A stretch of 54,019 nt of DNA from NCBI GenBank assembly GCA_024278275.1, contig JAJRTN010000182.1, forward strand, positions 1 through 54,019, given 5' to 3'. The translations under genes and the position numbers were made by a program. The notes under the pieces are model-generated. The model saw nothing but the letters and a program-made list of their open reading frames with translations. It had not been told where the DNA came from and made no database searches. Origin of the DNA: Candidatus Hydrogenedentota bacterium. GTDB taxonomy: Bacteria > Hydrogenedentota > Hydrogenedentia > Hydrogenedentales > JAJRTN01. Positions 1-54,019 of the stretch are shown here, piece after piece; within the stretch, counting starts at the first letter, position 1; each line of letters starts with the position of its first letter.

Positions 1-117
1 GGCAGATACCGAAGGCTCTCAAAGGACTATGAGCAATTGACCGAGAACAGCGAAGCCATGGTGCTCATCGCCATGATAAACCTCATGAGCAAAAGGTTAC
101 CCCTCCCAAAGGCATAG
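1..117 (+). pseudogene. C-terminal end of an IS5-type DDE transposase (cut by window edge)
   Basis: Reading from base 1 in frame 1 gives 38 residues and then a TAG stop at 115-117. The peptide contains RRLSKDYEQLTENSEAM followed by an IAMINLM-like helix and ends in KRLPLPKA. The arrangement KDYE..L...SEAM(I/V).IAM is typical of the extreme C-terminus of IS5-group transposases, where the Glu belongs to the DDE catalytic triad region. The rest of the gene lies outside the window, so whether it is intact cannot be judged. Just after the stop, the sequence GGGCCTTTGCAAACACC (117-133) looks like the inner side of an IS5-type terminal inverted repeat. The assignment rests on recognition of a short C-terminal motif. 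Confidence 0.7.
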
Positions 118-140
118 GGCCTTTGCAAACACCCTCTAAG
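117..140. mobile_element. Probable right end of the IS element
   Basis: Immediately after the transposase stop codon the bases GGGCCTTTGCAAACACCCTCT resemble a terminal inverted repeat of the IS5 group, several of which have a CTTTGCAAA-like tip. The matching left end is outside the window, so the exact boundary and any target-site duplication cannot be fixed. From 141 to 471 I see no gene. The stretch 232-260 contains three close copies of GTCCAT, a low-complexity pattern. Confidence 0.4.
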
Positions 141-471
141 AAACGGCGTGGCGTGGTAAGTCATTGACACTATGGACCTCATGGATAATATAGGCTTCGA
201 CCCTCTGGGTGAGTTCTCCTTGTGTCCGTGTCGTCCATAAAGTCCATGCTGTCCATAGTTTGAAGAAGATACCACTGTGCCAACTGCCGTTTTTAGGTTA
301 AATCGTTTACTGAATACACGATAGCGTACCTCAACACGGAGATCCCTTCCTAGTGCAGCAGTGCGCGTTTCCGTGGTATCAGCAGATCTGCACCCCTTGA
401 CGATTCGACGCGGTGGAATTGGACGAATAGATGAAGGCCAGCAAGTCGGCTTCATTCGAGGACAAGTAAGT

Positions 472-1500
472 ATGAAAAAAGAACGAGAAATGAGACGACT
501 ATTCGAGGCGATTGCACGACTTTCCGCAGACGATGGTTTCACTCGCTTCCAGAATGAATCGAGCCACGATTTCTATCAGGCGTTGGGGCAGGGGTATTCC
601 TGCAATGACAACGAGGTCGCTCTCGTTCAGAGGTTAGTCGATGCTGCGAACGGAAAACTGTATGGCCCTATTCAGCTGCATGCCAACATGCTTCATGGCT
701 CGCGTTCTTACGTCGAATTCAACTACATGGACAAGCCCGTCACCAAAGAACTCGGCGACATGGCAATTATCAGCATTGTCACGAAGGGTTCCGAGCGCCT
801 CTTTCAAAGGCTGTGTATCATTCAGAACAAGAAAACGAACGGCAAGAGTTGGTCGATAGACCAGGAGCAACTTTTCCTACTAAAGAACTTCCCACCGTTC
901 AGCGGCAATAAAGGAATCTTCAAACACTGTCGCGATGTGCTCTTTCGCAATTCCAGCGGCTGCCTCGGTGCCTTCGGCCTGATGAATTCGCCGGGCGAAA
1001 TGCTCTTTGCATCAGCGCCCTTGGTTGCAGAACTCCAGTGCGGCAAGAAATCACTTTCTATGTCCGACATCAGCATCCCAATGGATTTGCTGAACGAATC
1101 CCGAAATTGCAGTGCGGTACACTTCCCGTTTCTCCCCGGCATGCATCGCATGCACCCGGAAGAGTGGTTTTGCTTCCTCGAAGACATCGCTCATAACTTC
1201 GGGGCGCTGTTTGGGGGGGCGGGCATTTTCGGAACTCGTTTCTTAGGCGCCTGTCGGTTCTCACGAGATGTCCATGATTGGACCCGGAATTGGACGCAAC
1301 TCAACGTGGGGGAAATTACCTATGCGTATGACACCGTGACCAACGCTCCGGTCGATGCTTTTGCCAACGCCCTGATGCAGAGTGCTGGATTTGCGGATGT
1401 GTTTGACATTCCTCCCAGCAATCAATTTGCGGAAATGCACTTCGAGCACCAGATGGCTGTGTTCGCTATGCGATTTGACGTTTCCGATTTCGAAGGATGA
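472..1500 (+). CDS. Protein of unknown function, 342 aa
   Basis: I do not recognise this family. The ATG at 472 is preferred because GAGGA lies at 458-462, nine bases upstream. An in-frame GTG at 361 would add 37 residues with no better ribosome binding site. No signal peptide or clear membrane segment is visible, so it is probably cytoplasmic. Composition is mixed, with several Cys, Phe and His residues. A central stretch reads LLKNFPPFSGNKGIF and is followed by RNSSGCLGAFGLMNSPGEM, which looks like a folded globular core. The gene sits between an IS remnant and GC-rich housekeeping genes and is itself less GC-rich, which suggests acquisition by transfer. Confidence 0.6.
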   Translation: MKKEREMRRLFEAIARLSADDGFTRFQNESSHDFYQALGQGYSCNDNEVALVQRLVDAANGKLYGPIQLHANMLHGSRSYVEFNYMDKPVTKELGDMAIISIVTKGSERLFQRLCIIQNKKTNGKSWSIDQEQLFLLKNFPPFSGNKGIFKHCRDVLFRNSSGCLGAFGLMNSPGEMLFASAPLVAELQCGKKSLSMSDISIPMDLLNESRNCSAVHFPFLPGMHRMHPEEWFCFLEDIAHNFGALFGGAGIFGTRFLGACRFSRDVHDWTRNWTQLNVGEITYAYDTVTNAPVDAFANALMQSAGFADVFDIPPSNQFAEMHFEHQMAVFAMRFDVSDFEG

Positions 1501-1754
1501 TAGGCGATTATGGATTTCTCAAATCCTTTGGTTCAGCCCTGGAAAGAACACTTGAAGCTCGACAGATAAAGTGTGAAACACCGCAGATGACACTTTGTTT
1601 GTAGCGTTCGAAGGACGAAGCGGCGAAGATGAAGGGTTGAGTGCGGCAGATGATGTTTGGAATGACCCGTATCAATCGTGAAACATGGCAAACAAAGTGT
1701 GAAATGTGGCCTCGAGCAAACGGCAACCCATTGAATGGATGGCTTAGCGTGCAA

Positions 1755-1784
1755 TTGACAGAGCATTCAAACGCGTGATATACA
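1755..1784 (+). promoter_or_regulatory. Sigma-70-type promoter upstream of the 96-aa membrane protein
   Basis: A consensus -35 TTGACA (1755-1760) is followed after 18 bases by TATACA (1779-1784). The predicted start of transcription is near 1791, about 67 bases before the ATG at 1858. The only gene that fits downstream is the small membrane protein. Confidence 0.5.
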
Positions 1785-1800
1785 GGCAGAAACGAAGAAG

Positions 1801-1819
1801 CCCGCATCCTATCTGCGGG
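1801..1819 (+). other. Short hairpin in the leader of the small membrane protein gene
   Basis: CCCGCA (1801-1806) pairs with TGCGGG (1814-1819) around a 7-base loop. It lies just downstream of the predicted promoter start and 25 bases before the ribosome binding site. No T-run follows, so it is more likely a leader structure than an intrinsic terminator. The rest of 1501-1754 shows no gene, only degenerate repeats of a TTTCACACTTTGT-like word on the minus strand. Confidence 0.3.
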
Positions 1820-1857
1820 TCCATCTAATCGTTCTTGAAAATTGGAAGGATTGAAGA

Positions 1858-2148
1858 ATGAAGCTCGTGGCAATCATATTAAACGTCTTCCTACTCATCT
1901 TAGTGGGAGTCTTTGTCGCCACGGCGATCATGGACCGCACCGCTGGGTACTTCGCCGGCTTCGTCGCTTTCTTGATCTTAGGTACGCCGCCAATTTTCAC
2001 AATCCTGACGCTCTATCTGTCCAAGTCCAAGTCAGAGTCAGAGTCATGGCTCACGCTATATTTCAGGCGCAAGGCCGCAGAGGAGCGGAAGCGCATTGCC
2101 CAAATCGAAGGCAATGGAGATTCCCAACAACCACTTGAGCGCAACTAA
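1858..2148 (+). CDS. Small two-span membrane protein, 96 aa, unknown function
   Basis: The start is supported by GGAAGGA at 1844-1850, seven bases before the ATG. Residues 4-24 (IILNVFLLILVGVFVA core) and about 28-52 are strongly hydrophobic and should form two membrane helices. The C-terminal 40 residues are charged, beginning with a Ser/Lys/Glu run and continuing as RRKAAEERKR, so they probably lie in the cytoplasm. I do not recognise a family. It lies in the same AT-richer stretch as the preceding gene and has its own predicted promoter. From 2149 to 2458 I see no convincing gene. Confidence 0.55.
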   Translation: MKLVAIILNVFLLILVGVFVATAIMDRTAGYFAGFVAFLILGTPPIFTILTLYLSKSKSESESWLTLYFRRKAAEERKRIAQIEGNGDSQQPLERN

Positions 2149-2469
2149 TCCCAAAACAAACATATCCTCTCCGCCAATCTGAGATGGGACGTCTCGGGTT
2201 GCTTGTGGGCATCAACAATGCCCTCTAAGTTGTTCTGTAAAACAGTTTCTCCCTTTTCCGGTCAGTTTCGGGACGCCATGTCTGCAGTTTTGCACACAGC
2301 ATGGCCCCGGCAGAATGTGGATACGCTGACACGGGAAGACCGACAGGTACGCATTCCCACGGTACGCGTGGAAACGTAAGAGGCGAGCCCCCAAGGCTGG
2401 TATTCCGGGAAGGCCCATTGGCGGCGGCGCCCCCCGTTTGGGGTACACTGACCCTCACGGAGGGATGGG

Positions 2470-3264
2470 TTGGATTTTGTCGTTCACATGGCCGCCATGG
2501 TGGTCCTGGGTATGGGCGTAGGCCTCTTCAGCGCCGCCCTGGGCCTTGGCGGCGGGCTGATCATGGTGCCCGCCTTTCTCACCTTCGTGGACGGCATGGA
2601 CGCGCACACGGCGAAGGGCACGAGCCTCTTCATCATCTTTTTCGTGGCGCTGCTCAATACGTGGCGTCTTCACCGTGAGGATGGGCGCTATCCCTGGCGG
2701 CAGGCGCTTTCCCTGGCCCTGGGTGCCATTGCGGGCGGCTTTCTCGGCGCCTGGACCACGAGCCTGCTCCCCGAACGCGCCGTGCTTTGGGTGTTCATGG
2801 TCTTTCTCGGCGTGGTGGCCGCGCGCACCTTCTTCCTCGAAACGCCCACGGTCCAGGAAGGACAGGAGCGGCGGCACCTCCTGGTCCCGTTGGGAATCGG
2901 CCTCTTCGCGGCGGCCTTCGGCGGGGCCACGGGCACCGGCGGCGGGGCTTTGCTCATCCCCCTGGTATTGATGACCGGCATCACCACCAACCGCCGGGTG
3001 GCCGGCCTGTCCAACATGGTCATGGTGGCCACCAGCGCCGCGGGATCCCTGGCACACGTGACGGCCGCGGCGACCTTCGACCGCCCGTGGACCGTGGGGG
3101 CCGTCTACCTGCCCCTTGTTCCGCTGGTCTTTCTGGGCGCGCAACTCGCCTCGCCCTGGGGGAAAGGGATTAACCGGGTGTTGACCCTCCCCAAACGACG
3201 ATTCGCCATGGGGTGCTTCCTGCTTATCGTGGGGGCCCGGATTCTGCACCGTTTGCTATCCTGA
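2470..3264 (+). CDS. TauE/SafE-family sulfite/organosulfur-type exporter
   Basis: This is a 264-aa polytopic membrane protein of the TauE/SafE (formerly DUF81) family, whose members export sulfite, sulfoacetate or related anions. Two glycine-rich repeats mark the family: GLGGGLIMVPAFL near residue 27 and GATGTGGGALLIPLVL near residue 155, matching its two-half architecture. About eight hydrophobic segments are visible. The TTG start is chosen because GGAGGG (2459-2464) lies five bases upstream; ATG codons at 2488 and 2497 are later alternatives. The substrate cannot be read from sequence, though the wider window carries sulfatases, cysK and metY. It is monocistronic here, followed by an AT-rich gap. 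Confidence 0.85.
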   Translation: MDFVVHMAAMVVLGMGVGLFSAALGLGGGLIMVPAFLTFVDGMDAHTAKGTSLFIIFFVALLNTWRLHREDGRYPWRQALSLALGAIAGGFLGAWTTSLLPERAVLWVFMVFLGVVAARTFFLETPTVQEGQERRHLLVPLGIGLFAAAFGGATGTGGGALLIPLVLMTGITTNRRVAGLSNMVMVATSAAGSLAHVTAAATFDRPWTVGAVYLPLVPLVFLGAQLASPWGKGINRVLTLPKRRFAMGCFLLIVGARILHRLLS

Positions 3265-3441
3265 TCGTTTGATAAAAAACAATAAAAGACATAAAAATCG
3301 TAAAACCCTTTTATATTGAGGTGAAAATATATTTTACGTGGTATAATGTATCGCTATTCATGGAATACGAGGAGGAAGTATCAAAACCAACGAGCCAACC
3401 CCATATATAGATATTTTCCTAGGGATAACCCCAATACTTGG

Positions 3442-3470
3442 TTGCATATATGGGCTTGCTCTGCTATGAT
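3442..3470 (+). promoter_or_regulatory. Extended -10 promoter upstream of ftsK
   Basis: TTGCAT (3442-3447), a 17-base spacer and TATGAT (3465-3470) form a good sigma-70-type promoter, with TG one base before the -10 hexamer. It lies in a 400-base gap (3265-3672) that is AT-rich at its left end. A second candidate -10, TATAAT at 3342-3347, has a poorly spaced TTGAGG at 3316. Downstream, CACAAC and GTTGTG (about 3582-3600) can form a small hairpin in the leader. A 108-codon frame through this gap is not believable as protein. Confidence 0.45.
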
Positions 3471-3672
3471 GCCATGGCATGAGGTCTCACGTAAAGGTAT
3501 ATTGGATAATCGGAAAGCCTGTTACCCGCCCCTTGTGGGCCGCGTAGACCCCCGTATTTCGTATACTACAGCACGGAGAACCACAACATACGGGGTTGTG
3601 TCGTGGCCGCACCGAAAATCGTCTTTTTCGCGAAGGGCTTTCGCGTCAAGAAGGCTCCAGGAGCTGCGATAA

Positions 3673-6237
3673 GTGAGCATAACTGGTAAAATGGACGCGG
3701 ATCGGAAGTGCGAGATTGCCGGCGTTCTCTTGCTTGGCCTGACGGTATTGCTCGGGGTGGCGCTCCTTTTTGATGGTCATGTAGGCCCGCGGACCTTCGA
3801 GGGAATGAGCGAAGGCCCCAACCTGTTGGGCACGCCGGGGGCCTTTGTGGCGGGCGCGCTTGATTTGGCCGTGGGCGAGGGGGGCCATGCGGTCTACGCG
3901 ATTACGCTCATTTGGTCCCTCATGCTCTTCAGCCACCGCCGTCTGGACCGCTTTCTTACGCGCCTGGTGGGCCTGTTTGTCGTCACCTTCGCGGCGGCGG
4001 GCCTGGCCCAGGTCAACAGCCCGGATGGGGCGGCGTTGTTCCGGGGTGGCGCGGTGGGCGCTTTCGTGTCCGAAGGGCTCCTGGTGAAGTACTTTGGCGT
4101 GATCGGCGCGAACGTGGTCGCCGTCACGGTGGGTGTTGTGGGCATTCTTCTCGCCACCGATTTTCTTTTCATCCATATTCTGTCGGTGTTGCACCGAGGT
4201 TTCATTCATCTCATCCGGGGCAACCTGGCGTTATACGACGGGGTGCGTGAACTGTACCGGCGCCACAGGGCGCAAGTGGCGGAACGGGCGCGGCGGCAAC
4301 ATGAGCGGCCGGAAAGCGGGGCAAAACCCGCGCGTAACCGCCGGGAAACGCCGGCGATCCAGACGGAGCTGGCGCTGGAGACCGATCCGGCGCCCGTGCC
4401 GTCAAGCGAGAAAAGCGAGGAGGTCATGGAGACCGGGGAAGCCGGGCCGGCCGAGGAAAAAACGCCCTTGGACCGGATTCGGGTCAACACGACCGCCCCG
4501 CCTGTCCCGGAGGAGGAGAGCGAGGAAGATTTACCCTTCGAGGCGGTACCGGAGATTGAGGAAGCGACTTCCCGTGAACACGAGCCAATCCCCGTCGCCG
4601 TCGTGGATCTTGACACGACGGAGGAAGCCCCTGCCGCTTCCGAAGCCGTGGATGAAGCGGTGGAAGCGACCGCGGCTCCGCCGGCGCCCAAGCCCAGGCG
4701 CCGTCCGCCGCGTCCGCGGCGCAAGAACCTGGAAATCGAGGAGCTTCCCGCAGATTACCAGTATCCCCGGTTCTTCACCAAGCCCTCCATTTCGCTCTAC
4801 GACGAACCGGAAATCCGGGTCATCGACAATTTGGCGGACCAGCTCCGTGCAACGGGGGCGCAGCTCGAAGAGACCTTGGGGACCTTTGGCATCGAAGCCC
4901 GGGTCACCGACGTGACACGCGGTCCGACCATTACCCGCTTCGAGTTGGAACCGGCCCCCGGGGTGAAGGTGAGCCGCTTCCTGTCGCTGGCCGACGACAT
5001 CGCCCTGGCGCTCAAGGCCCACCGGGTACGGGTCGAAGCGCCCATTCCCGGCAAGGGACGCGTGGGCATCGAGGTGCCGAACACGGACCGGGATCCGGTG
5101 CTGATCCGTGAGCTCCTGGAAAGCCCAAACTTCAACCGGGGCAAGGCCAGGCTGAACCTGGCGCTGGGCAAAGATATCGCGGGTGGCGTTATGGTGGCCG
5201 ACCTGGCAACCATGCCGCACCTGCTGGTGGCGGGCGCCACGGGCGCGGGCAAAACGGTATGCGTGAAGTCCCTGCTGGCCAGTCTCCTGCAGATGCACAC
5301 GCCGGACGACCTGCAGATCATTCTCATCGACCCGAAAATGGTTGAACTGAGTATTTTCAACGATATCCCCCACCTCATCACCCCCGTGGTAACCGACCCG
5401 CGCAAGGCCTCGGTGGCGCTCAGTTGGCTCATCTCGGAAATGGAAGCCCGCTACAAGCTTTTCAGCGATCTCCGGGTCCGTAATATCGAGGTCTACAACG
5501 AAAGCGTGGATAACGGCGAAATCGAGATGGAAGGCGAGGAGGAAGGCGCCGAGACCCAGTCCGTCTCGGTGATCCGAAAGCTCCCCTATATCGTCTGCAT
5601 CATCGACGAACTGGCGGACCTCATGATGCTGGCCCGCTCCGAGGTGGAGGATTCCATTGCCCGGCTGGCGCAATTGGCGCGGGCGGTGGGGATCCATCTC
5701 ATTATCGCCACCCAGCGCCCCTCCGTGGACGTGCTGACGGGGGTTATCAAGGCCAATTTCCCGGCGCGAATCTCCTTTCAGGTCTCTTCCCGGGTGGATT
5801 CGCGGTGTATTCTGGACGAAATCGGCGCGGAACGCCTCATCGGGATGGGCGACATGCTCTACCTTCCCGCCGGCCAATCCAAGCCCACCCGTATCCAGGG
5901 CGCTTTCGTGAGCGACGAGGAAATGTTCGCGCTCATCGCCTACTTGAAGTCCCAGGCGCCTCCGCAATACAAGGACGAGATCGAAAACTTCGGCAAGGAT
6001 AAGACCGCCTTGCAGGAAGCCGACGACGAAGCGGATCCGCTTTTGGACGAGGCGGTGCAGGTCGTGTTGGATACAGGACAGGCCTCCATTTCCATGGTGC
6101 AACGGCGCCTCCGGGTAGGGTACACTAGGGCGGCCCGTCTCATCGACATGATGGAAAAAAGAGGGATCGTGGGACCGCACACCGGCAGTAAAGCGAGGGA
6201 AATCCTCGTCAGCACGCCGGACGAGGTGCAGACATGA
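3673..6237 (+). CDS. ftsK: DNA translocase FtsK/SpoIIIE
   Basis: This is an 854-aa hexameric ATPase that pumps double-stranded DNA through the division septum and helps resolve chromosome dimers. Four hydrophobic segments lie in residues 14-170. A charged, Pro/Glu/Ala-rich linker follows (about 180-350), then the motor. Walker A is GATGAGKT at 521-528 and Walker B is IIDELAD near 643-649. The last 70 or so residues form the winged-helix gamma domain (about 785-850), which reads DNA orientation sequences, with VQRRLRVGYTRAARLIDMM visible. AGGAG at 3658-3662 favours the GTG at 3673; an ATG at 3691 is possible. The gene overlaps the next by four bases (ATGA), indicating translational coupling. 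Confidence 0.95.
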   Translation: MSITGKMDADRKCEIAGVLLLGLTVLLGVALLFDGHVGPRTFEGMSEGPNLLGTPGAFVAGALDLAVGEGGHAVYAITLIWSLMLFSHRRLDRFLTRLVGLFVVTFAAAGLAQVNSPDGAALFRGGAVGAFVSEGLLVKYFGVIGANVVAVTVGVVGILLATDFLFIHILSVLHRGFIHLIRGNLALYDGVRELYRRHRAQVAERARRQHERPESGAKPARNRRETPAIQTELALETDPAPVPSSEKSEEVMETGEAGPAEEKTPLDRIRVNTTAPPVPEEESEEDLPFEAVPEIEEATSREHEPIPVAVVDLDTTEEAPAASEAVDEAVEATAAPPAPKPRRRPPRPRRKNLEIEELPADYQYPRFFTKPSISLYDEPEIRVIDNLADQLRATGAQLEETLGTFGIEARVTDVTRGPTITRFELEPAPGVKVSRFLSLADDIALALKAHRVRVEAPIPGKGRVGIEVPNTDRDPVLIRELLESPNFNRGKARLNLALGKDIAGGVMVADLATMPHLLVAGATGAGKTVCVKSLLASLLQMHTPDDLQIILIDPKMVELSIFNDIPHLITPVVTDPRKASVALSWLISEMEARYKLFSDLRVRNIEVYNESVDNGEIEMEGEEEGAETQSVSVIRKLPYIVCIIDELADLMMLARSEVEDSIARLAQLARAVGIHLIIATQRPSVDVLTGVIKANFPARISFQVSSRVDSRCILDEIGAERLIGMGDMLYLPAGQSKPTRIQGAFVSDEEMFALIAYLKSQAPPQYKDEIENFGKDKTALQEADDEADPLLDEAVQVVLDTGQASISMVQRRLRVGYTRAARLIDMMEKRGIVGPHTGSKAREILVSTPDEVQT

Positions 6238-6710
6238 CAAGCCAGCCGACATTTCCGGGAACCCTGCTGCGCGAAAAGCGCGAAGCCCTCGGCTGTTCGT
6301 TGCCGGACCTGTACGAACATATCCACGTGCCGGCCCAATATATCGATGCGCTGGAATCCGGTCGCCTTCATGATCTTCCCAGCCCCACCTATGTCCTCGG
6401 CTACATCAATACCTATTGTGAGTTCCTGGGGCTTGACGCCCGTCCGTTTGTCGAACGCTACCGCGCCTGCACGCGGCCCGGTGAGCCCCCCGTGCGGCAC
6501 CGGACCGTCCCGGTAATCCGTATCCCGGGGCAACGGCCGGCCTGGCTCGACAGCGCCATTACATGGGGTGCCATCTGCGCCATTCTGTGTTTGGGGTGGT
6601 TCGCGTACAGCGTGGTGGTGAAGCCCATGGCGGAACCCCCGGCGACACCCCTTGAAGCAGGCACCATCGAAGCCGCGCCCGCCACCCATTTCGACGAATT
6701 GGGGTTGTAG
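6234..6710 (+). CDS. RodZ-like helix-turn-helix membrane protein
   Basis: The 158-aa protein has an N-terminal HTH domain of the RodZ/HTH_25 type (residues about 8-72), starting LLREKREALGCSLPDLYEHI and containing YIDALESGRLHDLP. A basic linker and one membrane helix follow (about 103-125, with WGAICAILCLGWFAYSVVV). RodZ ties the MreB cytoskeleton to the cell-wall elongation machinery. This copy ends about 30 residues after the membrane helix and lacks the periplasmic beta domain of enteric RodZ. Its start codon overlaps the ftsK stop, so the two are expected to be co-translated. It could also be a reduced membrane-anchored regulator. Confidence 0.75.
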   Translation: MTSQPTFPGTLLREKREALGCSLPDLYEHIHVPAQYIDALESGRLHDLPSPTYVLGYINTYCEFLGLDARPFVERYRACTRPGEPPVRHRTVPVIRIPGQRPAWLDSAITWGAICAILCLGWFAYSVVVKPMAEPPATPLEAGTIEAAPATHFDELGL

Positions 6711-6820
6711 GAGCCCCCCCTCCCGTCCATTGTTTCCCGCCCCCCATTGACTCCCCGCGAAACGCTGTGCTGTAATGCCCTGGTTTTTCGGGAACCCCGG
6801 CACACTTGGGAGGCAGGCAT

Positions 6821-7576
6821 ATGCCATGGCGGACGGAGCGGGATCTTGCGGAGGCAGCGGCGCGTCATGCGGGCGAAAAGCTGCGCGAATGGTTTCACCA
6901 GGACAAGACGGTGCTGAGCAGCGAGGGCCGTGACATCAAGCTCCAGGCGGACCGGGACGCCGAGGCCGCCATCCTGGGGGTGCTCGCGGAAAGCAGTCAT
7001 CCCGTGCTAGCGGAGGAAAGTGGCGAACATGGCGTGGTCGATGGCGGCGCGCCGTTCTGGGTCGTGGATCCGCTGGATGGCACGCTCAATTTCAGTCGCG
7101 CCATCCCCCTGTGCTGCGTGTCCATCGCCCTGTGCGTGGGCACGGAACCGGTGGTGGGGGTCATTTATGATTTCAACAGGGACGAGCTTTTCTCGGCGGC
7201 GTCCGGTGAAGGCGCGTGGTTAAACGGCCAGGCCATGAGGGTGTCCGGTATCGATGATCCCGCCAAGGGCGTTCTCGTCACGGGCATTCCGACTTTCCGA
7301 AACATTGACGACGCCTCGATGCGGGGTTTTCTCGACGAGATCCGGCGGTTCAAGAAGGTGCGCATGTTTGGAAGTGCCGCGTTGATGCTGGCCAACGTGG
7401 CCTGCGGCCGTGTGGATGCTTATGCCGAGGACGACATCATGCTGTGGGACGTGGCGGCCGGGGTGGCGCTGGTAAAGGCGGCCGGCGGCTACGTTGACGT
7501 GCGTCCTTCAAAAGACTTGAGATGGGGTCGTTATGTTCGCTGTGCATCCCACGGGCGTATCTGGAAGACCACCTGA
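6821..7576 (+). CDS. Inositol monophosphatase family phosphatase (CysQ/SuhB-like)
   Basis: This 251-aa enzyme belongs to the Mg-dependent, Li-sensitive phosphatase family that includes SuhB, CysQ (3'-phosphoadenosine 5'-phosphate phosphatase) and HisN-type phosphatases. The metal-binding motif DPLDGT is at residues 83-88, preceded by the LAEESGEHG loop that supplies a Glu. The second motif WDVAAG is at 209-214. The ATG at 6821 is chosen because GGGAGG (6808-6813) sits seven bases upstream, while a TTG at 6806 would overlap that site. The true substrate is not decidable from sequence. A role in PAP turnover would fit the sulfur genes elsewhere in the window. Confidence 0.85.
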   Translation: MPWRTERDLAEAAARHAGEKLREWFHQDKTVLSSEGRDIKLQADRDAEAAILGVLAESSHPVLAEESGEHGVVDGGAPFWVVDPLDGTLNFSRAIPLCCVSIALCVGTEPVVGVIYDFNRDELFSAASGEGAWLNGQAMRVSGIDDPAKGVLVTGIPTFRNIDDASMRGFLDEIRRFKKVRMFGSAALMLANVACGRVDAYAEDDIMLWDVAAGVALVKAAGGYVDVRPSKDLRWGRYVRCASHGRIWKTT

Positions 7577-7633
7577 GCCTGTTATGGGTACGTATATGCC
7601 ATGGCCATGTTTCACGGCGCCCCCCGGAAATGC

Positions 7634-7662
7634 TGGAAAAAAACGCCCTTCCGTAATACAAT
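7634..7662 (+). promoter_or_regulatory. Promoter of the ppk2-adk pair
   Basis: TGGAAA (7634-7639), a 17-base spacer and TACAAT (7657-7662) match four and five positions of the sigma-70 consensus. The predicted start near 7669 gives a leader of about 35 bases to the ATG at 7704. Confidence 0.4.
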
Positions 7663-7703
7663 AGGCGGCGGTGCCTGAAACCGCATCGGGAAGGTTGGAC
7701 GTC

Positions 7704-8576
7704 ATGGGGAAAAAACGGGACAAGAATAAAAAGGCGAAGCGCAAGGACGCGTGCCAGCATGATCCGGTTGCGCCCGGTGCGGACGGGGATGCTGAAGGCA
7801 AGATTCCCAAGAAATTCTACGAAGCCGAATTGCGCCGGTTGCAGATCGAATTGGTCAAGATGCAGCAGTGGATCAAGGCACGGCAATTCAAGGTGCTCGT
7901 GATTTTTGAAGGACGCGATGCCGCGGGCAAGGGCGGCGTCATCAAGCGCATCACCCAGTGTCTCAATCCAAGAATCTGCCGTGTCGCGGCCCTTCCCCAG
8001 CCGACGGAGCGCGAGAAAACGCAATGGTATTTCCAGCGCTACGTGGCGCATCTTCCCGCAGGCGGTGAAATGGTCCTGTTCGACCGAAGCTGGTACAACC
8101 GTGCGGGGGTGGAACGGGTCATGGAGTTCTGCACGGAGGAGGAGTACCGCGAGTTTCTTCGGTCCTGTCCCGAGTTTGAGCGCATGATTATCCGCTCGGG
8201 AATCACCCTCATCAAGTACTGGTTCTCCGTGAGTGATGAAGAGCAGGAACGACGCTTCCAGGCGCGCCTGGAAGATCCGACCAAGCGATGGAAACTGAGC
8301 CCCATGGACCTCAAGTCCCGCGACCGATGGGTCGAGTACTCGAAGGCCAAGGACGAAATGTTCGCCCACACCGACACCAAGCAAGCCCCCTGGTACGTGG
8401 TCGAGGCGGACAGCAAGCGCCGCGCGCGGCTCAACTGCATCGCCCATTTACTCTCCATGGTGCCCTATACGGATTTGACCCCCGAGCCCATCAGGCTGTC
8501 CCCCCGGCCGCCCCAACACGAAGGCTATGTACGCCCGCCCATTACGGACCAGACTTTCGTGCCCAACGTTTACTGA
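7704..8576 (+). CDS. ppk2: Polyphosphate kinase 2 (PPK2, Pseudomonas-type)
   Basis: The 290-aa protein uses polyphosphate to phosphorylate nucleotides, or the reverse. The P-loop FEGRDAAGKGG begins at residue 68 and the Walker B region FDRSWYNRAGVERV at about 126. The long conserved stretch around KYWFSVSDEEQERRF and WKLSPMDLKSR matches the class usually tied to ADP/ATP interconversion. The N-terminus is a Lys-rich tail. GGAAGG at 7689-7694 supports the ATG at 7704; an in-frame GTG at 7671 is less likely. The next gene encodes adenylate kinase 50 bases downstream. Together the two could regenerate ATP from AMP or ADP at the expense of polyphosphate. Confidence 0.92.
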   Translation: MGKKRDKNKKAKRKDACQHDPVAPGADGDAEGKIPKKFYEAELRRLQIELVKMQQWIKARQFKVLVIFEGRDAAGKGGVIKRITQCLNPRICRVAALPQPTEREKTQWYFQRYVAHLPAGGEMVLFDRSWYNRAGVERVMEFCTEEEYREFLRSCPEFERMIIRSGITLIKYWFSVSDEEQERRFQARLEDPTKRWKLSPMDLKSRDRWVEYSKAKDEMFAHTDTKQAPWYVVEADSKRRARLNCIAHLLSMVPYTDLTPEPIRLSPRPPQHEGYVRPPITDQTFVPNVY

Positions 8577-8626
8577 GCCGCCACGGTATCGACCGGCCGT
8601 TGGCACAAGCAACAGGAGGACGCCCC

Positions 8627-9283
8627 ATGCTCAACCCCAAGCGAATGAAGTGTATTATCATGGGTATCCAGGGCTGTGGCAAAGGCACCCAGGCCAAAAT
8701 GCTGGAAGAAGATTTCGACATGGTGCATATCAGTATCGGCGACATGTTCCGATGGAATATCGAGCACCACACCAAACTGGGGACCCGGATCTCGCGCACT
8801 ATCAAGGAAGGCAACCTGGTTTCCGACGAGGTGGTGATACAACTGCTTCGCCAGCGATTGAATGAACACGACTGGAATTTCGGCTTTATACTCGACGGAT
8901 TCCCGCGCAACCTGGTCCAGGCCGAATTTCTCCTTGAAACCTACGACATCAACGCGGTAATCCTGATCGAAGTATCCGACGAGGTGGTAATGCGCCGGAT
9001 CCAGGGAAGGCGTCATTGTCCCGCCTGTGGTCTCGATTACAACGTCGAGTTCATGCCCCCCAAGGTGGCCGGTTTTTGCGACGGCTGCGGCACGGCCCTC
9101 GCCATGCGCGAGGATGACAACGAGGACGCCATCCGCAAGCGACTGAGCAACTACCACGCTGAGACGAGGCCTCTCGTGGAAGTCTTTGATCGCCAAGGCA
9201 TGCTGGTACGGGTGGATGGGGCCAAGACCCCGCGGGAAGTGCAGCAGGCGATGCGTGACCGCCTGGGGATGCCGCGGGAGTGA
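8627..9283 (+). CDS. adk: Adenylate kinase with zinc-finger LID
   Basis: This 218-aa enzyme catalyses ATP + AMP = 2 ADP. The P-loop GIQGCGKGT is at residues 13-21 and the NMP-binding region includes ISIGDMFRW. The LID carries four cysteines at 131, 134, 151 and 154, as in zinc-binding adenylate kinases, although the intervening text is divergent from enteric enzymes. AGGAGGA (8614-8620) lies six bases before the ATG at 8627. The same frame runs open upstream into ppk2, but that extension overlaps the kinase gene and has no family resemblance. It is probably cotranscribed with ppk2. The paralogue status (main Adk or accessory) cannot be told from one window. Confidence 0.9.
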   Translation: MLNPKRMKCIIMGIQGCGKGTQAKMLEEDFDMVHISIGDMFRWNIEHHTKLGTRISRTIKEGNLVSDEVVIQLLRQRLNEHDWNFGFILDGFPRNLVQAEFLLETYDINAVILIEVSDEVVMRRIQGRRHCPACGLDYNVEFMPPKVAGFCDGCGTALAMREDDNEDAIRKRLSNYHAETRPLVEVFDRQGMLVRVDGAKTPREVQQAMRDRLGMPRE

Positions 9284-9355
9284 CCCCCCGCTTTAACCCG
9301 ACCCGGCCGGTCGGAAGCAGGAATCGCCCAAACCATCCGTGCCACGACCAGCCCT

Positions 9356-9434
9356 TATCCCCGCGAAAACGGGCCCCATGACAGGGAGCAACACCTTGGC
9401 CTTTCCCGTGGATTCTCACGTTCGCGGAAATGAC
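9356..9434. repeat. Pair of inverted REP-like elements
   Basis: A word close to TTATCCCCGCGAAAACGGG (9355-9373) on the plus strand faces TTCGCGGAAATGACG (9421-9435), whose reverse complement is CGTCATTTCCGCGAA. Both are forms of the TCATTCCCGCG repeat seen elsewhere in the window. They occupy the gap between adk and the convergent membrane gene (9284-9542), in which I see no gene. Confidence 0.5.
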
Positions 9435-9542
9435 GAAAGGGTAAACGCGCTTTCGTGACATTGGTGCCGTGCTTCACGGGGTAAGGGGCTGCCTGTTTTC
9501 CTGTCCATGCGGTGCATTCACGTCCGTGACCACGCCGAATGA

Positions 9543-10124
9543 CTACTCCCCGCCGTCCAACCGTTCTTTCCGATGGCTCAGCATGGCCAGGGTGGCGGCG
9601 CCGAGCCCGCGAATCAATACGTTCAGTTGGTAGATCTGCCCCAGGAAAGGAACAAGGAAGACCAGCTCCGTCACGGCGCCCCCGATCACCAGCGTACCCG
9701 GGGCATCGGCCGCGTCGGGACGAAGACGCCGGGCCACGGCACGGTACCCCGTGGCAAAGCCAAGGAGCACCAGGAAAACCAGCAGCGCGGCCAGCAGCAG
9801 GCCCACCAGGGCAAGCACGCTGGAAGCGATGAGAAGCAGCACAAGGGAGGTTCCCGCGATGGCATTCACAAGGCCGGCGATGTAGCAGCGCCAGGGACGG
9901 GTGTGGTAGAAGTCCAGGGAACGCGCCGTCAGTCGTGGCCAGGTGGCCTCCAGCCAAAGGGCCGCCCCCACCATGGCGGCTTTCAGAAGGAGTGTAACCA
10001 GCACCACGGACAACACCGCCAGCAACACGCTTCCCAAACCGACATACTTGAGGGCTTCATCCACGGGGGCGCCCGCCTCCGCGGCCGCGGTACCCGCCAC
10101 GATGACCATGCTCGCCATATCCAT
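9543..10124 (-). CDS. Polytopic membrane protein, 193 aa, unknown function
   Basis: The start MDMASMVIVAG is supported by an AGGAGG eight bases upstream of the ATG at 10124. Residues 17-50, 75-125 and 150-180 are strongly hydrophobic and imply about five membrane spans, ending in a basic tail (LSHRKERLDGGE). The C-terminal part, VFLVPFLGQIYQLNVLIRGL, resembles the end of the 176-aa protein at 14168-14698, so the two may be distant paralogues. It lies 145 bases downstream of the anti-sigma gene in the same direction and may be the last gene of that unit. No enzymatic motif is visible. Confidence 0.65.
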   Translation of the reverse strand: MDMASMVIVAGTAAAEAGAPVDEALKYVGLGSVLLAVLSVVLVTLLLKAAMVGAALWLEATWPRLTARSLDFYHTRPWRCYIAGLVNAIAGTSLVLLLIASSVLALVGLLLAALLVFLVLLGFATGYRAVARRLRPDAADAPGTLVIGGAVTELVFLVPFLGQIYQLNVLIRGLGAATLAMLSHRKERLDGGE

Positions 10125-10269
10125 GCTCTGTTCCTCCTGGAAATACCACCGGCAACCCGACAACCGGGTCCTTTTTCATCATTGCGGAGAAGCCTAAACC
10201 TGCCTGCCTCCGCAAGTTTCTTGCCGGCCGTAGGGTGCGCTGATGCGCACCGCGATTATCTTGCGTTTC

Positions 10270-10848
10270 TCAACCCCTTGCGTGGCGCGTACTCTTGCGC
10301 CCCGCGGTGGTGCCGAGGTGATGCGCCTCGAAAGCGTTGAACAGCACCAGCACCAGCGCCGCGCCCCCCACGCCGCTCCAAAGCAACAGCGGGGAAAGCA
10401 GCCCGGTTCCCTGTTCGAGCCAGCCCGTTCCCATGCTCCAGACTTCCCGGAAAGGCAACGCCATCTGCGCGCCCAAAGCGTGCCAGGCCTGCGGGTCGCG
10501 CCAGGCATCGACCTCGTGCCACCAGAGGCGCATGTTCCACGGCAGGGGATAGAACCAGCCGGCAAGGGCGGCCGAGATACAGGCGGCCAGGCCCGCGCCC
10601 CAACGGGCGGCGGCGGGTTGACGGGCGCCACGGCGTTCTTCCGCCACGGCTTTCTTGACGCGTGCCGCCAGGCCTTCGGGGGCCGTCGGCGCGGGCGCTT
10701 CCCGCAGGTCCATTTCGAGCGCGTCCAGTTCTGCCCGGTATCGCGCACAACCTGCGCACCCTTCCAGGTGCGCCTTCGTTTCGCGGGTCAAGGGCGTACA
10801 GGCGTCAAAGGACGCCGCCAGCCGTCGCCGTATCACTTCACACTTCAT
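10270..10848 (-). CDS. Zinc-finger (ZAS) anti-sigma factor, membrane-anchored
   Basis: The 192-aa protein starts with a zinc-binding anti-sigma domain: the H-x3-C-x2-C signature HLEGCAGC occupies residues 27-34, with Cys3 as a possible fourth ligand. Two hydrophobic stretches (about 79-104 and 149-174) can anchor it in the membrane. Such proteins hold their cognate ECF sigma factor inactive until a signal releases it. The start codon overlaps the stop of the sigma gene by four bases, which ties the two together as a cognate pair. The signal is unknown. The wide extracytoplasmic stretch between the membrane segments, rich in Trp, may sense it. Confidence 0.85.
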   Translation of the reverse strand: MKCEVIRRRLAASFDACTPLTRETKAHLEGCAGCARYRAELDALEMDLREAPAPTAPEGLAARVKKAVAEERRGARQPAAARWGAGLAACISAALAGWFYPLPWNMRLWWHEVDAWRDPQAWHALGAQMALPFREVWSMGTGWLEQGTGLLSPLLLWSGVGGAALVLVLFNAFEAHHLGTTAGRKSTRHARG

Positions 10849-11579
10849 AGGGTTTCATCTCCCGTAAGCATTTCGCGCATCCGTTTGCGCGCACGATGGA
10901 GCGCCACCTTGGCCGCGCTCTCGCCCATGCCCACGATTTCCCCCGCTTCCCGCAGGGGCATTTCCTCGTGGTAATGCAACCGCACCAGCGTCGCCACCCT
11001 CGGCGGAAGCTGGTCAATGGCTTCTTCGAGCCGCGCCCGGCGTTCCGACCGCTCCACCAGGCTTCGTCCGTCGGGCCGTGGCGACACCGCTTCACGGCGG
11101 GGCTTGCCATCGTCCGTCTCCGCGTCCAGCGAAGTCGCCTGGATACGCCGGCTTTTCGTGCGCAGCGCGTTCAGGCCCACGTTCGTTGCGATAGTATACA
11201 ACCAATTTCGAAAGGGACGCCGCGTGTCAAAGCGCGCCAGTGCCCGGTATGCCCGTATAAAAGTCTCCTGGGTCAGGTCTTCCGCGTCTTCCCGGCTTCG
11301 CACGATTCGCCGCAGGTGCGCATGGATGCGCCCGGTGTAGGCATCCACCAGCCGGTCGAAAGCCGAGGCATCACCCGCGCGGGCACGGGCCGCGCAGGCA
11401 TATTCCCACGCGGACACACCCGTCTCCACCGGGGCCTCGCCCACGTCCGCTGTCCGCGCTTTTCCACGCTGCCAATCCAAAAGCCGGATAATCTCCCCTC
11501 GCATCCCGCGCGCGGGGGTTCTCCCGCCGGTGCCGCGGGCCGCAAGGCCATTGTTATGCAGCACGCCCGCCACCTTCAA
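10845..11579 (-). CDS. ECF-type RNA polymerase sigma factor
   Basis: This 244-aa protein has sigma region 2 at about 71-141, including the core-binding motif DLTQETF (102-108) and FRNWLYTIATNVGLNALR. The region 4 helix-turn-helix lies at about 184-238, with LPPRVATLVRLHYHEEMPL and GESAAKVALHRARKRM. The 70-residue N-terminal extension is unusual if the TTG start at 11579 is right. GGGAGG lies six bases upstream of that TTG, and the frame would then overlap the end of the DUF1501 gene by 26 bases. An ATG at 11504 is the main alternative and would give a 219-aa protein. It probably directs its own operon. Confidence 0.88.
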   Translation of the reverse strand: MKVAGVLHNNGLAARGTGGRTPARGMRGEIIRLLDWQRGKARTADVGEAPVETGVSAWEYACAARARAGDASAFDRLVDAYTGRIHAHLRRIVRSREDAEDLTQETFIRAYRALARFDTRRPFRNWLYTIATNVGLNALRTKSRRIQATSLDAETDDGKPRREAVSPRPDGRSLVERSERRARLEEAIDQLPPRVATLVRLHYHEEMPLREAGEIVGMGESAAKVALHRARKRMREMLTGDETL

Positions 11580-12717
11580 GCGATGCCTCCCGGGTTCCGT
11601 CTTCCCCGTAGAGGTCCACCGGAGACAGGGCCGGCCCGGGGAAGACCGGTTTCAAGTCGTCCACCCCGCCATGACGGCGCAGGATCGACGCCAACACGTT
11701 TCGATAGTTGAAAACCACCGGCAGGTCGCCCGGCCCTTCCAGATGTTCCGGGCTCAATCCCGGCCAATCGTGGATCACGCGGCCGCCACGGACCCCGCCG
11801 CCGAGGACGAACATTACGCCGCCACGACCATGGTCGGTGCCGAGGGAGGCGTTCTCATAGACCCGCCGGCCAAACTCGGACATGACCACCACGGTCACGT
11901 GGGCCATCTCGGGGCCAAGGTCGCGTTGGAACGCATCGAGACCGTCCGCCAGGCGCCGCATGAGCGGCGTGATGAGGGGGCCCTCCGCGAAATGGGAATC
12001 CCAGCCGTTGAGATCGAGCGACACGGCCCGCACCCCTACCTCAGCGCGAATGAGCTGGGCGGTCTGCCGCAGTCCGTGGGCGAAGTCATCGGTGGGGTAG
12101 CGAACATCGTGCTCGGGGCGATAGTCCGCTTCACGCAGGGTTTCGAGTTTGCGCATGGCGTTCAGCATGTCCCGGCCGGCTTCGCCCAGGTCGTTTCGTT
12201 CCGCGCCGTACAGCGAGGAAAGGGCGTCGAAGAATCCGGGTGCCGATGCGCCGAAATCGAAGGTGTCGAAGGACTCCATCACGACCGACGCCGGGGCGCC
12301 GCGCAGCACTTCGGGCTGGGTTTTCGCCAGGGCGATGGCCGAAAGGGGACCGGCCTGGCGGTAGGCCGTGCGCAAGTAGCGCGCCAGCCATCCGCCCATG
12401 ACGTGGCCCCCATGCTCCATGAAATCCTGGGCCTCGAAATGCGACCGTGTCCGGTCTTCCGAACCCGCCTGGTGAATCACGACCAGGTCGCCGTCGTGGT
12501 AGGCGGGCAGGAGGGACGCCAACGCTGGGTTGAAACCGAAGAGGTCGTCCAGCCGCGCCGTGTCGCCCTGGCCTATGCCGATACGTCCGCGCTGGCGGTA
12601 GTATTCGTCATCCTCGACGGGCACCACCATGTTCAGACCATCGGCGCCACCCCGGAGAAACACCACCACCAGCGTATGGTCTGTTTCAGCGCCGGGCGTC
12701 AGAAATCCCTGTTGCAT
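11554..12717 (-). CDS. DUF1501 family protein
   Basis: The 387-aa product begins MQQGFLTPGAETDHTLVVVF and continues LRGGADGLNMVVPVED, the hallmark opening of DUF1501 proteins, a family with an alkaline-phosphatase/sulfatase-like fold common in Planctomycetes. VVVMSEFGRRVYENAS followed by DHGRGGVMFVLGG marks its C-terminal half. The frame runs open far upstream, but that part is the DUF1800 gene read out of frame; the ATG at 12717 sits two bases after the DUF1800 stop. Unlike many relatives, it has no Tat signal at its N-terminus. DUF1501 and DUF1800 proteins are usually encoded as a pair, and a shared exported complex is suspected but unproven. Confidence 0.88.
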   Translation of the reverse strand: MQQGFLTPGAETDHTLVVVFLRGGADGLNMVVPVEDDEYYRQRGRIGIGQGDTARLDDLFGFNPALASLLPAYHDGDLVVIHQAGSEDRTRSHFEAQDFMEHGGHVMGGWLARYLRTAYRQAGPLSAIALAKTQPEVLRGAPASVVMESFDTFDFGASAPGFFDALSSLYGAERNDLGEAGRDMLNAMRKLETLREADYRPEHDVRYPTDDFAHGLRQTAQLIRAEVGVRAVSLDLNGWDSHFAEGPLITPLMRRLADGLDAFQRDLGPEMAHVTVVVMSEFGRRVYENASLGTDHGRGGVMFVLGGGVRGGRVIHDWPGLSPEHLEGPGDLPVVFNYRNVLASILRRHGGVDDLKPVFPGPALSPVDLYGEDGTREASLEGGGRAA

Positions 12718-12719
12718 GC

Positions 12720-14171
12720 TTAGTACCTCTGGAACGCGGGCGAGGCCAACAGCGCCGCGGGAACCAGCCCCGAAGCCGCGATGGCCGTCCGTTCGTCCCC
12801 GTTCGGTTGCCGGCCAAGAAAATGCGTCATAAGCCCCGTTTCCCCGCCCAGCCCCGCGTGCAACGCCGCCCAGTCCACGTGAACACCCGGCACGGTGTTC
12901 CGCGCGAGGGCCACGGCAAAGTGCCATCGCCACAAGAGCGTGCCCAGCCAGGGCGTCTCTTCCACGGGATACCCGTCCGGCGTGGGGTACTGGTACGGCG
13001 CGTGGCCCATGCGCTGCAAATAATCCGGCAATCCACCCTCGCCGCGCGTTTCCGCCGCGGTGGCGCGCAGGGCCGAAGCCAGGTAACGGAAGGGCCGCTT
13101 GAAACGTTGGCCCGCCGATTGGCGGAAGGCATCGGTATGAAAGAGCGCGCGCAAGGTGGGCCGAATGGCGCCACCATGGTTGAGAAAGGCCCCGGTCACG
13201 GTCCCTATGGCCTGCTCCGGCGGCGTGTCGCTGATGAAATAGCGGCAGAGTTTCATCGCCAAATGCCGGGCGGTCATGGGATGCAGGGCGACGATATCCA
13301 ACACCCGGTCCAGGTCTTTCCTGCCCTGGCCCGCCGGAATCGCATGGCCCAGCACCTGCTTCGGGCCGTCGTCGTGCCATTCGGCGCGGAACTCCACGCG
13401 GCCCTTGTTCATCATTTCCTCGGAACGCACGTACCACCCGGTAAGGCAACGCGCCACCTCCATCACGTCCCGCTGGGAATAACCACCGTCCACGCCCAGG
13501 GTGTGAAGCTCCAGCAGCTCGCGGGCGTAATTCTCGTTCGGCACGGCCTCGGCGTTGTTCTTCCGGTTGGATCGGCCGTCGAGATACCACAGCATGGCCG
13601 GGCTCAGGGCCGAGGCCCGGAGCATGGCGGGAAAGGAACCCAAGGCATGTCTGCGAATGATGTCGCGGTCGTCCGCCACTTTCAGCCAGGGGCAGTCCCC
13701 CTTCGACATGTCGATGTTGAAGTGATCGCCCCAGAAATCGGCCATGACCTCCTGCAATTGGCGCCGGCTGTACACCGCGCGGATCAGTTTACCTTGCGAG
13801 AGTTCCTTTTGGAGGAAATCCGCCTTGTATTCAAACAATTCCCCGGCGGGCAGGTGCAAGGTCTCCAGCCGGCGCACCTGGTATTGGCACCACGTGTCGT
13901 CGATGGTCTCCGGGGAAAGCTGCTCTTCCAGGAACGCCTCGACGCCCATCCGGGAAACCCGCGCATGGGCGCCCGGCGTGGGGCCGAAGGTCAGCCGGTT
14001 CAGCGCGTGGGATACCGGGTCAATCTTCTCGCCCGTCGGCGGTGCTCCCAGGGCTTCCCCGGGCCGCGAAGGCGGCAGTACCCCCGCCAGGTTGACCGGC
14101 GGGCACCCGCTCAAGGCGAGCGCGGAAAACCCGCCGGCCCAGAGGAGAAAACTTCGCCGTGACGGTTTCAT
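12720..14171 (-). CDS. DUF1800 family lipoprotein
   Basis: The 483-aa protein starts MKPSRRSFLLWAGGFSAL and has the lipobox LSGC at 20-23. The twin arginine before a hydrophobic segment suggests Tat export followed by lipid attachment. DUF1800 features include HALNRLTFGPTPGAHARV near residue 55, VMADFWGDHFNIDMSKGD in the middle, then NENYARELLELHTLGVDGGY and VARCLTGWYV. The molecular role of the family is unknown, although it is nearly always paired with DUF1501. The ATG overlaps the stop of the upstream membrane gene by four bases. This gene and DUF1501 sit upstream of an ECF sigma/anti-sigma pair, suggesting envelope-stress or autoregulatory control. Confidence 0.88.
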   Translation of the reverse strand: MKPSRRSFLLWAGGFSALALSGCPPVNLAGVLPPSRPGEALGAPPTGEKIDPVSHALNRLTFGPTPGAHARVSRMGVEAFLEEQLSPETIDDTWCQYQVRRLETLHLPAGELFEYKADFLQKELSQGKLIRAVYSRRQLQEVMADFWGDHFNIDMSKGDCPWLKVADDRDIIRRHALGSFPAMLRASALSPAMLWYLDGRSNRKNNAEAVPNENYARELLELHTLGVDGGYSQRDVMEVARCLTGWYVRSEEMMNKGRVEFRAEWHDDGPKQVLGHAIPAGQGRKDLDRVLDIVALHPMTARHLAMKLCRYFISDTPPEQAIGTVTGAFLNHGGAIRPTLRALFHTDAFRQSAGQRFKRPFRYLASALRATAAETRGEGGLPDYLQRMGHAPYQYPTPDGYPVEETPWLGTLLWRWHFAVALARNTVPGVHVDWAALHAGLGGETGLMTHFLGRQPNGDERTAIAASGLVPAALLASPAFQRY

Positions 14172-14698
14172 GCGCCGGCCGCCTGCGCGTCCGCCGGCGC
14201 GGCCGGGGTTTCCGCCTTGGCCTTCGGCTTGCGCAGGGCAGTCGCCGCGGCGCCCACGCCGCTGACCAGCGTGAGGGGCAGCACCAGGAACCAGCCCACC
14301 ATGGGCAGCACGAAGGCAATGGCCAGCACCGTGCCGCCGCGGTACACACGCCGCCAGGGCTGGGCTTCATCGACGGGCGACGGCAGCCGTTCGCCGATCA
14401 GTCGGCACAGCCCCGAGGACCCCAGCAGCCCGGCGGTAAAAAGCAGCACGAGCACCGCGAATCCAATGAACTTACCGCCCGCCCCCGGCGCGCTGACCAG
14501 GCCGATCCCCACGAGGGTCACCGGTACGGTCACCAGGATGCCGATAAGGGTCGTGCGTATGGGACGGGTGGCGTACCGGGCGCGGGCGCGATCCACCACG
14601 CCGGGATAGAGCGCCTCGAAAAGCACCCAATAGCTCACCAGGGTAATCAACAGGCCCAGCACGAGGAACACCCACTTAAAGAGGTCCGCCATAATCAT
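14168..14698 (-). CDS. Four-span membrane protein, 176 aa, first gene of the DUF1800 unit
   Basis: Four hydrophobic stretches are visible (about 5-30, 48-70, 78-98 and 121-150), ending in a Lys/Ala/Pro-rich tail. GAGGAG lies nine bases before the ATG at 14698; an internal ATG at 14692 is also possible. I do not recognise a family. Its last span (FVLPMVGWFLVLPLTLVSGV) resembles the end of the 193-aa protein at the other end of this gene cluster. Because its stop overlaps the DUF1800 start, it belongs to the same transcript and may help export or anchor the DUF1800/DUF1501 products. Confidence 0.65.
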   Translation of the reverse strand: MIMADLFKWVFLVLGLLITLVSYWVLFEALYPGVVDRARARYATRPIRTTLIGILVTVPVTLVGIGLVSAPGAGGKFIGFAVLVLLFTAGLLGSSGLCRLIGERLPSPVDEAQPWRRVYRGGTVLAIAFVLPMVGWFLVLPLTLVSGVGAAATALRKPKAKAETPAAPADAQAAGA

Positions 14699-14869
14699 AG
14701 GTCATGTCTCCTCGGACCGTTGCGGCCGAACCACCGGCCACGTCCTACGGCCCATGGAGGTCAAGTACCCCGTGGCGACACGGTAGGTTACAGCCGGTCA
14801 AAGCGATCTGCGGCCCGTGTGTTACACTGTGTGGAGCCTGGAAATGAAATACGGTATCAAGAGAAGATC

Positions 14870-15094
14870 ATGTTGGGCGAAATGACAACAGCCTGGATGT
14901 TTGTAGCCTTGATTGAAACGTGTGTAGGTTCGGCGACGGCCCTTTACGGGTGGAGGCAGAAAGAGCCCTGGTCACTCACCCTCGGCATTGCCTTGACCCT
15001 GGTGCCCGGCTTTGTCCACACCGCCTGGATCACCATGTTGGCGGGGCTGGGCCTGTTGTCGCTTTTATTCGTTGCCAAACGTATGCTCGGCTAA
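14870..15094 (+). CDS. Small two-span membrane protein, 74 aa
   Basis: The peptide begins MLGEMTTAWMFVALIETCVG and has two hydrophobic segments, about residues 8-26 and 37-70, joined by the short polar loop GWRQKEPWS. It ends with a basic KRMLG. The ribosome binding site AGAGAAG is weak; an ATG four codons later is possible. It is transcribed away from the DUF1800 unit, so 14699-14869 is a divergent control region. No family is recognised. The frame remains open far upstream, but that stretch is antisense to the membrane gene and should not be included. Confidence 0.5.
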   Translation: MLGEMTTAWMFVALIETCVGSATALYGWRQKEPWSLTLGIALTLVPGFVHTAWITMLAGLGLLSLLFVAKRMLG

Positions 15095-15168
15095 GCCGGG
15101 GCCCATGATGACAAAACGTCACCCCCACCGTCATTTCCGCGCAAGGGCCTGTCGATTTAGTACGTAGT

Positions 15169-15253
15169 GGTGGGCCTTGGCCCACCACGACTGAAACCTT
15201 GACGACGAAGCCGTCTCCCTTGGAAGAACGGCCATGGTGGGCCAAGGCCCACC
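15169..15253. repeat. 85-bp palindrome-bounded element, copy 1
   Basis: The element starts with GGTGGGCCTTGGCCCACC (15169-15186) and ends with its reverse complement GGTGGGCCAAGGCCCACC (15236-15253). Each end is itself palindromic apart from two central bases. The inner part is almost identical to the copy at 23705-23789. It is flanked by REP-like TCATT(T/C)CCGCG words at 15128-15150 and 15268-15296. It sits in the convergent gap 15095-15361, which holds no gene. Confidence 0.8.
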
Positions 15254-15267
15254 CGGAACAAACAATC

Positions 15268-15296
15268 CGTCATTCCCGCGACGGTGGGAACGCGGA
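15268..15296 (+). repeat. REP-like TCATTCCCGCG element
   Basis: CGTCATTCCCGCGACGGTGG and the following bases form a degenerate copy of the same repeat found at 23654, 23855 and 30478. Confidence 0.5.
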
Positions 15297-15361
15297 TTGC
15301 CGTGGTCGCCCGATACTCCCTCGCAATAACGGTTCCGATGGGCCGTGGGCGGTTGCGTCGT

Positions 15362-16540
15362 TCATCCTCCGCCCGGTGAGCGGTCCTCGATAAACTTGAG
15401 CACCACGATGCCGAAGAGGATGAAGAGCAGGGCCAGTACGTGGATGAGGAAGTTGTAGGGCGCGGGGGTGACGGAGAAGATAAAGGCCATGAGTCCCATG
15501 CAAGCGGAAATGTAGTAGAGGGAGAGGACGACTTTTCGCTGGCCGAGGCCCAGGTTCAACAGGCGGTGGTGCAGGTGATCGCGGTCGGCCTGGAAGAACC
15601 CCCCAATGCCCGCGCGGCGCATGCGGCGCAACATGCTGAGGACCGTGTCCAGGATGGGCACCGCCATGACCACCACGGGCACGGAAAGGGCGATGGCCGC
15701 CACGCCCTTCTGACGGACGAAGAGGGTCGTGGTGCCCAGGATGAAGCCCAGGAAGAGCGCGCCCGTGTCGCCCATGAAAATGGACGCGGGGTGAAAGTTG
15801 TAGCGCAGAAAGGCGAGGGTTGTGCCCATGAGACCGGCCATGATGAGGCAGGAGATGACCTGCTTGTGCATGAGTCCGATGGCGAAGACCGACGCGGCGC
15901 AAATGAAGACCAGCCCCGCCGCGAGACCGTCGAGGCCGTCGGAAAAATTGATGGCGTTCATCACCCCGGCAATCCAGAGGGGCGTGATGAAGAGGGCCAG
16001 CCAGCCCACATGCACCGTGCCCTCGGTGAAGGGATTGGCGATTTCGGCGGTGCGGAAACCCCAGACGTAGAGGAAGGCGATCAGCCCCAGTTCCATGGTG
16101 AGCTTGAGGCTGTTGCGCATGTCGCGCACATCATCATAGATGCCCATGAGCACGATGATGGTGCCCACGAGGGCCATGGGATAGAAGAGCTCGCGGTTAT
16201 ATTCGGGGCGCGCCACGGCCACGTAGGCCAGGGTTCCCAGGAATGCGGCGTAAAAGGCCAGTCCCCCCAGGTAGGGCACGCTTTGCCGGTGGATTTTGCG
16301 ATCCCGGTCGGGATGATCCACCACGTCGAGGGCGCGTGCCAGGCGGCGGAAAACCGGTACGAGCATGAAGGTGATCACGAAGGCGCCCGCGCCGATGATC
16401 GCGTAAGCGCCCAGCGGATGCCCCTCCGGTTCTTTGCCCGGCGCGGCATGGGTCACGGCCATCCAGTAGACAAGGCTGAACAGGCTGAACAGGCCCAGTA
16501 CCAGCGTCCATAGAATGGCGATACGTTTCATCGGCGTCAT
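15362..16540 (-). CDS. WecA/MraY-family undecaprenyl-phosphate sugar-1-phosphate transferase
   Basis: The 392-aa polytopic enzyme transfers a sugar-1-phosphate (commonly GlcNAc-1-P) from a UDP-sugar to undecaprenyl phosphate, the first step of many surface polymers. Family motifs appear in order: DHPDRDRKIHRQSVPYLGG at about 75-93, the Mg-binding DD at 136-137 in GIYDDVRD, NAINFSDGLDG at 195-205, GDTG at 257-260 and the His-rich DRDHLHHRLLNLG at 319-331. About eleven membrane spans are visible. GGAGA five bases upstream supports the ATG at 16540. It is WecA-like rather than MraY because of the HLHHRL loop and the context of glycosyltransferases. The exact sugar is unknown. Confidence 0.9.
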   Translation of the reverse strand: MTPMKRIAILWTLVLGLFSLFSLVYWMAVTHAAPGKEPEGHPLGAYAIIGAGAFVITFMLVPVFRRLARALDVVDHPDRDRKIHRQSVPYLGGLAFYAAFLGTLAYVAVARPEYNRELFYPMALVGTIIVLMGIYDDVRDMRNSLKLTMELGLIAFLYVWGFRTAEIANPFTEGTVHVGWLALFITPLWIAGVMNAINFSDGLDGLAAGLVFICAASVFAIGLMHKQVISCLIMAGLMGTTLAFLRYNFHPASIFMGDTGALFLGFILGTTTLFVRQKGVAAIALSVPVVVMAVPILDTVLSMLRRMRRAGIGGFFQADRDHLHHRLLNLGLGQRKVVLSLYYISACMGLMAFIFSVTPAPYNFLIHVLALLFILFGIVVLKFIEDRSPGGG

Positions 16541-16714
16541 GGGTTCTCCTGTGCCCTCAGGAATAGGCTCAGGTATCAGGATACAGGATCAGTCACCTTA
16601 GCGAAGATCAAGTCGCGTCAGTGTGTCTACAGTTCTTGTCCCTCTGGCATAATCCTTTGCACCCAGTTGGTTTTCGGTTTCCTAGGTGTCTTCAAAAGAG
16701 ACGCGGGGTCCACA

Positions 16715-17881
16715 TTATCCGATTGTTTGCGATTCTAGCCATGAGCGGTCGTCTGGGTTATTACGAACCCAGCGCTCCAACAACTCCCCCCACTCAACAG
16801 TACAACGGAGACGTTCCCATGTTTGCTGGGCATTTTCTGAGAGTCGTGTGTAGCAGGTCGGGTCATTGACAAGTTCAGCCACCATCTCAGCAAGCGACCT
16901 AGAATTGGAAGCCTTAAACACCATGGCATCCTCTCGCTGTCGAAACTTGCTGATGAACATAGGGTGGTCGGAAATCACAAGCGGTGTCCGAGAACAAAGA
17001 CCCCCATATAGCGTCATCGGAAGACCTTCTGGGTAGCAATGTCTACTTGGCACAACAACTACATCATGACTGCGCATCAATCCGATAACGTCATCGTGCG
17101 CTACTTGTCCAGCAAGAGTAACCGATTCACATAGACCTATCTTTCGCACTCGCTCTTCAAGTGATTTCTGTCCGGAGCCCACGACAGTTAGCGTATAATT
17201 ACGCTGGGCTGAATTTAGTAATGAAAGTGCCTCAATCAAGTCAAATGTACCTTTAGCATGAGAAATCGTTCCAACATATAGAATCTTTACTGGCTTAGAC
17301 AAGTGTTGTCCACTCTTTGGTGAATGTTCTGCCGGAGTTATCAAGGCGGGCCAATCCCAAGCGATTATCTTGGCACTATGGACACCTATTCGAGCCAAAT
17401 CATTGGCGGCGGGAACATTATGATTTGCGACCCAGTCAATCTTGGGTGAATTCAGTAGTTTAGCAAGACGATAGAATGAAAGTCGTCGTTTAACTTTTAG
17501 AATAGATCCATAATTGAAGCTGTCAGCTAATAATGGTAATGTTCTCACGTTCTCGGTAATAGCCCATTTGAGTACCGAACTTACTGGACAACGGAGTATC
17601 AAATGAGTCGGTGACCGCCCTTCGATCACCTGAATAATAGAATTTGGACTGGATGAAGCAGTTTGATCCAGTCCCACCCAGTAGACACCGTTTGACAGAA
17701 GTCGTTCTCCACCCGGACCATTCAAGGTTATGACTGAGACATCATCGTATTTGGATGCCAAGTCGGCGACGTACTCGACTGAATAGCGTTGTGCGTAGTA
17801 CGTTTCACCTAGTCCTTTTGAAAAGCGTTCAACAGTCGCTGCATAATTTCCATGTTGGAGAAATGTGATTCGCATTGTCAT
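16715..17881 (-). CDS. GT4-type glycosyltransferase in an AT-rich insert
   Basis: This 388-aa protein has a GT-B layout. The N-terminal half begins MRITFLQHGNYA. The C-terminal nucleotide-sugar domain contains KILYVGTISHAKGTFDLIEA, VVGSGQKSLEERV and VVVVPSRHCYPEGLPMTLYG. In most GT4 enzymes that last stretch carries E-x7-E; here the first Glu is present but the second position is Gly, so donor binding may be altered. The gene is clearly richer in A and T than its neighbours, which points to recent transfer. It probably adds a sugar to a surface glycan. 16541-16714 upstream of the WecA-like gene holds no gene, only AT-rich low-complexity sequence. Confidence 0.8.
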   Translation of the reverse strand: MTMRITFLQHGNYAATVERFSKGLGETYYAQRYSVEYVADLASKYDDVSVITLNGPGGERLLSNGVYWVGLDQTASSSPNSIIQVIEGRSPTHLILRCPVSSVLKWAITENVRTLPLLADSFNYGSILKVKRRLSFYRLAKLLNSPKIDWVANHNVPAANDLARIGVHSAKIIAWDWPALITPAEHSPKSGQHLSKPVKILYVGTISHAKGTFDLIEALSLLNSAQRNYTLTVVGSGQKSLEERVRKIGLCESVTLAGQVAHDDVIGLMRSHDVVVVPSRHCYPEGLPMTLYGGLCSRTPLVISDHPMFISKFRQREDAMVFKASNSRSLAEMVAELVNDPTCYTRLSENAQQTWERLRCTVEWGELLERWVRNNPDDRSWLESQTIG

Positions 17882-17970
17882 CGTATCCTTGTATTGTGTT
17901 CTTAGTCCTTAGTCCCTTACCAGTGAATTTCTGAACAAAACGACACAAAAACGTCCGCGATGGCACAAAA

Positions 17971-17995
17971 CCCCTCTCCCCATTTGGGAAAGGGG
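17971..17995. terminator. Hairpin in the 17882-18376 gap
   Basis: CCCCTCTCCC (17971-17980) and GGGAAAGGGG (17986-17995) pair over ten positions with one C-A mismatch and a five-base loop. No T-run follows on either strand, so it may be a REP-type hairpin rather than an intrinsic terminator. The rest of this 495-base gap shows no convincing gene; short frames in it have no family resemblance. Confidence 0.4.
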
Positions 17996-18376
17996 CAAGA
18001 ATCACAGATTGAGCCGGGGTAAACGCAAATGCGTGAGTGAGTGTTTTCAAAAATCCGGCTATGTAATGTTCCTCAGTCAAGAGGTGAATGTGAATAGAGG
18101 TTACTTGCAGATATTATGCAAGAGCAACTTTTTGGTTCCGGCTGCGCGGGGTTAGGATTTTTAGAGGCCGAACTACGCGGCCATATTGAGACATCCGCAT
18201 TTGTCATATTTCTATTACATGCAGATCTATTTAGTCCCTCTTGTGCTGTTCCAATACGGTTCAGATATTCCTCTGTCGGCCCACAAGAGACAAAGGTGAC
18301 ACCCACATGATGGGTCGCGCCTGTGTACCGCCTGAAACAAAAACGACAGAACTTCGGCAATACTCCACATGATTCG

Positions 18377-19312
18377 TCAAACATCCCACCCCAGTTCCTT
18401 TAGATTCAACCCCGTCATTTCTTGTACGGCAGCGTTAGACTCTCGAAACAGGCCTTGATACCTGTCTTCGACAAATGATCGGAGTCTTTCCTCGAACGGT
18501 ACTTTGGCAAAGGAGGGAACAAACATATCGACCATACGTGTTAGCCTGAGTAATCCGCGCTCCACTGAACCGCGGTCGGTGGATAGAGGGTTTTTTACCA
18601 TGAAACGGTTAAGCGGTCTTCGAATAGCCAACGCGACCGCCGAAGCGCCAACATTTACGGGTTGGGAGGGATTCAGTGGAAGCGGAGAAATGCCAACGAA
18701 ATTCTGTAACCTGTTGACGAACACTTGTGCCTGTTCCCGAAGAAGCTCGTAAGGCAGCACACATACATTATCTCTTCCGAAAAGCCCTGTATAGAAGCTA
18801 ATGGCGTGATGATACTCAAGGTAATCAGGACGTAGAATGGGCGTCATGGAACGACGTTCTCTTCCAGTGCCGACAAACATTTGAATGCTGTGAGGGTTGC
18901 CTTGCTTAATGTATTCGCGGAACATCGACAATGCCATTGATTTCTGTTCGCGAATACATATGAGGACTTTGCCTTCTTCTCTAAAGGCCGCATGCAACCG
19001 CTGCGCGACTGCATGCCCATCATATCGACGTTGCATAGGATCCCCGAGCAGGCACTCGTCCGACAACACGGAAACGAGCCCAGAGTCTTGTTTGTCACTC
19101 AAATACGGGGAGGGGAGGAAATGACGCCGGGCCCTGACGGGATCGAAAGCATATGGGTTTGAAACTACAAACTCGGCAATAAGGTCACCTCTCGTCGTTG
19201 GCGCAGGAATTCTGAATCCAAGTCTAGCATCATCAAACACATTTCTCTGAAGCCACGTCGAGGCTGTCTTTATGTGGCCTACATGCAGCAAGAGTGGTTG
19301 AGTTACCCTCAT
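18377..19312 (-). CDS. Sulfotransferase-like protein
   Basis: The 311-aa protein begins MRVTQPLLLHVGHIKTASTW. The IKTASTWLQRNVF loop (residues 14-26) is the 5'-phosphosulfate-binding loop of PAPS-dependent sulfotransferases. VLICIREQKSMALSMFREYI in the middle corresponds to the 3'-phosphate-binding segment. The ATG at 19312 is preferred because AGGAG lies nine bases upstream, whereas an ATG three codons earlier abuts that site. It would transfer sulfate from PAPS to a glycan or other acceptor. It lies in the same AT-rich insert as the adjacent glycosyltransferase, so sulfated surface polysaccharide is a fair guess. The gap 19313-19490 holds no gene. Confidence 0.75.
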   Translation of the reverse strand: MRVTQPLLLHVGHIKTASTWLQRNVFDDARLGFRIPAPTTRGDLIAEFVVSNPYAFDPVRARRHFLPSPYLSDKQDSGLVSVLSDECLLGDPMQRRYDGHAVAQRLHAAFREEGKVLICIREQKSMALSMFREYIKQGNPHSIQMFVGTGRERRSMTPILRPDYLEYHHAISFYTGLFGRDNVCVLPYELLREQAQVFVNRLQNFVGISPLPLNPSQPVNVGASAVALAIRRPLNRFMVKNPLSTDRGSVERGLLRLTRMVDMFVPSFAKVPFEERLRSFVEDRYQGLFRESNAAVQEMTGLNLKELGWDV

Positions 19313-19490
19313 TATATCCATCTCCTATGATTGCCTACTCACATGAACACTTATCTATGTAGTAACTACATGTCTGCGTTACCCATCCGGATGGTGATGC
19401 GCACTCTCACGAGGGATTTCTACATTCTCCAAGTTAACCACTATAGGCGCGGGAACGGGGGCGGGTCAACGACGGCGAGCGCGGGCTCCG

Positions 19491-20726
19491 TCATCCCCCG
19501 CCCGCGACAACCTTTTCCAGGCAGGCCAGGTAGTCCTCGGCCTTACGGCGGCGGCTGTAATGGGCCACCACGTGTTCCCGGGCACGTTTGCCGTGGCGTT
19601 CCCGTCTTTCGGGGTCATTCGCCAGGGCTTCGATGGCTTTGGCCAGGGCGGCGGGATCTTCCGGCTCCACCGCAATGCCCGCGCCGGCTTCCTCCAGCAG
19701 TTGCTTCGCCTGCCCCGCCACGCCGAGGATGATGGGCCGTCCACAGGCCATGATCTCGAACATCTTCGACGGTATGTTGAGTAGAAAAACATTCAGTTTT
19801 CGCAGCGGCACCAGGCAAATATCCGCCGTCGCGTAGAAATGGGGCATGGCTTCCTTGGGCTGGGGGGGCAGGAAGGTCACGCGCCGCAAGTCCAGTTCTT
19901 CGGCGTAGCGCAGCAGTTTCCGGCGTTCCGCGCCCGAACCCACCAACACGAAACGCAGGTCCTCGCGGTGTTGCAGCAACGCAGCGGCGTCCAGCACCGT
20001 GCGCAGGCCCTGGGACAGCCCGTGGGTCCCGATATACATGACCACCAGTTCCTTTCCCCAGCCGTGGTCTGTCCGAACGGAAGTCATGCGGTCGTGGGGC
20101 GTGAAGAAATCTTCATCAATGCCGTTGGTGATGGTGCGGACCTTTTCCGAGGGTACGCCGCCCGCGATGATCTGGTCGCGCGAGGCGTCGGCCACGGCGA
20201 TGACGGCCCGCGCGTGGCGGTAGAGAAAGCGTTCGAGCCGGCGGAGCAATCCGATGAGCAGGGGGTTGCGCAGGGAGCCCAGGTCGATGATTTGCCGGGG
20301 CCACAGGTCGCGCACTTCGAGGACGAAAGGCCGCCGCTTGACACGGGCCACGAGATAGCCCGCCAGCCCGCAGAGCAGTTGGGGCGACGTGGCCACCACC
20401 ACGTCGTAACGCCTCCTGGTGGCGAAACAGCCAAAGAAGGTGGCGGAGAGCATGAAGGTGAAAAAACTCAGGCTGCGCCGGATGACGCCCGCATTGGGCG
20501 TGGCGAAGATCCAGCAACGAAGCACGTCGATACCTTCCATGGTTTCCCGGTGGGTCAGCCCTCCGCGGTAGGGGCCGGGGATGACGCCGGTGGGGTAATT
20601 GGGTTTCGCGCAGACCACGGTGACCTCGTGGCCCAGGCGTACCCAGTGCCGGGCGTGCTCGAAGGTGCGCGCCGCGGGCGCGCCCACCTCGGGCGGGAAG
20701 TACTGGCAAAAGAAGAGAATCCGCAC
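19491..20726 (-). CDS. GT4 glycosyltransferase (WcaI/WbuB-like)
   Basis: The 411-aa protein starts VRILFFCQYFPPEVGAPAAR, the usual opening of WcaI/WbuB-like glycosyltransferases acting on lipid-linked surface glycans. The GTG at 20726 is one base after the truA stop, with GGGAG eleven bases upstream, so the two genes are translationally coupled. LEVRDLWPRQIIDLG marks the N-terminal half. The C-terminal donor domain contains VVMYIGTHGLSQGLRTVLDA, FVLVGSGAERRKLL and PSKMFEIMACGRPIIL, with the catalytic-site Glu intact. GC content resembles the core genome, unlike the glycosyltransferase at 16715-17881. The sugar and acceptor are unknown. Confidence 0.87.
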   Translation of the reverse strand: MRILFFCQYFPPEVGAPAARTFEHARHWVRLGHEVTVVCAKPNYPTGVIPGPYRGGLTHRETMEGIDVLRCWIFATPNAGVIRRSLSFFTFMLSATFFGCFATRRRYDVVVATSPQLLCGLAGYLVARVKRRPFVLEVRDLWPRQIIDLGSLRNPLLIGLLRRLERFLYRHARAVIAVADASRDQIIAGGVPSEKVRTITNGIDEDFFTPHDRMTSVRTDHGWGKELVVMYIGTHGLSQGLRTVLDAAALLQHREDLRFVLVGSGAERRKLLRYAEELDLRRVTFLPPQPKEAMPHFYATADICLVPLRKLNVFLLNIPSKMFEIMACGRPIILGVAGQAKQLLEEAGAGIAVEPEDPAALAKAIEALANDPERRERHGKRAREHVVAHYSRRRKAEDYLACLEKVVAGGG

Positions 20727-20727
20727 G

Positions 20728-21585
20728 TTAAGGGGAACTCCCGGAAGCTTCGTGTTTGGTCCTGCGTGTCGTCCGGGGCCGGGCACTGGCCGGCAGGCTG
20801 CCCGTGGCACACGGTTCTTCCGTTACCTCATCATAGAAAACCTCGGCCATGGCCAGGCCATGGGCCGGGGCACAGTGCCCGAGAAAAGGGCCGGGCGCGT
20901 CGACGCACTGGTCAAGGAACGCGGGGTCGAAGCGGCCGCGCCCGATTTCCACCAGCGTGCCCACCATGTTCCGCACCATGTGGTAAAGAAAGCCGTCCCC
21001 ATGAAAATTGAAACGCCACAGGCGCTCCCCATCCCGCGCTTCGACCAGGCCGCCCTGTTCCAACGTGGCCGAGTAGAGGGTGCGCACCGTTGTCTTCATC
21101 TGGCTTCCCGTGCTTTGGAAGCCGGCGAAATCATGCCGGCCCACCAGCTTGGGCAGCAGGGAAGCCATCAACGCCAGGTCGAGCCGGTACGGCACATGCC
21201 AGGCATACCGGGCGCTGAAGGGGTCCGCTTCGCTGCCGGTGTCGATGGCGTAGCAATAGCGCTTCGACTTCGCCGAGAATCGGGCGTTGAAATCGTCGGC
21301 CACGGGCACAAGCCGGGTGATGCGGATCTCCGGGGAAAGCATTTGCGACAAGGCGTGGCGCAGTCTTTCGGGCGGATCGCCCGGCCACCTGCACGAGAAC
21401 ACCTGGCCCAGCGCGTGGACCCCGGCATCGGTACGGCCCGCGCCTTGCACGGCCACGTGTCGCCCGGCGATACGCGCCATGGCGGTCTCAATCTCGCCCT
21501 GTACGGTCCGGCCATTGGATTGACGCTGCCAACCGGCGAAACGGGTTCCATCGTAACGCACCGTGCCTTTCAGGGTTGCTTCCAT
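20728..21585 (-). CDS. truA: tRNA pseudouridine synthase A
   Basis: TruA converts uridines 38-40 of tRNA anticodon arms to pseudouridine. The 285-aa protein starts MEATLKGTVRYDGTRFAGWQ, which fixes the ATG at 21585; a longer frame to 21630 lacks homology. The catalytic Asp53 is in GAGRTDAGVHALGQ. Other family blocks are FNARFSAKSKRYCYAI, RHDFAGFQSTG and FHGDGFLYHMVRNMVGTLVE. An Arg/Thr/Ser-rich tail of about 25 residues extends past the usual end. The downstream glycosyltransferase starts one base after the stop. Confidence 0.95.
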   Translation of the reverse strand: MEATLKGTVRYDGTRFAGWQRQSNGRTVQGEIETAMARIAGRHVAVQGAGRTDAGVHALGQVFSCRWPGDPPERLRHALSQMLSPEIRITRLVPVADDFNARFSAKSKRYCYAIDTGSEADPFSARYAWHVPYRLDLALMASLLPKLVGRHDFAGFQSTGSQMKTTVRTLYSATLEQGGLVEARDGERLWRFNFHGDGFLYHMVRNMVGTLVEIGRGRFDPAFLDQCVDAPGPFLGHCAPAHGLAMAEVFYDEVTEEPCATGSLPASARPRTTRRTKHEASGSSP

Positions 21586-21656
21586 GACGCCTATTGTAGA
21601 CCACCGCGCCGTGGCGCGGCCACCGGACACGGATCAACAGGGTGGTAAATCCATGG

Positions 21657-21740
21657 AGTGGGCCCTGGCACACCGGGTTCCGGCCCCGGTGACGTGACAG
21701 GTAAGTCCTGACGGGAGGCGATGGCGGGCCAAGACCCGCC
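21657..21740. repeat. 84-bp palindrome-bounded element, degenerate copy
   Basis: AGTGGGCCCTGGCACACC (21657-21674) and GGCGGGCCAAGACCCGCC (21723-21740) are decayed versions of the end palindromes found at 15169-15253 and 23705-23789, at almost the same spacing. The inner sequence has diverged. It lies in the divergent gap between truA and the lipoprotein gene. Confidence 0.5.
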
Positions 21741-21888
21741 CGCCGGGAACCCGCCCGTGTTCTCCCCGCAGGTTTGACACTCGCCAAGTCGGTCCAGTAG
21801 GCTCTGTCGCGTGGGGCGGCACACGGAGACGCGTCATCGTATCCGTGCTTTTCAACGTTGCTGCCCTAAACTGGGAGCTTCCTGGATC

Positions 21889-22317
21889 ATGCGTAAAACA
21901 ATCCTTTTCTCCATCTCCCTGCTGGCCCTGTCCGGCTGTTTCACCTTTGGCCAGGCCCCCGAAATCGGCCAGGCCGAAGTGACGCCGAGCGTGTTGGCGC
22001 CCGACTCCTCGGGCCTTATCACCGTGGTCATCAACGATGCCCACAACATCGTGGATCGTGTCGAAGGCGTGGTCCAGGTCGAGCCCCCCGTGCGTATTCC
22101 GCTCTACGATGACGGCACCCACGGCGATGCCGAGGCCGGGGACGGTGCATGGTCCATCCAGGTGCCCGTACCGGGCGACGCCCCCGCCGGCAACTATGAG
22201 ATCGTTTTTACCGCCTACACCGATGACGGGCTTCCCGTGGAAGTGCGTGGCAGGGACCGAAAAGTCGTCGTGTTGCGGACGAGCCTGCCCTTTGTTATCG
22301 CCAAACCCGGGGAGTAG
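21889..22317 (+). CDS. Lipoprotein with Ig-like/choice-of-anchor-type domain, 142 aa
   Basis: The signal peptide MRKTILFSISLLALSGC ends in the lipobox LSGC, with Cys17 as the lipidated residue. GGGAG lies eleven bases before the ATG. The mature part looks like a single beta-sandwich: VTPSVLAPDSSGLITVVIND, then YDDGTHGDAEAGDGAWS, a pattern common in calcium-linked Ig-like and choice-of-anchor domains. The sulfatase-fold gene begins five bases after its stop, so the two are cotranscribed and may act together at the outer membrane. No specific function can be assigned. Confidence 0.7.
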   Translation: MRKTILFSISLLALSGCFTFGQAPEIGQAEVTPSVLAPDSSGLITVVINDAHNIVDRVEGVVQVEPPVRIPLYDDGTHGDAEAGDGAWSIQVPVPGDAPAGNYEIVFTAYTDDGLPVEVRGRDRKVVVLRTSLPFVIAKPGE

Positions 22318-22322
22318 TGTTT

Positions 22323-23609
22323 ATGTCGCGATGGATGATTCTGGCCGTCCTGACGGCGGCGGGGGTGGCCCATGGCGGCGAAACGGCCCGCCCCAACGTG
22401 GTGCTCCTTTCCGTGGACACGCTTCGCGCGGATCACCTGGGCTGTTACGGTTACCCCCGCGACACGTCACCCGCCATCGACACCTTCGCGGAAACAGCCT
22501 TGCTCTTCGAGGACACGATCTGCGAAGTACCGCTTACATCGCCCTCTTTTGGGTCCATCTTCTCGTCCCGTTTCCCCCGGATGAACGGTACCACGCGCAA
22601 CGGCCTGCGCATGCCGGCGAGTGTGCCCCTTATCACGGAGCAGTTCGCGGAAGCCGGTTACCAGACCCTTTGCGTGCAAAGTAACTGGACCCTCAAGGCG
22701 AAACTGAGCGGATTGGATCGGGGCTTCGATCAATACGACGAGGATTTCCACCAGAAGCGCTGGGGCTTCATCAAGGCGGAACGCACCGCGGACGAAGTGT
22801 CCCGTGTTGCGCTCGATTTACTCGCCGGGCTTGATCCGGACAAGCCGTTCTTCGCGTGGATCCACTTTACCGATCCCCACGCGCCCTACACGTTTCACCG
22901 CAAGTTCAACCCGGCGGGAAAACGGCCCTTCGGCGCCCGTCGCGAGGAAAAGGTGCGCATCAAGTACGACAGTGAGATCGCCTACTGTGATGCCGAGATC
23001 GCCAGGGTGCTCGCGGCGCTTCCGGAAAACACGGCCGTGGTCTTCACCGCCGATCACGGTGAAAGCCTCTGGGAACACGACTACCTGGGCCATGGCCGGC
23101 GCATCTACCAGTCCGGTCTTCATATTCCGCTTATTATCCGCGCCCCCGGACTTGCGGCGGGACGGACCGGCGTTCCCGCCCGCGCCATCGACCTGGGCCC
23201 CACCCTGCTGGGGCTTGCCGGGTTGAAACCGGCCGGGGGCATGCTGGGCGTGAATCTGCTGGCATCCCCGCCCGCGGCGGATCGTGTCCGCGTCATCGAG
23301 ACCTATGGCGGCGCCGTGCCCAACCTGCCCGGCGCCAAGGCGGTCATGGCCGATGCCGGCCCCATGCGCCAGGGTGTCCTCTTTGATAATTGGAAACTCA
23401 TTATTGACGGGCGTAATGCGGAATTGTTCAACCTGGCGGAGGATCCCCAGGAGTTGCACGATCTATCCGGCGCCCTTCCCGGGAAGGTGGAGCAACTTCG
23501 CCAACGCGTCTCCCGATGGGACGCCGCCACGGAGCGCGTTCAGCCCGGCGAGGAAGACCTCAACGAGGAAGACATGCGCGCCCTGGAAGCGCTGGGGTAT
23601 GTCGATTAG
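22323..23609 (+). CDS. Exported sulfatase-fold hydrolase with Thr at the nucleophile position
   Basis: This 428-aa protein has a signal peptide (MSRWMILAVLTAAGVAHG) and an alkaline-phosphatase-superfamily core. NVVLLSVDTLRADHLGCYGY carries the metal-binding Asp32, and FTADHGESLWEHDYLGHG supplies further ligands. The nucleophile segment reads EVPLTSPSFGSIFSS, placing Thr72 where true sulfatases have Cys or Ser (C/S-x-P-x-R), and no following Arg is in place. It is therefore unlikely to carry formylglycine and may act on phosphate or phosphonate esters. It ends with the LEALGY motif seen in many such proteins. The ATG at 22323 is chosen over a GTG at 22317 because GGGGAG is eight bases upstream. 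Confidence 0.8.
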   Translation: MSRWMILAVLTAAGVAHGGETARPNVVLLSVDTLRADHLGCYGYPRDTSPAIDTFAETALLFEDTICEVPLTSPSFGSIFSSRFPRMNGTTRNGLRMPASVPLITEQFAEAGYQTLCVQSNWTLKAKLSGLDRGFDQYDEDFHQKRWGFIKAERTADEVSRVALDLLAGLDPDKPFFAWIHFTDPHAPYTFHRKFNPAGKRPFGARREEKVRIKYDSEIAYCDAEIARVLAALPENTAVVFTADHGESLWEHDYLGHGRRIYQSGLHIPLIIRAPGLAAGRTGVPARAIDLGPTLLGLAGLKPAGGMLGVNLLASPPAADRVRVIETYGGAVPNLPGAKAVMADAGPMRQGVLFDNWKLIIDGRNAELFNLAEDPQELHDLSGALPGKVEQLRQRVSRWDAATERVQPGEEDLNEEDMRALEALGYVD

Positions 23610-23653
23610 CCTCCCCCCGTGCGATAGTCACCAATGCACATCTTGTCCCCACC

Positions 23654-23682
23654 CGTCATTCCCGCGAAGGCGGGGCTCCATG
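23654..23682 (+). repeat. REP-like TCATTCCCGCG element
   Basis: CGTCATTCCCGCGAAGGCGG followed by GGCTCCATG forms an imperfect hairpin (CCCGC...GCGGG). The same repeat recurs at 23855-23883 in the same gap. Confidence 0.65.
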
Positions 23683-23704
23683 ATAATGTATCCGCAGTAC
23701 GTAG

Positions 23705-23789
23705 GGTGGGCCTTGGCCCACCAAGACTGAAACCTTGACGACGAAACAGTCTCCCTTGGAAGAACGGCCATGGTGGGCCAAGGCCCACC
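23705..23789. repeat. 85-bp palindrome-bounded element, copy 2
   Basis: The ends are GGTGGGCCTTGGCCCACC (23705-23722) and GGTGGGCCAAGGCCCACC (23772-23789), exactly as in the copy at 15169-15253. The inner part also matches apart from a handful of bases. Two REP-like elements flank it. The gap 23610-23989, between convergent genes, holds nothing else. Confidence 0.8.
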
Positions 23790-23854
23790 CCGGAACTGCG
23801 CCATGGAGCGCCCTGTTGGCGCGGGACACGCGCCGCCCACGGGCATCCCCCCCC

Positions 23855-23883
23855 TGTCATTCCCGCGAAAGCGGGGATCCATG
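23855..23883 (+). repeat. REP-like TCATTCCCGCG element
   Basis: TGTCATTCCCGCGAAAGCGG and the following GGATCCATG form a CCCGC/GCGGG hairpin and match the element at 23654-23682. Confidence 0.65.
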
Positions 23884-23989
23884 GGAAGTATCCGGGTAAG
23901 CGTCTCAATTTCGCAATTGCCTCAAATAAGGTGAAAGCCCCTTGGCACGGGGCCAAGAGGCTTTCCGGAGAAATGGTGGAAACATGCAA

Positions 23990-25270
23990 TCAGTTGTTGG
24001 CGTGGATGAGGGGCGCAACCGCCGAGAGTTCCTCCAGGGTCTGGTCGCTGGCATTGGTCCCGTTGTGGCAACGCTGACAGGCGAAGTCGAGGGTCAGGTA
24101 CCCGCGGGAGACGAGGGCGTTGTCGGTGGGATCGTTGTAGAACATGCCGCCTTCATCCTCGGCGCCGATGGCGTCGGTGATGATCTTGAAGACATGGGTC
24201 CGCACATCGCCTTCGTGTTCGTTGTAGGCGATGCCGGACTTGGTCGCCGAACCCATGTGACAGTCGATACAGGCCAGGTTGGCCATGGAGGGACGGTCCA
24301 CGGATTTGTCGGGGTGGCACGTGGTGCAGTCGATCTTGATGCCCGCCTCGGGATCGTAGCGCGTCGGCTGGTGCGGATCGTGACAGGTCACGCACTTGAT
24401 GTTGGCGTGCGGGCTGGCAAGGAGTTCGTCGTACTGCTCGTGATGGCGAATGAAACCACCGCTGGCCAGAATCCGGTTGTTGGCGTCACGGGTATGGCAC
24501 TCGCCGCAACGTTTGCCGGGCAGGTCATCGGGCGCGTCGGACGTCTCGATGGTGATGTCGGCCGCCAGTTGGCTCTCTGCATGGGCCGCGCCCGGACCAT
24601 GACAGGCTTCACAATGGACGCCCGGCTCGGACCATGTTCCCTGGATGCCCGGAAGACCGTCCTGGAAAGCCTCTTTGTTGTTTTCGAAATCGGCGATTTC
24701 TTCCGGTGTGGCGTCTTCCCAGGCAGTGGTGTGGCACTTGCCGCAGTTATAGGGCTTGCGGGCCTTTCCGAGGGCGGCCTGATCGTCGGACGGGTGAGAG
24801 TAGGGGACCCAGCGCTGGTTATCGCCGGGGAACCTGGGCGGATTCCACTGGGTGCTTCGTTGCCGGCCCTGCGGATCGTCTTCCGCGAACTGGGTCATGA
24901 TATACCCTTCGCTATCCATGAAGCGGGCCTTCCAGCCGTAACCGCCGATCACGTAGGTGATCTCGTCCCAGCCAATCTGGCGACCGTCCCAGTCGATGGG
25001 CGGGTTGGGCACGTTCACCACATTGGCTTTTGTCCCCAGGAACGGGAACGGGTAGGTAGGGGGTTGGTTGTTCACGACCTTGTTTATCTTGTAGCTGTGA
25101 CCGCTCAAAATGAATTCGTTGTATTGCTCCTCATGGCATTCGCCACATTTGGCCGAACCGACATATCCGTCCTTAAATGTCGATACCGGCGGCCTGGGAC
25201 AACCGGAGACCATGACGGCTAACGCGGAGAGCCCGATCAAGGCGGCTATTCTACGATTCCAACGCTGCAT
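23990..25270 (-). CDS. Octaheme c-type cytochrome lipoprotein
   Basis: The 426-aa protein carries eight CxxCH haem-binding motifs: CGECH (42-46), CGKCH (about 176), CEACH (about 220), CGECH (about 255), then CVTCH, CTTCH, CIDCH and CQRCH in the second half. An N-terminal signal ends in the lipobox VSGC with Cys24, so it is anchored as a lipoprotein, probably in the periplasm or on the outer membrane. HEEQYNEFILSGHSYK after the first haem, and extra His residues, could supply distal ligands. GGAAGG lies five bases before the ATG. It should act in extracytoplasmic electron transfer or reduction; no partner genes are adjacent. It resembles multihaem cytochromes annotated only generically. Confidence 0.88.
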   Translation of the reverse strand: MQRWNRRIAALIGLSALAVMVSGCPRPPVSTFKDGYVGSAKCGECHEEQYNEFILSGHSYKINKVVNNQPPTYPFPFLGTKANVVNVPNPPIDWDGRQIGWDEITYVIGGYGWKARFMDSEGYIMTQFAEDDPQGRQRSTQWNPPRFPGDNQRWVPYSHPSDDQAALGKARKPYNCGKCHTTAWEDATPEEIADFENNKEAFQDGLPGIQGTWSEPGVHCEACHGPGAAHAESQLAADITIETSDAPDDLPGKRCGECHTRDANNRILASGGFIRHHEQYDELLASPHANIKCVTCHDPHQPTRYDPEAGIKIDCTTCHPDKSVDRPSMANLACIDCHMGSATKSGIAYNEHEGDVRTHVFKIITDAIGAEDEGGMFYNDPTDNALVSRGYLTLDFACQRCHNGTNASDQTLEELSAVAPLIHANN

Positions 25271-25481
25271 AACACCCTTCCTTTCCTGTAATGGCGGTTT
25301 TCAGTTCCAGACACGGGCCTGTCGGCGCGACTTAAAGGAACCTCCACCAAACACACCGCCAAGAACACCCCGGCAGTTTCACAACACCGTGTCTGTGCAT
25401 TCCCGACACAGCAACACGCTTGTGTTATTGTAGAAGTATGATCGACATTATGAATCCGCAAATTGGCTGAAAAACGCGCCA

Positions 25482-25533
25482 GACCATGCGCATTTTTGCC
25501 TATGGTCGGGCATGTTTATGGGGAAAAATGCCC
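25482..25533. other. Two adjacent 26-base hairpins in a divergent intergenic region
   Basis: GACCAT-N14-ATGGTC (25482-25507) is followed without a gap by GGGCAT-N14-ATGCCC (25508-25533). Both have perfect six-base stems and 14-base loops. GCATTTTT (25490-25497) in the first loop can also pair with AAAAATGC (25524-25531), which would exclude the second stem. It lies between the divergent cytochrome and sulfatase-fold genes. The rest of 25271-25866 shows no convincing gene; a small AACAC/GTGTT inverted repeat is at about 25418-25432. Confidence 0.5.
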
Positions 25534-25866
25534 ATTTCCTGAAGGTTCCGGCCCCATATCCCCACCATCTAATCCTTGATTTCCAAGGTTTTTCCGCCCG
25601 GATTGTCACGGTTGCCTGGGCTCCCCCGGAATGACGGTCTGTAAAAGTCGTAAAGGGTTCCCCATACGGGATCGCGGCGGTCTCGCTGAAAATGGGTTTT
25701 CGCCCATGGCACCATCAGGGGTGTGGTGTGCCGCCGTCAGCTCGTTTGTCCGTTCCTTCGCCCGGTTTGCCATGGGCGGAAAGTGTCCGCGGGGGGCCGT
25801 ACTCCCTTGCCCGCTTGCAAGAGGGTCGGGATGGCGGGGGCTGCCGGATTCGCCCGGATTCGCCCG

Positions 25867-25896
25867 TTGTCACCGGGGCCTCCCGCGCCCTATAAT
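25867..25896 (+). promoter_or_regulatory. Strong promoter for an apparently leaderless transcript
   Basis: TTGTCA (25867-25872), an 18-base spacer and a perfect TATAAT (25891-25896). Transcription would begin seven bases later, at 25903, which is the A of the ATG start codon. No proper Shine-Dalgarno fits between the -10 element and the ATG. Confidence 0.6.
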
Positions 25897-25902
25897 TGGG
25901 GA

Positions 25903-27471
25903 ATGCGTATCCGGCCTTTCATCAAGGGCATTCTGATTTCGCCCCTGCTTGTCCTGTTGTCCCTTTCGGGTTGCGGCGGGCGGGGCAAGGCCCCCGGAGC
26001 GCCGCGTCATGTCATTGTCATCGTGTCCGATGCCCTGCGCGCGGATCATCTCGGGGTCTATGGCTATCCCCGGAACACCTCGCCCTTTATTGATCAGCTT
26101 GCCGGGGAAGGCGTGCTTTTCGAGCGCGCCCTGTCGAATTCCTCATTCACGGGCGAGTCGATTTCTTCCCTGTTCACCGGCAAGCTGCCTTCCGCGACGC
26201 CCTGGGGATCGGGCTGGGAAGCGCGGCCCGACCCGGCGGTGGCGGGTTTGGGCACCCTGTTTCGGAGCCAGGGGTATGCCACGGCGCTCTTCTCCAACTC
26301 GCCCATGCTGGACCACCCCCAATTCTACCGGGGCTTCGAGGAAACGGCGTGCTTTACAAAATACGGCATCAGTCAGATCGCGCCCCGCCTGGTGGAACGG
26401 GCGCTCGCTTTTGCCAGGAAGCGCGCCGGGGAACGCAGCCTCATGTACCTTCACTTCATCGATCCCCATGGGCCGTATGGTCCACCCGAGGCATACTACC
26501 GCCGATTCGCCGATTCGCTTTATCCCGATCCGCTGAATGTAACCCGGGACGTGCGGCTTCGTCTGCCCGAATTGGTGGCCGAAGGCTTTGGTCCCGGCGA
26601 CCCGCGTTTCGAGGATATGGTCACCCGTTACGATGGTGAAATTGCCTACGTAGACGATCATCTCCGGCAGTTGTTCGACGGACTGCGCGCACTCGGCACC
26701 CTGGACGACACGCTCGTCATCTTCACTTCCGATCATGGGGAGGAGTTCCTGGATCACGGTTTTGTCGAGCACGCCTGGCAACTCTACCCGGAATCCCTCC
26801 ATGTGCCCCTCCTGTTCTGGTGGCCTGGTCACCTGCCCGCGCGCCGCGAGTCCGGGTGGGTTTCCCTGGTGGATGTGTTGCCGAGCATGCTGCGTCTGGC
26901 GGATATCGAGCCGGGGCGGGATGATTTTGATGGTACGCCGCTTTTCGCGTGGGGGGACGGGGGCTGGCGGGTGATACCGCGGGATAAAGCGATCATCTCC
27001 GAACTCATGATTCAGACCCGTTCCATGATACGAAGCGTGGTTTACGACGACTATCAGTACCTGGCCTATTGGAAACAACTGAACGCCGAAGGCCTGTCCG
27101 AGGCGGCGCGAAACCAGGGTGCCTGGCGCGATGCCCTCGACCGGGGCGAAACGGCGCCTCTCGACCCGTGGGGCCCCCTCGCGGGCGAGGAGCTGCTCCG
27201 GCTTGGTCCGGACACCAAGGGTAACCCCGTGGTGTACGCGACGCCCCCCGAAGCACTGGTAAGGTTGCGCGCCATTCTGAAGGCCTACCGCGAGCGCTGT
27301 CCAACGCCCCTTCCCGATGCTTTCAAGGCTCGGGGCGATCTCTCCGGGGTGGACCCGGAAACGCGGGAGAAACTGGAGGCGCTGGGGTATTCCGGAACAC
27401 AGGCGCCCAAGCGGGATGAGGCGCCGCGGACCGAAACCGAGGAGCGCCTCGAAGGATTGGGGTACCTGTAG
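25903..27471 (+). CDS. Sulfatase-fold lipoprotein with Thr at the nucleophile position
   Basis: The 522-aa protein begins MRIRPFIKGILISPLLVLLS and has a lipobox LSGC with Cys24. HVIVIVSDALRADHLGVYGY holds the metal-binding Asp, and FTSDHGEEFLDHGF supplies further ligands. The nucleophile segment is NSSFTGESISSLFTG, with Thr83 in place of Cys/Ser and GE instead of the usual x-P, so a formylglycine sulfatase is unlikely. A phosphoryl transferase or hydrolase acting on lipid or glycan is more plausible. The LEALGY C-terminal motif occurs twice (near residue 488 and as LEGLGYL at the end). The stop overlaps the next gene's GTG by one base. Confidence 0.78.
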   Translation: MRIRPFIKGILISPLLVLLSLSGCGGRGKAPGAPRHVIVIVSDALRADHLGVYGYPRNTSPFIDQLAGEGVLFERALSNSSFTGESISSLFTGKLPSATPWGSGWEARPDPAVAGLGTLFRSQGYATALFSNSPMLDHPQFYRGFEETACFTKYGISQIAPRLVERALAFARKRAGERSLMYLHFIDPHGPYGPPEAYYRRFADSLYPDPLNVTRDVRLRLPELVAEGFGPGDPRFEDMVTRYDGEIAYVDDHLRQLFDGLRALGTLDDTLVIFTSDHGEEFLDHGFVEHAWQLYPESLHVPLLFWWPGHLPARRESGWVSLVDVLPSMLRLADIEPGRDDFDGTPLFAWGDGGWRVIPRDKAIISELMIQTRSMIRSVVYDDYQYLAYWKQLNAEGLSEAARNQGAWRDALDRGETAPLDPWGPLAGEELLRLGPDTKGNPVVYATPPEALVRLRAILKAYRERCPTPLPDAFKARGDLSGVDPETREKLEALGYSGTQAPKRDEAPRTETEERLEGLGYL

Positions 27472-29126
27472 TGGCCGGACCCTGGAACGCATCGCGCCCT
27501 TCGTGGCGCGAATACCTCTTCCCCCTGGGGCTGGGGCTGCTTTTCGTGGTATTGGGATCACTGCCCTATGTTTATGCTTACCAGACCACTCCGCCCGGCG
27601 AGCATTTCATGGGCTTCGTGGGGCGGGGGACGCCGGGGGCGAACGGTTACTTCATGTTCGCCCGGCAGGTGCAGGGCGAAGAGCAACTCATGACCAACCA
27701 GTTTTCACCCGCCCCGCTGCCGCGAAGCTATTTCAACCTGGAGTGGTGGCTCTTCGGCAAGACCGCGAAGCGGACCGGGCTGGGCCTTATCGGCGTTTTT
27801 CACCTCTGGCGCGTGCTCTCCGTGCTGGGCTACTGTTTCGCCGTTTACTTCCTCGCCGCCCGATGTCTCGAATCGGCGCGTATGCGCCGACTCGCCCTTG
27901 CACTGATCACCCTCGGCGCGGGCTTCGGCTGGATCGTGTGGGGGCTGTCCCGCGCCATGGGCTTCGACCTGGGCGAGCCCCTCGATCTGCGCGGCGTGTG
28001 CATCCCCGGCTACCTGGTGAACAAGCCCCACTTCATCCGCGCCGGCCTTTTCGCCGCGCTTCAGTACGGTCTGCTCATGGCCGGCGAGCAGACCGGGAAA
28101 CGGCGTTACTTCATCTACAGCGGGCTGGCCGCGTTGGCCCGGGCCGCGCTGCATCCCTACCCGATCCCCGAGACCTGCCTGGTCTACGCGTTCTTCCCCG
28201 TCCTGCTCTGTCTGCGGGAACGGCGTTTTTCCCTCGCGCGCTTCGGCAACTACCTCCTGGCCGGGGCGATGCTTCTACCCGCCATCGCCTACTACGCCTG
28301 GCTGGTGTACGACGACACCCTCGGCATGGCCGGCTGGACGCGGCAGAGCCGGTTCCTCCTGGAAACGCTCCTTTGGCTTGGTCTGCCCGCCACCACGCTC
28401 TTCGGGTACTTCCTGGCCACGGGCTTCGACATGGCCCGTCTTCGCGCCGCCCGCCCCTCGACACTGCTCCTTTGCCTCTGGCTCTTCATCGCGTGGATAC
28501 TGGTGAACGCTTATCCCTTTTTCGTGGCGGGTCACGAGGCGGCGTTCTACTGCTACACCGTGGCGCCCGTGCTGCTTTTTCTCATCGGACCGGTGGCGGC
28601 CTTCAACGGTTGGGCGAAAAGATGCCGTTGGGATTGGGCGCGCGGCACGGTGGCCGCGTGCTTGCTTGTACTGGCCTGCATGCCCTCCTCCGTCTACGTT
28701 TACACCCGTTTCTTCCGCGACCTCCACCGCCCCCTATCCCCCGCGCCCTGGCGCTACTACCTTCCCGACGCGCTCTACCGGTCCATCCAATGGATCGGGG
28801 AAAACACGGCGGATGGCGCCGTGGTGCTGGCCAGTCCGGCCACCGCCCAGTTCATTCCCCGCATGACCCACAACCGCGTGGTTTCGGGCCACGACATGCT
28901 CTCCCCCTACTACTACCCGAAGAGTGGTGAAATAGGGCGCTTCTACGGCAACGCCGGCGACGACGGACACAAACGCTGGCTGGTCCGGGCGAATCACGTG
29001 AAGTACGTCCTTGCCGGTCCCTTCGAGGCGGCCCAGTCCTTCCAGCCCGAACGCCATCCCTGGCTGGCTTTGGCCCACGAAGACCGGGATGTCCGCGTTT
29101 ACCGCGTGATTTGGGACCGGTTGTAA
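27471..29126 (+). CDS. Polytopic membrane protein, GT-C glycosyltransferase-like
   Basis: This 551-aa protein has around ten to twelve hydrophobic spans after a short N-terminus (MAGPWNASRPSWREYLFP). A first large loop, with the acidic/His stretch GEHFMGFVGRGT, follows the first span, as in dolichol- or polyprenyl-phosphate-dependent GT-C enzymes. The C-terminal 120 residues are soluble and probably extracytoplasmic (IQWIGENTADGAVVLASPAT; HDMLSPYYYPKSGE). No decisive DE or DD catalytic motif is seen, so the call rests on topology. Translational coupling to the sulfatase-fold lipoprotein suggests both act on the same surface glycan or lipid. Confidence 0.6.
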   Translation: MAGPWNASRPSWREYLFPLGLGLLFVVLGSLPYVYAYQTTPPGEHFMGFVGRGTPGANGYFMFARQVQGEEQLMTNQFSPAPLPRSYFNLEWWLFGKTAKRTGLGLIGVFHLWRVLSVLGYCFAVYFLAARCLESARMRRLALALITLGAGFGWIVWGLSRAMGFDLGEPLDLRGVCIPGYLVNKPHFIRAGLFAALQYGLLMAGEQTGKRRYFIYSGLAALARAALHPYPIPETCLVYAFFPVLLCLRERRFSLARFGNYLLAGAMLLPAIAYYAWLVYDDTLGMAGWTRQSRFLLETLLWLGLPATTLFGYFLATGFDMARLRAARPSTLLLCLWLFIAWILVNAYPFFVAGHEAAFYCYTVAPVLLFLIGPVAAFNGWAKRCRWDWARGTVAACLLVLACMPSSVYVYTRFFRDLHRPLSPAPWRYYLPDALYRSIQWIGENTADGAVVLASPATAQFIPRMTHNRVVSGHDMLSPYYYPKSGEIGRFYGNAGDDGHKRWLVRANHVKYVLAGPFEAAQSFQPERHPWLALAHEDRDVRVYRVIWDRL

Positions 29127-29206
29127 GGCGGCGGGGGCGGGAGGCCCGCCACGTGCCTTCCCGCGGGGGCCGTGGGAAGGGGGAAAACGGGCGTTCTCCC
29201 CGCGCT

Positions 29207-30112
29207 TTACTCCCAGGGCGCTTTTGCGCCGCGAAGGGGCATCTGGACGGCGTACATCGACTTCGGGCAGGTGATGAAAAGGGTCTTGCGGGCTTGTCCG
29301 CCAAAGGTGACATTCGTGGTCCGCTCCGGCACGGCGATGGTCTGCAAGAGTTTGCCCGCTGGTGAATAGACGGCCACGTTTTCCATCCCGGTGAGATAGA
29401 GGTTGCCCCGCGCATCGAGGGTCATGCCGTCGGAGCCGCGGTTGATGATTTTTCGGCGGTGGGACAATGCGCCATCGGCGCCGATGGTGAAGGCGTAGGT
29501 GGCGTCACCGCCGTGATCGGCCACGTAAAGCGTTTTCCCGTCGGGCGTGCCCACGATGCCGTTGGGATTCCTGAAGCCCCCGGCGGCGCGGACAACTTCT
29601 CCACCGGGCCGGATGTAGTAGACAAAGCGTCCGCCCGCTTCCTCGCGGCCCTCGACCCGGCCGTAGATGGGATCGGTGAAGTAGATACCGCCCCGTGCAT
29701 CGAGCCACAGGTCGTTCGGCTGGTTGAAGCGCTTCCCGTCACAACGGTCCGCCACGGTGGTCACCGTGCCGTCCGGCGCCCGTTTCGAGAGCCGGCGCGC
29801 GCCCATCTCGCAGGCGAGCAGGTTGCCGTCCTGGTCGAACATGAGGCCGTTCGCCCGGCCCGAGTTTTCCCGGATGGTGGTCACCGTACCGTTGAGGCTC
29901 CACTTCATGACACGCGCCTTCGGGATGTCGGAGAAATAGACGTTGCCCTCCCCGTCCACCGCGGGCCCTTCACCGAAGCTCAACCCATCGGCGATCTTCA
30001 CCAAAGCGGTCCCTGGAGCCACGGTGGAATCGGCCTTACCGTCACGTTGCGCCATGCTCAATGGCGTCAGGAGCAAGGTCAGGGCGATTAGCGAATGGAT
30101 TCCGTATCGCAT
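29207..30112 (-). CDS. Exported SMP-30/gluconolactonase-family protein
   Basis: The 301-aa protein starts MRYGIHSLIALTLLLTPLSM, a signal peptide ending near SMAQ. The ATG at 30112 is fixed by AAGGAGG seven bases upstream; the longer frame to 30256 has no such site. The six-bladed propeller holds the family metal ligands: the Glu in LSFGEGPAVD, Asn in FNQPNDLWLD, Asn in RNPNGIVGTPDG and Asp in SDGMTLD. Relatives hydrolyse sugar lactones or other lactones and esters. The substrate is unknown, but export suggests a role in breakdown of extracellular carbohydrate alongside the sulfatase-type enzymes. It is transcribed toward the GT-C-like gene and away from cysK. Confidence 0.87.
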   Translation of the reverse strand: MRYGIHSLIALTLLLTPLSMAQRDGKADSTVAPGTALVKIADGLSFGEGPAVDGEGNVYFSDIPKARVMKWSLNGTVTTIRENSGRANGLMFDQDGNLLACEMGARRLSKRAPDGTVTTVADRCDGKRFNQPNDLWLDARGGIYFTDPIYGRVEGREEAGGRFVYYIRPGGEVVRAAGGFRNPNGIVGTPDGKTLYVADHGGDATYAFTIGADGALSHRRKIINRGSDGMTLDARGNLYLTGMENVAVYSPAGKLLQTIAVPERTTNVTFGGQARKTLFITCPKSMYAVQMPLRGAKAPWE

Positions 30113-30367
30113 CGTAATACCTCCTTGGTTGTTGGTATGGGTGCCTGCAACCCCTGACCGCGTGGCCGTGGTCATTCGTCGCGCAAGGCGCCAGACAGGT
30201 GCGAGACAGGCCCAAAGGGAACCGCGCATGCCAGGATGTTTCCCACGGTGAGTCACGACATGTTTATCCTTTCGTGTTCGTTCGATTGTAGGCTACGGTC
30301 AAGGGATGCTTCCACCCATTGGGTGCCATGTGCGGTAAGACGATTTTCGGCGAGACCGCCTCATGGT

Positions 30368-30404
30368 TCCCTATGCTGCGGCTCGCTGAACCGCAACATA
30401 GGGA
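30368..30404. other. Long near-perfect hairpin
   Basis: TCCCTATG-C-TGCGG (30368-30381) pairs with CCGCA-A-CATAGGGA (30391-30404): thirteen base pairs with one C-A mismatch and a nine-base loop. No T-run follows on either strand. It lies in the 30113-30727 gap between the divergent SMP-30 and cysK genes, which otherwise holds a REP-like element and the cysK promoter but no gene. Confidence 0.55.
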
Positions 30405-30477
30405 TGGCACGCAAAAAGATCCCTAACCCGGCCAGGGCGGAACCAGGCATCGCCACCGCCGTCCGTTCCGCGCCCCA

Positions 30478-30510
30478 CCGTCATCCCCGCAAACGCGGGA
30501 ATCCATGACC
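30478..30510 (+). repeat. REP-like TCATCCCCGCG element
   Basis: CGTCATCCCCGCAAACGCGG followed by GAATCCATGACC is another copy of the CCCGC/GCGGG hairpin repeat seen at 15268, 23654 and 23855. Confidence 0.6.
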
Positions 30511-30563
30511 AGGTGCGACGCCTTTCCCCTTCCAAAGATCTCCCTGATTTCGCAAATGCCGCA

Positions 30564-30589
30564 GATGCCGTTGGTTGATGCCGTTGGTT
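30564..30589 (+). repeat. 13-bp perfect tandem repeat next to the cysK -35 box
   Basis: GATGCCGTTGGTT occurs twice head to tail (30564-30576 and 30577-30589). The second copy ends on the first base of the -35 hexamer TTGACA, a position typical of an activator or repressor site. Confidence 0.5.
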
Positions 30590-30617
30590 TGACATGGGCG
30601 GACCATAGTGTTAGCAT
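30589..30617 (+). promoter_or_regulatory. cysK promoter
   Basis: TTGACA (30589-30594), 17 bases, TAGCAT (30612-30617). Transcription would start near 30624, giving a leader of about 100 bases. I see no known riboswitch consensus in that leader. Confidence 0.5.
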
Positions 30618-30727
30618 CCGAATGTTTTGTGAGTTGACAAGTTTTCTGTTGTTTGCGGGTAAGGCGAAGACACATCGCCGTGAGCGGCGTGGGTCCACGC
30701 TTCCCGGGGCAACGCGGGAGGCGTTCC

Positions 30728-31666
30728 ATGAACGTGTATGACGACAACAGTTTCAGTATTGGCCGAACGCCGCTGGTGAAGCTCCATCGGCTCGCAAAGG
30801 GTCTGAAGTCGGAAAAGGTCTACGGCAAGGTGGAGGGGCGCAACCCGGCCTACTCGGTGAAGTGCCGCATCGGGGCCGCCATGATCTGGGACGCCGAGGA
30901 ACGGGGCGCGCTTCAGCCCGGTGGCACCATCGTGGAGCCGACTTCCGGGAACACGGGCATCGCGCTGGCCTTCGTGGCGGCGGCGCGGGGCTATAAGCTC
31001 ATCCTGACCATGCCGGAGACCATGAGCCTGGAGCGGCGGAGCATGTTGAAGGCTTTCGGAGCCGACCTGGTACTGACGCCGGGCGACAAAGGCATGCCGG
31101 GCGCCATCGCGGAAGCGGAGGCCATCGCCGCGGCCAACCCGGAATACTGCCTGCCCCAGCAATTAAAGAATCCCGCCAACCCCGCCATTCACGCCAAGAC
31201 CACGGGCCCCGAAATCTGGGACGACACGGACGGAACCATTGATGTGCTGGTGTCGGGCGTGGGCACGGGCGGCACGATCACCGGCACGTCCCGTTATATC
31301 AAGGGTGAGCGCGGCAAGGCCATTGAGAGCATCGCGGTGGAGCCCGAGAACTCCCCCGTCCTCTCCGGCGGATGCCCGGGAAAACACAAAATCCAGGGCA
31401 TCGGCGCAGGTTTCGTCCCCGACGTGCTCGACATGAGCGTCGTGGACCGGGTTGAAACCGTGAGCGACGATGAAGCCTTTGAAACGGCACGCCGCTTGAC
31501 CCGGGAAGAAGGGATCATCTGCGGCATCAGTTGTGGCGCGGCCGCGGCCGTGGCCCTTCGTCTCGCCGCGCAAGACGCCTATGAAGACAAGACCATTGTC
31601 GTGATTCTTCCCGATTCCGGAGAGCGTTACCTTTCGACGCCGCTTTTCCAGGGCCCCGCGACCTGA
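30728..31666 (+). CDS. cysK: Cysteine synthase A (O-acetylserine sulfhydrylase)
   Basis: This 312-aa PLP enzyme makes cysteine from O-acetylserine and sulfide. The PLP lysine is Lys45 in [34 protein letters not shown] is the substrate and phosphate-binding region, and [17 protein letters not shown] binds the cofactor phosphate. The SVKCRIGA version and the following text are strikingly close to enterobacterial CysK rather than to the SVKDR form common in other phyla, so transfer is possible. GGGAGG is six bases before the ATG at 30728. It is followed after 260 bases by metY, so sulfide assimilation into both cysteine and homocysteine is covered here. Confidence 0.95.
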
Positions 31667-31711
31667 CCGGCGCGGGCTCCCGCCCGAAACGGGGTGAAAT
31701 CAATTCCGCAG

Positions 31712-31796
31712 GGCGGGCCTTGGCCCACCAAACCTGTGTTTCCGCGACCAGGCCGTTGGGCGCGGGTGTATGTTGTGGTGGGCCGGGACGCCCGCC
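31712..31796. repeat. 85-bp palindrome-bounded element, degenerate copy
   Basis: The left end GGCGGGCCTTGGCCCACC (31712-31729) and the right end GGTGGGCCGGGACGCCCGCC (31777-31796) keep the end structure and exact 85-bp length of the copies at 15169 and 23705, but the inner sequence differs. It lies in the 31667-31925 gap between cysK and metY. Confidence 0.6.
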
Positions 31797-31844
31797 TTAC
31801 GGGATTAATCAAACGCATCACACAAACATAAGCACACGCAATGA

Positions 31845-33218
<1,374 letters not shown>

Positions 33219-33238
33219 CATACGCACCAGGAAACTTA

Positions 33239-33277
33239 GACGGGCGGGATCGTCAAAAACGGACGCTTCCGCCCGTC
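33239..33277 (+). terminator. Hairpin after metY
   Basis: GACGGGCGG (33239-33247) pairs with CCGCCCGTC (33269-33277) over nine bases around a 21-base loop, 20 bases after the metY stop. No T-run follows, so it is at best a factor-dependent terminator or stabilising hairpin. Confidence 0.35.
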
Positions 33278-33405
33278 ATATCTCCACCGTTCTGGTGACG
33301 AAAACTTGGTTTCGGCTGCGTCGGGGTAACTACGGTCGCCCGAGGCGCCCTGGCAATGACGGCCATGAACGTTATGAACAGATCGGCACATCGGCACTTG
33401 AAAGT

Positions 33406-33434
33406 TTGTGGGTTGTGAGGACATTCGTTATACT
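33406..33434 (+). promoter_or_regulatory. Promoter of the diguanylate cyclase gene
   Basis: TTGTGG (33406-33411), 17 bases, TATACT (33429-33434). The predicted start near 33441 gives a leader of about 70 bases ending in AGGAGG (33497-33502), eight bases before the GTG start. Confidence 0.5.
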
Positions 33435-33510
33435 GCCAGTCATGGGTGGTCACCAAGTGATACATGGCGCCCTCAGGAGAGTCGGCCGGGAAATATAGGA
33501 GGCTCTTCCC

Positions 33511-34941
33511 GTGGTGATGGGCGAGCCGGAAAAACAAAAAATTCTTCTGGTCGATGATCAGAAGATGAATCTACTGCTGCATGCCGGCATGTTAAAGGAT
33601 TTGGATGTCGAGATCCTTGAGACCACCCATGCCGCGGAGGCCATCGAGTTGGCCGCTTCCCATGATCTGGCGCTGGTGCTTCTGGATGTGCAGATGCCGA
33701 AAATGGACGGCTTCGAGGTTGCCCGGCAGATCCAGGCGGTTGAAGGGCGGCGGGAAATTCCCATCATCTTCATCACCGGGGCGAGTGCAAACCCCGCGGA
33801 GGTTTTCGAGGGCTATGCCGCCGGCGCGGTGGATTATCTTGTCAAACCCGTCGAGCCCGTCATCCTGCGCAGTAAAGCGAAGTTCTTCTGTGAACTCAAA
33901 CGGCGCGAGATGGTGATCCGCAGGCAGGCGGAAGAGATTCAGCGCAAGAACCGGGCGCTGGAGCGCGAGATTGCCGAGCGGCACCAGGTGGAGGAGGAGC
34001 GGCAGGAGAGCGAGGTGCGTTACCGCACCTTTGTGGAACTGTGCCCCGATGCCATTGCCGTGCAGACCGGTGGCCGCATGGTCTATTTCAACACCAGTCT
34101 CATGCGTCTGCTGGGGGCGTCTGAACGCGACGAGTTGGCGGGCCGGGGGATTGAATCCTTCGCTTCTCCGGGGTGTAAGGCGTCCTTCATGGAGCATCTA
34201 CACCGCGTGGAACGGCAGGGCGGCACGTGGGACGCCGTTGAAGCCAGCCTGGTTCGCCTGGATGGTGGCGTGGTGGACGTGGAGGCGCGGTGCGGCTGCA
34301 TGCTGATCGAGGGGGAAATGGGGGTTCAGGTGGCCTTGCAGGATGTGACCGAGCGCAAGCGTCTGGAGAAAGAGCTCCGCCGTATGACCATCCACGATGG
34401 TCTCACGGGGGTTGCCAACCGCCGTCATTTTGACGAGGTACTCGAACGGGAGTGGCGCCGTGCCGCCCGCAATGGGGAGTGGCTGGCCGTTATCATGGCC
34501 GACATCGATCATTTCAAGCAATACAATGATCAGTACGGCCATCTGGTGGGTGATGATTGTCTCTGCATGGTGGCCAAGGCCCTGGAACGGTCCATCCACC
34601 GGTCCGGTGACTTGCTCGCCCGTTATGGTGGGGAAGAATTCGCGGTTGTCCTGACGGGAACGGATACCACGGGTGCGGTCGCCGTGGCGGAGCGCATGCG
34701 ACGGGAAACCATGGTCGACCGGCTTGATACGGGCACCGGCGCGCCGCCCCGTGGCGTATCGATCAGCGTGGGCGTCGCCGCGATCAAGGCCTCCCCGGAT
34801 GGGAATCCCGGGGACCTGGTCGCCGCGGCGGACCGGGGCCTTTACGCCGCCAAGGCCGCCGGAAGAAACTGTGTTTTCATCGGAACCGTGGGGGAGACGA
34901 CGACGGTCAAAGCCGTCCTCCAGGAAGCCCGCGGCGCCTGA
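33511..34941 (+). CDS. Response regulator with REC, PAS and GGDEF domains (diguanylate cyclase)
   Basis: The 476-aa protein makes cyclic di-GMP. REC domain: residues 10-125, with DD at 15-16, phospho-acceptor Asp59 in LVLLDVQMPKMDG and the Lys in DYLVKP. A coiled coil of about 35 residues (EEIQRKNRALEREIAERHQV) leads to a PAS domain (about 165-285) and the GGDEF domain (about 290-455). The active site is GGEEF at 373-377. The inhibitory I-site RSGD lies five residues upstream, so product inhibition is expected. AGGAGG favours the GTG at 33511 over the ATG at 33517. No histidine kinase gene is adjacent, so it is an orphan regulator here. Control of motility or attachment would fit the pilin further on. 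Confidence 0.93.
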   Translation: MVMGEPEKQKILLVDDQKMNLLLHAGMLKDLDVEILETTHAAEAIELAASHDLALVLLDVQMPKMDGFEVARQIQAVEGRREIPIIFITGASANPAEVFEGYAAGAVDYLVKPVEPVILRSKAKFFCELKRREMVIRRQAEEIQRKNRALEREIAERHQVEEERQESEVRYRTFVELCPDAIAVQTGGRMVYFNTSLMRLLGASERDELAGRGIESFASPGCKASFMEHLHRVERQGGTWDAVEASLVRLDGGVVDVEARCGCMLIEGEMGVQVALQDVTERKRLEKELRRMTIHDGLTGVANRRHFDEVLEREWRRAARNGEWLAVIMADIDHFKQYNDQYGHLVGDDCLCMVAKALERSIHRSGDLLARYGGEEFAVVLTGTDTTGAVAVAERMRRETMVDRLDTGTGAPPRGVSISVGVAAIKASPDGNPGDLVAAADRGLYAAKAAGRNCVFIGTVGETTTVKAVLQEARGA

Positions 34942-34982
34942 ATGGATAGGGCAAACGAAACGTCGAGACAGGAGTGGGTGCC

Positions 34983-36446
34983 ATGAAGGCCATCATGCTG
35001 ATGTTCGATTCGCTTAACCGCCGAATGCTTGCGCCCTATGGCTGCGACTGGACGCATACGCCCAATTTCCAGCGCCTGGCGAAGCACGCGGTCACCTTCG
35101 ACAACGCCTATATCGGGAGCATGTGTTGCATTCCCGCGCGCCGGGAATTGCACACGGGGCGGTATAATTTTCTCCATCGGGGCTGGGGACCGTTGGAACC
35201 GTTTGACGATTCCATGCCCGCCATGCTTCGAGACAGCGGCATCTATACCCATCTGGCCACGGACCATTACCATTATTGGGAAAACGGCGGTTGTACCTAT
35301 CACACCATGTACAGCAGCTTCGAGATTGAACGGGGGCAGGAGTTCGATCTGTGGAAAGGCGTGGTGCGCGAGCCGGAGGAGCCGGAGCATCTCGGCCATT
35401 GGGCCCGTCCTTATTGGGTCAATCGAGAATTCATGCAGCGGGAGGAGGATCATACTTCCGTGCGCACGGTGAAGCGCGGCCTGGAGTTTATCGAGCGCAA
35501 CCACCACGACGACCGGTGGTTTCTCCACATAGAGTGTTTTGATCCCCACGAGCCGTATTTCGCCAACGAGCAGTTCCGCAAGCTCTATGCCCACGATTAT
35601 GACGGTCCCCATTTCGACTGGCCTTCCTACCGGCCCGTCAATGAAACGCCCGAACAGGTCGAGCATTGCCGGCGCGAGTACGCCGCGTTGCTGAGCATGT
35701 GCGACGCCCAGTTGGGCAAAGTGCTGGATATGATGGACGAAAAGGGCTTGTGGGACGATACCATGCTGATCGTCAACACGGACCACGGATACCTCCTGGG
35801 TGAGCATGGATGGTGGGCCAAGGCCATGCCGCCCTGGTACCAGGAGTTGGCGAATACGCCCCTGTTTATCTGGGATCCACGGTCCCGCGTGGCGGGTGAG
35901 CGGCGGCAGGCGCTGGTGCAGACCATTGACCTCGCGCCCACGCTGCTGGATTACTTTGGCGTGACGCCCACGGCGGACATGGAGGGCGTGCCTTTGGCCC
36001 AAACCATTGCCGATGACACGACGGTTCGCGACGCGGCGCTTTTCGGGATGTTCGGGTGCCAGGTGAACGTTACGGATGGACGGTATGTCTACATGCGGGC
36101 CGCGGTTCCGGGCAATGAGCCCTGTTACGAATACACCCTCATGCCCCAGCTCATGCGCAACGCCATGCCGGTCGAGCGTCTGAGAAAGGCTGTTCTCGGC
36201 CCCGCCTTCCCCTTCACCAAGGGATGCCCCACGCTGAAAGTGCCGGGGGGTGCCTGGCCGAATGTCTCGCAACATGGCACCACGCTCTTCGACCTCAAGA
36301 CGGACCCGGGCCAGGAGCATCCGCTGGAGGACGCCGCGGTGGAGGCGTCCATGGTGGCGCACCTCGTTCGATTGATGCACAAGAATCACGCTCCCGCCGA
36401 GCAGTTTGAGCGAATCGGGCTGGCCGCGGATGACCGCGGGCAATAG
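34983..36446 (+). CDS. Sulfatase with intact C-x-P-x-R formylglycine motif
   Basis: This 487-aa protein begins MKAIMLMFDSLNRRMLAPYG, with a metal-binding Asp at the start of the sulfatase fold. The nucleophile Cys49 is in MCCIPARRELHTGR: C-I-P-A-R matches the formylglycine signature of type I sulfatases. NTDHGYLLGEHGWWAK supplies the other metal ligands. No signal peptide is seen, so it may be cytoplasmic, unlike the two sulfatase-fold proteins at 22323 and 25903. AGGAG eight bases upstream supports the ATG at 34983. No formylglycine-generating enzyme gene lies in the window. The substrate, perhaps a sulfated glycan fragment, is unknown. Confidence 0.88.
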   Translation: MKAIMLMFDSLNRRMLAPYGCDWTHTPNFQRLAKHAVTFDNAYIGSMCCIPARRELHTGRYNFLHRGWGPLEPFDDSMPAMLRDSGIYTHLATDHYHYWENGGCTYHTMYSSFEIERGQEFDLWKGVVREPEEPEHLGHWARPYWVNREFMQREEDHTSVRTVKRGLEFIERNHHDDRWFLHIECFDPHEPYFANEQFRKLYAHDYDGPHFDWPSYRPVNETPEQVEHCRREYAALLSMCDAQLGKVLDMMDEKGLWDDTMLIVNTDHGYLLGEHGWWAKAMPPWYQELANTPLFIWDPRSRVAGERRQALVQTIDLAPTLLDYFGVTPTADMEGVPLAQTIADDTTVRDAALFGMFGCQVNVTDGRYVYMRAAVPGNEPCYEYTLMPQLMRNAMPVERLRKAVLGPAFPFTKGCPTLKVPGGAWPNVSQHGTTLFDLKTDPGQEHPLEDAAVEASMVAHLVRLMHKNHAPAEQFERIGLAADDRGQ

Positions 36447-36469
36447 GGAACACGGTCCGGATCGCGTAT

Positions 36470-36499
36470 TTGACTGGCCAAAGCACCGTGGGGTAGAGT
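36470..36499 (+). promoter_or_regulatory. Candidate promoter of the OPT/FtsX operon
   Basis: TTGACT (36470-36475), 18 bases, TAGAGT (36494-36499), a four-of-six match for the -10. The predicted start near 36506 gives a leader of about 215 bases to the TTG at 36722. No gene is seen in 36447-36721. Confidence 0.35.
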
Positions 36500-36721
36500 A
36501 ACGGCCCGTTTGCCGCGCCAGCGGGCCACGAGCGAATACGGCTCACGGGGGCGTGGGAGCCGTTTGCCGGCAGGGAAAGGGCAAGGAGGGACTTGGGCAT
36601 GGAAGATTTGCGGGGGGATTGTCCATTCCGAAGGCTCCTGGAGTGCTTTTTCACCCGCCGATGAGGAGTATATAGCCGGCCCGCCTTCCATGGGGCCGTC
36701 AGTGACCGAAGGAACACGGGA

Positions 36722-38758
36722 TTGAGCAATTCTGAAGAAGTCACGGCCGCTGCTTTGGCGAGTATGGCGCCACCCGGTCAATTGGGCGACGATGTGAAGC
36801 CAAGGTTTGTCTCCCTGCGCTCTATATTGATCGCCTGCGCGCTGATGCCCATCATGGCCATCTGGGTTGTCTCCTCGGAACTCATCTGGTATTCGGGCCA
36901 TTCCACCACCATTTCCCTTTTCTTCCATGTCACGTTCGTGATTTTCCTCCTGGCCCTTCTCAATCTCGTTGTTGAACACAAGTGGCCCCGTCACGCCCTG
37001 ACCCCCGGCGAACTCATGACCATCTACATGATGCTCTCGGTGGGCAGCACGTTTTGCAGCCATGATCTCTTGCAGATCATGATCCCCATGCTGGGCTATC
37101 CCGCCTATTTCGCCAATCCGCAGAATGGCTGGGCGAATGTTATTCTGAACCGCATCCCCAGTTGGGCTTACCTGGGCAACAGCACGCCAAGCGCCGGTGA
37201 GGCCATGACGGGGCTTGCCGTGGGGAACTCAACCATTTATGACTGGGGCATCCTGTTGGCCTGGGCGAAGCCGCTGGCGTTTTGGGGCACTTTTCTGCTG
37301 GCGCTGATGGGCGCGCTGCTGACGATCAATATCTTCTTTCGTCTGCACTGGACGGAACGGGAGAAGCTCAGTTTTCCGGTGATCCAGATCCCCCTGTTGA
37401 TTGCGACGAATCTGCGTTCGCTGCTGACCAATAAGCTGTTCTGGATCGCTTTCGGCATTACGGCTTCCATTGATATTCTCAACGGTTTCCAGTATCTCTA
37501 CCCCAACCTGCCGGCCATTCCCATCGTCAAGGCGTTCACCTTCGCGGATTATTTCACCGAGCGCCCCTGGAACGCCATCGCCGCGACGGAGATCAATCTC
37601 TATCCCTTCGTGATTGGCCTGGTGTTCTTCATGCCGGTCGACCTGGCCTTCAGTTGCTGGTTTTTCTACCTCTTTTTCCAGTTGCAGCGGGTACTGACCT
37701 CGGCCATCGGCATCACCGATCTGCCCGGTTTTCCCTTTCCCAACGAGCAGGCCGCGGGAGGCTACATCGCCCTGGGCCTGCTGGCCATCTGGCTGTCCCG
37801 CAAGCACCTGAAAGGCGTTTTCCGGAAGATACTCGGGTTGCCGGGGGGCACCGATGATTCGGCGGAACCCATGAGCTACCGGGCCGCCTTGGTTATCTTC
37901 CTGACCTGTTTCGTGGTGCTCATCGTGGAGGGGGTGATGCTTACGCGCACCATCCCCGAAGGGCAGGCCAACGTCACGGGCATTGGCTATTCCATCGTGA
38001 TCATGATCGCCTTCTTCATTATCTTTTTCCTCTACTCGATTGCCATTGCGCGCATGCGCGCGGAGTTGGGGCCTCCGGCCCACGATCTGCACAACATGGG
38101 GCCCGACGCGGTGATTCACAACGCGTTGGGCACGCACGGCCTGGGGTATAACAACGTGGCCGCTTTCACCATGTTCTTCTGGTTCAACCGGGCGTACCGG
38201 GCGCACTTCTCGGCGCACAGCATGGAAGGGTTCAAACTGGCCCAACTCACGCGCTTGACCAGCCGGTCCATGATGTACGCCATGCTGGTGGCCATTGTCG
38301 TGGGTATTCTGGCGGCGTTTTGGGCGTTGCTGCACCTGCTGACGGTCCATGGGTACAGCGGCCGGCCCGCGGGTGACGCTTTCTCGGCCGAGGCGTGGAA
38401 CAAGATGGCGGCGTGGCTGTCTTTCCCCCAGCGACCGAAGATAGCGGCCACCCTGGCGGTGGTGGTCGGTTTTGGATTCTCCATTCTGCTCGGCGGCATG
38501 CGCATGCGTTTCACCTGGTGGCTCTGGCACCCGGTGGGTTACGCGACCTCCACGTCGTGGTCCATGGGGAAACTCTGGTTCTGCATGTTCCTGGGCTGGC
38601 TGGTCAAGGCCCTGATTATCCGTTACGGTGGCGCTCAACTGTACCGCAAGGCCATGCCTTTCTTTATCGGACTGGTCATGGGCGAGTTCGTGGTCGGCAG
38701 TCTCTGGTTGATTTACGGCGACATCGTGGGGGTTACCGTGTACCGCTTCTGGGGATAG
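36722..38758 (+). CDS. OPT-like membrane protein (DUF6785/DUF6784 type), copy 1
   Basis: The 678-aa protein has twelve or more hydrophobic spans. WVVSSELIWYSGHSTTISLF and HALTPGELMTIYMMLSVGST in the first 120 residues are typical of proteins annotated DUF6785. FFWFNRAYRAHFSAHSMEGF, followed by the C-terminal span cluster, matches the DUF6784 part. The family resembles oligopeptide transporters (OPT), but no substrate is known. AAGGA eight bases upstream supports the TTG start. It is the first gene of a run of five same-strand genes continuing with a pseudopeptidase-FtsX fusion 98 bases downstream. Family naming is from memory of its motifs. Confidence 0.75.
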   Translation: MSNSEEVTAAALASMAPPGQLGDDVKPRFVSLRSILIACALMPIMAIWVVSSELIWYSGHSTTISLFFHVTFVIFLLALLNLVVEHKWPRHALTPGELMTIYMMLSVGSTFCSHDLLQIMIPMLGYPAYFANPQNGWANVILNRIPSWAYLGNSTPSAGEAMTGLAVGNSTIYDWGILLAWAKPLAFWGTFLLALMGALLTINIFFRLHWTEREKLSFPVIQIPLLIATNLRSLLTNKLFWIAFGITASIDILNGFQYLYPNLPAIPIVKAFTFADYFTERPWNAIAATEINLYPFVIGLVFFMPVDLAFSCWFFYLFFQLQRVLTSAIGITDLPGFPFPNEQAAGGYIALGLLAIWLSRKHLKGVFRKILGLPGGTDDSAEPMSYRAALVIFLTCFVVLIVEGVMLTRTIPEGQANVTGIGYSIVIMIAFFIIFFLYSIAIARMRAELGPPAHDLHNMGPDAVIHNALGTHGLGYNNVAAFTMFFWFNRAYRAHFSAHSMEGFKLAQLTRLTSRSMMYAMLVAIVVGILAAFWALLHLLTVHGYSGRPAGDAFSAEAWNKMAAWLSFPQRPKIAATLAVVVGFGFSILLGGMRMRFTWWLWHPVGYATSTSWSMGKLWFCMFLGWLVKALIIRYGGAQLYRKAMPFFIGLVMGEFVVGSLWLIYGDIVGVTVYRFWG

Positions 38759-38856
38759 CGCACGCCGCCCCCAGCGCATATACTAGCAATCATACGTGAA
38801 CCAGGCAGTGGGACGGCCCATGAGGGACCGTCTCCTTCCACGGGGACGGCGCTTCG

Positions 38857-41800
38857 ATGTCAAGAAAAGAGTCTATAGGGTCCAGGCTGACATGGACCTT
38901 CCTGGCCGTGGTGATTATCGCGGTCACCGTGGCGGGCGCCTGGTGGACCGGACGCCCCACCAAGCTTGTCATCGACATTCCCAAAGTGGGTTTGGACGAT
39001 GACCTTCGTATTGACAATATCCGCAACTATATTCAGCGCCTGACGCGCTATCCGTCCCGCATGTCGGGGTCGGCGGGAGCCGAGGACGCTTTCCGGTTTA
39101 TTACCGGCGAAATGGAGCGGCTGGGCGTCTCCGATTATGAAGTGCAGTCTTTCGACGTGGCCGTGCCGGTGGTTACGCGCGCCGTGCTTCGCCTGGGCAC
39201 GGGACCGAAGGCCCCCGAGATCCCGTTGCATCCCCTGTGGCCCAACCTGGTCCGCACGAGTCAGACACCGCCCGAGGGACTGACGGGGCCGATTGTGGAC
39301 GTGGGCCGGGGCACCGACGCGGACTTGGCGGGCAAGGCCATTCGCGGATCCATCGTGGTGATGGACTCCAAGAGCGAGGCCGAATGGCTGAGCATCCAGG
39401 AGTTTGGCGGCAAGGCGGTCATTTTCCGGGCGAATCCGGACAGCACGGGCAACCAGGCGCGCAAGAAATTCCTCACCGTGCCCGCTAATATCCCGCGTTT
39501 TTACATCGAAACCGGGCATTTGGCCGCGCTGGATGCCTATGCCGCCAAGAAGGGCGCGCAGGCCAACCTGCAATGCGACATGGAGTGGCGGAATGTTACG
39601 GCGCGAAATATCTTTGTCAGGCTCACGGGGGGGAATCCCCTGCCCGATTCCACGCCGGAAGACCTGAAGCCCGTTATTTTCCATACCTATTACGACAGCA
39701 TCAGCGTGGTGCCGGACCTTGCGCCGGGGGCCGAGCAGGCCTGCGGGGCGGCGACCCTTCTCGAACTGGCCCGTTACATCAAGAACCTGGGTGAAGCGCC
39801 CACCCGCCCCATCTACCTTCTTTTCACGGGCGCTCACGGACAGGCCCTCGGCGGCATCACCCATTTCACGCGGAAACTCTCCGACGGGTTGCGCCATGGC
39901 TGGGCGGCGGAAGACGCGGATTCCCTGCTCGCCCGGATGGGCGAGCCCAGTTTGATGATTGGCCTGGACCTTTCCAGCCGTTCCCATCGGATGGGGCTGT
40001 TCGCCATGGGCCGCTTCCGCCAGCAGTATGAGCATTTACTGCGGCCCAAGTTTGCCGAACTGGGTCTGAAGCTGGACAAGTACGCGCGGGATCACATGAC
40101 CGATTATGACGAGGAATCGCGGTACTCGGTTCACACGAAAACGCCTTTCGTTGATTGTATCAACCTTACCCTCGGTCGCGGTTGGTGGACCTACTTCCCT
40201 TACCAGTCAACCTTCGAGAGCGAAATCCCTACGTTGGCCGGCATTCCGGCGGTCACACTGGGCACCATCAATGACGACCGGCCCCTGGTGGATACGCCGG
40301 AGGATCGTGTCGACCGTCTTGATTTTGACCTGCTGGAACAGCAGCTTACCTACAAGGAAGGGCAGCGGCCCGGCCTCGCCAAGCTGATGCTGGCCTTCGC
40401 CTATTGGCGCGGGCCGTTCATCAGCGGCGATCTCGAGTACAAGATGGGGCGAGTGCAGGGGCGCACGGTCTGGCTGAACCAGGAGAAGGACTACACGCCG
40501 AACCGCGCGTTGGCCCATGCGGTGGTCGCCCTCAAGACCTACCGCGCGGACAAGTACCTCATGGGTACGCGCGGCATGCCCGTGGTGATTTCGGACGATG
40601 ACGGCAATTATGTCTTCGACGGACTCATCGATGTCACCGCCAATGCCCAGTTCCGCAAGGTGGAGGCGGAGTCTTACGGCATCGCCACCCGGGACTTCCT
40701 CGATGCCAATCCCGAGGCGCGCCGCGAGTATCTTCGCATCCTGCGCAAGGGCGGGCAGGAGGCCAGGGATGTGGCGGCCGACGGCAGCATCATGTTCGCG
40801 GTGGACCAGGCGCGTCCCGGCGAGTATCCCTTCGCCACGGGCATTATGAAGGAAGACCAGTATCTCAACCTGGTGAACTTCCCCTGCAAGCCCATCACGC
40901 TTTACGGATTGCTGGAGCCGCGCGGTTTCAATTCCCTGACCGACCTTCAGATCCTGGACGCTTCCACGGAGAGTCCGCCCTACCAGTGGGGGGTCAGCAA
41001 GATTGACGTGGCCTGGGGGGACCCGGAAGAGAATTGCATGAGCGTCTGGGCCGATCCGACGCTGGTGGTACGGCTGACCCTGGGCTTTGGCCTGCGCGAA
41101 AAACGGCTCGTGCTGCTGAACAACTCCCCGGAAGACCCCATCGGCAAGGGGTATGTGCTCAGCGACCTGGAGACCGTGCCCTCGTGGGTGTTGCAGGGCG
41201 CGCAAAACATGCTGTGGCTCGACGACTATCGCATCAACCAGTTTGAGTCGAACGGCGTCACCAACCCGCGCGTGACGGAACTGCACGGTGAGGCCACCCG
41301 GTTGCTGGCAGAGGCGAAAGAAGCCCTTGAAAACCGGGATTACGCCACCTACCGCACCAAGGCGGAGCGGGGCTGGGCGCTCGAAAGCAGTGTTTACAAC
41401 GAGTTGCTGGGCACGGCCAACAACATGATCAAGGGCGTACTCTTCTACCTGCTGTTGCTCCTGCCCTTTTCCTACTGCCTGGAACGCCTCGTGTTCGCGA
41501 GCGGTACCATCAAGGGCCGTATCATCGGCATGTTGGTGGTTTTCAGCATCAGTTTCATCGGTCTGGCCATGATTCACCCGGCCTTCCGCTTCACCATGAC
41601 CCCGCTGCTGGTGCTCCTGGCTTTCATCATCCTCTCCCTCGCCGTGTCGGTGAGCCTGTTGATTCTCGGCAAGTTCGACGCCCTGCTTCAGGAGCGCAAA
41701 CAGGCGGCGACCGGCACGCACGAGGACAGCGTGGCGGTGAGCAACGTGGCCATTCGCGCCATTGACCTGGGCATCGCCAATATCCGGCGCCGCCCGCAGC

Positions 41801-43581
41801 GGGCCTGGCTGACGGGCACCACCATCGTGCTGGTCACCTTCACCCTGTTGTCGTTCACCTCCGTGGTGCCGGAAGTGAGCATTTCCCGGCTCAAGCATCC
41901 CGACGGCAAGCCGGTGTACCGCGGACTGCTCACGCGTGATCCCCACTGGAACCCCATGCCGAACCCCCTCTATGATTCGCTCCGCCGCAGTTTCCTGGAC
42001 GAAGTCCACGGGGGGCCCAAGGGAAATGTCCTGGCCGGTCGGGCCTGGTATTTTTCCGACTACGCGGGAAACCTTTCGCAGGTTGATCTTCTCACGGTGG
42101 ACGATAAAGCGGACGCGGCCAGAGAAAAGACCATGGATTCCAAGGGCACCTTCACGGCCGTGTCGCTGATCGGCCTGGAGCCGGATGAGGTCAAGATCAC
42201 CGATGTGGCTTCGACGCTCGTGGCGGGCCGGTGGTTTAAGGACCCGGACGAGAAGTCCATCATATTGCCCGAGCACGTGGCCGAGAACCTGGGGCTGGGC
42301 AAAGACGACTTGGGAACGCTGATCCGTGTCTTCGGCCAGGAACTGCCTTTGGTGGGGATTCTGGACGGCAAGAAGTTTGACGAACTGCGCGACATTGACG
42401 GTGAGCCGCTGACGCCGGTGAACTTCCAGCAGCAGTTGCTCAATGACGCGGCCTCGGAAACCGTCCAGGATGTGGACACGCTGAAAGAGTACGTCCATTG
42501 GCCCACGGACCGGAACGTGTTTGTACCCTTCAAGTTTTGCCGGAGCCTGGGTGGCACCATCCGCAGCGTGGCCATTCTCTCCGGCCCGGATGTAACCCCC
42601 GGCGGGGAAGCGGAAGAGTACGCCCGCCGCTCGAACCTGACCATTCTGGCAAGCGAAGAAGGCACGGTTACCCTGTTCGCCTCCATGAATCGCAGCCGCA
42701 TGACCGGCGCCGCGCAGATCATCATTCCGCTCATCCTGGGCTTCATCATGGTACTGGGCACCATGCTCGGCTCGGTCTATGAACGGCGCCGCGAGATCTT
42801 CGTATACAACTCCGTCGGCCTTTCCCCCAAGAACGTGGCCTCCCTTTTCCTGGCCGAGTCCGGGGTGTACGCCATCATCGGCGCGTCCGTCGGTTACCTG
42901 CTGGGCCAGGCCATTTCGAAAGGGCTGCTTACGACGGGGCTTCTTTCCGGCCTGAGCCTGAACTACTCCGCGAGTACGACGGTTATCGTCACCCTGATGA
43001 CCATGGGCATCGTGCTGATTTCCACCATCTACCCCGCGCGCCAGGCCTTTCTGTCGGCCATTCCCGAGCAACGCAAGCGCTTCGATGATTTTGAGGATGG
43101 CGACGACGAGGCGACGGGGGACAGCATCAGTCTGTTCCTTCCCTTCGTCGCCACGCCCGGAAGCGTCTTTGCCATGCAGGCGTACATGGAAGAATACCTG
43201 GACAGCGTGCAGGGTGTTTCGGTCGGTCGTCTGGCCGTGGACGACTTGAAGGCCGGCATGGGTGAAGTGGCCGGGCAACCCGCGCCCGTCTTGCACTTCC
43301 GGGCCTGGCTGGCGCCCTTCGACCTGGGTATCAGCCACGATGCGGCATTGCGCATCGTGTTCCGCGAGGATCGTGGCGTGTTCCAGTATCACCTCACGGC
43401 CACCCGGCACAGTGGGGACCAGCAGAACTGGCGGCGTCTCACGCCCTGGTTCATCATGGCCGTGCGCAAGCAGCTCCTGATGTGGCGCATTCTCACGCCG
43501 GAAGACCACGAGAAATACATGGATAAGGCCGAGCGCCTGTTCGGACAGCGAACCATTTCTGAGGATCCGACCCTTGGCTAA
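38857..43581 (+). CDS. Fusion of M28-peptidase-like ectodomain and FtsX-type permease, 1574 aa
   Basis: A single span at about 12-31 leads to an extracytoplasmic region of about 820 residues. Its first half resembles M28 aminopeptidases (NIFVRLTGG, then FHTYYDSISVVPDLAPGAEQ near 274-293 and LLFTGAHGQALGG near 320). The usual metal and catalytic residues are replaced: the HxD His is Tyr, the GADD Asps are Glu and Gln, and the Glu-Glu pair is His-Gly. Spans follow at about 857-940. A MacB-type permease then has one span (982-1003), a periplasmic domain of about 280 residues, and three spans (about 1286-1395) including MLGSVYERRREIFVYNSVGL. A 180-residue cytoplasmic tail is unassigned. It is probably a pseudopeptidase sensor or substrate-binding part of an ABC system. 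Confidence 0.8.
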   Translation: MSRKESIGSRLTWTFLAVVIIAVTVAGAWWTGRPTKLVIDIPKVGLDDDLRIDNIRNYIQRLTRYPSRMSGSAGAEDAFRFITGEMERLGVSDYEVQSFDVAVPVVTRAVLRLGTGPKAPEIPLHPLWPNLVRTSQTPPEGLTGPIVDVGRGTDADLAGKAIRGSIVVMDSKSEAEWLSIQEFGGKAVIFRANPDSTGNQARKKFLTVPANIPRFYIETGHLAALDAYAAKKGAQANLQCDMEWRNVTARNIFVRLTGGNPLPDSTPEDLKPVIFHTYYDSISVVPDLAPGAEQACGAATLLELARYIKNLGEAPTRPIYLLFTGAHGQALGGITHFTRKLSDGLRHGWAAEDADSLLARMGEPSLMIGLDLSSRSHRMGLFAMGRFRQQYEHLLRPKFAELGLKLDKYARDHMTDYDEESRYSVHTKTPFVDCINLTLGRGWWTYFPYQSTFESEIPTLAGIPAVTLGTINDDRPLVDTPEDRVDRLDFDLLEQQLTYKEGQRPGLAKLMLAFAYWRGPFISGDLEYKMGRVQGRTVWLNQEKDYTPNRALAHAVVALKTYRADKYLMGTRGMPVVISDDDGNYVFDGLIDVTANAQFRKVEAESYGIATRDFLDANPEARREYLRILRKGGQEARDVAADGSIMFAVDQARPGEYPFATGIMKEDQYLNLVNFPCKPITLYGLLEPRGFNSLTDLQILDASTESPPYQWGVSKIDVAWGDPEENCMSVWADPTLVVRLTLGFGLREKRLVLLNNSPEDPIGKGYVLSDLETVPSWVLQGAQNMLWLDDYRINQFESNGVTNPRVTELHGEATRLLAEAKEALENRDYATYRTKAERGWALESSVYNELLGTANNMIKGVLFYLLLLLPFSYCLERLVFASGTIKGRIIGMLVVFSISFIGLAMIHPAFRFTMTPLLVLLAFIILSLAVSVSLLILGKFDALLQERKQAATGTHEDSVAVSNVAIRAIDLGIANIRRRPQRAWLTGTTIVLVTFTLLSFTSVVPEVSISRLKHPDGKPVYRGLLTRDPHWNPMPNPLYDSLRRSFLDEVHGGPKGNVLAGRAWYFSDYAGNLSQVDLLTVDDKADAAREKTMDSKGTFTAVSLIGLEPDEVKITDVASTLVAGRWFKDPDEKSIILPEHVAENLGLGKDDLGTLIRVFGQELPLVGILDGKKFDELRDIDGEPLTPVNFQQQLLNDAASETVQDVDTLKEYVHWPTDRNVFVPFKFCRSLGGTIRSVAILSGPDVTPGGEAEEYARRSNLTILASEEGTVTLFASMNRSRMTGAAQIIIPLILGFIMVLGTMLGSVYERRREIFVYNSVGLSPKNVASLFLAESGVYAIIGASVGYLLGQAISKGLLTTGLLSGLSLNYSASTTVIVTLMTMGIVLISTIYPARQAFLSAIPEQRKRFDDFEDGDDEATGDSISLFLPFVATPGSVFAMQAYMEEYLDSVQGVSVGRLAVDDLKAGMGEVAGQPAPVLHFRAWLAPFDLGISHDAALRIVFREDRGVFQYHLTATRHSGDQQNWRRLTPWFIMAVRKQLLMWRILTPEDHEKYMDKAERLFGQRTISEDPTLG

Positions 43582-45712
43582 CGCGGACAAGAAGAAATAC
43601 GAATCAGAGAACGACCAGTTCGCGAAAGAGTATGCCGTTGCCTTTGCGGACAAGACCCTTGAGCGGGGGCCCTACGAGGACGGTTTCTCCAGCCGGACCA
43701 TCCTGGGCGCGTTGTTCGTAGCCGTGATCATGATGCCGGGCTCGGTGTACCTGGGACTGGTGGCCGGCGCGTCGCTCGGCCCCGCGGCGGAATGGGTGAC
43801 CATCATTCTTTTCGCCGAAATGGCACGGCGCAGTTTCGCCCACCTGAAACGGCAGGAAGTCTTTATTCTTTTTTACGTGGCGTCCTCCGTGGCGGCGGTC
43901 ACCCTGATGCACCTGGCGCTTTCCGGAGGCCCTTTCGCCGCGTGCATTTGGAACCAGTATCTTATCCAGTCTCCGCAGACGGAAATCATCGCCCCCGAGA
44001 TCCCGGCGTGGGTCGCGCCTTCCGCCGATTCGGCCGCCCTCCTCGACCGTAACCTGTGGCATCCCGATTGGTGGGTTGTGCCCGGCGTCGAGGGTTTCCA
44101 GAGATTCCTGTCGCCCATTGTCCTCATCTGTATAGGTTATCTCTTCGGGCGCATGGCCTGGTTCGGGCTGGGTTACCTGCTTTTCCGGGCCACCTCCGAC
44201 CATGAGCGTCTGCCTTTTCCGCTGGCTCCCATCGCCGCGCAGGGCGCGACGGCCCTGGCCGAGTCCACGGATCGGGACGATGCAGGTATGCAAACGGGCA
44301 AGCAATCGTGGCGGTGGAATGTTTTCAGCGTGGGCGCCACGCTGGGCATCGTGTTCGGCGCGCTTTACATCATGATTCCCGTGTGCAGCGGTCTTTTCAT
44401 GACCAAGCCCATCATGCTCTTGCCCATCCCCTTCATCGACTTGACCTCGCGGGTTGAAGGCTTCCTTCCCGCGAGTTTGCTGTCCATCAGTTTCGACGCG
44501 GGCATCTTTATCGCGGGCATGATCCTGCCTTTCCGCCTGGTCATGGGTACGTTCAGCGCGGTGCTGATCACCAATTTCGTGGCGAACCCGATCTTGGCAA
44601 CCTATGGCTTCTTTCCGAACTGGAAGCCCGGCAGCGGCCTCCTGGTCAACCAGATGATCCTGAACCTCGACCTGTACATCAGCGTGACCATCGGCATCGC
44701 GCTGGCCGTGGCGGCCATCGGCATGGGTTACCTGGTGAAGTCCACCATTCGGCAGTTGAATACCTCCAAAGAGGAGCGGGCCGCGCGAATCGCCGCGGAA
44801 GACGCGGAACACGCCGACGAACCGAACGCGCCGCCTTACCGCCGCCCCAGCAGGGAACGGGGCGATTTTCCCACTTGGCTGGCTTTTCTCAGCTTCTTCC
44901 TGGCCACCTGCGGCTACATATGGATAGCCCACACGCTCGTGCCGGGGTTCCCGGTGTGGGTGTTCATGATCTTCGGGTTCATCTGGTCGCCCATTAACTC
45001 CTATATTTCCGCGCGACTCATCGGCCTCACCGGCACGGGCCTGGTCATGCCGTACCTGCGCGAGACGGTCTTCGTGGCGAGCAAGTATCCCAACGTGGAC
45101 ATCTGGTTCGCGCCGATTCCGCTCTATGACGTGGGCGCGGCGGCGCAGCAGTTTCGCACCCTTGAATTGACGCGCACGAAGTTCACGTCCGTGATCAAGG
45201 CTGAATTGGCCATGTTTCCCATCGTGCTGGTATGCAGTTTCCTTTTCTGGTGGTTTTTCTGGAACCTCAACCAGGTGCCCTCCGACCAGTTTCCCTTCGC
45301 CGCCCGCATGTGGCCGGTACAGGCGCGCAACGCCTATCTCATCTACACCGCCAACGCGCCTCGGGAAGCGGGCGAGGCCTCGCTGCTCATTCAGGCGATC
45401 AAGCCCTATGTCATCGGCGGCGTGGGCATCGGCGGTTTGCTGGTCTATGGCTTTTTGAGTCTTTTCAAACTGCCGGTCATTTTTTTCTACGGTCTTGTGG
45501 GCGGCACGGGCCAGCCCCTGCACCTGGGTTTGGCCCTGATGGCAGGCGCCCTCGCCGGCAAGTATTACTTTACCCGGAAATTCGGGATCGAGAAGTGGGG
45601 CCGGTACGTGCCCGTGGTGGCGGCGGGTTTCGCCTGCGGCATGGGACTTTCCGGCATGACCGCCGTGGCCCTGGCCCTCATCGCGCAATGCACGCGGCAG
45701 CTGCCCTTCTAG
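43574..45712 (+). CDS. OPT-like membrane protein, copy 2
   Basis: This 712-aa protein has about fourteen hydrophobic spans. YLGLVAGASLGPAAEWVTII near the start and ARLIGLTGTGLVMPYLRE with YPNVDIWFAPIPLYDVGAAA in the second half resemble oligopeptide transporters of the OPT family. A polar cytoplasmic loop rich in Glu, Ala and Arg (about 395-430) separates two halves. GAGGA eight bases upstream supports the TTG start, which overlaps the end of the fusion gene by eight bases. It differs in length and text from the 678-aa OPT-like protein at 36722 but shares its type. Two OPT-like proteins around one ABC-permease fusion suggest they work together on peptides or peptide-like molecules. Confidence 0.75.
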   Translation: MANADKKKYESENDQFAKEYAVAFADKTLERGPYEDGFSSRTILGALFVAVIMMPGSVYLGLVAGASLGPAAEWVTIILFAEMARRSFAHLKRQEVFILFYVASSVAAVTLMHLALSGGPFAACIWNQYLIQSPQTEIIAPEIPAWVAPSADSAALLDRNLWHPDWWVVPGVEGFQRFLSPIVLICIGYLFGRMAWFGLGYLLFRATSDHERLPFPLAPIAAQGATALAESTDRDDAGMQTGKQSWRWNVFSVGATLGIVFGALYIMIPVCSGLFMTKPIMLLPIPFIDLTSRVEGFLPASLLSISFDAGIFIAGMILPFRLVMGTFSAVLITNFVANPILATYGFFPNWKPGSGLLVNQMILNLDLYISVTIGIALAVAAIGMGYLVKSTIRQLNTSKEERAARIAAEDAEHADEPNAPPYRRPSRERGDFPTWLAFLSFFLATCGYIWIAHTLVPGFPVWVFMIFGFIWSPINSYISARLIGLTGTGLVMPYLRETVFVASKYPNVDIWFAPIPLYDVGAAAQQFRTLELTRTKFTSVIKAELAMFPIVLVCSFLFWWFFWNLNQVPSDQFPFAARMWPVQARNAYLIYTANAPREAGEASLLIQAIKPYVIGGVGIGGLLVYGFLSLFKLPVIFFYGLVGGTGQPLHLGLALMAGALAGKYYFTRKFGIEKWGRYVPVVAAGFACGMGLSGMTAVALALIAQCTRQLPF

Positions 45713-45722
45713 CGAGGAACGT

Positions 45723-46418
45723 ATGAGCCAAGTACAAGAATCCATATTCGGCGGCGACCGGTCGGAGAAGCGCCTTGAAAAGGTGCCCCTCCGCAAGGCG
45801 TGGGATATGTGCGTTCAGAACCTGCGCAATCGGCGCGGCCGCTACATGCTGGTCTTCATCAGTATCGCCGTGGTGGTCTCCTTCTTCGTGATTACCCTGA
45901 CCTATCAGCGCATGCTTACCGAGTTGCGCAAGAACGAGGATGTTCACACCCGCGCGGTCATGCAGCGGGCGGGGCTTGTACTCACCGATGAAGATGCGGC
46001 AATCAAGCAGCGGGACCGGATGATCTGGCTCCTTATTCTCTCCGGTTCCCTCGCTTTCGTGGGCGTAACCAACACCATGTACATGAGCGTTACGGAGCGT
46101 TACCGCGAGATTGGGACCCTCAAGTGCCTGGGCGCCCTGGACGGCTTCGTGGTGCAGCTTTTCATCATAGAAAGCGTGCTGATCGGATTGGTAGGCAGTA
46201 CCATCGGCGCCCTGCTGGGATTCATTCTCACCCTCCTGCAAGTGGGCATGACCCTGGAGTTCGGCTTGCTGGGGTGGAGGGTGGTCCTCGTGGGTTTCGG
46301 AGCCGGCGTGCCCGCCGCCATCCTGGGCGGTACCGTTCTTACCGTTCTTGCGTCCATTTACCCGACCGTCGCCGCGGCCCGGATGAAACCGGTCGACGCG
46401 ATGCGCGTGGAGGTCTAG
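45723..46418 (+). CDS. Minimal FtsX-type ABC permease, 231 aa
   Basis: The protein has one span at about 42-62 (VFISIAVVVSFFVITLTY), a periplasmic stretch of only about 40 residues instead of a large MacB domain, then three spans (about 100-225). MSVTERYREIGTLKCLGALD between spans is the coupling segment that contacts the ATPase in MacB/LolCE permeases. YPTVAAARMKPVDAMRVEV ends it in the usual way. It lies ten bases after the OPT-like gene and five bases before the ATPase. Together with the FtsX part of the 1574-aa protein it could form a heterodimeric permease. Confidence 0.9.
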   Translation: MSQVQESIFGGDRSEKRLEKVPLRKAWDMCVQNLRNRRGRYMLVFISIAVVVSFFVITLTYQRMLTELRKNEDVHTRAVMQRAGLVLTDEDAAIKQRDRMIWLLILSGSLAFVGVTNTMYMSVTERYREIGTLKCLGALDGFVVQLFIIESVLIGLVGSTIGALLGFILTLLQVGMTLEFGLLGWRVVLVGFGAGVPAAILGGTVLTVLASIYPTVAAARMKPVDAMRVEV

Positions 46419-46423
46419 TCAAC

Positions 46424-47161
<738 letters not shown>

Positions 47162-47241
47162 CGCCTGCCCCGTTGAGCCATCTCGTTGCCCGTCCCCCAT
47201 GGAATCCGGGACGGCCGCCCACCCTCAAGAGGATTACACCC

Positions 47242-48759
47242 ATGATGAATAGCGCTGTTGCCGCGTATCTGGAGAAAACGCCCCCCCAGGACATCGATCC
47301 CGCATTGCTGGGCTATATCGCCAACCTGAGTACGGTGGCGGCCACGGCCCCATTGGCGGCGAAGTCCATCGTGCGGGAACTGGCCGACCAGCGAAGCTAT
47401 CTGAAGCTCATCGCCAGCGAGAACTACTGCTCCACCGCCACCCAGTTGGCCATGGGTAACCTGTTGACGGACAAGTACGCCGAGGGCTTCCCGGGGCAGC
47501 GTTTCTACGAGGGCTGCGACAATGTGGACGCCATCGAGGCGTATGCCTGCGAGCAGGCCTGCCGGCTCTTCGGCGCCGACCATGCCTATGTCCAACCGCA
47601 CAGCGGCGCCGACGCCAACATGATCGCCTACTGGGCCATCCTCACCGCGAGGGTCCAGGTGCCCGCGCTGGAAGCGTTGGGCACGCGGGATCCGTCGAAG
47701 CTGGCGCGGGAAGACTGGGACCAACTGCGCCGAGAGCTGGGCAACCAGCGGCTTCTCGGCATGGATTATTACTCGGGCGGCCATCTCACCCACGGCTACC
47801 GGCAGAACCTTTCCGCCAAGATGTTCGATGCCTACACCTATTCAGTGAACCCGGAAACGGGGTTCATAGACTATGACGACATCGAGCGCCAGGCCCTTGA
47901 ACTGAAACCCCTCATTTTGTTGGCGGGTTACAGCGCCTATCCGCGTCTCATCGACTTCCGCCGTATGCGCGCCATCGCCGACCAGGTGGGGGCGGTGTTC
48001 ATGGTGGACATGGCGCACTTCGCGGGCCTCGTGGCCGGGGGCGTGTTCGCGGGCGATGCCAACCCCGTCGAGCACGCCCACATCGTCACCACGACCACGC
48101 ACAAGACGCTGCGTGGCCCCCGGGGCGGCATGGTGTTGTCCACGAAGGAATTTGCCCCCTACGTGGACAAGGGTTGCCCCCTGGTCATCGGCGGTCCCCT
48201 GCCGCACATCATGGCGGCCAAGGCCGTGGCACTCACGGAAGCCAATCAACCGGAATTCAAGACCTACGCCCGGAAGATTGTGGAAAACGCGAAGGTGTTG
48301 GCCCAGGCCCTTATCGACGAAGGCCTCACGGTCTGCACCGGCGGCACGGACAACCACCTCATGCTGATCGACGTGCCCAAGAGTTGCGGGCTCACGGGCA
48401 AGCAGGGCGCTTCCGCCGTACTTGAATGCGGCATTACCTTGAACTCCAACTCCCTGCCCTTCGACCCCAACGGCCCGCTCATCACCAGCGGCATGCGCCT
48501 GGGTACCCCGGCCATGACGACCCTCGGCATGGGCGCCGAAGAGATGAAGGAGATCGCCGCCATCATCAAGCTCGTGTTATCTAACACGAAGCCCGCCATC
48601 CTAGCGTCCGGCAAGAACGCCGGAAAACCCAGCAAGCGCCTGTACGTATTGGACGCCAAGGCGAAAGAAGAAGCCAGCACACGGACCAGGGCCCTCCTCG
48701 ACCGTTTCCCGGTCTATCCCAATCTTGATCTCGATTTCCTGATCAAGCACTTTGGTTAG
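47242..48759 (+). CDS. glyA: Serine hydroxymethyltransferase, long form
   Basis: GlyA interconverts serine and glycine and loads one-carbon units onto tetrahydrofolate. The 505-aa protein is longer than the usual 410-430 residues. About 40 residues are inserted between YWAIL and SGGHLTHGYRQN, and a second insert lies near the C-terminus (ASGKNAGKPSKRLYVLDAKA). Long forms of this kind are known in chlamydiae and some planctomycete-like bacteria. The PLP-binding Lys288 is in TTTTHKTLRGPRGG. AAGAGGA eight bases upstream supports the ATG at 47242; a second ATG follows immediately. It lies 80 bases after the ATPase and may be read from the same transcript. Confidence 0.95.
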   Translation: MMNSAVAAYLEKTPPQDIDPALLGYIANLSTVAATAPLAAKSIVRELADQRSYLKLIASENYCSTATQLAMGNLLTDKYAEGFPGQRFYEGCDNVDAIEAYACEQACRLFGADHAYVQPHSGADANMIAYWAILTARVQVPALEALGTRDPSKLAREDWDQLRRELGNQRLLGMDYYSGGHLTHGYRQNLSAKMFDAYTYSVNPETGFIDYDDIERQALELKPLILLAGYSAYPRLIDFRRMRAIADQVGAVFMVDMAHFAGLVAGGVFAGDANPVEHAHIVTTTTHKTLRGPRGGMVLSTKEFAPYVDKGCPLVIGGPLPHIMAAKAVALTEANQPEFKTYARKIVENAKVLAQALIDEGLTVCTGGTDNHLMLIDVPKSCGLTGKQGASAVLECGITLNSNSLPFDPNGPLITSGMRLGTPAMTTLGMGAEEMKEIAAIIKLVLSNTKPAILASGKNAGKPSKRLYVLDAKAKEEASTRTRALLDRFPVYPNLDLDFLIKHFG

Positions 48760-48768
48760 CCCATCCAC

Positions 48769-48806
48769 TTGAAATCCGTTCCGTAATACACGATACTCCA
48801 TAGTAT
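48769..48806 (+). promoter_or_regulatory. nadB promoter with overlapping palindrome
   Basis: TTGAAA (48769-48774), 17 bases, GATACT (48792-48797). The -10 box overlaps the inverted repeat ATACT-CCAT-AGTAT (48793-48806), a suitable place for a repressor. The leader to the ATG at 48931 is about 125 bases. Confidence 0.45.
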
Positions 48807-48930
48807 TGTACGCCGCGCTTGCCAACGGCTGTTTCCCGGACTTCTCCAGGTGCCGTGCATGCCCGTAAAGGCCGCGTGGGGCGTACGCAACGGCAACCAA
48901 CCCGACCTCACGAGGCTGGAACGGCACACC

Positions 48931-50568
48931 ATGGCGATAGAGGTGGATGTCCTTATCATCGGTTGTGGCATTGGCGGCGCGACGGCGGCGTTGCGCCTGG
49001 CCCGGGATGGGCAGCGCCAGATTGTCGTGGTTACCCGGACCCAGGATCCCAGCGAGTGCAATACGCGTTATGCCCAGGGAGGCATCGTGGCGCGAGGCCC
49101 CGATGACTCGGTGGCGCGGACCGTCCAGGACATTCTTGCGGCGGGGGCCGGTGCGAGTCTCACCCGTGCGGCACGGATTCTCGCCGGCGATGGAAGCCGG
49201 TTGGTTGATGAAATACTCATTGGAGAGGCCGGGGTGTCGTTCGACCTGGATGAAAGCGGGGCCCTGTCGTTCACCAAGGAGGGAGGCCACTCGACACGGC
49301 GTATTCTACACGTGGGGGACGCGACGGGCCGCGCCATTGAGGAGGCGTTGCTCGTCCGGCTGGCCCAGTTGCCCAACGTGACCTTGCGAACCGGCGCCAC
49401 GGCGGTTGACCTGATTACAACGACCCATCATGTGGAAGACCCCTTGGCCAAGTATGATCCCACGCGATGCCTGGGGGCCTACCTGCTGGACCAGGCCAGC
49501 GGGGAAGTGGAGACCGTTCTCGCCGGGGCCACCATCCTGGCCACCGGCGGCGTGGGCCGTATCTACCGGAACACCACGAACCCGCCGGGCGCGCGCGGAG
49601 ACGGCCTTGCCATGGCCTACCGGGCCGGCGCGCGGATCGCCAATGCGGAATACATCCAATTTCATCCGACGACCCTAGCGGTGGCGGGCGCGCGGAACTT
49701 TCTGATTTCGGAAGCGGTTCGTGGCGAAGGCGCCCGCCTATATACGCCGGACGGCCGAAGTTTCATGAAAACCTATGACCCGAAATGGGGCGATCTGGCT
49801 CCGAGGGACGTGGTGGCCCGCGCCATACACCATGAAATGCTGACCCATGGTTATCCTCACGTGCTGCTGGATATGACGGGCGAAATGGGGCCGGAGTACA
49901 TCCGCGAACGCTTTCCCACCATTCATGCCAAGTGCCTGGAGGTGGGACTCGACATCACGTCGGAACCCATTCCCGTGGTGCCGGCCGCCCATTACACCTG
50001 CGGCGGCGTGATGGTGGATGAAAAGGGCAGGACCACCATCGAAGATCTTTACGCGGTGGGGGAAGTCAGTTGCACCGGACTGCATGGCGCCAACCGCCTG
50101 GCCAGCACGTCCCTGCTCGAAGGACTGGTGTGGGGGCACCGGGCCGCGGAGCACATCCGGGCCTTGCCGCCGAAACCGGACAAGGCCCGCTATGCGGTGC
50201 CGCCCTGGACCAGCGCCAAGGATGACCAGGTTCCGGACCCCGTGCTGATCCTCCGGGATGTTCACACCGTGCAGGACATCATGTGGCTCTATGTCGGCCT
50301 GTCGCGAAGCACCCCCCGGCTCGGGCGCGCGTTGCGGGAATTAAACCACCTGCGGGAAGATATCGACGAGTTCTACCGGACCAATCGCCTGACGGATGGC
50401 CTGATCGGGTTGCGGAACGCCTCGCAGGCGGCCTGGATCGTGGCGCATGCCGCCTGGCGAAACCACCAGTCGCGAGGCACCCATTACCGGGTGGACGGAG
50501 AGGAGCACGGCTTCGTCAATACGGAGGATGCTTTCGGTTCCTTTCTCACCCACGGATCCAAGATCTGA
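48931..50568 (+). CDS. nadB: L-aspartate oxidase
   Basis: NadB oxidises L-aspartate to iminoaspartate, the first step of NAD synthesis. The 545-aa flavoprotein starts MAIEVDVLIIGCGIGGATAA, with the FAD-binding GxGxxG. NTRYAQGGIVA, then HTTRRILHV-like HSTRRILHVGDATGR, RYIQFHPT-type YIQFHPTTLAV, and HGANRLASTSLLEGLVWG all match the family. The C-terminal helical domain covers the last 130 residues. The ATG at 48931 is chosen by N-terminal homology; its ribosome binding site is weak, and an in-frame start at 48850 is possible. nadA and nadC are not in the window. Confidence 0.93.
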   Translation: MAIEVDVLIIGCGIGGATAALRLARDGQRQIVVVTRTQDPSECNTRYAQGGIVARGPDDSVARTVQDILAAGAGASLTRAARILAGDGSRLVDEILIGEAGVSFDLDESGALSFTKEGGHSTRRILHVGDATGRAIEEALLVRLAQLPNVTLRTGATAVDLITTTHHVEDPLAKYDPTRCLGAYLLDQASGEVETVLAGATILATGGVGRIYRNTTNPPGARGDGLAMAYRAGARIANAEYIQFHPTTLAVAGARNFLISEAVRGEGARLYTPDGRSFMKTYDPKWGDLAPRDVVARAIHHEMLTHGYPHVLLDMTGEMGPEYIRERFPTIHAKCLEVGLDITSEPIPVVPAAHYTCGGVMVDEKGRTTIEDLYAVGEVSCTGLHGANRLASTSLLEGLVWGHRAAEHIRALPPKPDKARYAVPPWTSAKDDQVPDPVLILRDVHTVQDIMWLYVGLSRSTPRLGRALRELNHLREDIDEFYRTNRLTDGLIGLRNASQAAWIVAHAAWRNHQSRGTHYRVDGEEHGFVNTEDAFGSFLTHGSKI

Positions 50569-50581
50569 GCCGGCCCGCTGA

Positions 50582-50590
50582 TGCTATAAT
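50582..50590 (+). promoter_or_regulatory. Extended -10 promoter of mscS
   Basis: TGC precedes a perfect TATAAT (50585-50590), with no good -35 hexamer at the expected distance. Transcription would start near 50597, upstream of all candidate start codons of the channel gene. Confidence 0.45.
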
Positions 50591-50688
50591 CCGCTCGCAT
50601 TGACGGGTGCCCCGGCATGGCTTGCGGGCGGTGCCGATTTACGATGATTCAACGACGGACTCCTATTGCCTTGAGACACGACCATTCC

Positions 50689-52899
50689 ATGAAGCGCCTC
50701 CCGATGGCCTGCCTGCTTGTTTCCCTTGCGCTCGCGGTTTGGGGGCAAACGCCGGACGCCCCCCGTTCCCCCGCCTCCCCGGGCGCCGATCTGAGCACGC
50801 CCCGTGCCACGGTGCAGAGCTTTCTCACCGCCATGAGCGACCTGGAGGCGGGGGAGGAGGTCCGGCTGCAAGACGCTTTGAACTGCCTCTTCCTGGAGAA
50901 GCTGCCCGCCAACGCGGGACCGCGCACAGCGCACCGGCTCTACGCTATTCTCAAGCAACTGGTCTTCGCGCCCGAGGACATTCCCGACGACCCGGAAGGC
51001 ATGGGGAAGCGGGATCTCACCGTGGAACTGGGCCGGGGCGACGTCAAGCTTCGGTTCAAGCTCCGGAAGTACGATCTCAGTGCCGGGAATCCCGTGCCCA
51101 CTTATTGGCGCTTCCACACGGAGTCCCTGACGGACGAGGCGTTGAAAAAGTACGAGGCCACCCTCGCCGAAGCCACGTCGACGCCGGACCGGGGTGACGA
51201 TGAAGTATTCGAGACGGGGCTGGAGTCGCCGCGCGCGGCCTTCATGACCTTTCTCCACGGCATGAACGGCACCCACGGCATGACCCGGGCGGACGCGCTT
51301 CGGGCACTGGATCTCTCGGAGGTAAGCGCCGCGGTTCGCGGCGAAGTGGGGCCGGTGCGCGCCCAACAGCTCAAGAGTTTCCTGGATCGTTTTCGGCGTG
51401 TCCAAGAGACGGAACTGCCCCTGGAACACGAGGGCGACTTCGTTTTTCTGAAAAAACCTTTCGGCCGGATCGTTCTCGCGCTGGTGGAAGACGAGGAAAG
51501 GGGAACGAAGGCGTGGAAATTCTCGAAGGAAACCCTTTCGGAAGAAAACGTCACCAGTCTTTATGAAAGCAACCGGGCCCAGGCCCTTGCCCAGGGGGTG
51601 CGCGCCCGCAATGAAACCGTTTCCTTTGGCATCCGGTTGCGGGACTGGATGGTGGACAACGCGCCCCCCTTCTTTTCCCAGCGCGGCCTATACCTTCAGA
51701 ATTACCAGTGGATCGGCCTGTTCATAATCGTCTTCGCGGGGATGCTCCTCAGCCGCATTGCCACCTTGCTCCTGAGTTCCATCATCAGGGGGTACTTCCG
51801 CCGTGCCCACTATGCCCTGAACACGAAGCTGGTGCGGGACTTTCTGCGGCCTATTCGGATTACGCTCATGGCGTGGGTGTGGTTCGTAGCGCTGACTTTC
51901 CTGCTCCTTCCCGCCAATGTGTTGGATTGGCTCAAGAGCGCGGCCCTCGTGGTCACCGCCATAGGCGCGGCCTGGACGGCCTTCCGCCTGATCGACATCG
52001 TGGGAAGCTACCTGGAAGAGCGCGCGGCCGGGACGGACAGTAAGTTCGACGATTTGCTGGTACCGATCATCACGAAAAGTCTCAAGATATTCGCCATCCT
52101 GATGGCGGTACTCATTGTGGCCCATCGAAACCAGGAGGAATTGGGCAGCATTCTCGCCGGCCTGGGGCTGGGCGGCTTGGCTTTCGCCCTGGCCGCGAAG
52201 GACGTGGTGGCCAATCTTTTCGGGTCGCTCACCATTCTTCTCGACCGGCCCTTCCAGATCGGCGACTGGGTAACCGTGGGCAATATCGATGGAAGTGTCG
52301 AATCGGTGGGGCTGCGGAGCACCAAGATCCGAACCTTTTACAATTCCCTGATCACCGTGCCCAATTCCAGCATCACCACCCAGGCGCTGGACAACATGGG
52401 CGCCCGTCGCTACCGGCGGATCAAGACCATGATCTCCGTGGCCTACGACACGCCGCCGGAAAAGATAGAAGCCTTCTGCGAGGGGATACGCCAACTTATC
52501 CGGGACCATCCCTACACGCGGAAGGACTATTACCACTGCTACCTGAACCAGTTCGAGGCCTCGTCGCTGGATATCCTGCTCTACTGCTTTGTCGAAACGC
52601 CCGATTGGAGCACCGAACTGCGTGAACGGCACCGCCTGTTGCTGGATATCGTGCGGCTGGCAAAGCGGCTGAACATCGAATTCGCCTTCCCCACGCAAAC
52701 ACTCTACATGCGGCGAGAGGACCCCCCGGTTCACCAGGGCGATTCGGATCCCGAGACCGCCATGCGCCTGGGCCGGCGCGAGGCCGACGCCATCGTGCGT
52801 GAGTTTACGGGCTTGGGCGTGGTACCGCCGCCGGTTGCCTTTGATATACCGAGAGAAGAGAATCGAGGCGACACGGCGAATGACACGGATGGATCGTGA
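50689..52899 (+). CDS. MscS-family mechanosensitive channel with a duplicated N-terminal domain
   Basis: The 736-aa protein has a signal peptide (MKRLPMACLLVSLALAVWGQ), which favours the ATG at 50689 over ATGs at 50617 and 50644. Two related periplasmic domains follow: about 35-165, opening LSTPRATVQSFLTAMSDLEA, and about 180-305, opening LESPRAAFMTFLHGMNGTHG, each closing with W(R/K)F-(H/S)-(T/K)-E-(S/T)-L. The membrane region starts near 338. The pore-lining helix is near 490-520 (LGLGGLAFALAAKDVVANLF), followed by the MscS beta domain with DRPFQIGDWVTVGNIDGSVE. The Gly/Ala pattern of TM3 is kept. It should release solutes under osmotic downshock. The next gene overlaps its stop. Confidence 0.9.
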   Translation: MKRLPMACLLVSLALAVWGQTPDAPRSPASPGADLSTPRATVQSFLTAMSDLEAGEEVRLQDALNCLFLEKLPANAGPRTAHRLYAILKQLVFAPEDIPDDPEGMGKRDLTVELGRGDVKLRFKLRKYDLSAGNPVPTYWRFHTESLTDEALKKYEATLAEATSTPDRGDDEVFETGLESPRAAFMTFLHGMNGTHGMTRADALRALDLSEVSAAVRGEVGPVRAQQLKSFLDRFRRVQETELPLEHEGDFVFLKKPFGRIVLALVEDEERGTKAWKFSKETLSEENVTSLYESNRAQALAQGVRARNETVSFGIRLRDWMVDNAPPFFSQRGLYLQNYQWIGLFIIVFAGMLLSRIATLLLSSIIRGYFRRAHYALNTKLVRDFLRPIRITLMAWVWFVALTFLLLPANVLDWLKSAALVVTAIGAAWTAFRLIDIVGSYLEERAAGTDSKFDDLLVPIITKSLKIFAILMAVLIVAHRNQEELGSILAGLGLGGLAFALAAKDVVANLFGSLTILLDRPFQIGDWVTVGNIDGSVESVGLRSTKIRTFYNSLITVPNSSITTQALDNMGARRYRRIKTMISVAYDTPPEKIEAFCEGIRQLIRDHPYTRKDYYHCYLNQFEASSLDILLYCFVETPDWSTELRERHRLLLDIVRLAKRLNIEFAFPTQTLYMRREDPPVHQGDSDPETAMRLGRREADAIVREFTGLGVVPPPVAFDIPREENRGDTANDTDGS

Positions 52900-53123
52900 A
52901 GATGAATGAAACAACTTCTCCCAGGGAACCCCGAAACGCCCGCGATCCGCTGCCCCGCATGTTCATTGTGTGCGGGGTGGTCACCGCGGTGCTGATGCTG
53001 ATCATCCTGGGGGCCATCTTCCTCGACATGGCAAGCCGATCACGGCAGGAACCCATTCGTCCCATGGTTCCCACGGTGACGGTACCCGCCCCACCGGGGG
53101 ATGAACCTGGGGACAGCCCCTGA
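52896..53123 (+). CDS. Small single-span membrane protein, 75 aa
   Basis: The GTG at 52896 overlaps the stop of the channel gene by four bases (GTGA); an ATG at 52902 is a near alternative. A polar N-terminus of 21 residues is followed by one span (about 22-46, MFIVCGVVTAVLMLIILGAI) and a Pro-rich tail. No family is recognised. The coupling suggests a small partner of the MscS channel, but that is inference. Confidence 0.55.
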   Translation: MKMNETTSPREPRNARDPLPRMFIVCGVVTAVLMLIILGAIFLDMASRSRQEPIRPMVPTVTVPAPPGDEPGDSP

Positions 53124-53436
53124 ACGCCAAGCAACCGTCCAAAGGGGGCGTATTATCCTCCCGCCCGGCGAAAATGGGCTTGACGCCTTACACATCCCCC
53201 GCCTGTCGTTTCGAACGTTGACCGGAAGCATTCCAGTACCCGGGCGGGCGGCGATAGGGCACGAAGGGCGGGCGAATGAAGCACTGGTGTGATCTTTGGT
53301 GGGGTGACAAAAAATGTCACGGTGCTACAAAAACAGGTGCTGTTTCGTGGCAAAAGATCGTGTACGGCGCCCCACAGGATACCATTTTTGCTGAGTATTC
53401 ACGGATTTCCCCCACCGATCAGCCCCTTTGTGGTTT

Positions 53437-53453
53437 TTGGCACGGCGGTTGCT
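53437..53453 (+). promoter_or_regulatory. Sigma-54 promoter of the pilin gene
   Basis: TTGGCACGGCGGTTGCT matches the -24/-12 consensus TTGGCACG-N4-TTGCW in full, with the invariant GG at 53439-53440 and GC at 53451-53452. Transcription would start near 53463, giving a leader of about 80 bases. A sigma-54 promoter implies control by a PilR-type activator, not present in this window. The rest of 53124-53542 shows no gene. Confidence 0.75.
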
Positions 53454-53542
53454 CTAACCCCGGCAAGCGTTGAAACAAGCATCCGGCCAAGGCTGCGTAG
53501 CCGAGTCCCGGAAGAAACACGAACCCTTGAGGAGGAACGATT

Positions 53543-53971
53543 ATGAAAAAGAAGACTGGTTTCACCCTGATCGAGCTGATGATTGTTGTGGCGATTATTG
53601 CGATTATCGCGGCCATCGCGATTCCGAACCTGCTCCGTTCCCGGATGCAGTCGAACGAATCGTCGGCCATCGGTAACCTGCGCACCATCGTGGGGGCCGA
53701 AGTGGCCTACCATGCGGCCAACTACCAGTACACCATCGATTTCGCCGACCTCACGGGTGCCACGCCGGCTTACCTGGACGGCGATTGGGGTGTGACCAAG
53801 AGCGGCTATGACTTCACCCTGGGCGGTACGGTGCAGAGCTTTACGGCCAACGCCGACCCGTCCACCATGGACGTAACCGGCGGCAAGGGCTTCTTCACGG
53901 ACGCCACGGGCGTGATTCGCTACGCCGTGGGCGCCGCCGCCGACGCGACCAGCACCCCCATCGGACAGTAA
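53543..53971 (+). CDS. Type IV major pilin (PilA-type prepilin)
   Basis: The 142-aa prepilin has the leader MKKKTG, a cleavage site before Phe7 (G|FTLIE) and the required Glu at mature position 5. The hydrophobic helix (FTLIELMIVVAIIAIIAAIA) is followed by IPNLLRSRMQSNESSAIGNL, as in pilins of Deltaproteobacteria, Acidobacteria and similar groups. The globular part is short and Gly/Thr/Ala-rich, with no Cys pair for a disulfide loop. GGAGGA six bases upstream supports the ATG. It should assemble into pili for twitching, attachment or DNA uptake. The assembly genes (pilB, pilC, pilD, pilQ) are outside the window. Confidence 0.93.
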   Translation: MKKKTGFTLIELMIVVAIIAIIAAIAIPNLLRSRMQSNESSAIGNLRTIVGAEVAYHAANYQYTIDFADLTGATPAYLDGDWGVTKSGYDFTLGGTVQSFTANADPSTMDVTGGKGFFTDATGVIRYAVGAAADATSTPIGQ

Positions 53972-53975
53972 TTCC

Positions 53976-53990
53976 ATACCGCTTCGGTAT
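53976..53990 (+). terminator. Hairpin after the pilin gene
   Basis: ATACCG-CTT-CGGTAT (53976-53990) forms a six-base stem just after the stop. The T-run usual for an intrinsic terminator is missing. The window ends 29 bases later. Confidence 0.4.
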
Positions 53991-54019
53991 CTCACAACCA
54001 CGACCAGGGTTCGCGGCGA

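Follow-up and report, generated by a model that had tools for sequence, protein, structure and literature searches.

A likely inactive M28 aminopeptidase-fold domain on a bacterial type VII ABC permease, with a candidate role in ligand recognition beside an OPT-fold transporter

What could a domain with the fold of a zinc aminopeptidase be doing on an ABC permease once the residues that bind the metals and carry out catalysis have been replaced? A gene of a Hydrogenedentota genome of 5.35 Mb raises this question. It lies in a stretch of 54,019 nucleotides that we analysed as a whole (hereafter the window), and its product of 1574 aa runs from a signal-anchor helix, through a PA/M28 aminopeptidase-fold ectodomain, to an FtsX-type (type VII) ABC permease. 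The gene and the parts of its product are the following.

38857..43581, + strand: pseudo-M28/FtsX permease gene, 1574 aa, one intact ORF (ORF and translation; Pfam Peptidase_M28 and FtsX)
38887..38943, + strand: N-terminal membrane anchor, residues 11-29 (hydropathy scan)
39154..39591, + strand: PA-like insertion in the ectodomain, about residues 100-245, boundaries approximate (profile alignment collinear with the PA-containing M28 proteins 2ek8 and YwaD; Foldseek matches of the ectodomain model)
39589..40416, + strand: M28-fold core, residues 245-520 (Pfam, PDB profile matches, AlphaFold model, Foldseek)
41425..41664, + strand: membrane helices linking the ectodomain to the permease, residues ~857-936 (hydropathy scan)
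42721..43047, + strand: FtsX permease domain, residues 1289-1397 (Pfam FtsX, 42.6 bits, above the curated cut-off)

The initial annotation read positions 39590-40300 (residues ~245-481 of the ORF) as an M28 peptidase domain with its metal and catalytic residues replaced, i.e., a pseudopeptidase turned into a ligand-binding or sensor domain on an ABC permease. The fold is supported by Pfam, by PDB profiles, and by structure comparison with AlphaFold and Foldseek. Peptidase_M28 matches residues 270-339 with 25.9 bits (curated cut-off 21.3) and is also found in 11 of 12 close orthologues, and a PDB profile search retrieves the M28 aminopeptidase 2ek8 with an E value of 3.4e-26 (95 bits). The AlphaFold model, computed for residues 36-885 with 12 orthologues, has a mean pLDDT of 76.7 and a pTM of 0.81, with most of the core at 80-95. 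Its top Foldseek match in the PDB is again 2ek8 (E = 2.4e-23), followed by BSAP, a Pseudomonas aminopeptidase, the transferrin receptor, and glutamate carboxypeptidase II; as the query includes further domains, TM-scores over the whole model are low. At the other end of the chain, the FtsX domain (PF02687) is present in all 12 orthologues and MacB_PCD in 5 of them.

How much of the catalytic site is left? We set the register by aligning PDB sequences with a profile built from 47 non-redundant relatives, and use the numbering of the Vibrio/Aeromonas aminopeptidase (AAP).

39688..39696, + strand: Y278-Y279-D280 at the HxD motif; the ligand H97 is lost and the equivalent of D99 kept (alignments)
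39727..39738, + strand: G291-A292-E293-Q294 at the GAxDD metal loop, shorter by one residue (alignments)
39832..39840, + strand: A326-H327-G328 at the catalytic/metal EE pair, E151 to His and E152 to Gly (alignments)
39967..39969, + strand: D371, equivalent to D179, the sole metal-ligand position kept universally (alignments)
40216..40224, + strand: E454-S455-E456 at the last His ligand, H256 to Ser, with a conserved Glu next to it (alignments)

The YYD, GAEQ, and HG that the initial annotation saw in place of HxD, GADD, and EE are found at residues 278-280, 291-294, and 327-328, and the loss of the metal ligand H256 comes in addition. The metal-ligand histidine of the HxD motif (H97) is a tyrosine, Y278; the bridging metal ligand D117 corresponds to E293 or to a gap; the catalytic E151 is replaced by H327, and the ligand E152 by G328. 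In all, four of the five metal ligands are replaced along with the catalytic glutamate, and D179 is the only ligand left. The position of H327 comes from an ungapped profile alignment with the PDB entry 2anp, in which it falls on position 151; this entry has AYAAHEVGLRG where wild-type AAP entries have AYAAEEVGLRG, i.e., position 151 is altered to histidine. An early reading, rejected on this alignment, had put H327 at the second glutamate of the EE pair instead of the first. In the predicted structure, strands 273-278 and 366-371 end at Y278 and D371, helix 292-309 begins at A292, and strand 319-324 precedes the loop with H327; judged from these strand and helix ends, the model places the replaced residues where the M28 site lies.

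The PA-plus-M28 architecture and the fold are those of the PA-bearing M28 zinc aminopeptidases of Aneurinibacillus (2ek8) and B. subtilis (YwaD/BSAP), whereas the altered site and the fused FtsX permease set the protein apart from them. The title of a paper in the reference list of PMC4320195 calls the E151H enzyme functional. Going by that title, an M28 enzyme can stay functional with a histidine at position 151 as its sole change; what argues for inactivity is therefore the added loss of H97, D117, E152, and H256. No metal ligands supplied from elsewhere in the chain are seen in the sequence, where the residues universal at the site are the D179 equivalent and the new H327. The predicted catalytic inactivity of the domain is strongly supported by the loss of metal and catalytic residues throughout the family.

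The extent of this family became apparent from profile searches. Our first alignment held twelve full-length orthologues, all of the same phylum. A scan of genome contigs with the single sequence gave no relatives; a scan with the 12-row alignment recovered 359, of which 80 were kept. The contig scan was keyed on two permease-side patterns (DIDGE-L-P and TMLGSVYE), so that there was no selection on the M28 motifs. By record title, and with the reserve that bins may be mislabelled, the relatives span at least 10 phyla: Hydrogenedentota, Lentisphaerota, Kiritimatiellota, Sumerlaeota, Planctomycetota, Omnitrophota, Armatimonadota, Latescibacterota, Gemmatimonadota, Zixiibacteriota, Desantisbacteria, FCPU426, and others. 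The family is separated from the next M28 proteins by a clean gap (full-length copies score at least 471 bits, against 61 bits).

The replacements are conserved among these homologues. Among the 47 non-redundant relatives, position 327 is always His, D280, S283, R475, and D483 are likewise invariant, D371 is Asp in 46, and E456 is kept in 44. Position 328 is F in 23, G in 15, Y in 4, H in 3, and otherwise C or S, never Glu; position 278 is Y in 36, H in 5, and F in 3; position 455 is His in only 2. An alignment of 82 rows, which includes a few near-duplicates, gives the same pattern: neither Glu nor Asp occurs at position 328; 12 rows have Phe, Trp, Cys, or Ser at position 278; Ser, Gly, or Ala predominates at position 455; and position 293 is variable. 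A member of the M28-FtsX fusion family with an intact site was sought and none was found, all 82 rows having His at the place of the catalytic glutamate. As a control, other M28 homologues of the phylum retain HYD/HLD, GAxDD, and mostly EE.

One could see in the low sequence identity to active M28 enzymes the mark of a decaying remnant, or of a sequencing artefact in one bin. Yet the ORF is intact in more than 60 loci, all of which share the replacements at pairwise identities down to ~24%, and the loops that surrounded the old site average 3.21 bits, against 1.95 for the remaining core (Mann-Whitney p = 4e-12). Conservation across phyla already refutes such degeneration, to which we give next to no credence. 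As judged from the alignments, the changed site is under purifying selection, and the loops round it are the most conserved part of the core. Local decay is rejected; what we see is probably an old pseudopeptidase family whose pocket has been conserved and put to a new use.

The evolution of the site seems to have been uneven. The state of position 278 changed at least nine times on the permease tree, which is unrooted; this position appears labile, H327 fixed. With the same reserve about the root, this pattern suggests that the histidine at the catalytic position was set early and that the metal-ligand positions drifted later. Some members retain more of the old site: one protein (L090, in genome G045) has both His ligands, and a clade of Latescibacterota and Gemmatimonadota keeps H278. 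These exceptions, and the near universality of H327 and D371, would suit a domain with residual chemistry, either at a single-metal site made from H327, D371, E293, and Y/H278, or as a metal-free hydrolase using H327. Glutaminyl cyclases, which have the same fold as M28, work with a single zinc. The aminopeptidase in 2anp, with its His at 151, points the same way, as far as the cited title goes in calling E151H functional. Against this, there is no universal set of three ligands, because positions 278, 293, and 455 vary and 328 is never Glu or Asp, and we consider residual chemistry unlikely. A universal metal site was rejected on the variation at positions 278, 293, 328, and 455 in the 82 rows.

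The family also shows some variation outside the site. One genome (G048) has two very diverged copies of the gene (L041 and L042). The copy at L049:6398-11419 (G067) has an extra segment of ~100 aa near residue 1145, in the numbering of the window protein, which resembles a partial repeat of the MacB-like periplasmic region. At four loci of metagenome contigs (L061, L064, L065, and L110) the gene is split between frames, probably by sequencing or assembly frameshifts.

If the domain does not cleave peptides, it may bind something or hold something in place. The well-known M28 pseudopeptidases, namely the transferrin receptor, nicastrin, and nicalin, are eukaryotic receptors and scaffolds. They too are membrane-anchored M28-fold ectodomains, used for binding or scaffolding, but none of them is an ABC permease. 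Among the sequences compared, the bacterial family alone has an invariant His in place of the catalytic glutamate, a shortened metal loop, and a fusion to FtsX. Nicalin and nicastrin are thought to act as structural or docking modules. The main rival to ligand recognition is that the pseudopeptidase is such a module only, holding the permease and its partners together without any small ligand. The profile search also retrieves nicalin (E = 1e-9), nicastrin (E = 2e-4), and the transferrin receptor; nicalin resembles the family in the long loop that separates its HYD from its GAD; and strict co-occurrence with other membrane proteins (see below) suits a scaffold. However, a docking surface could be anywhere, whereas conservation peaks in the loops of the former pocket, including the polar or charged H327, D280, D371, and E456. 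We hold the purely structural role to be possible, though not probable.

The long loop from HYD/YYD to GAD/GAE is seen when nicalin (PDB 7tm3) is compared with residues 275-372 (39679-39972), and it could possibly link the family to the origin of nicalin and nicastrin. In the profile search nicalin scores 40 bits, against 43 for AAP and 95 for 2ek8, over alignments of differing lengths.

With which partners might the ectodomain act? The gene is the second of an operon of closely spaced or overlapping genes, which runs DUF6785/6784, pseudo-M28-FtsX, 712-aa protein, short FtsX, and ATPase.

36722..38758, + strand: DUF6785/DUF6784 membrane protein, upstream (Pfam); OPT-like, from a weak profile alignment that is collinear with the downstream OPT gene
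43574..45712, + strand: OPT-fold membrane transporter, 712 aa, overlapping the end of the pseudo-M28 gene (AlphaFold, Foldseek, Pfam OPT in relatives)
45723..46418, + strand: short FtsX permease, 231 aa, presumed second transporter half (Pfam FtsX, 57.2 bits)
46424..47161, + strand: MacB/LolD-type ABC ATPase, Walker A and signature motifs intact (sequence; neighbour and co-occurrence searches)

The 712-aa protein has no Pfam match, and OPT is matched by 4 of 35 members of its family (best 1e-5). Sequence searches against solved structures found no relationship; fold comparison gave one. The AlphaFold model (pLDDT 86, pTM 0.87) has a single good Foldseek match, barley YS1 (7wst, E = 9e-11), the next, unrelated match being at E = 0.1. 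The fold is common to this protein and to the OPT/YSL transporters, from which its family differs in being genetically coupled to an ABC permease. It is conserved in many phyla and nevertheless lacks its own Pfam family. The DUF6785 protein aligns collinearly with the 712-aa protein (hhalign, single-pair E = 6e-4, with a probability of only 28%), which is suggestive of a DUF6785 gene product that is OPT-like and distantly homologous to it.

The OPT gene adjoins the pseudo-M28 permease gene across many phyla. Of the 60 loci where the sequence continues downstream for 2.5 kb or more, 49 have it there, and in 39 it is adjacent; it is absent downstream in the other 11, so the link is not universal. 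Among 68 related genomes, the pair of short FtsX and ATPase (called present at a cut of 200 bits) is found in all 14 genomes with pseudo-M28-FtsX and in 2 of the 54 without (Fisher 1e-12, a value that overstates independence). The OPT gene is found in 13 of the same 14 carriers and in 1 of the 54; in the only miss (G043) the gene lies at the end of a contig. The short FtsX-ATPase cluster of one Hydrogenedentota family is unlinked, at another locus, and the co-occurrence still holds. This unlinked cluster and the 11 loci without an OPT gene would agree with separate machines, the pseudo-M28 permease using its own ATPase and the OPT genes being mere neighbours. The strong agreement in presence and absence of the OPT and short FtsX-ATPase genes, and the adjacency of the OPT gene across many phyla, argue against such independence, which we find doubtful.

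The fold, the family-wide loss of the site, the FtsX domain on the same chain, and the co-occurring MacB/LolD-type ATPase strongly support the part of the initial annotation that saw a pseudopeptidase on an ABC permease. Its further suggestion, that the domain binds or senses a ligand, agrees with the conservation of the pocket and with the OPT partner, and is kept here as a conjecture. Our main reading, to which we give a probability of about one half, is that of an ancient inactive M28 domain on a type VII ABC permease, with the old pocket rebuilt, most likely recognising a ligand, and linked to an OPT transporter. As part of the permease, the ectodomain would face outward from the inner membrane. 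Its active-site pocket would have been rebuilt round the invariant H327, D280, D371, S283, and E456 and, farther towards the C-terminus, R475 and D483. The pocket would most likely recognise a ligand, perhaps the end of a peptide or a metal chelate that resembles one. Such binding would be linked, via the FtsX half, the short FtsX, and the MacB/LolD-type ATPase, to the adjoining OPT-fold transporter, and through the conformational coupling of type VII systems the ectodomain would control this transporter or be controlled by it. We infer as its most likely role a ligand-recognition or gating ectodomain that couples a type VII ABC motor to its OPT partner; the formation of the complex, the binding of a ligand, its identity, and the direction of coupling are all part of what we infer. 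A bolder proposal, which we advance only tentatively, is that these proteins form an undescribed multi-protein envelope system of at least 10 mostly uncultured phyla, in which the type VII ABC motor employs a dead aminopeptidase as the receptor or gate of an OPT-fold secondary transporter, to which ATP hydrolysis is coupled via the pseudoenzyme.

Such a system would have partial precedents. FtsX-fold permeases with an ATPase are also found in the type VII systems FtsEX-EnvC, LolCDE, MacAB-TolC, and YbbAP-TesA. In the last of these, the permease works with a periplasmic hydrolase (PMC12646458); here, in contrast, the part that resembles a hydrolase belongs to the permease chain itself, its catalytic site is dismantled, and the gene of an OPT-fold transporter accompanies it. 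A model for an aminopeptidase pocket that recognises without cleaving is the yeast aminopeptidase-like protein Tma108, of the M1 family, whose substrate pocket binds the N-termini of peptides (PMC11266112); it differs in belonging to another peptidase family and in being eukaryotic and cytosolic.

Non-peptidases with the M28 fold have been described before, and so have type VII ABC systems. In the open-access literature, the coverage of which is incomplete, we found no description of an M28-FtsX fusion, of DUF6785, or of nicalin together with bacterial M28 proteins, nor of a bacterial pseudopeptidase in which this fusion is shared by a whole family and has an OPT-fold partner. The widespread bacterial family, with a site apparently lost long ago and a pocket under strong selection, may represent an independent case of an exopeptidase that became a binding domain, and it would connect an OPT-fold transporter with a type VII ABC motor. 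The annotation as M28 peptidase is probably wrong for the whole family, despite a Pfam score above the cut-off.

Other genes are found near the system in some genomes. A PqqD-like protein and a protein of ~310 aa (no Pfam family) precede the short FtsX and the ATPase in Armatimonadota, some Hydrogenedentota, and others (e.g., L068:14496-15888, L126:1525-2757, L191:6540-7844, and L195:2409-3733); they are apparently further parts of the system, and the operon of the window is without both. The cluster that is unlinked in one Hydrogenedentota family is of this kind. In several Hydrogenedentota with an unlinked ATPase, this gene is followed by one for a protein of ~450 aa with SRLATVYSL...IDRP...RTIDKV (L193:3474-4844, L194:1364-2683, and L196:6838-8175). 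Finally, a sulfatase gene (34974-36446) lies upstream of the operon in the window, and similar sulfatases occur near the system at three other loci (L053, L058, and L110).
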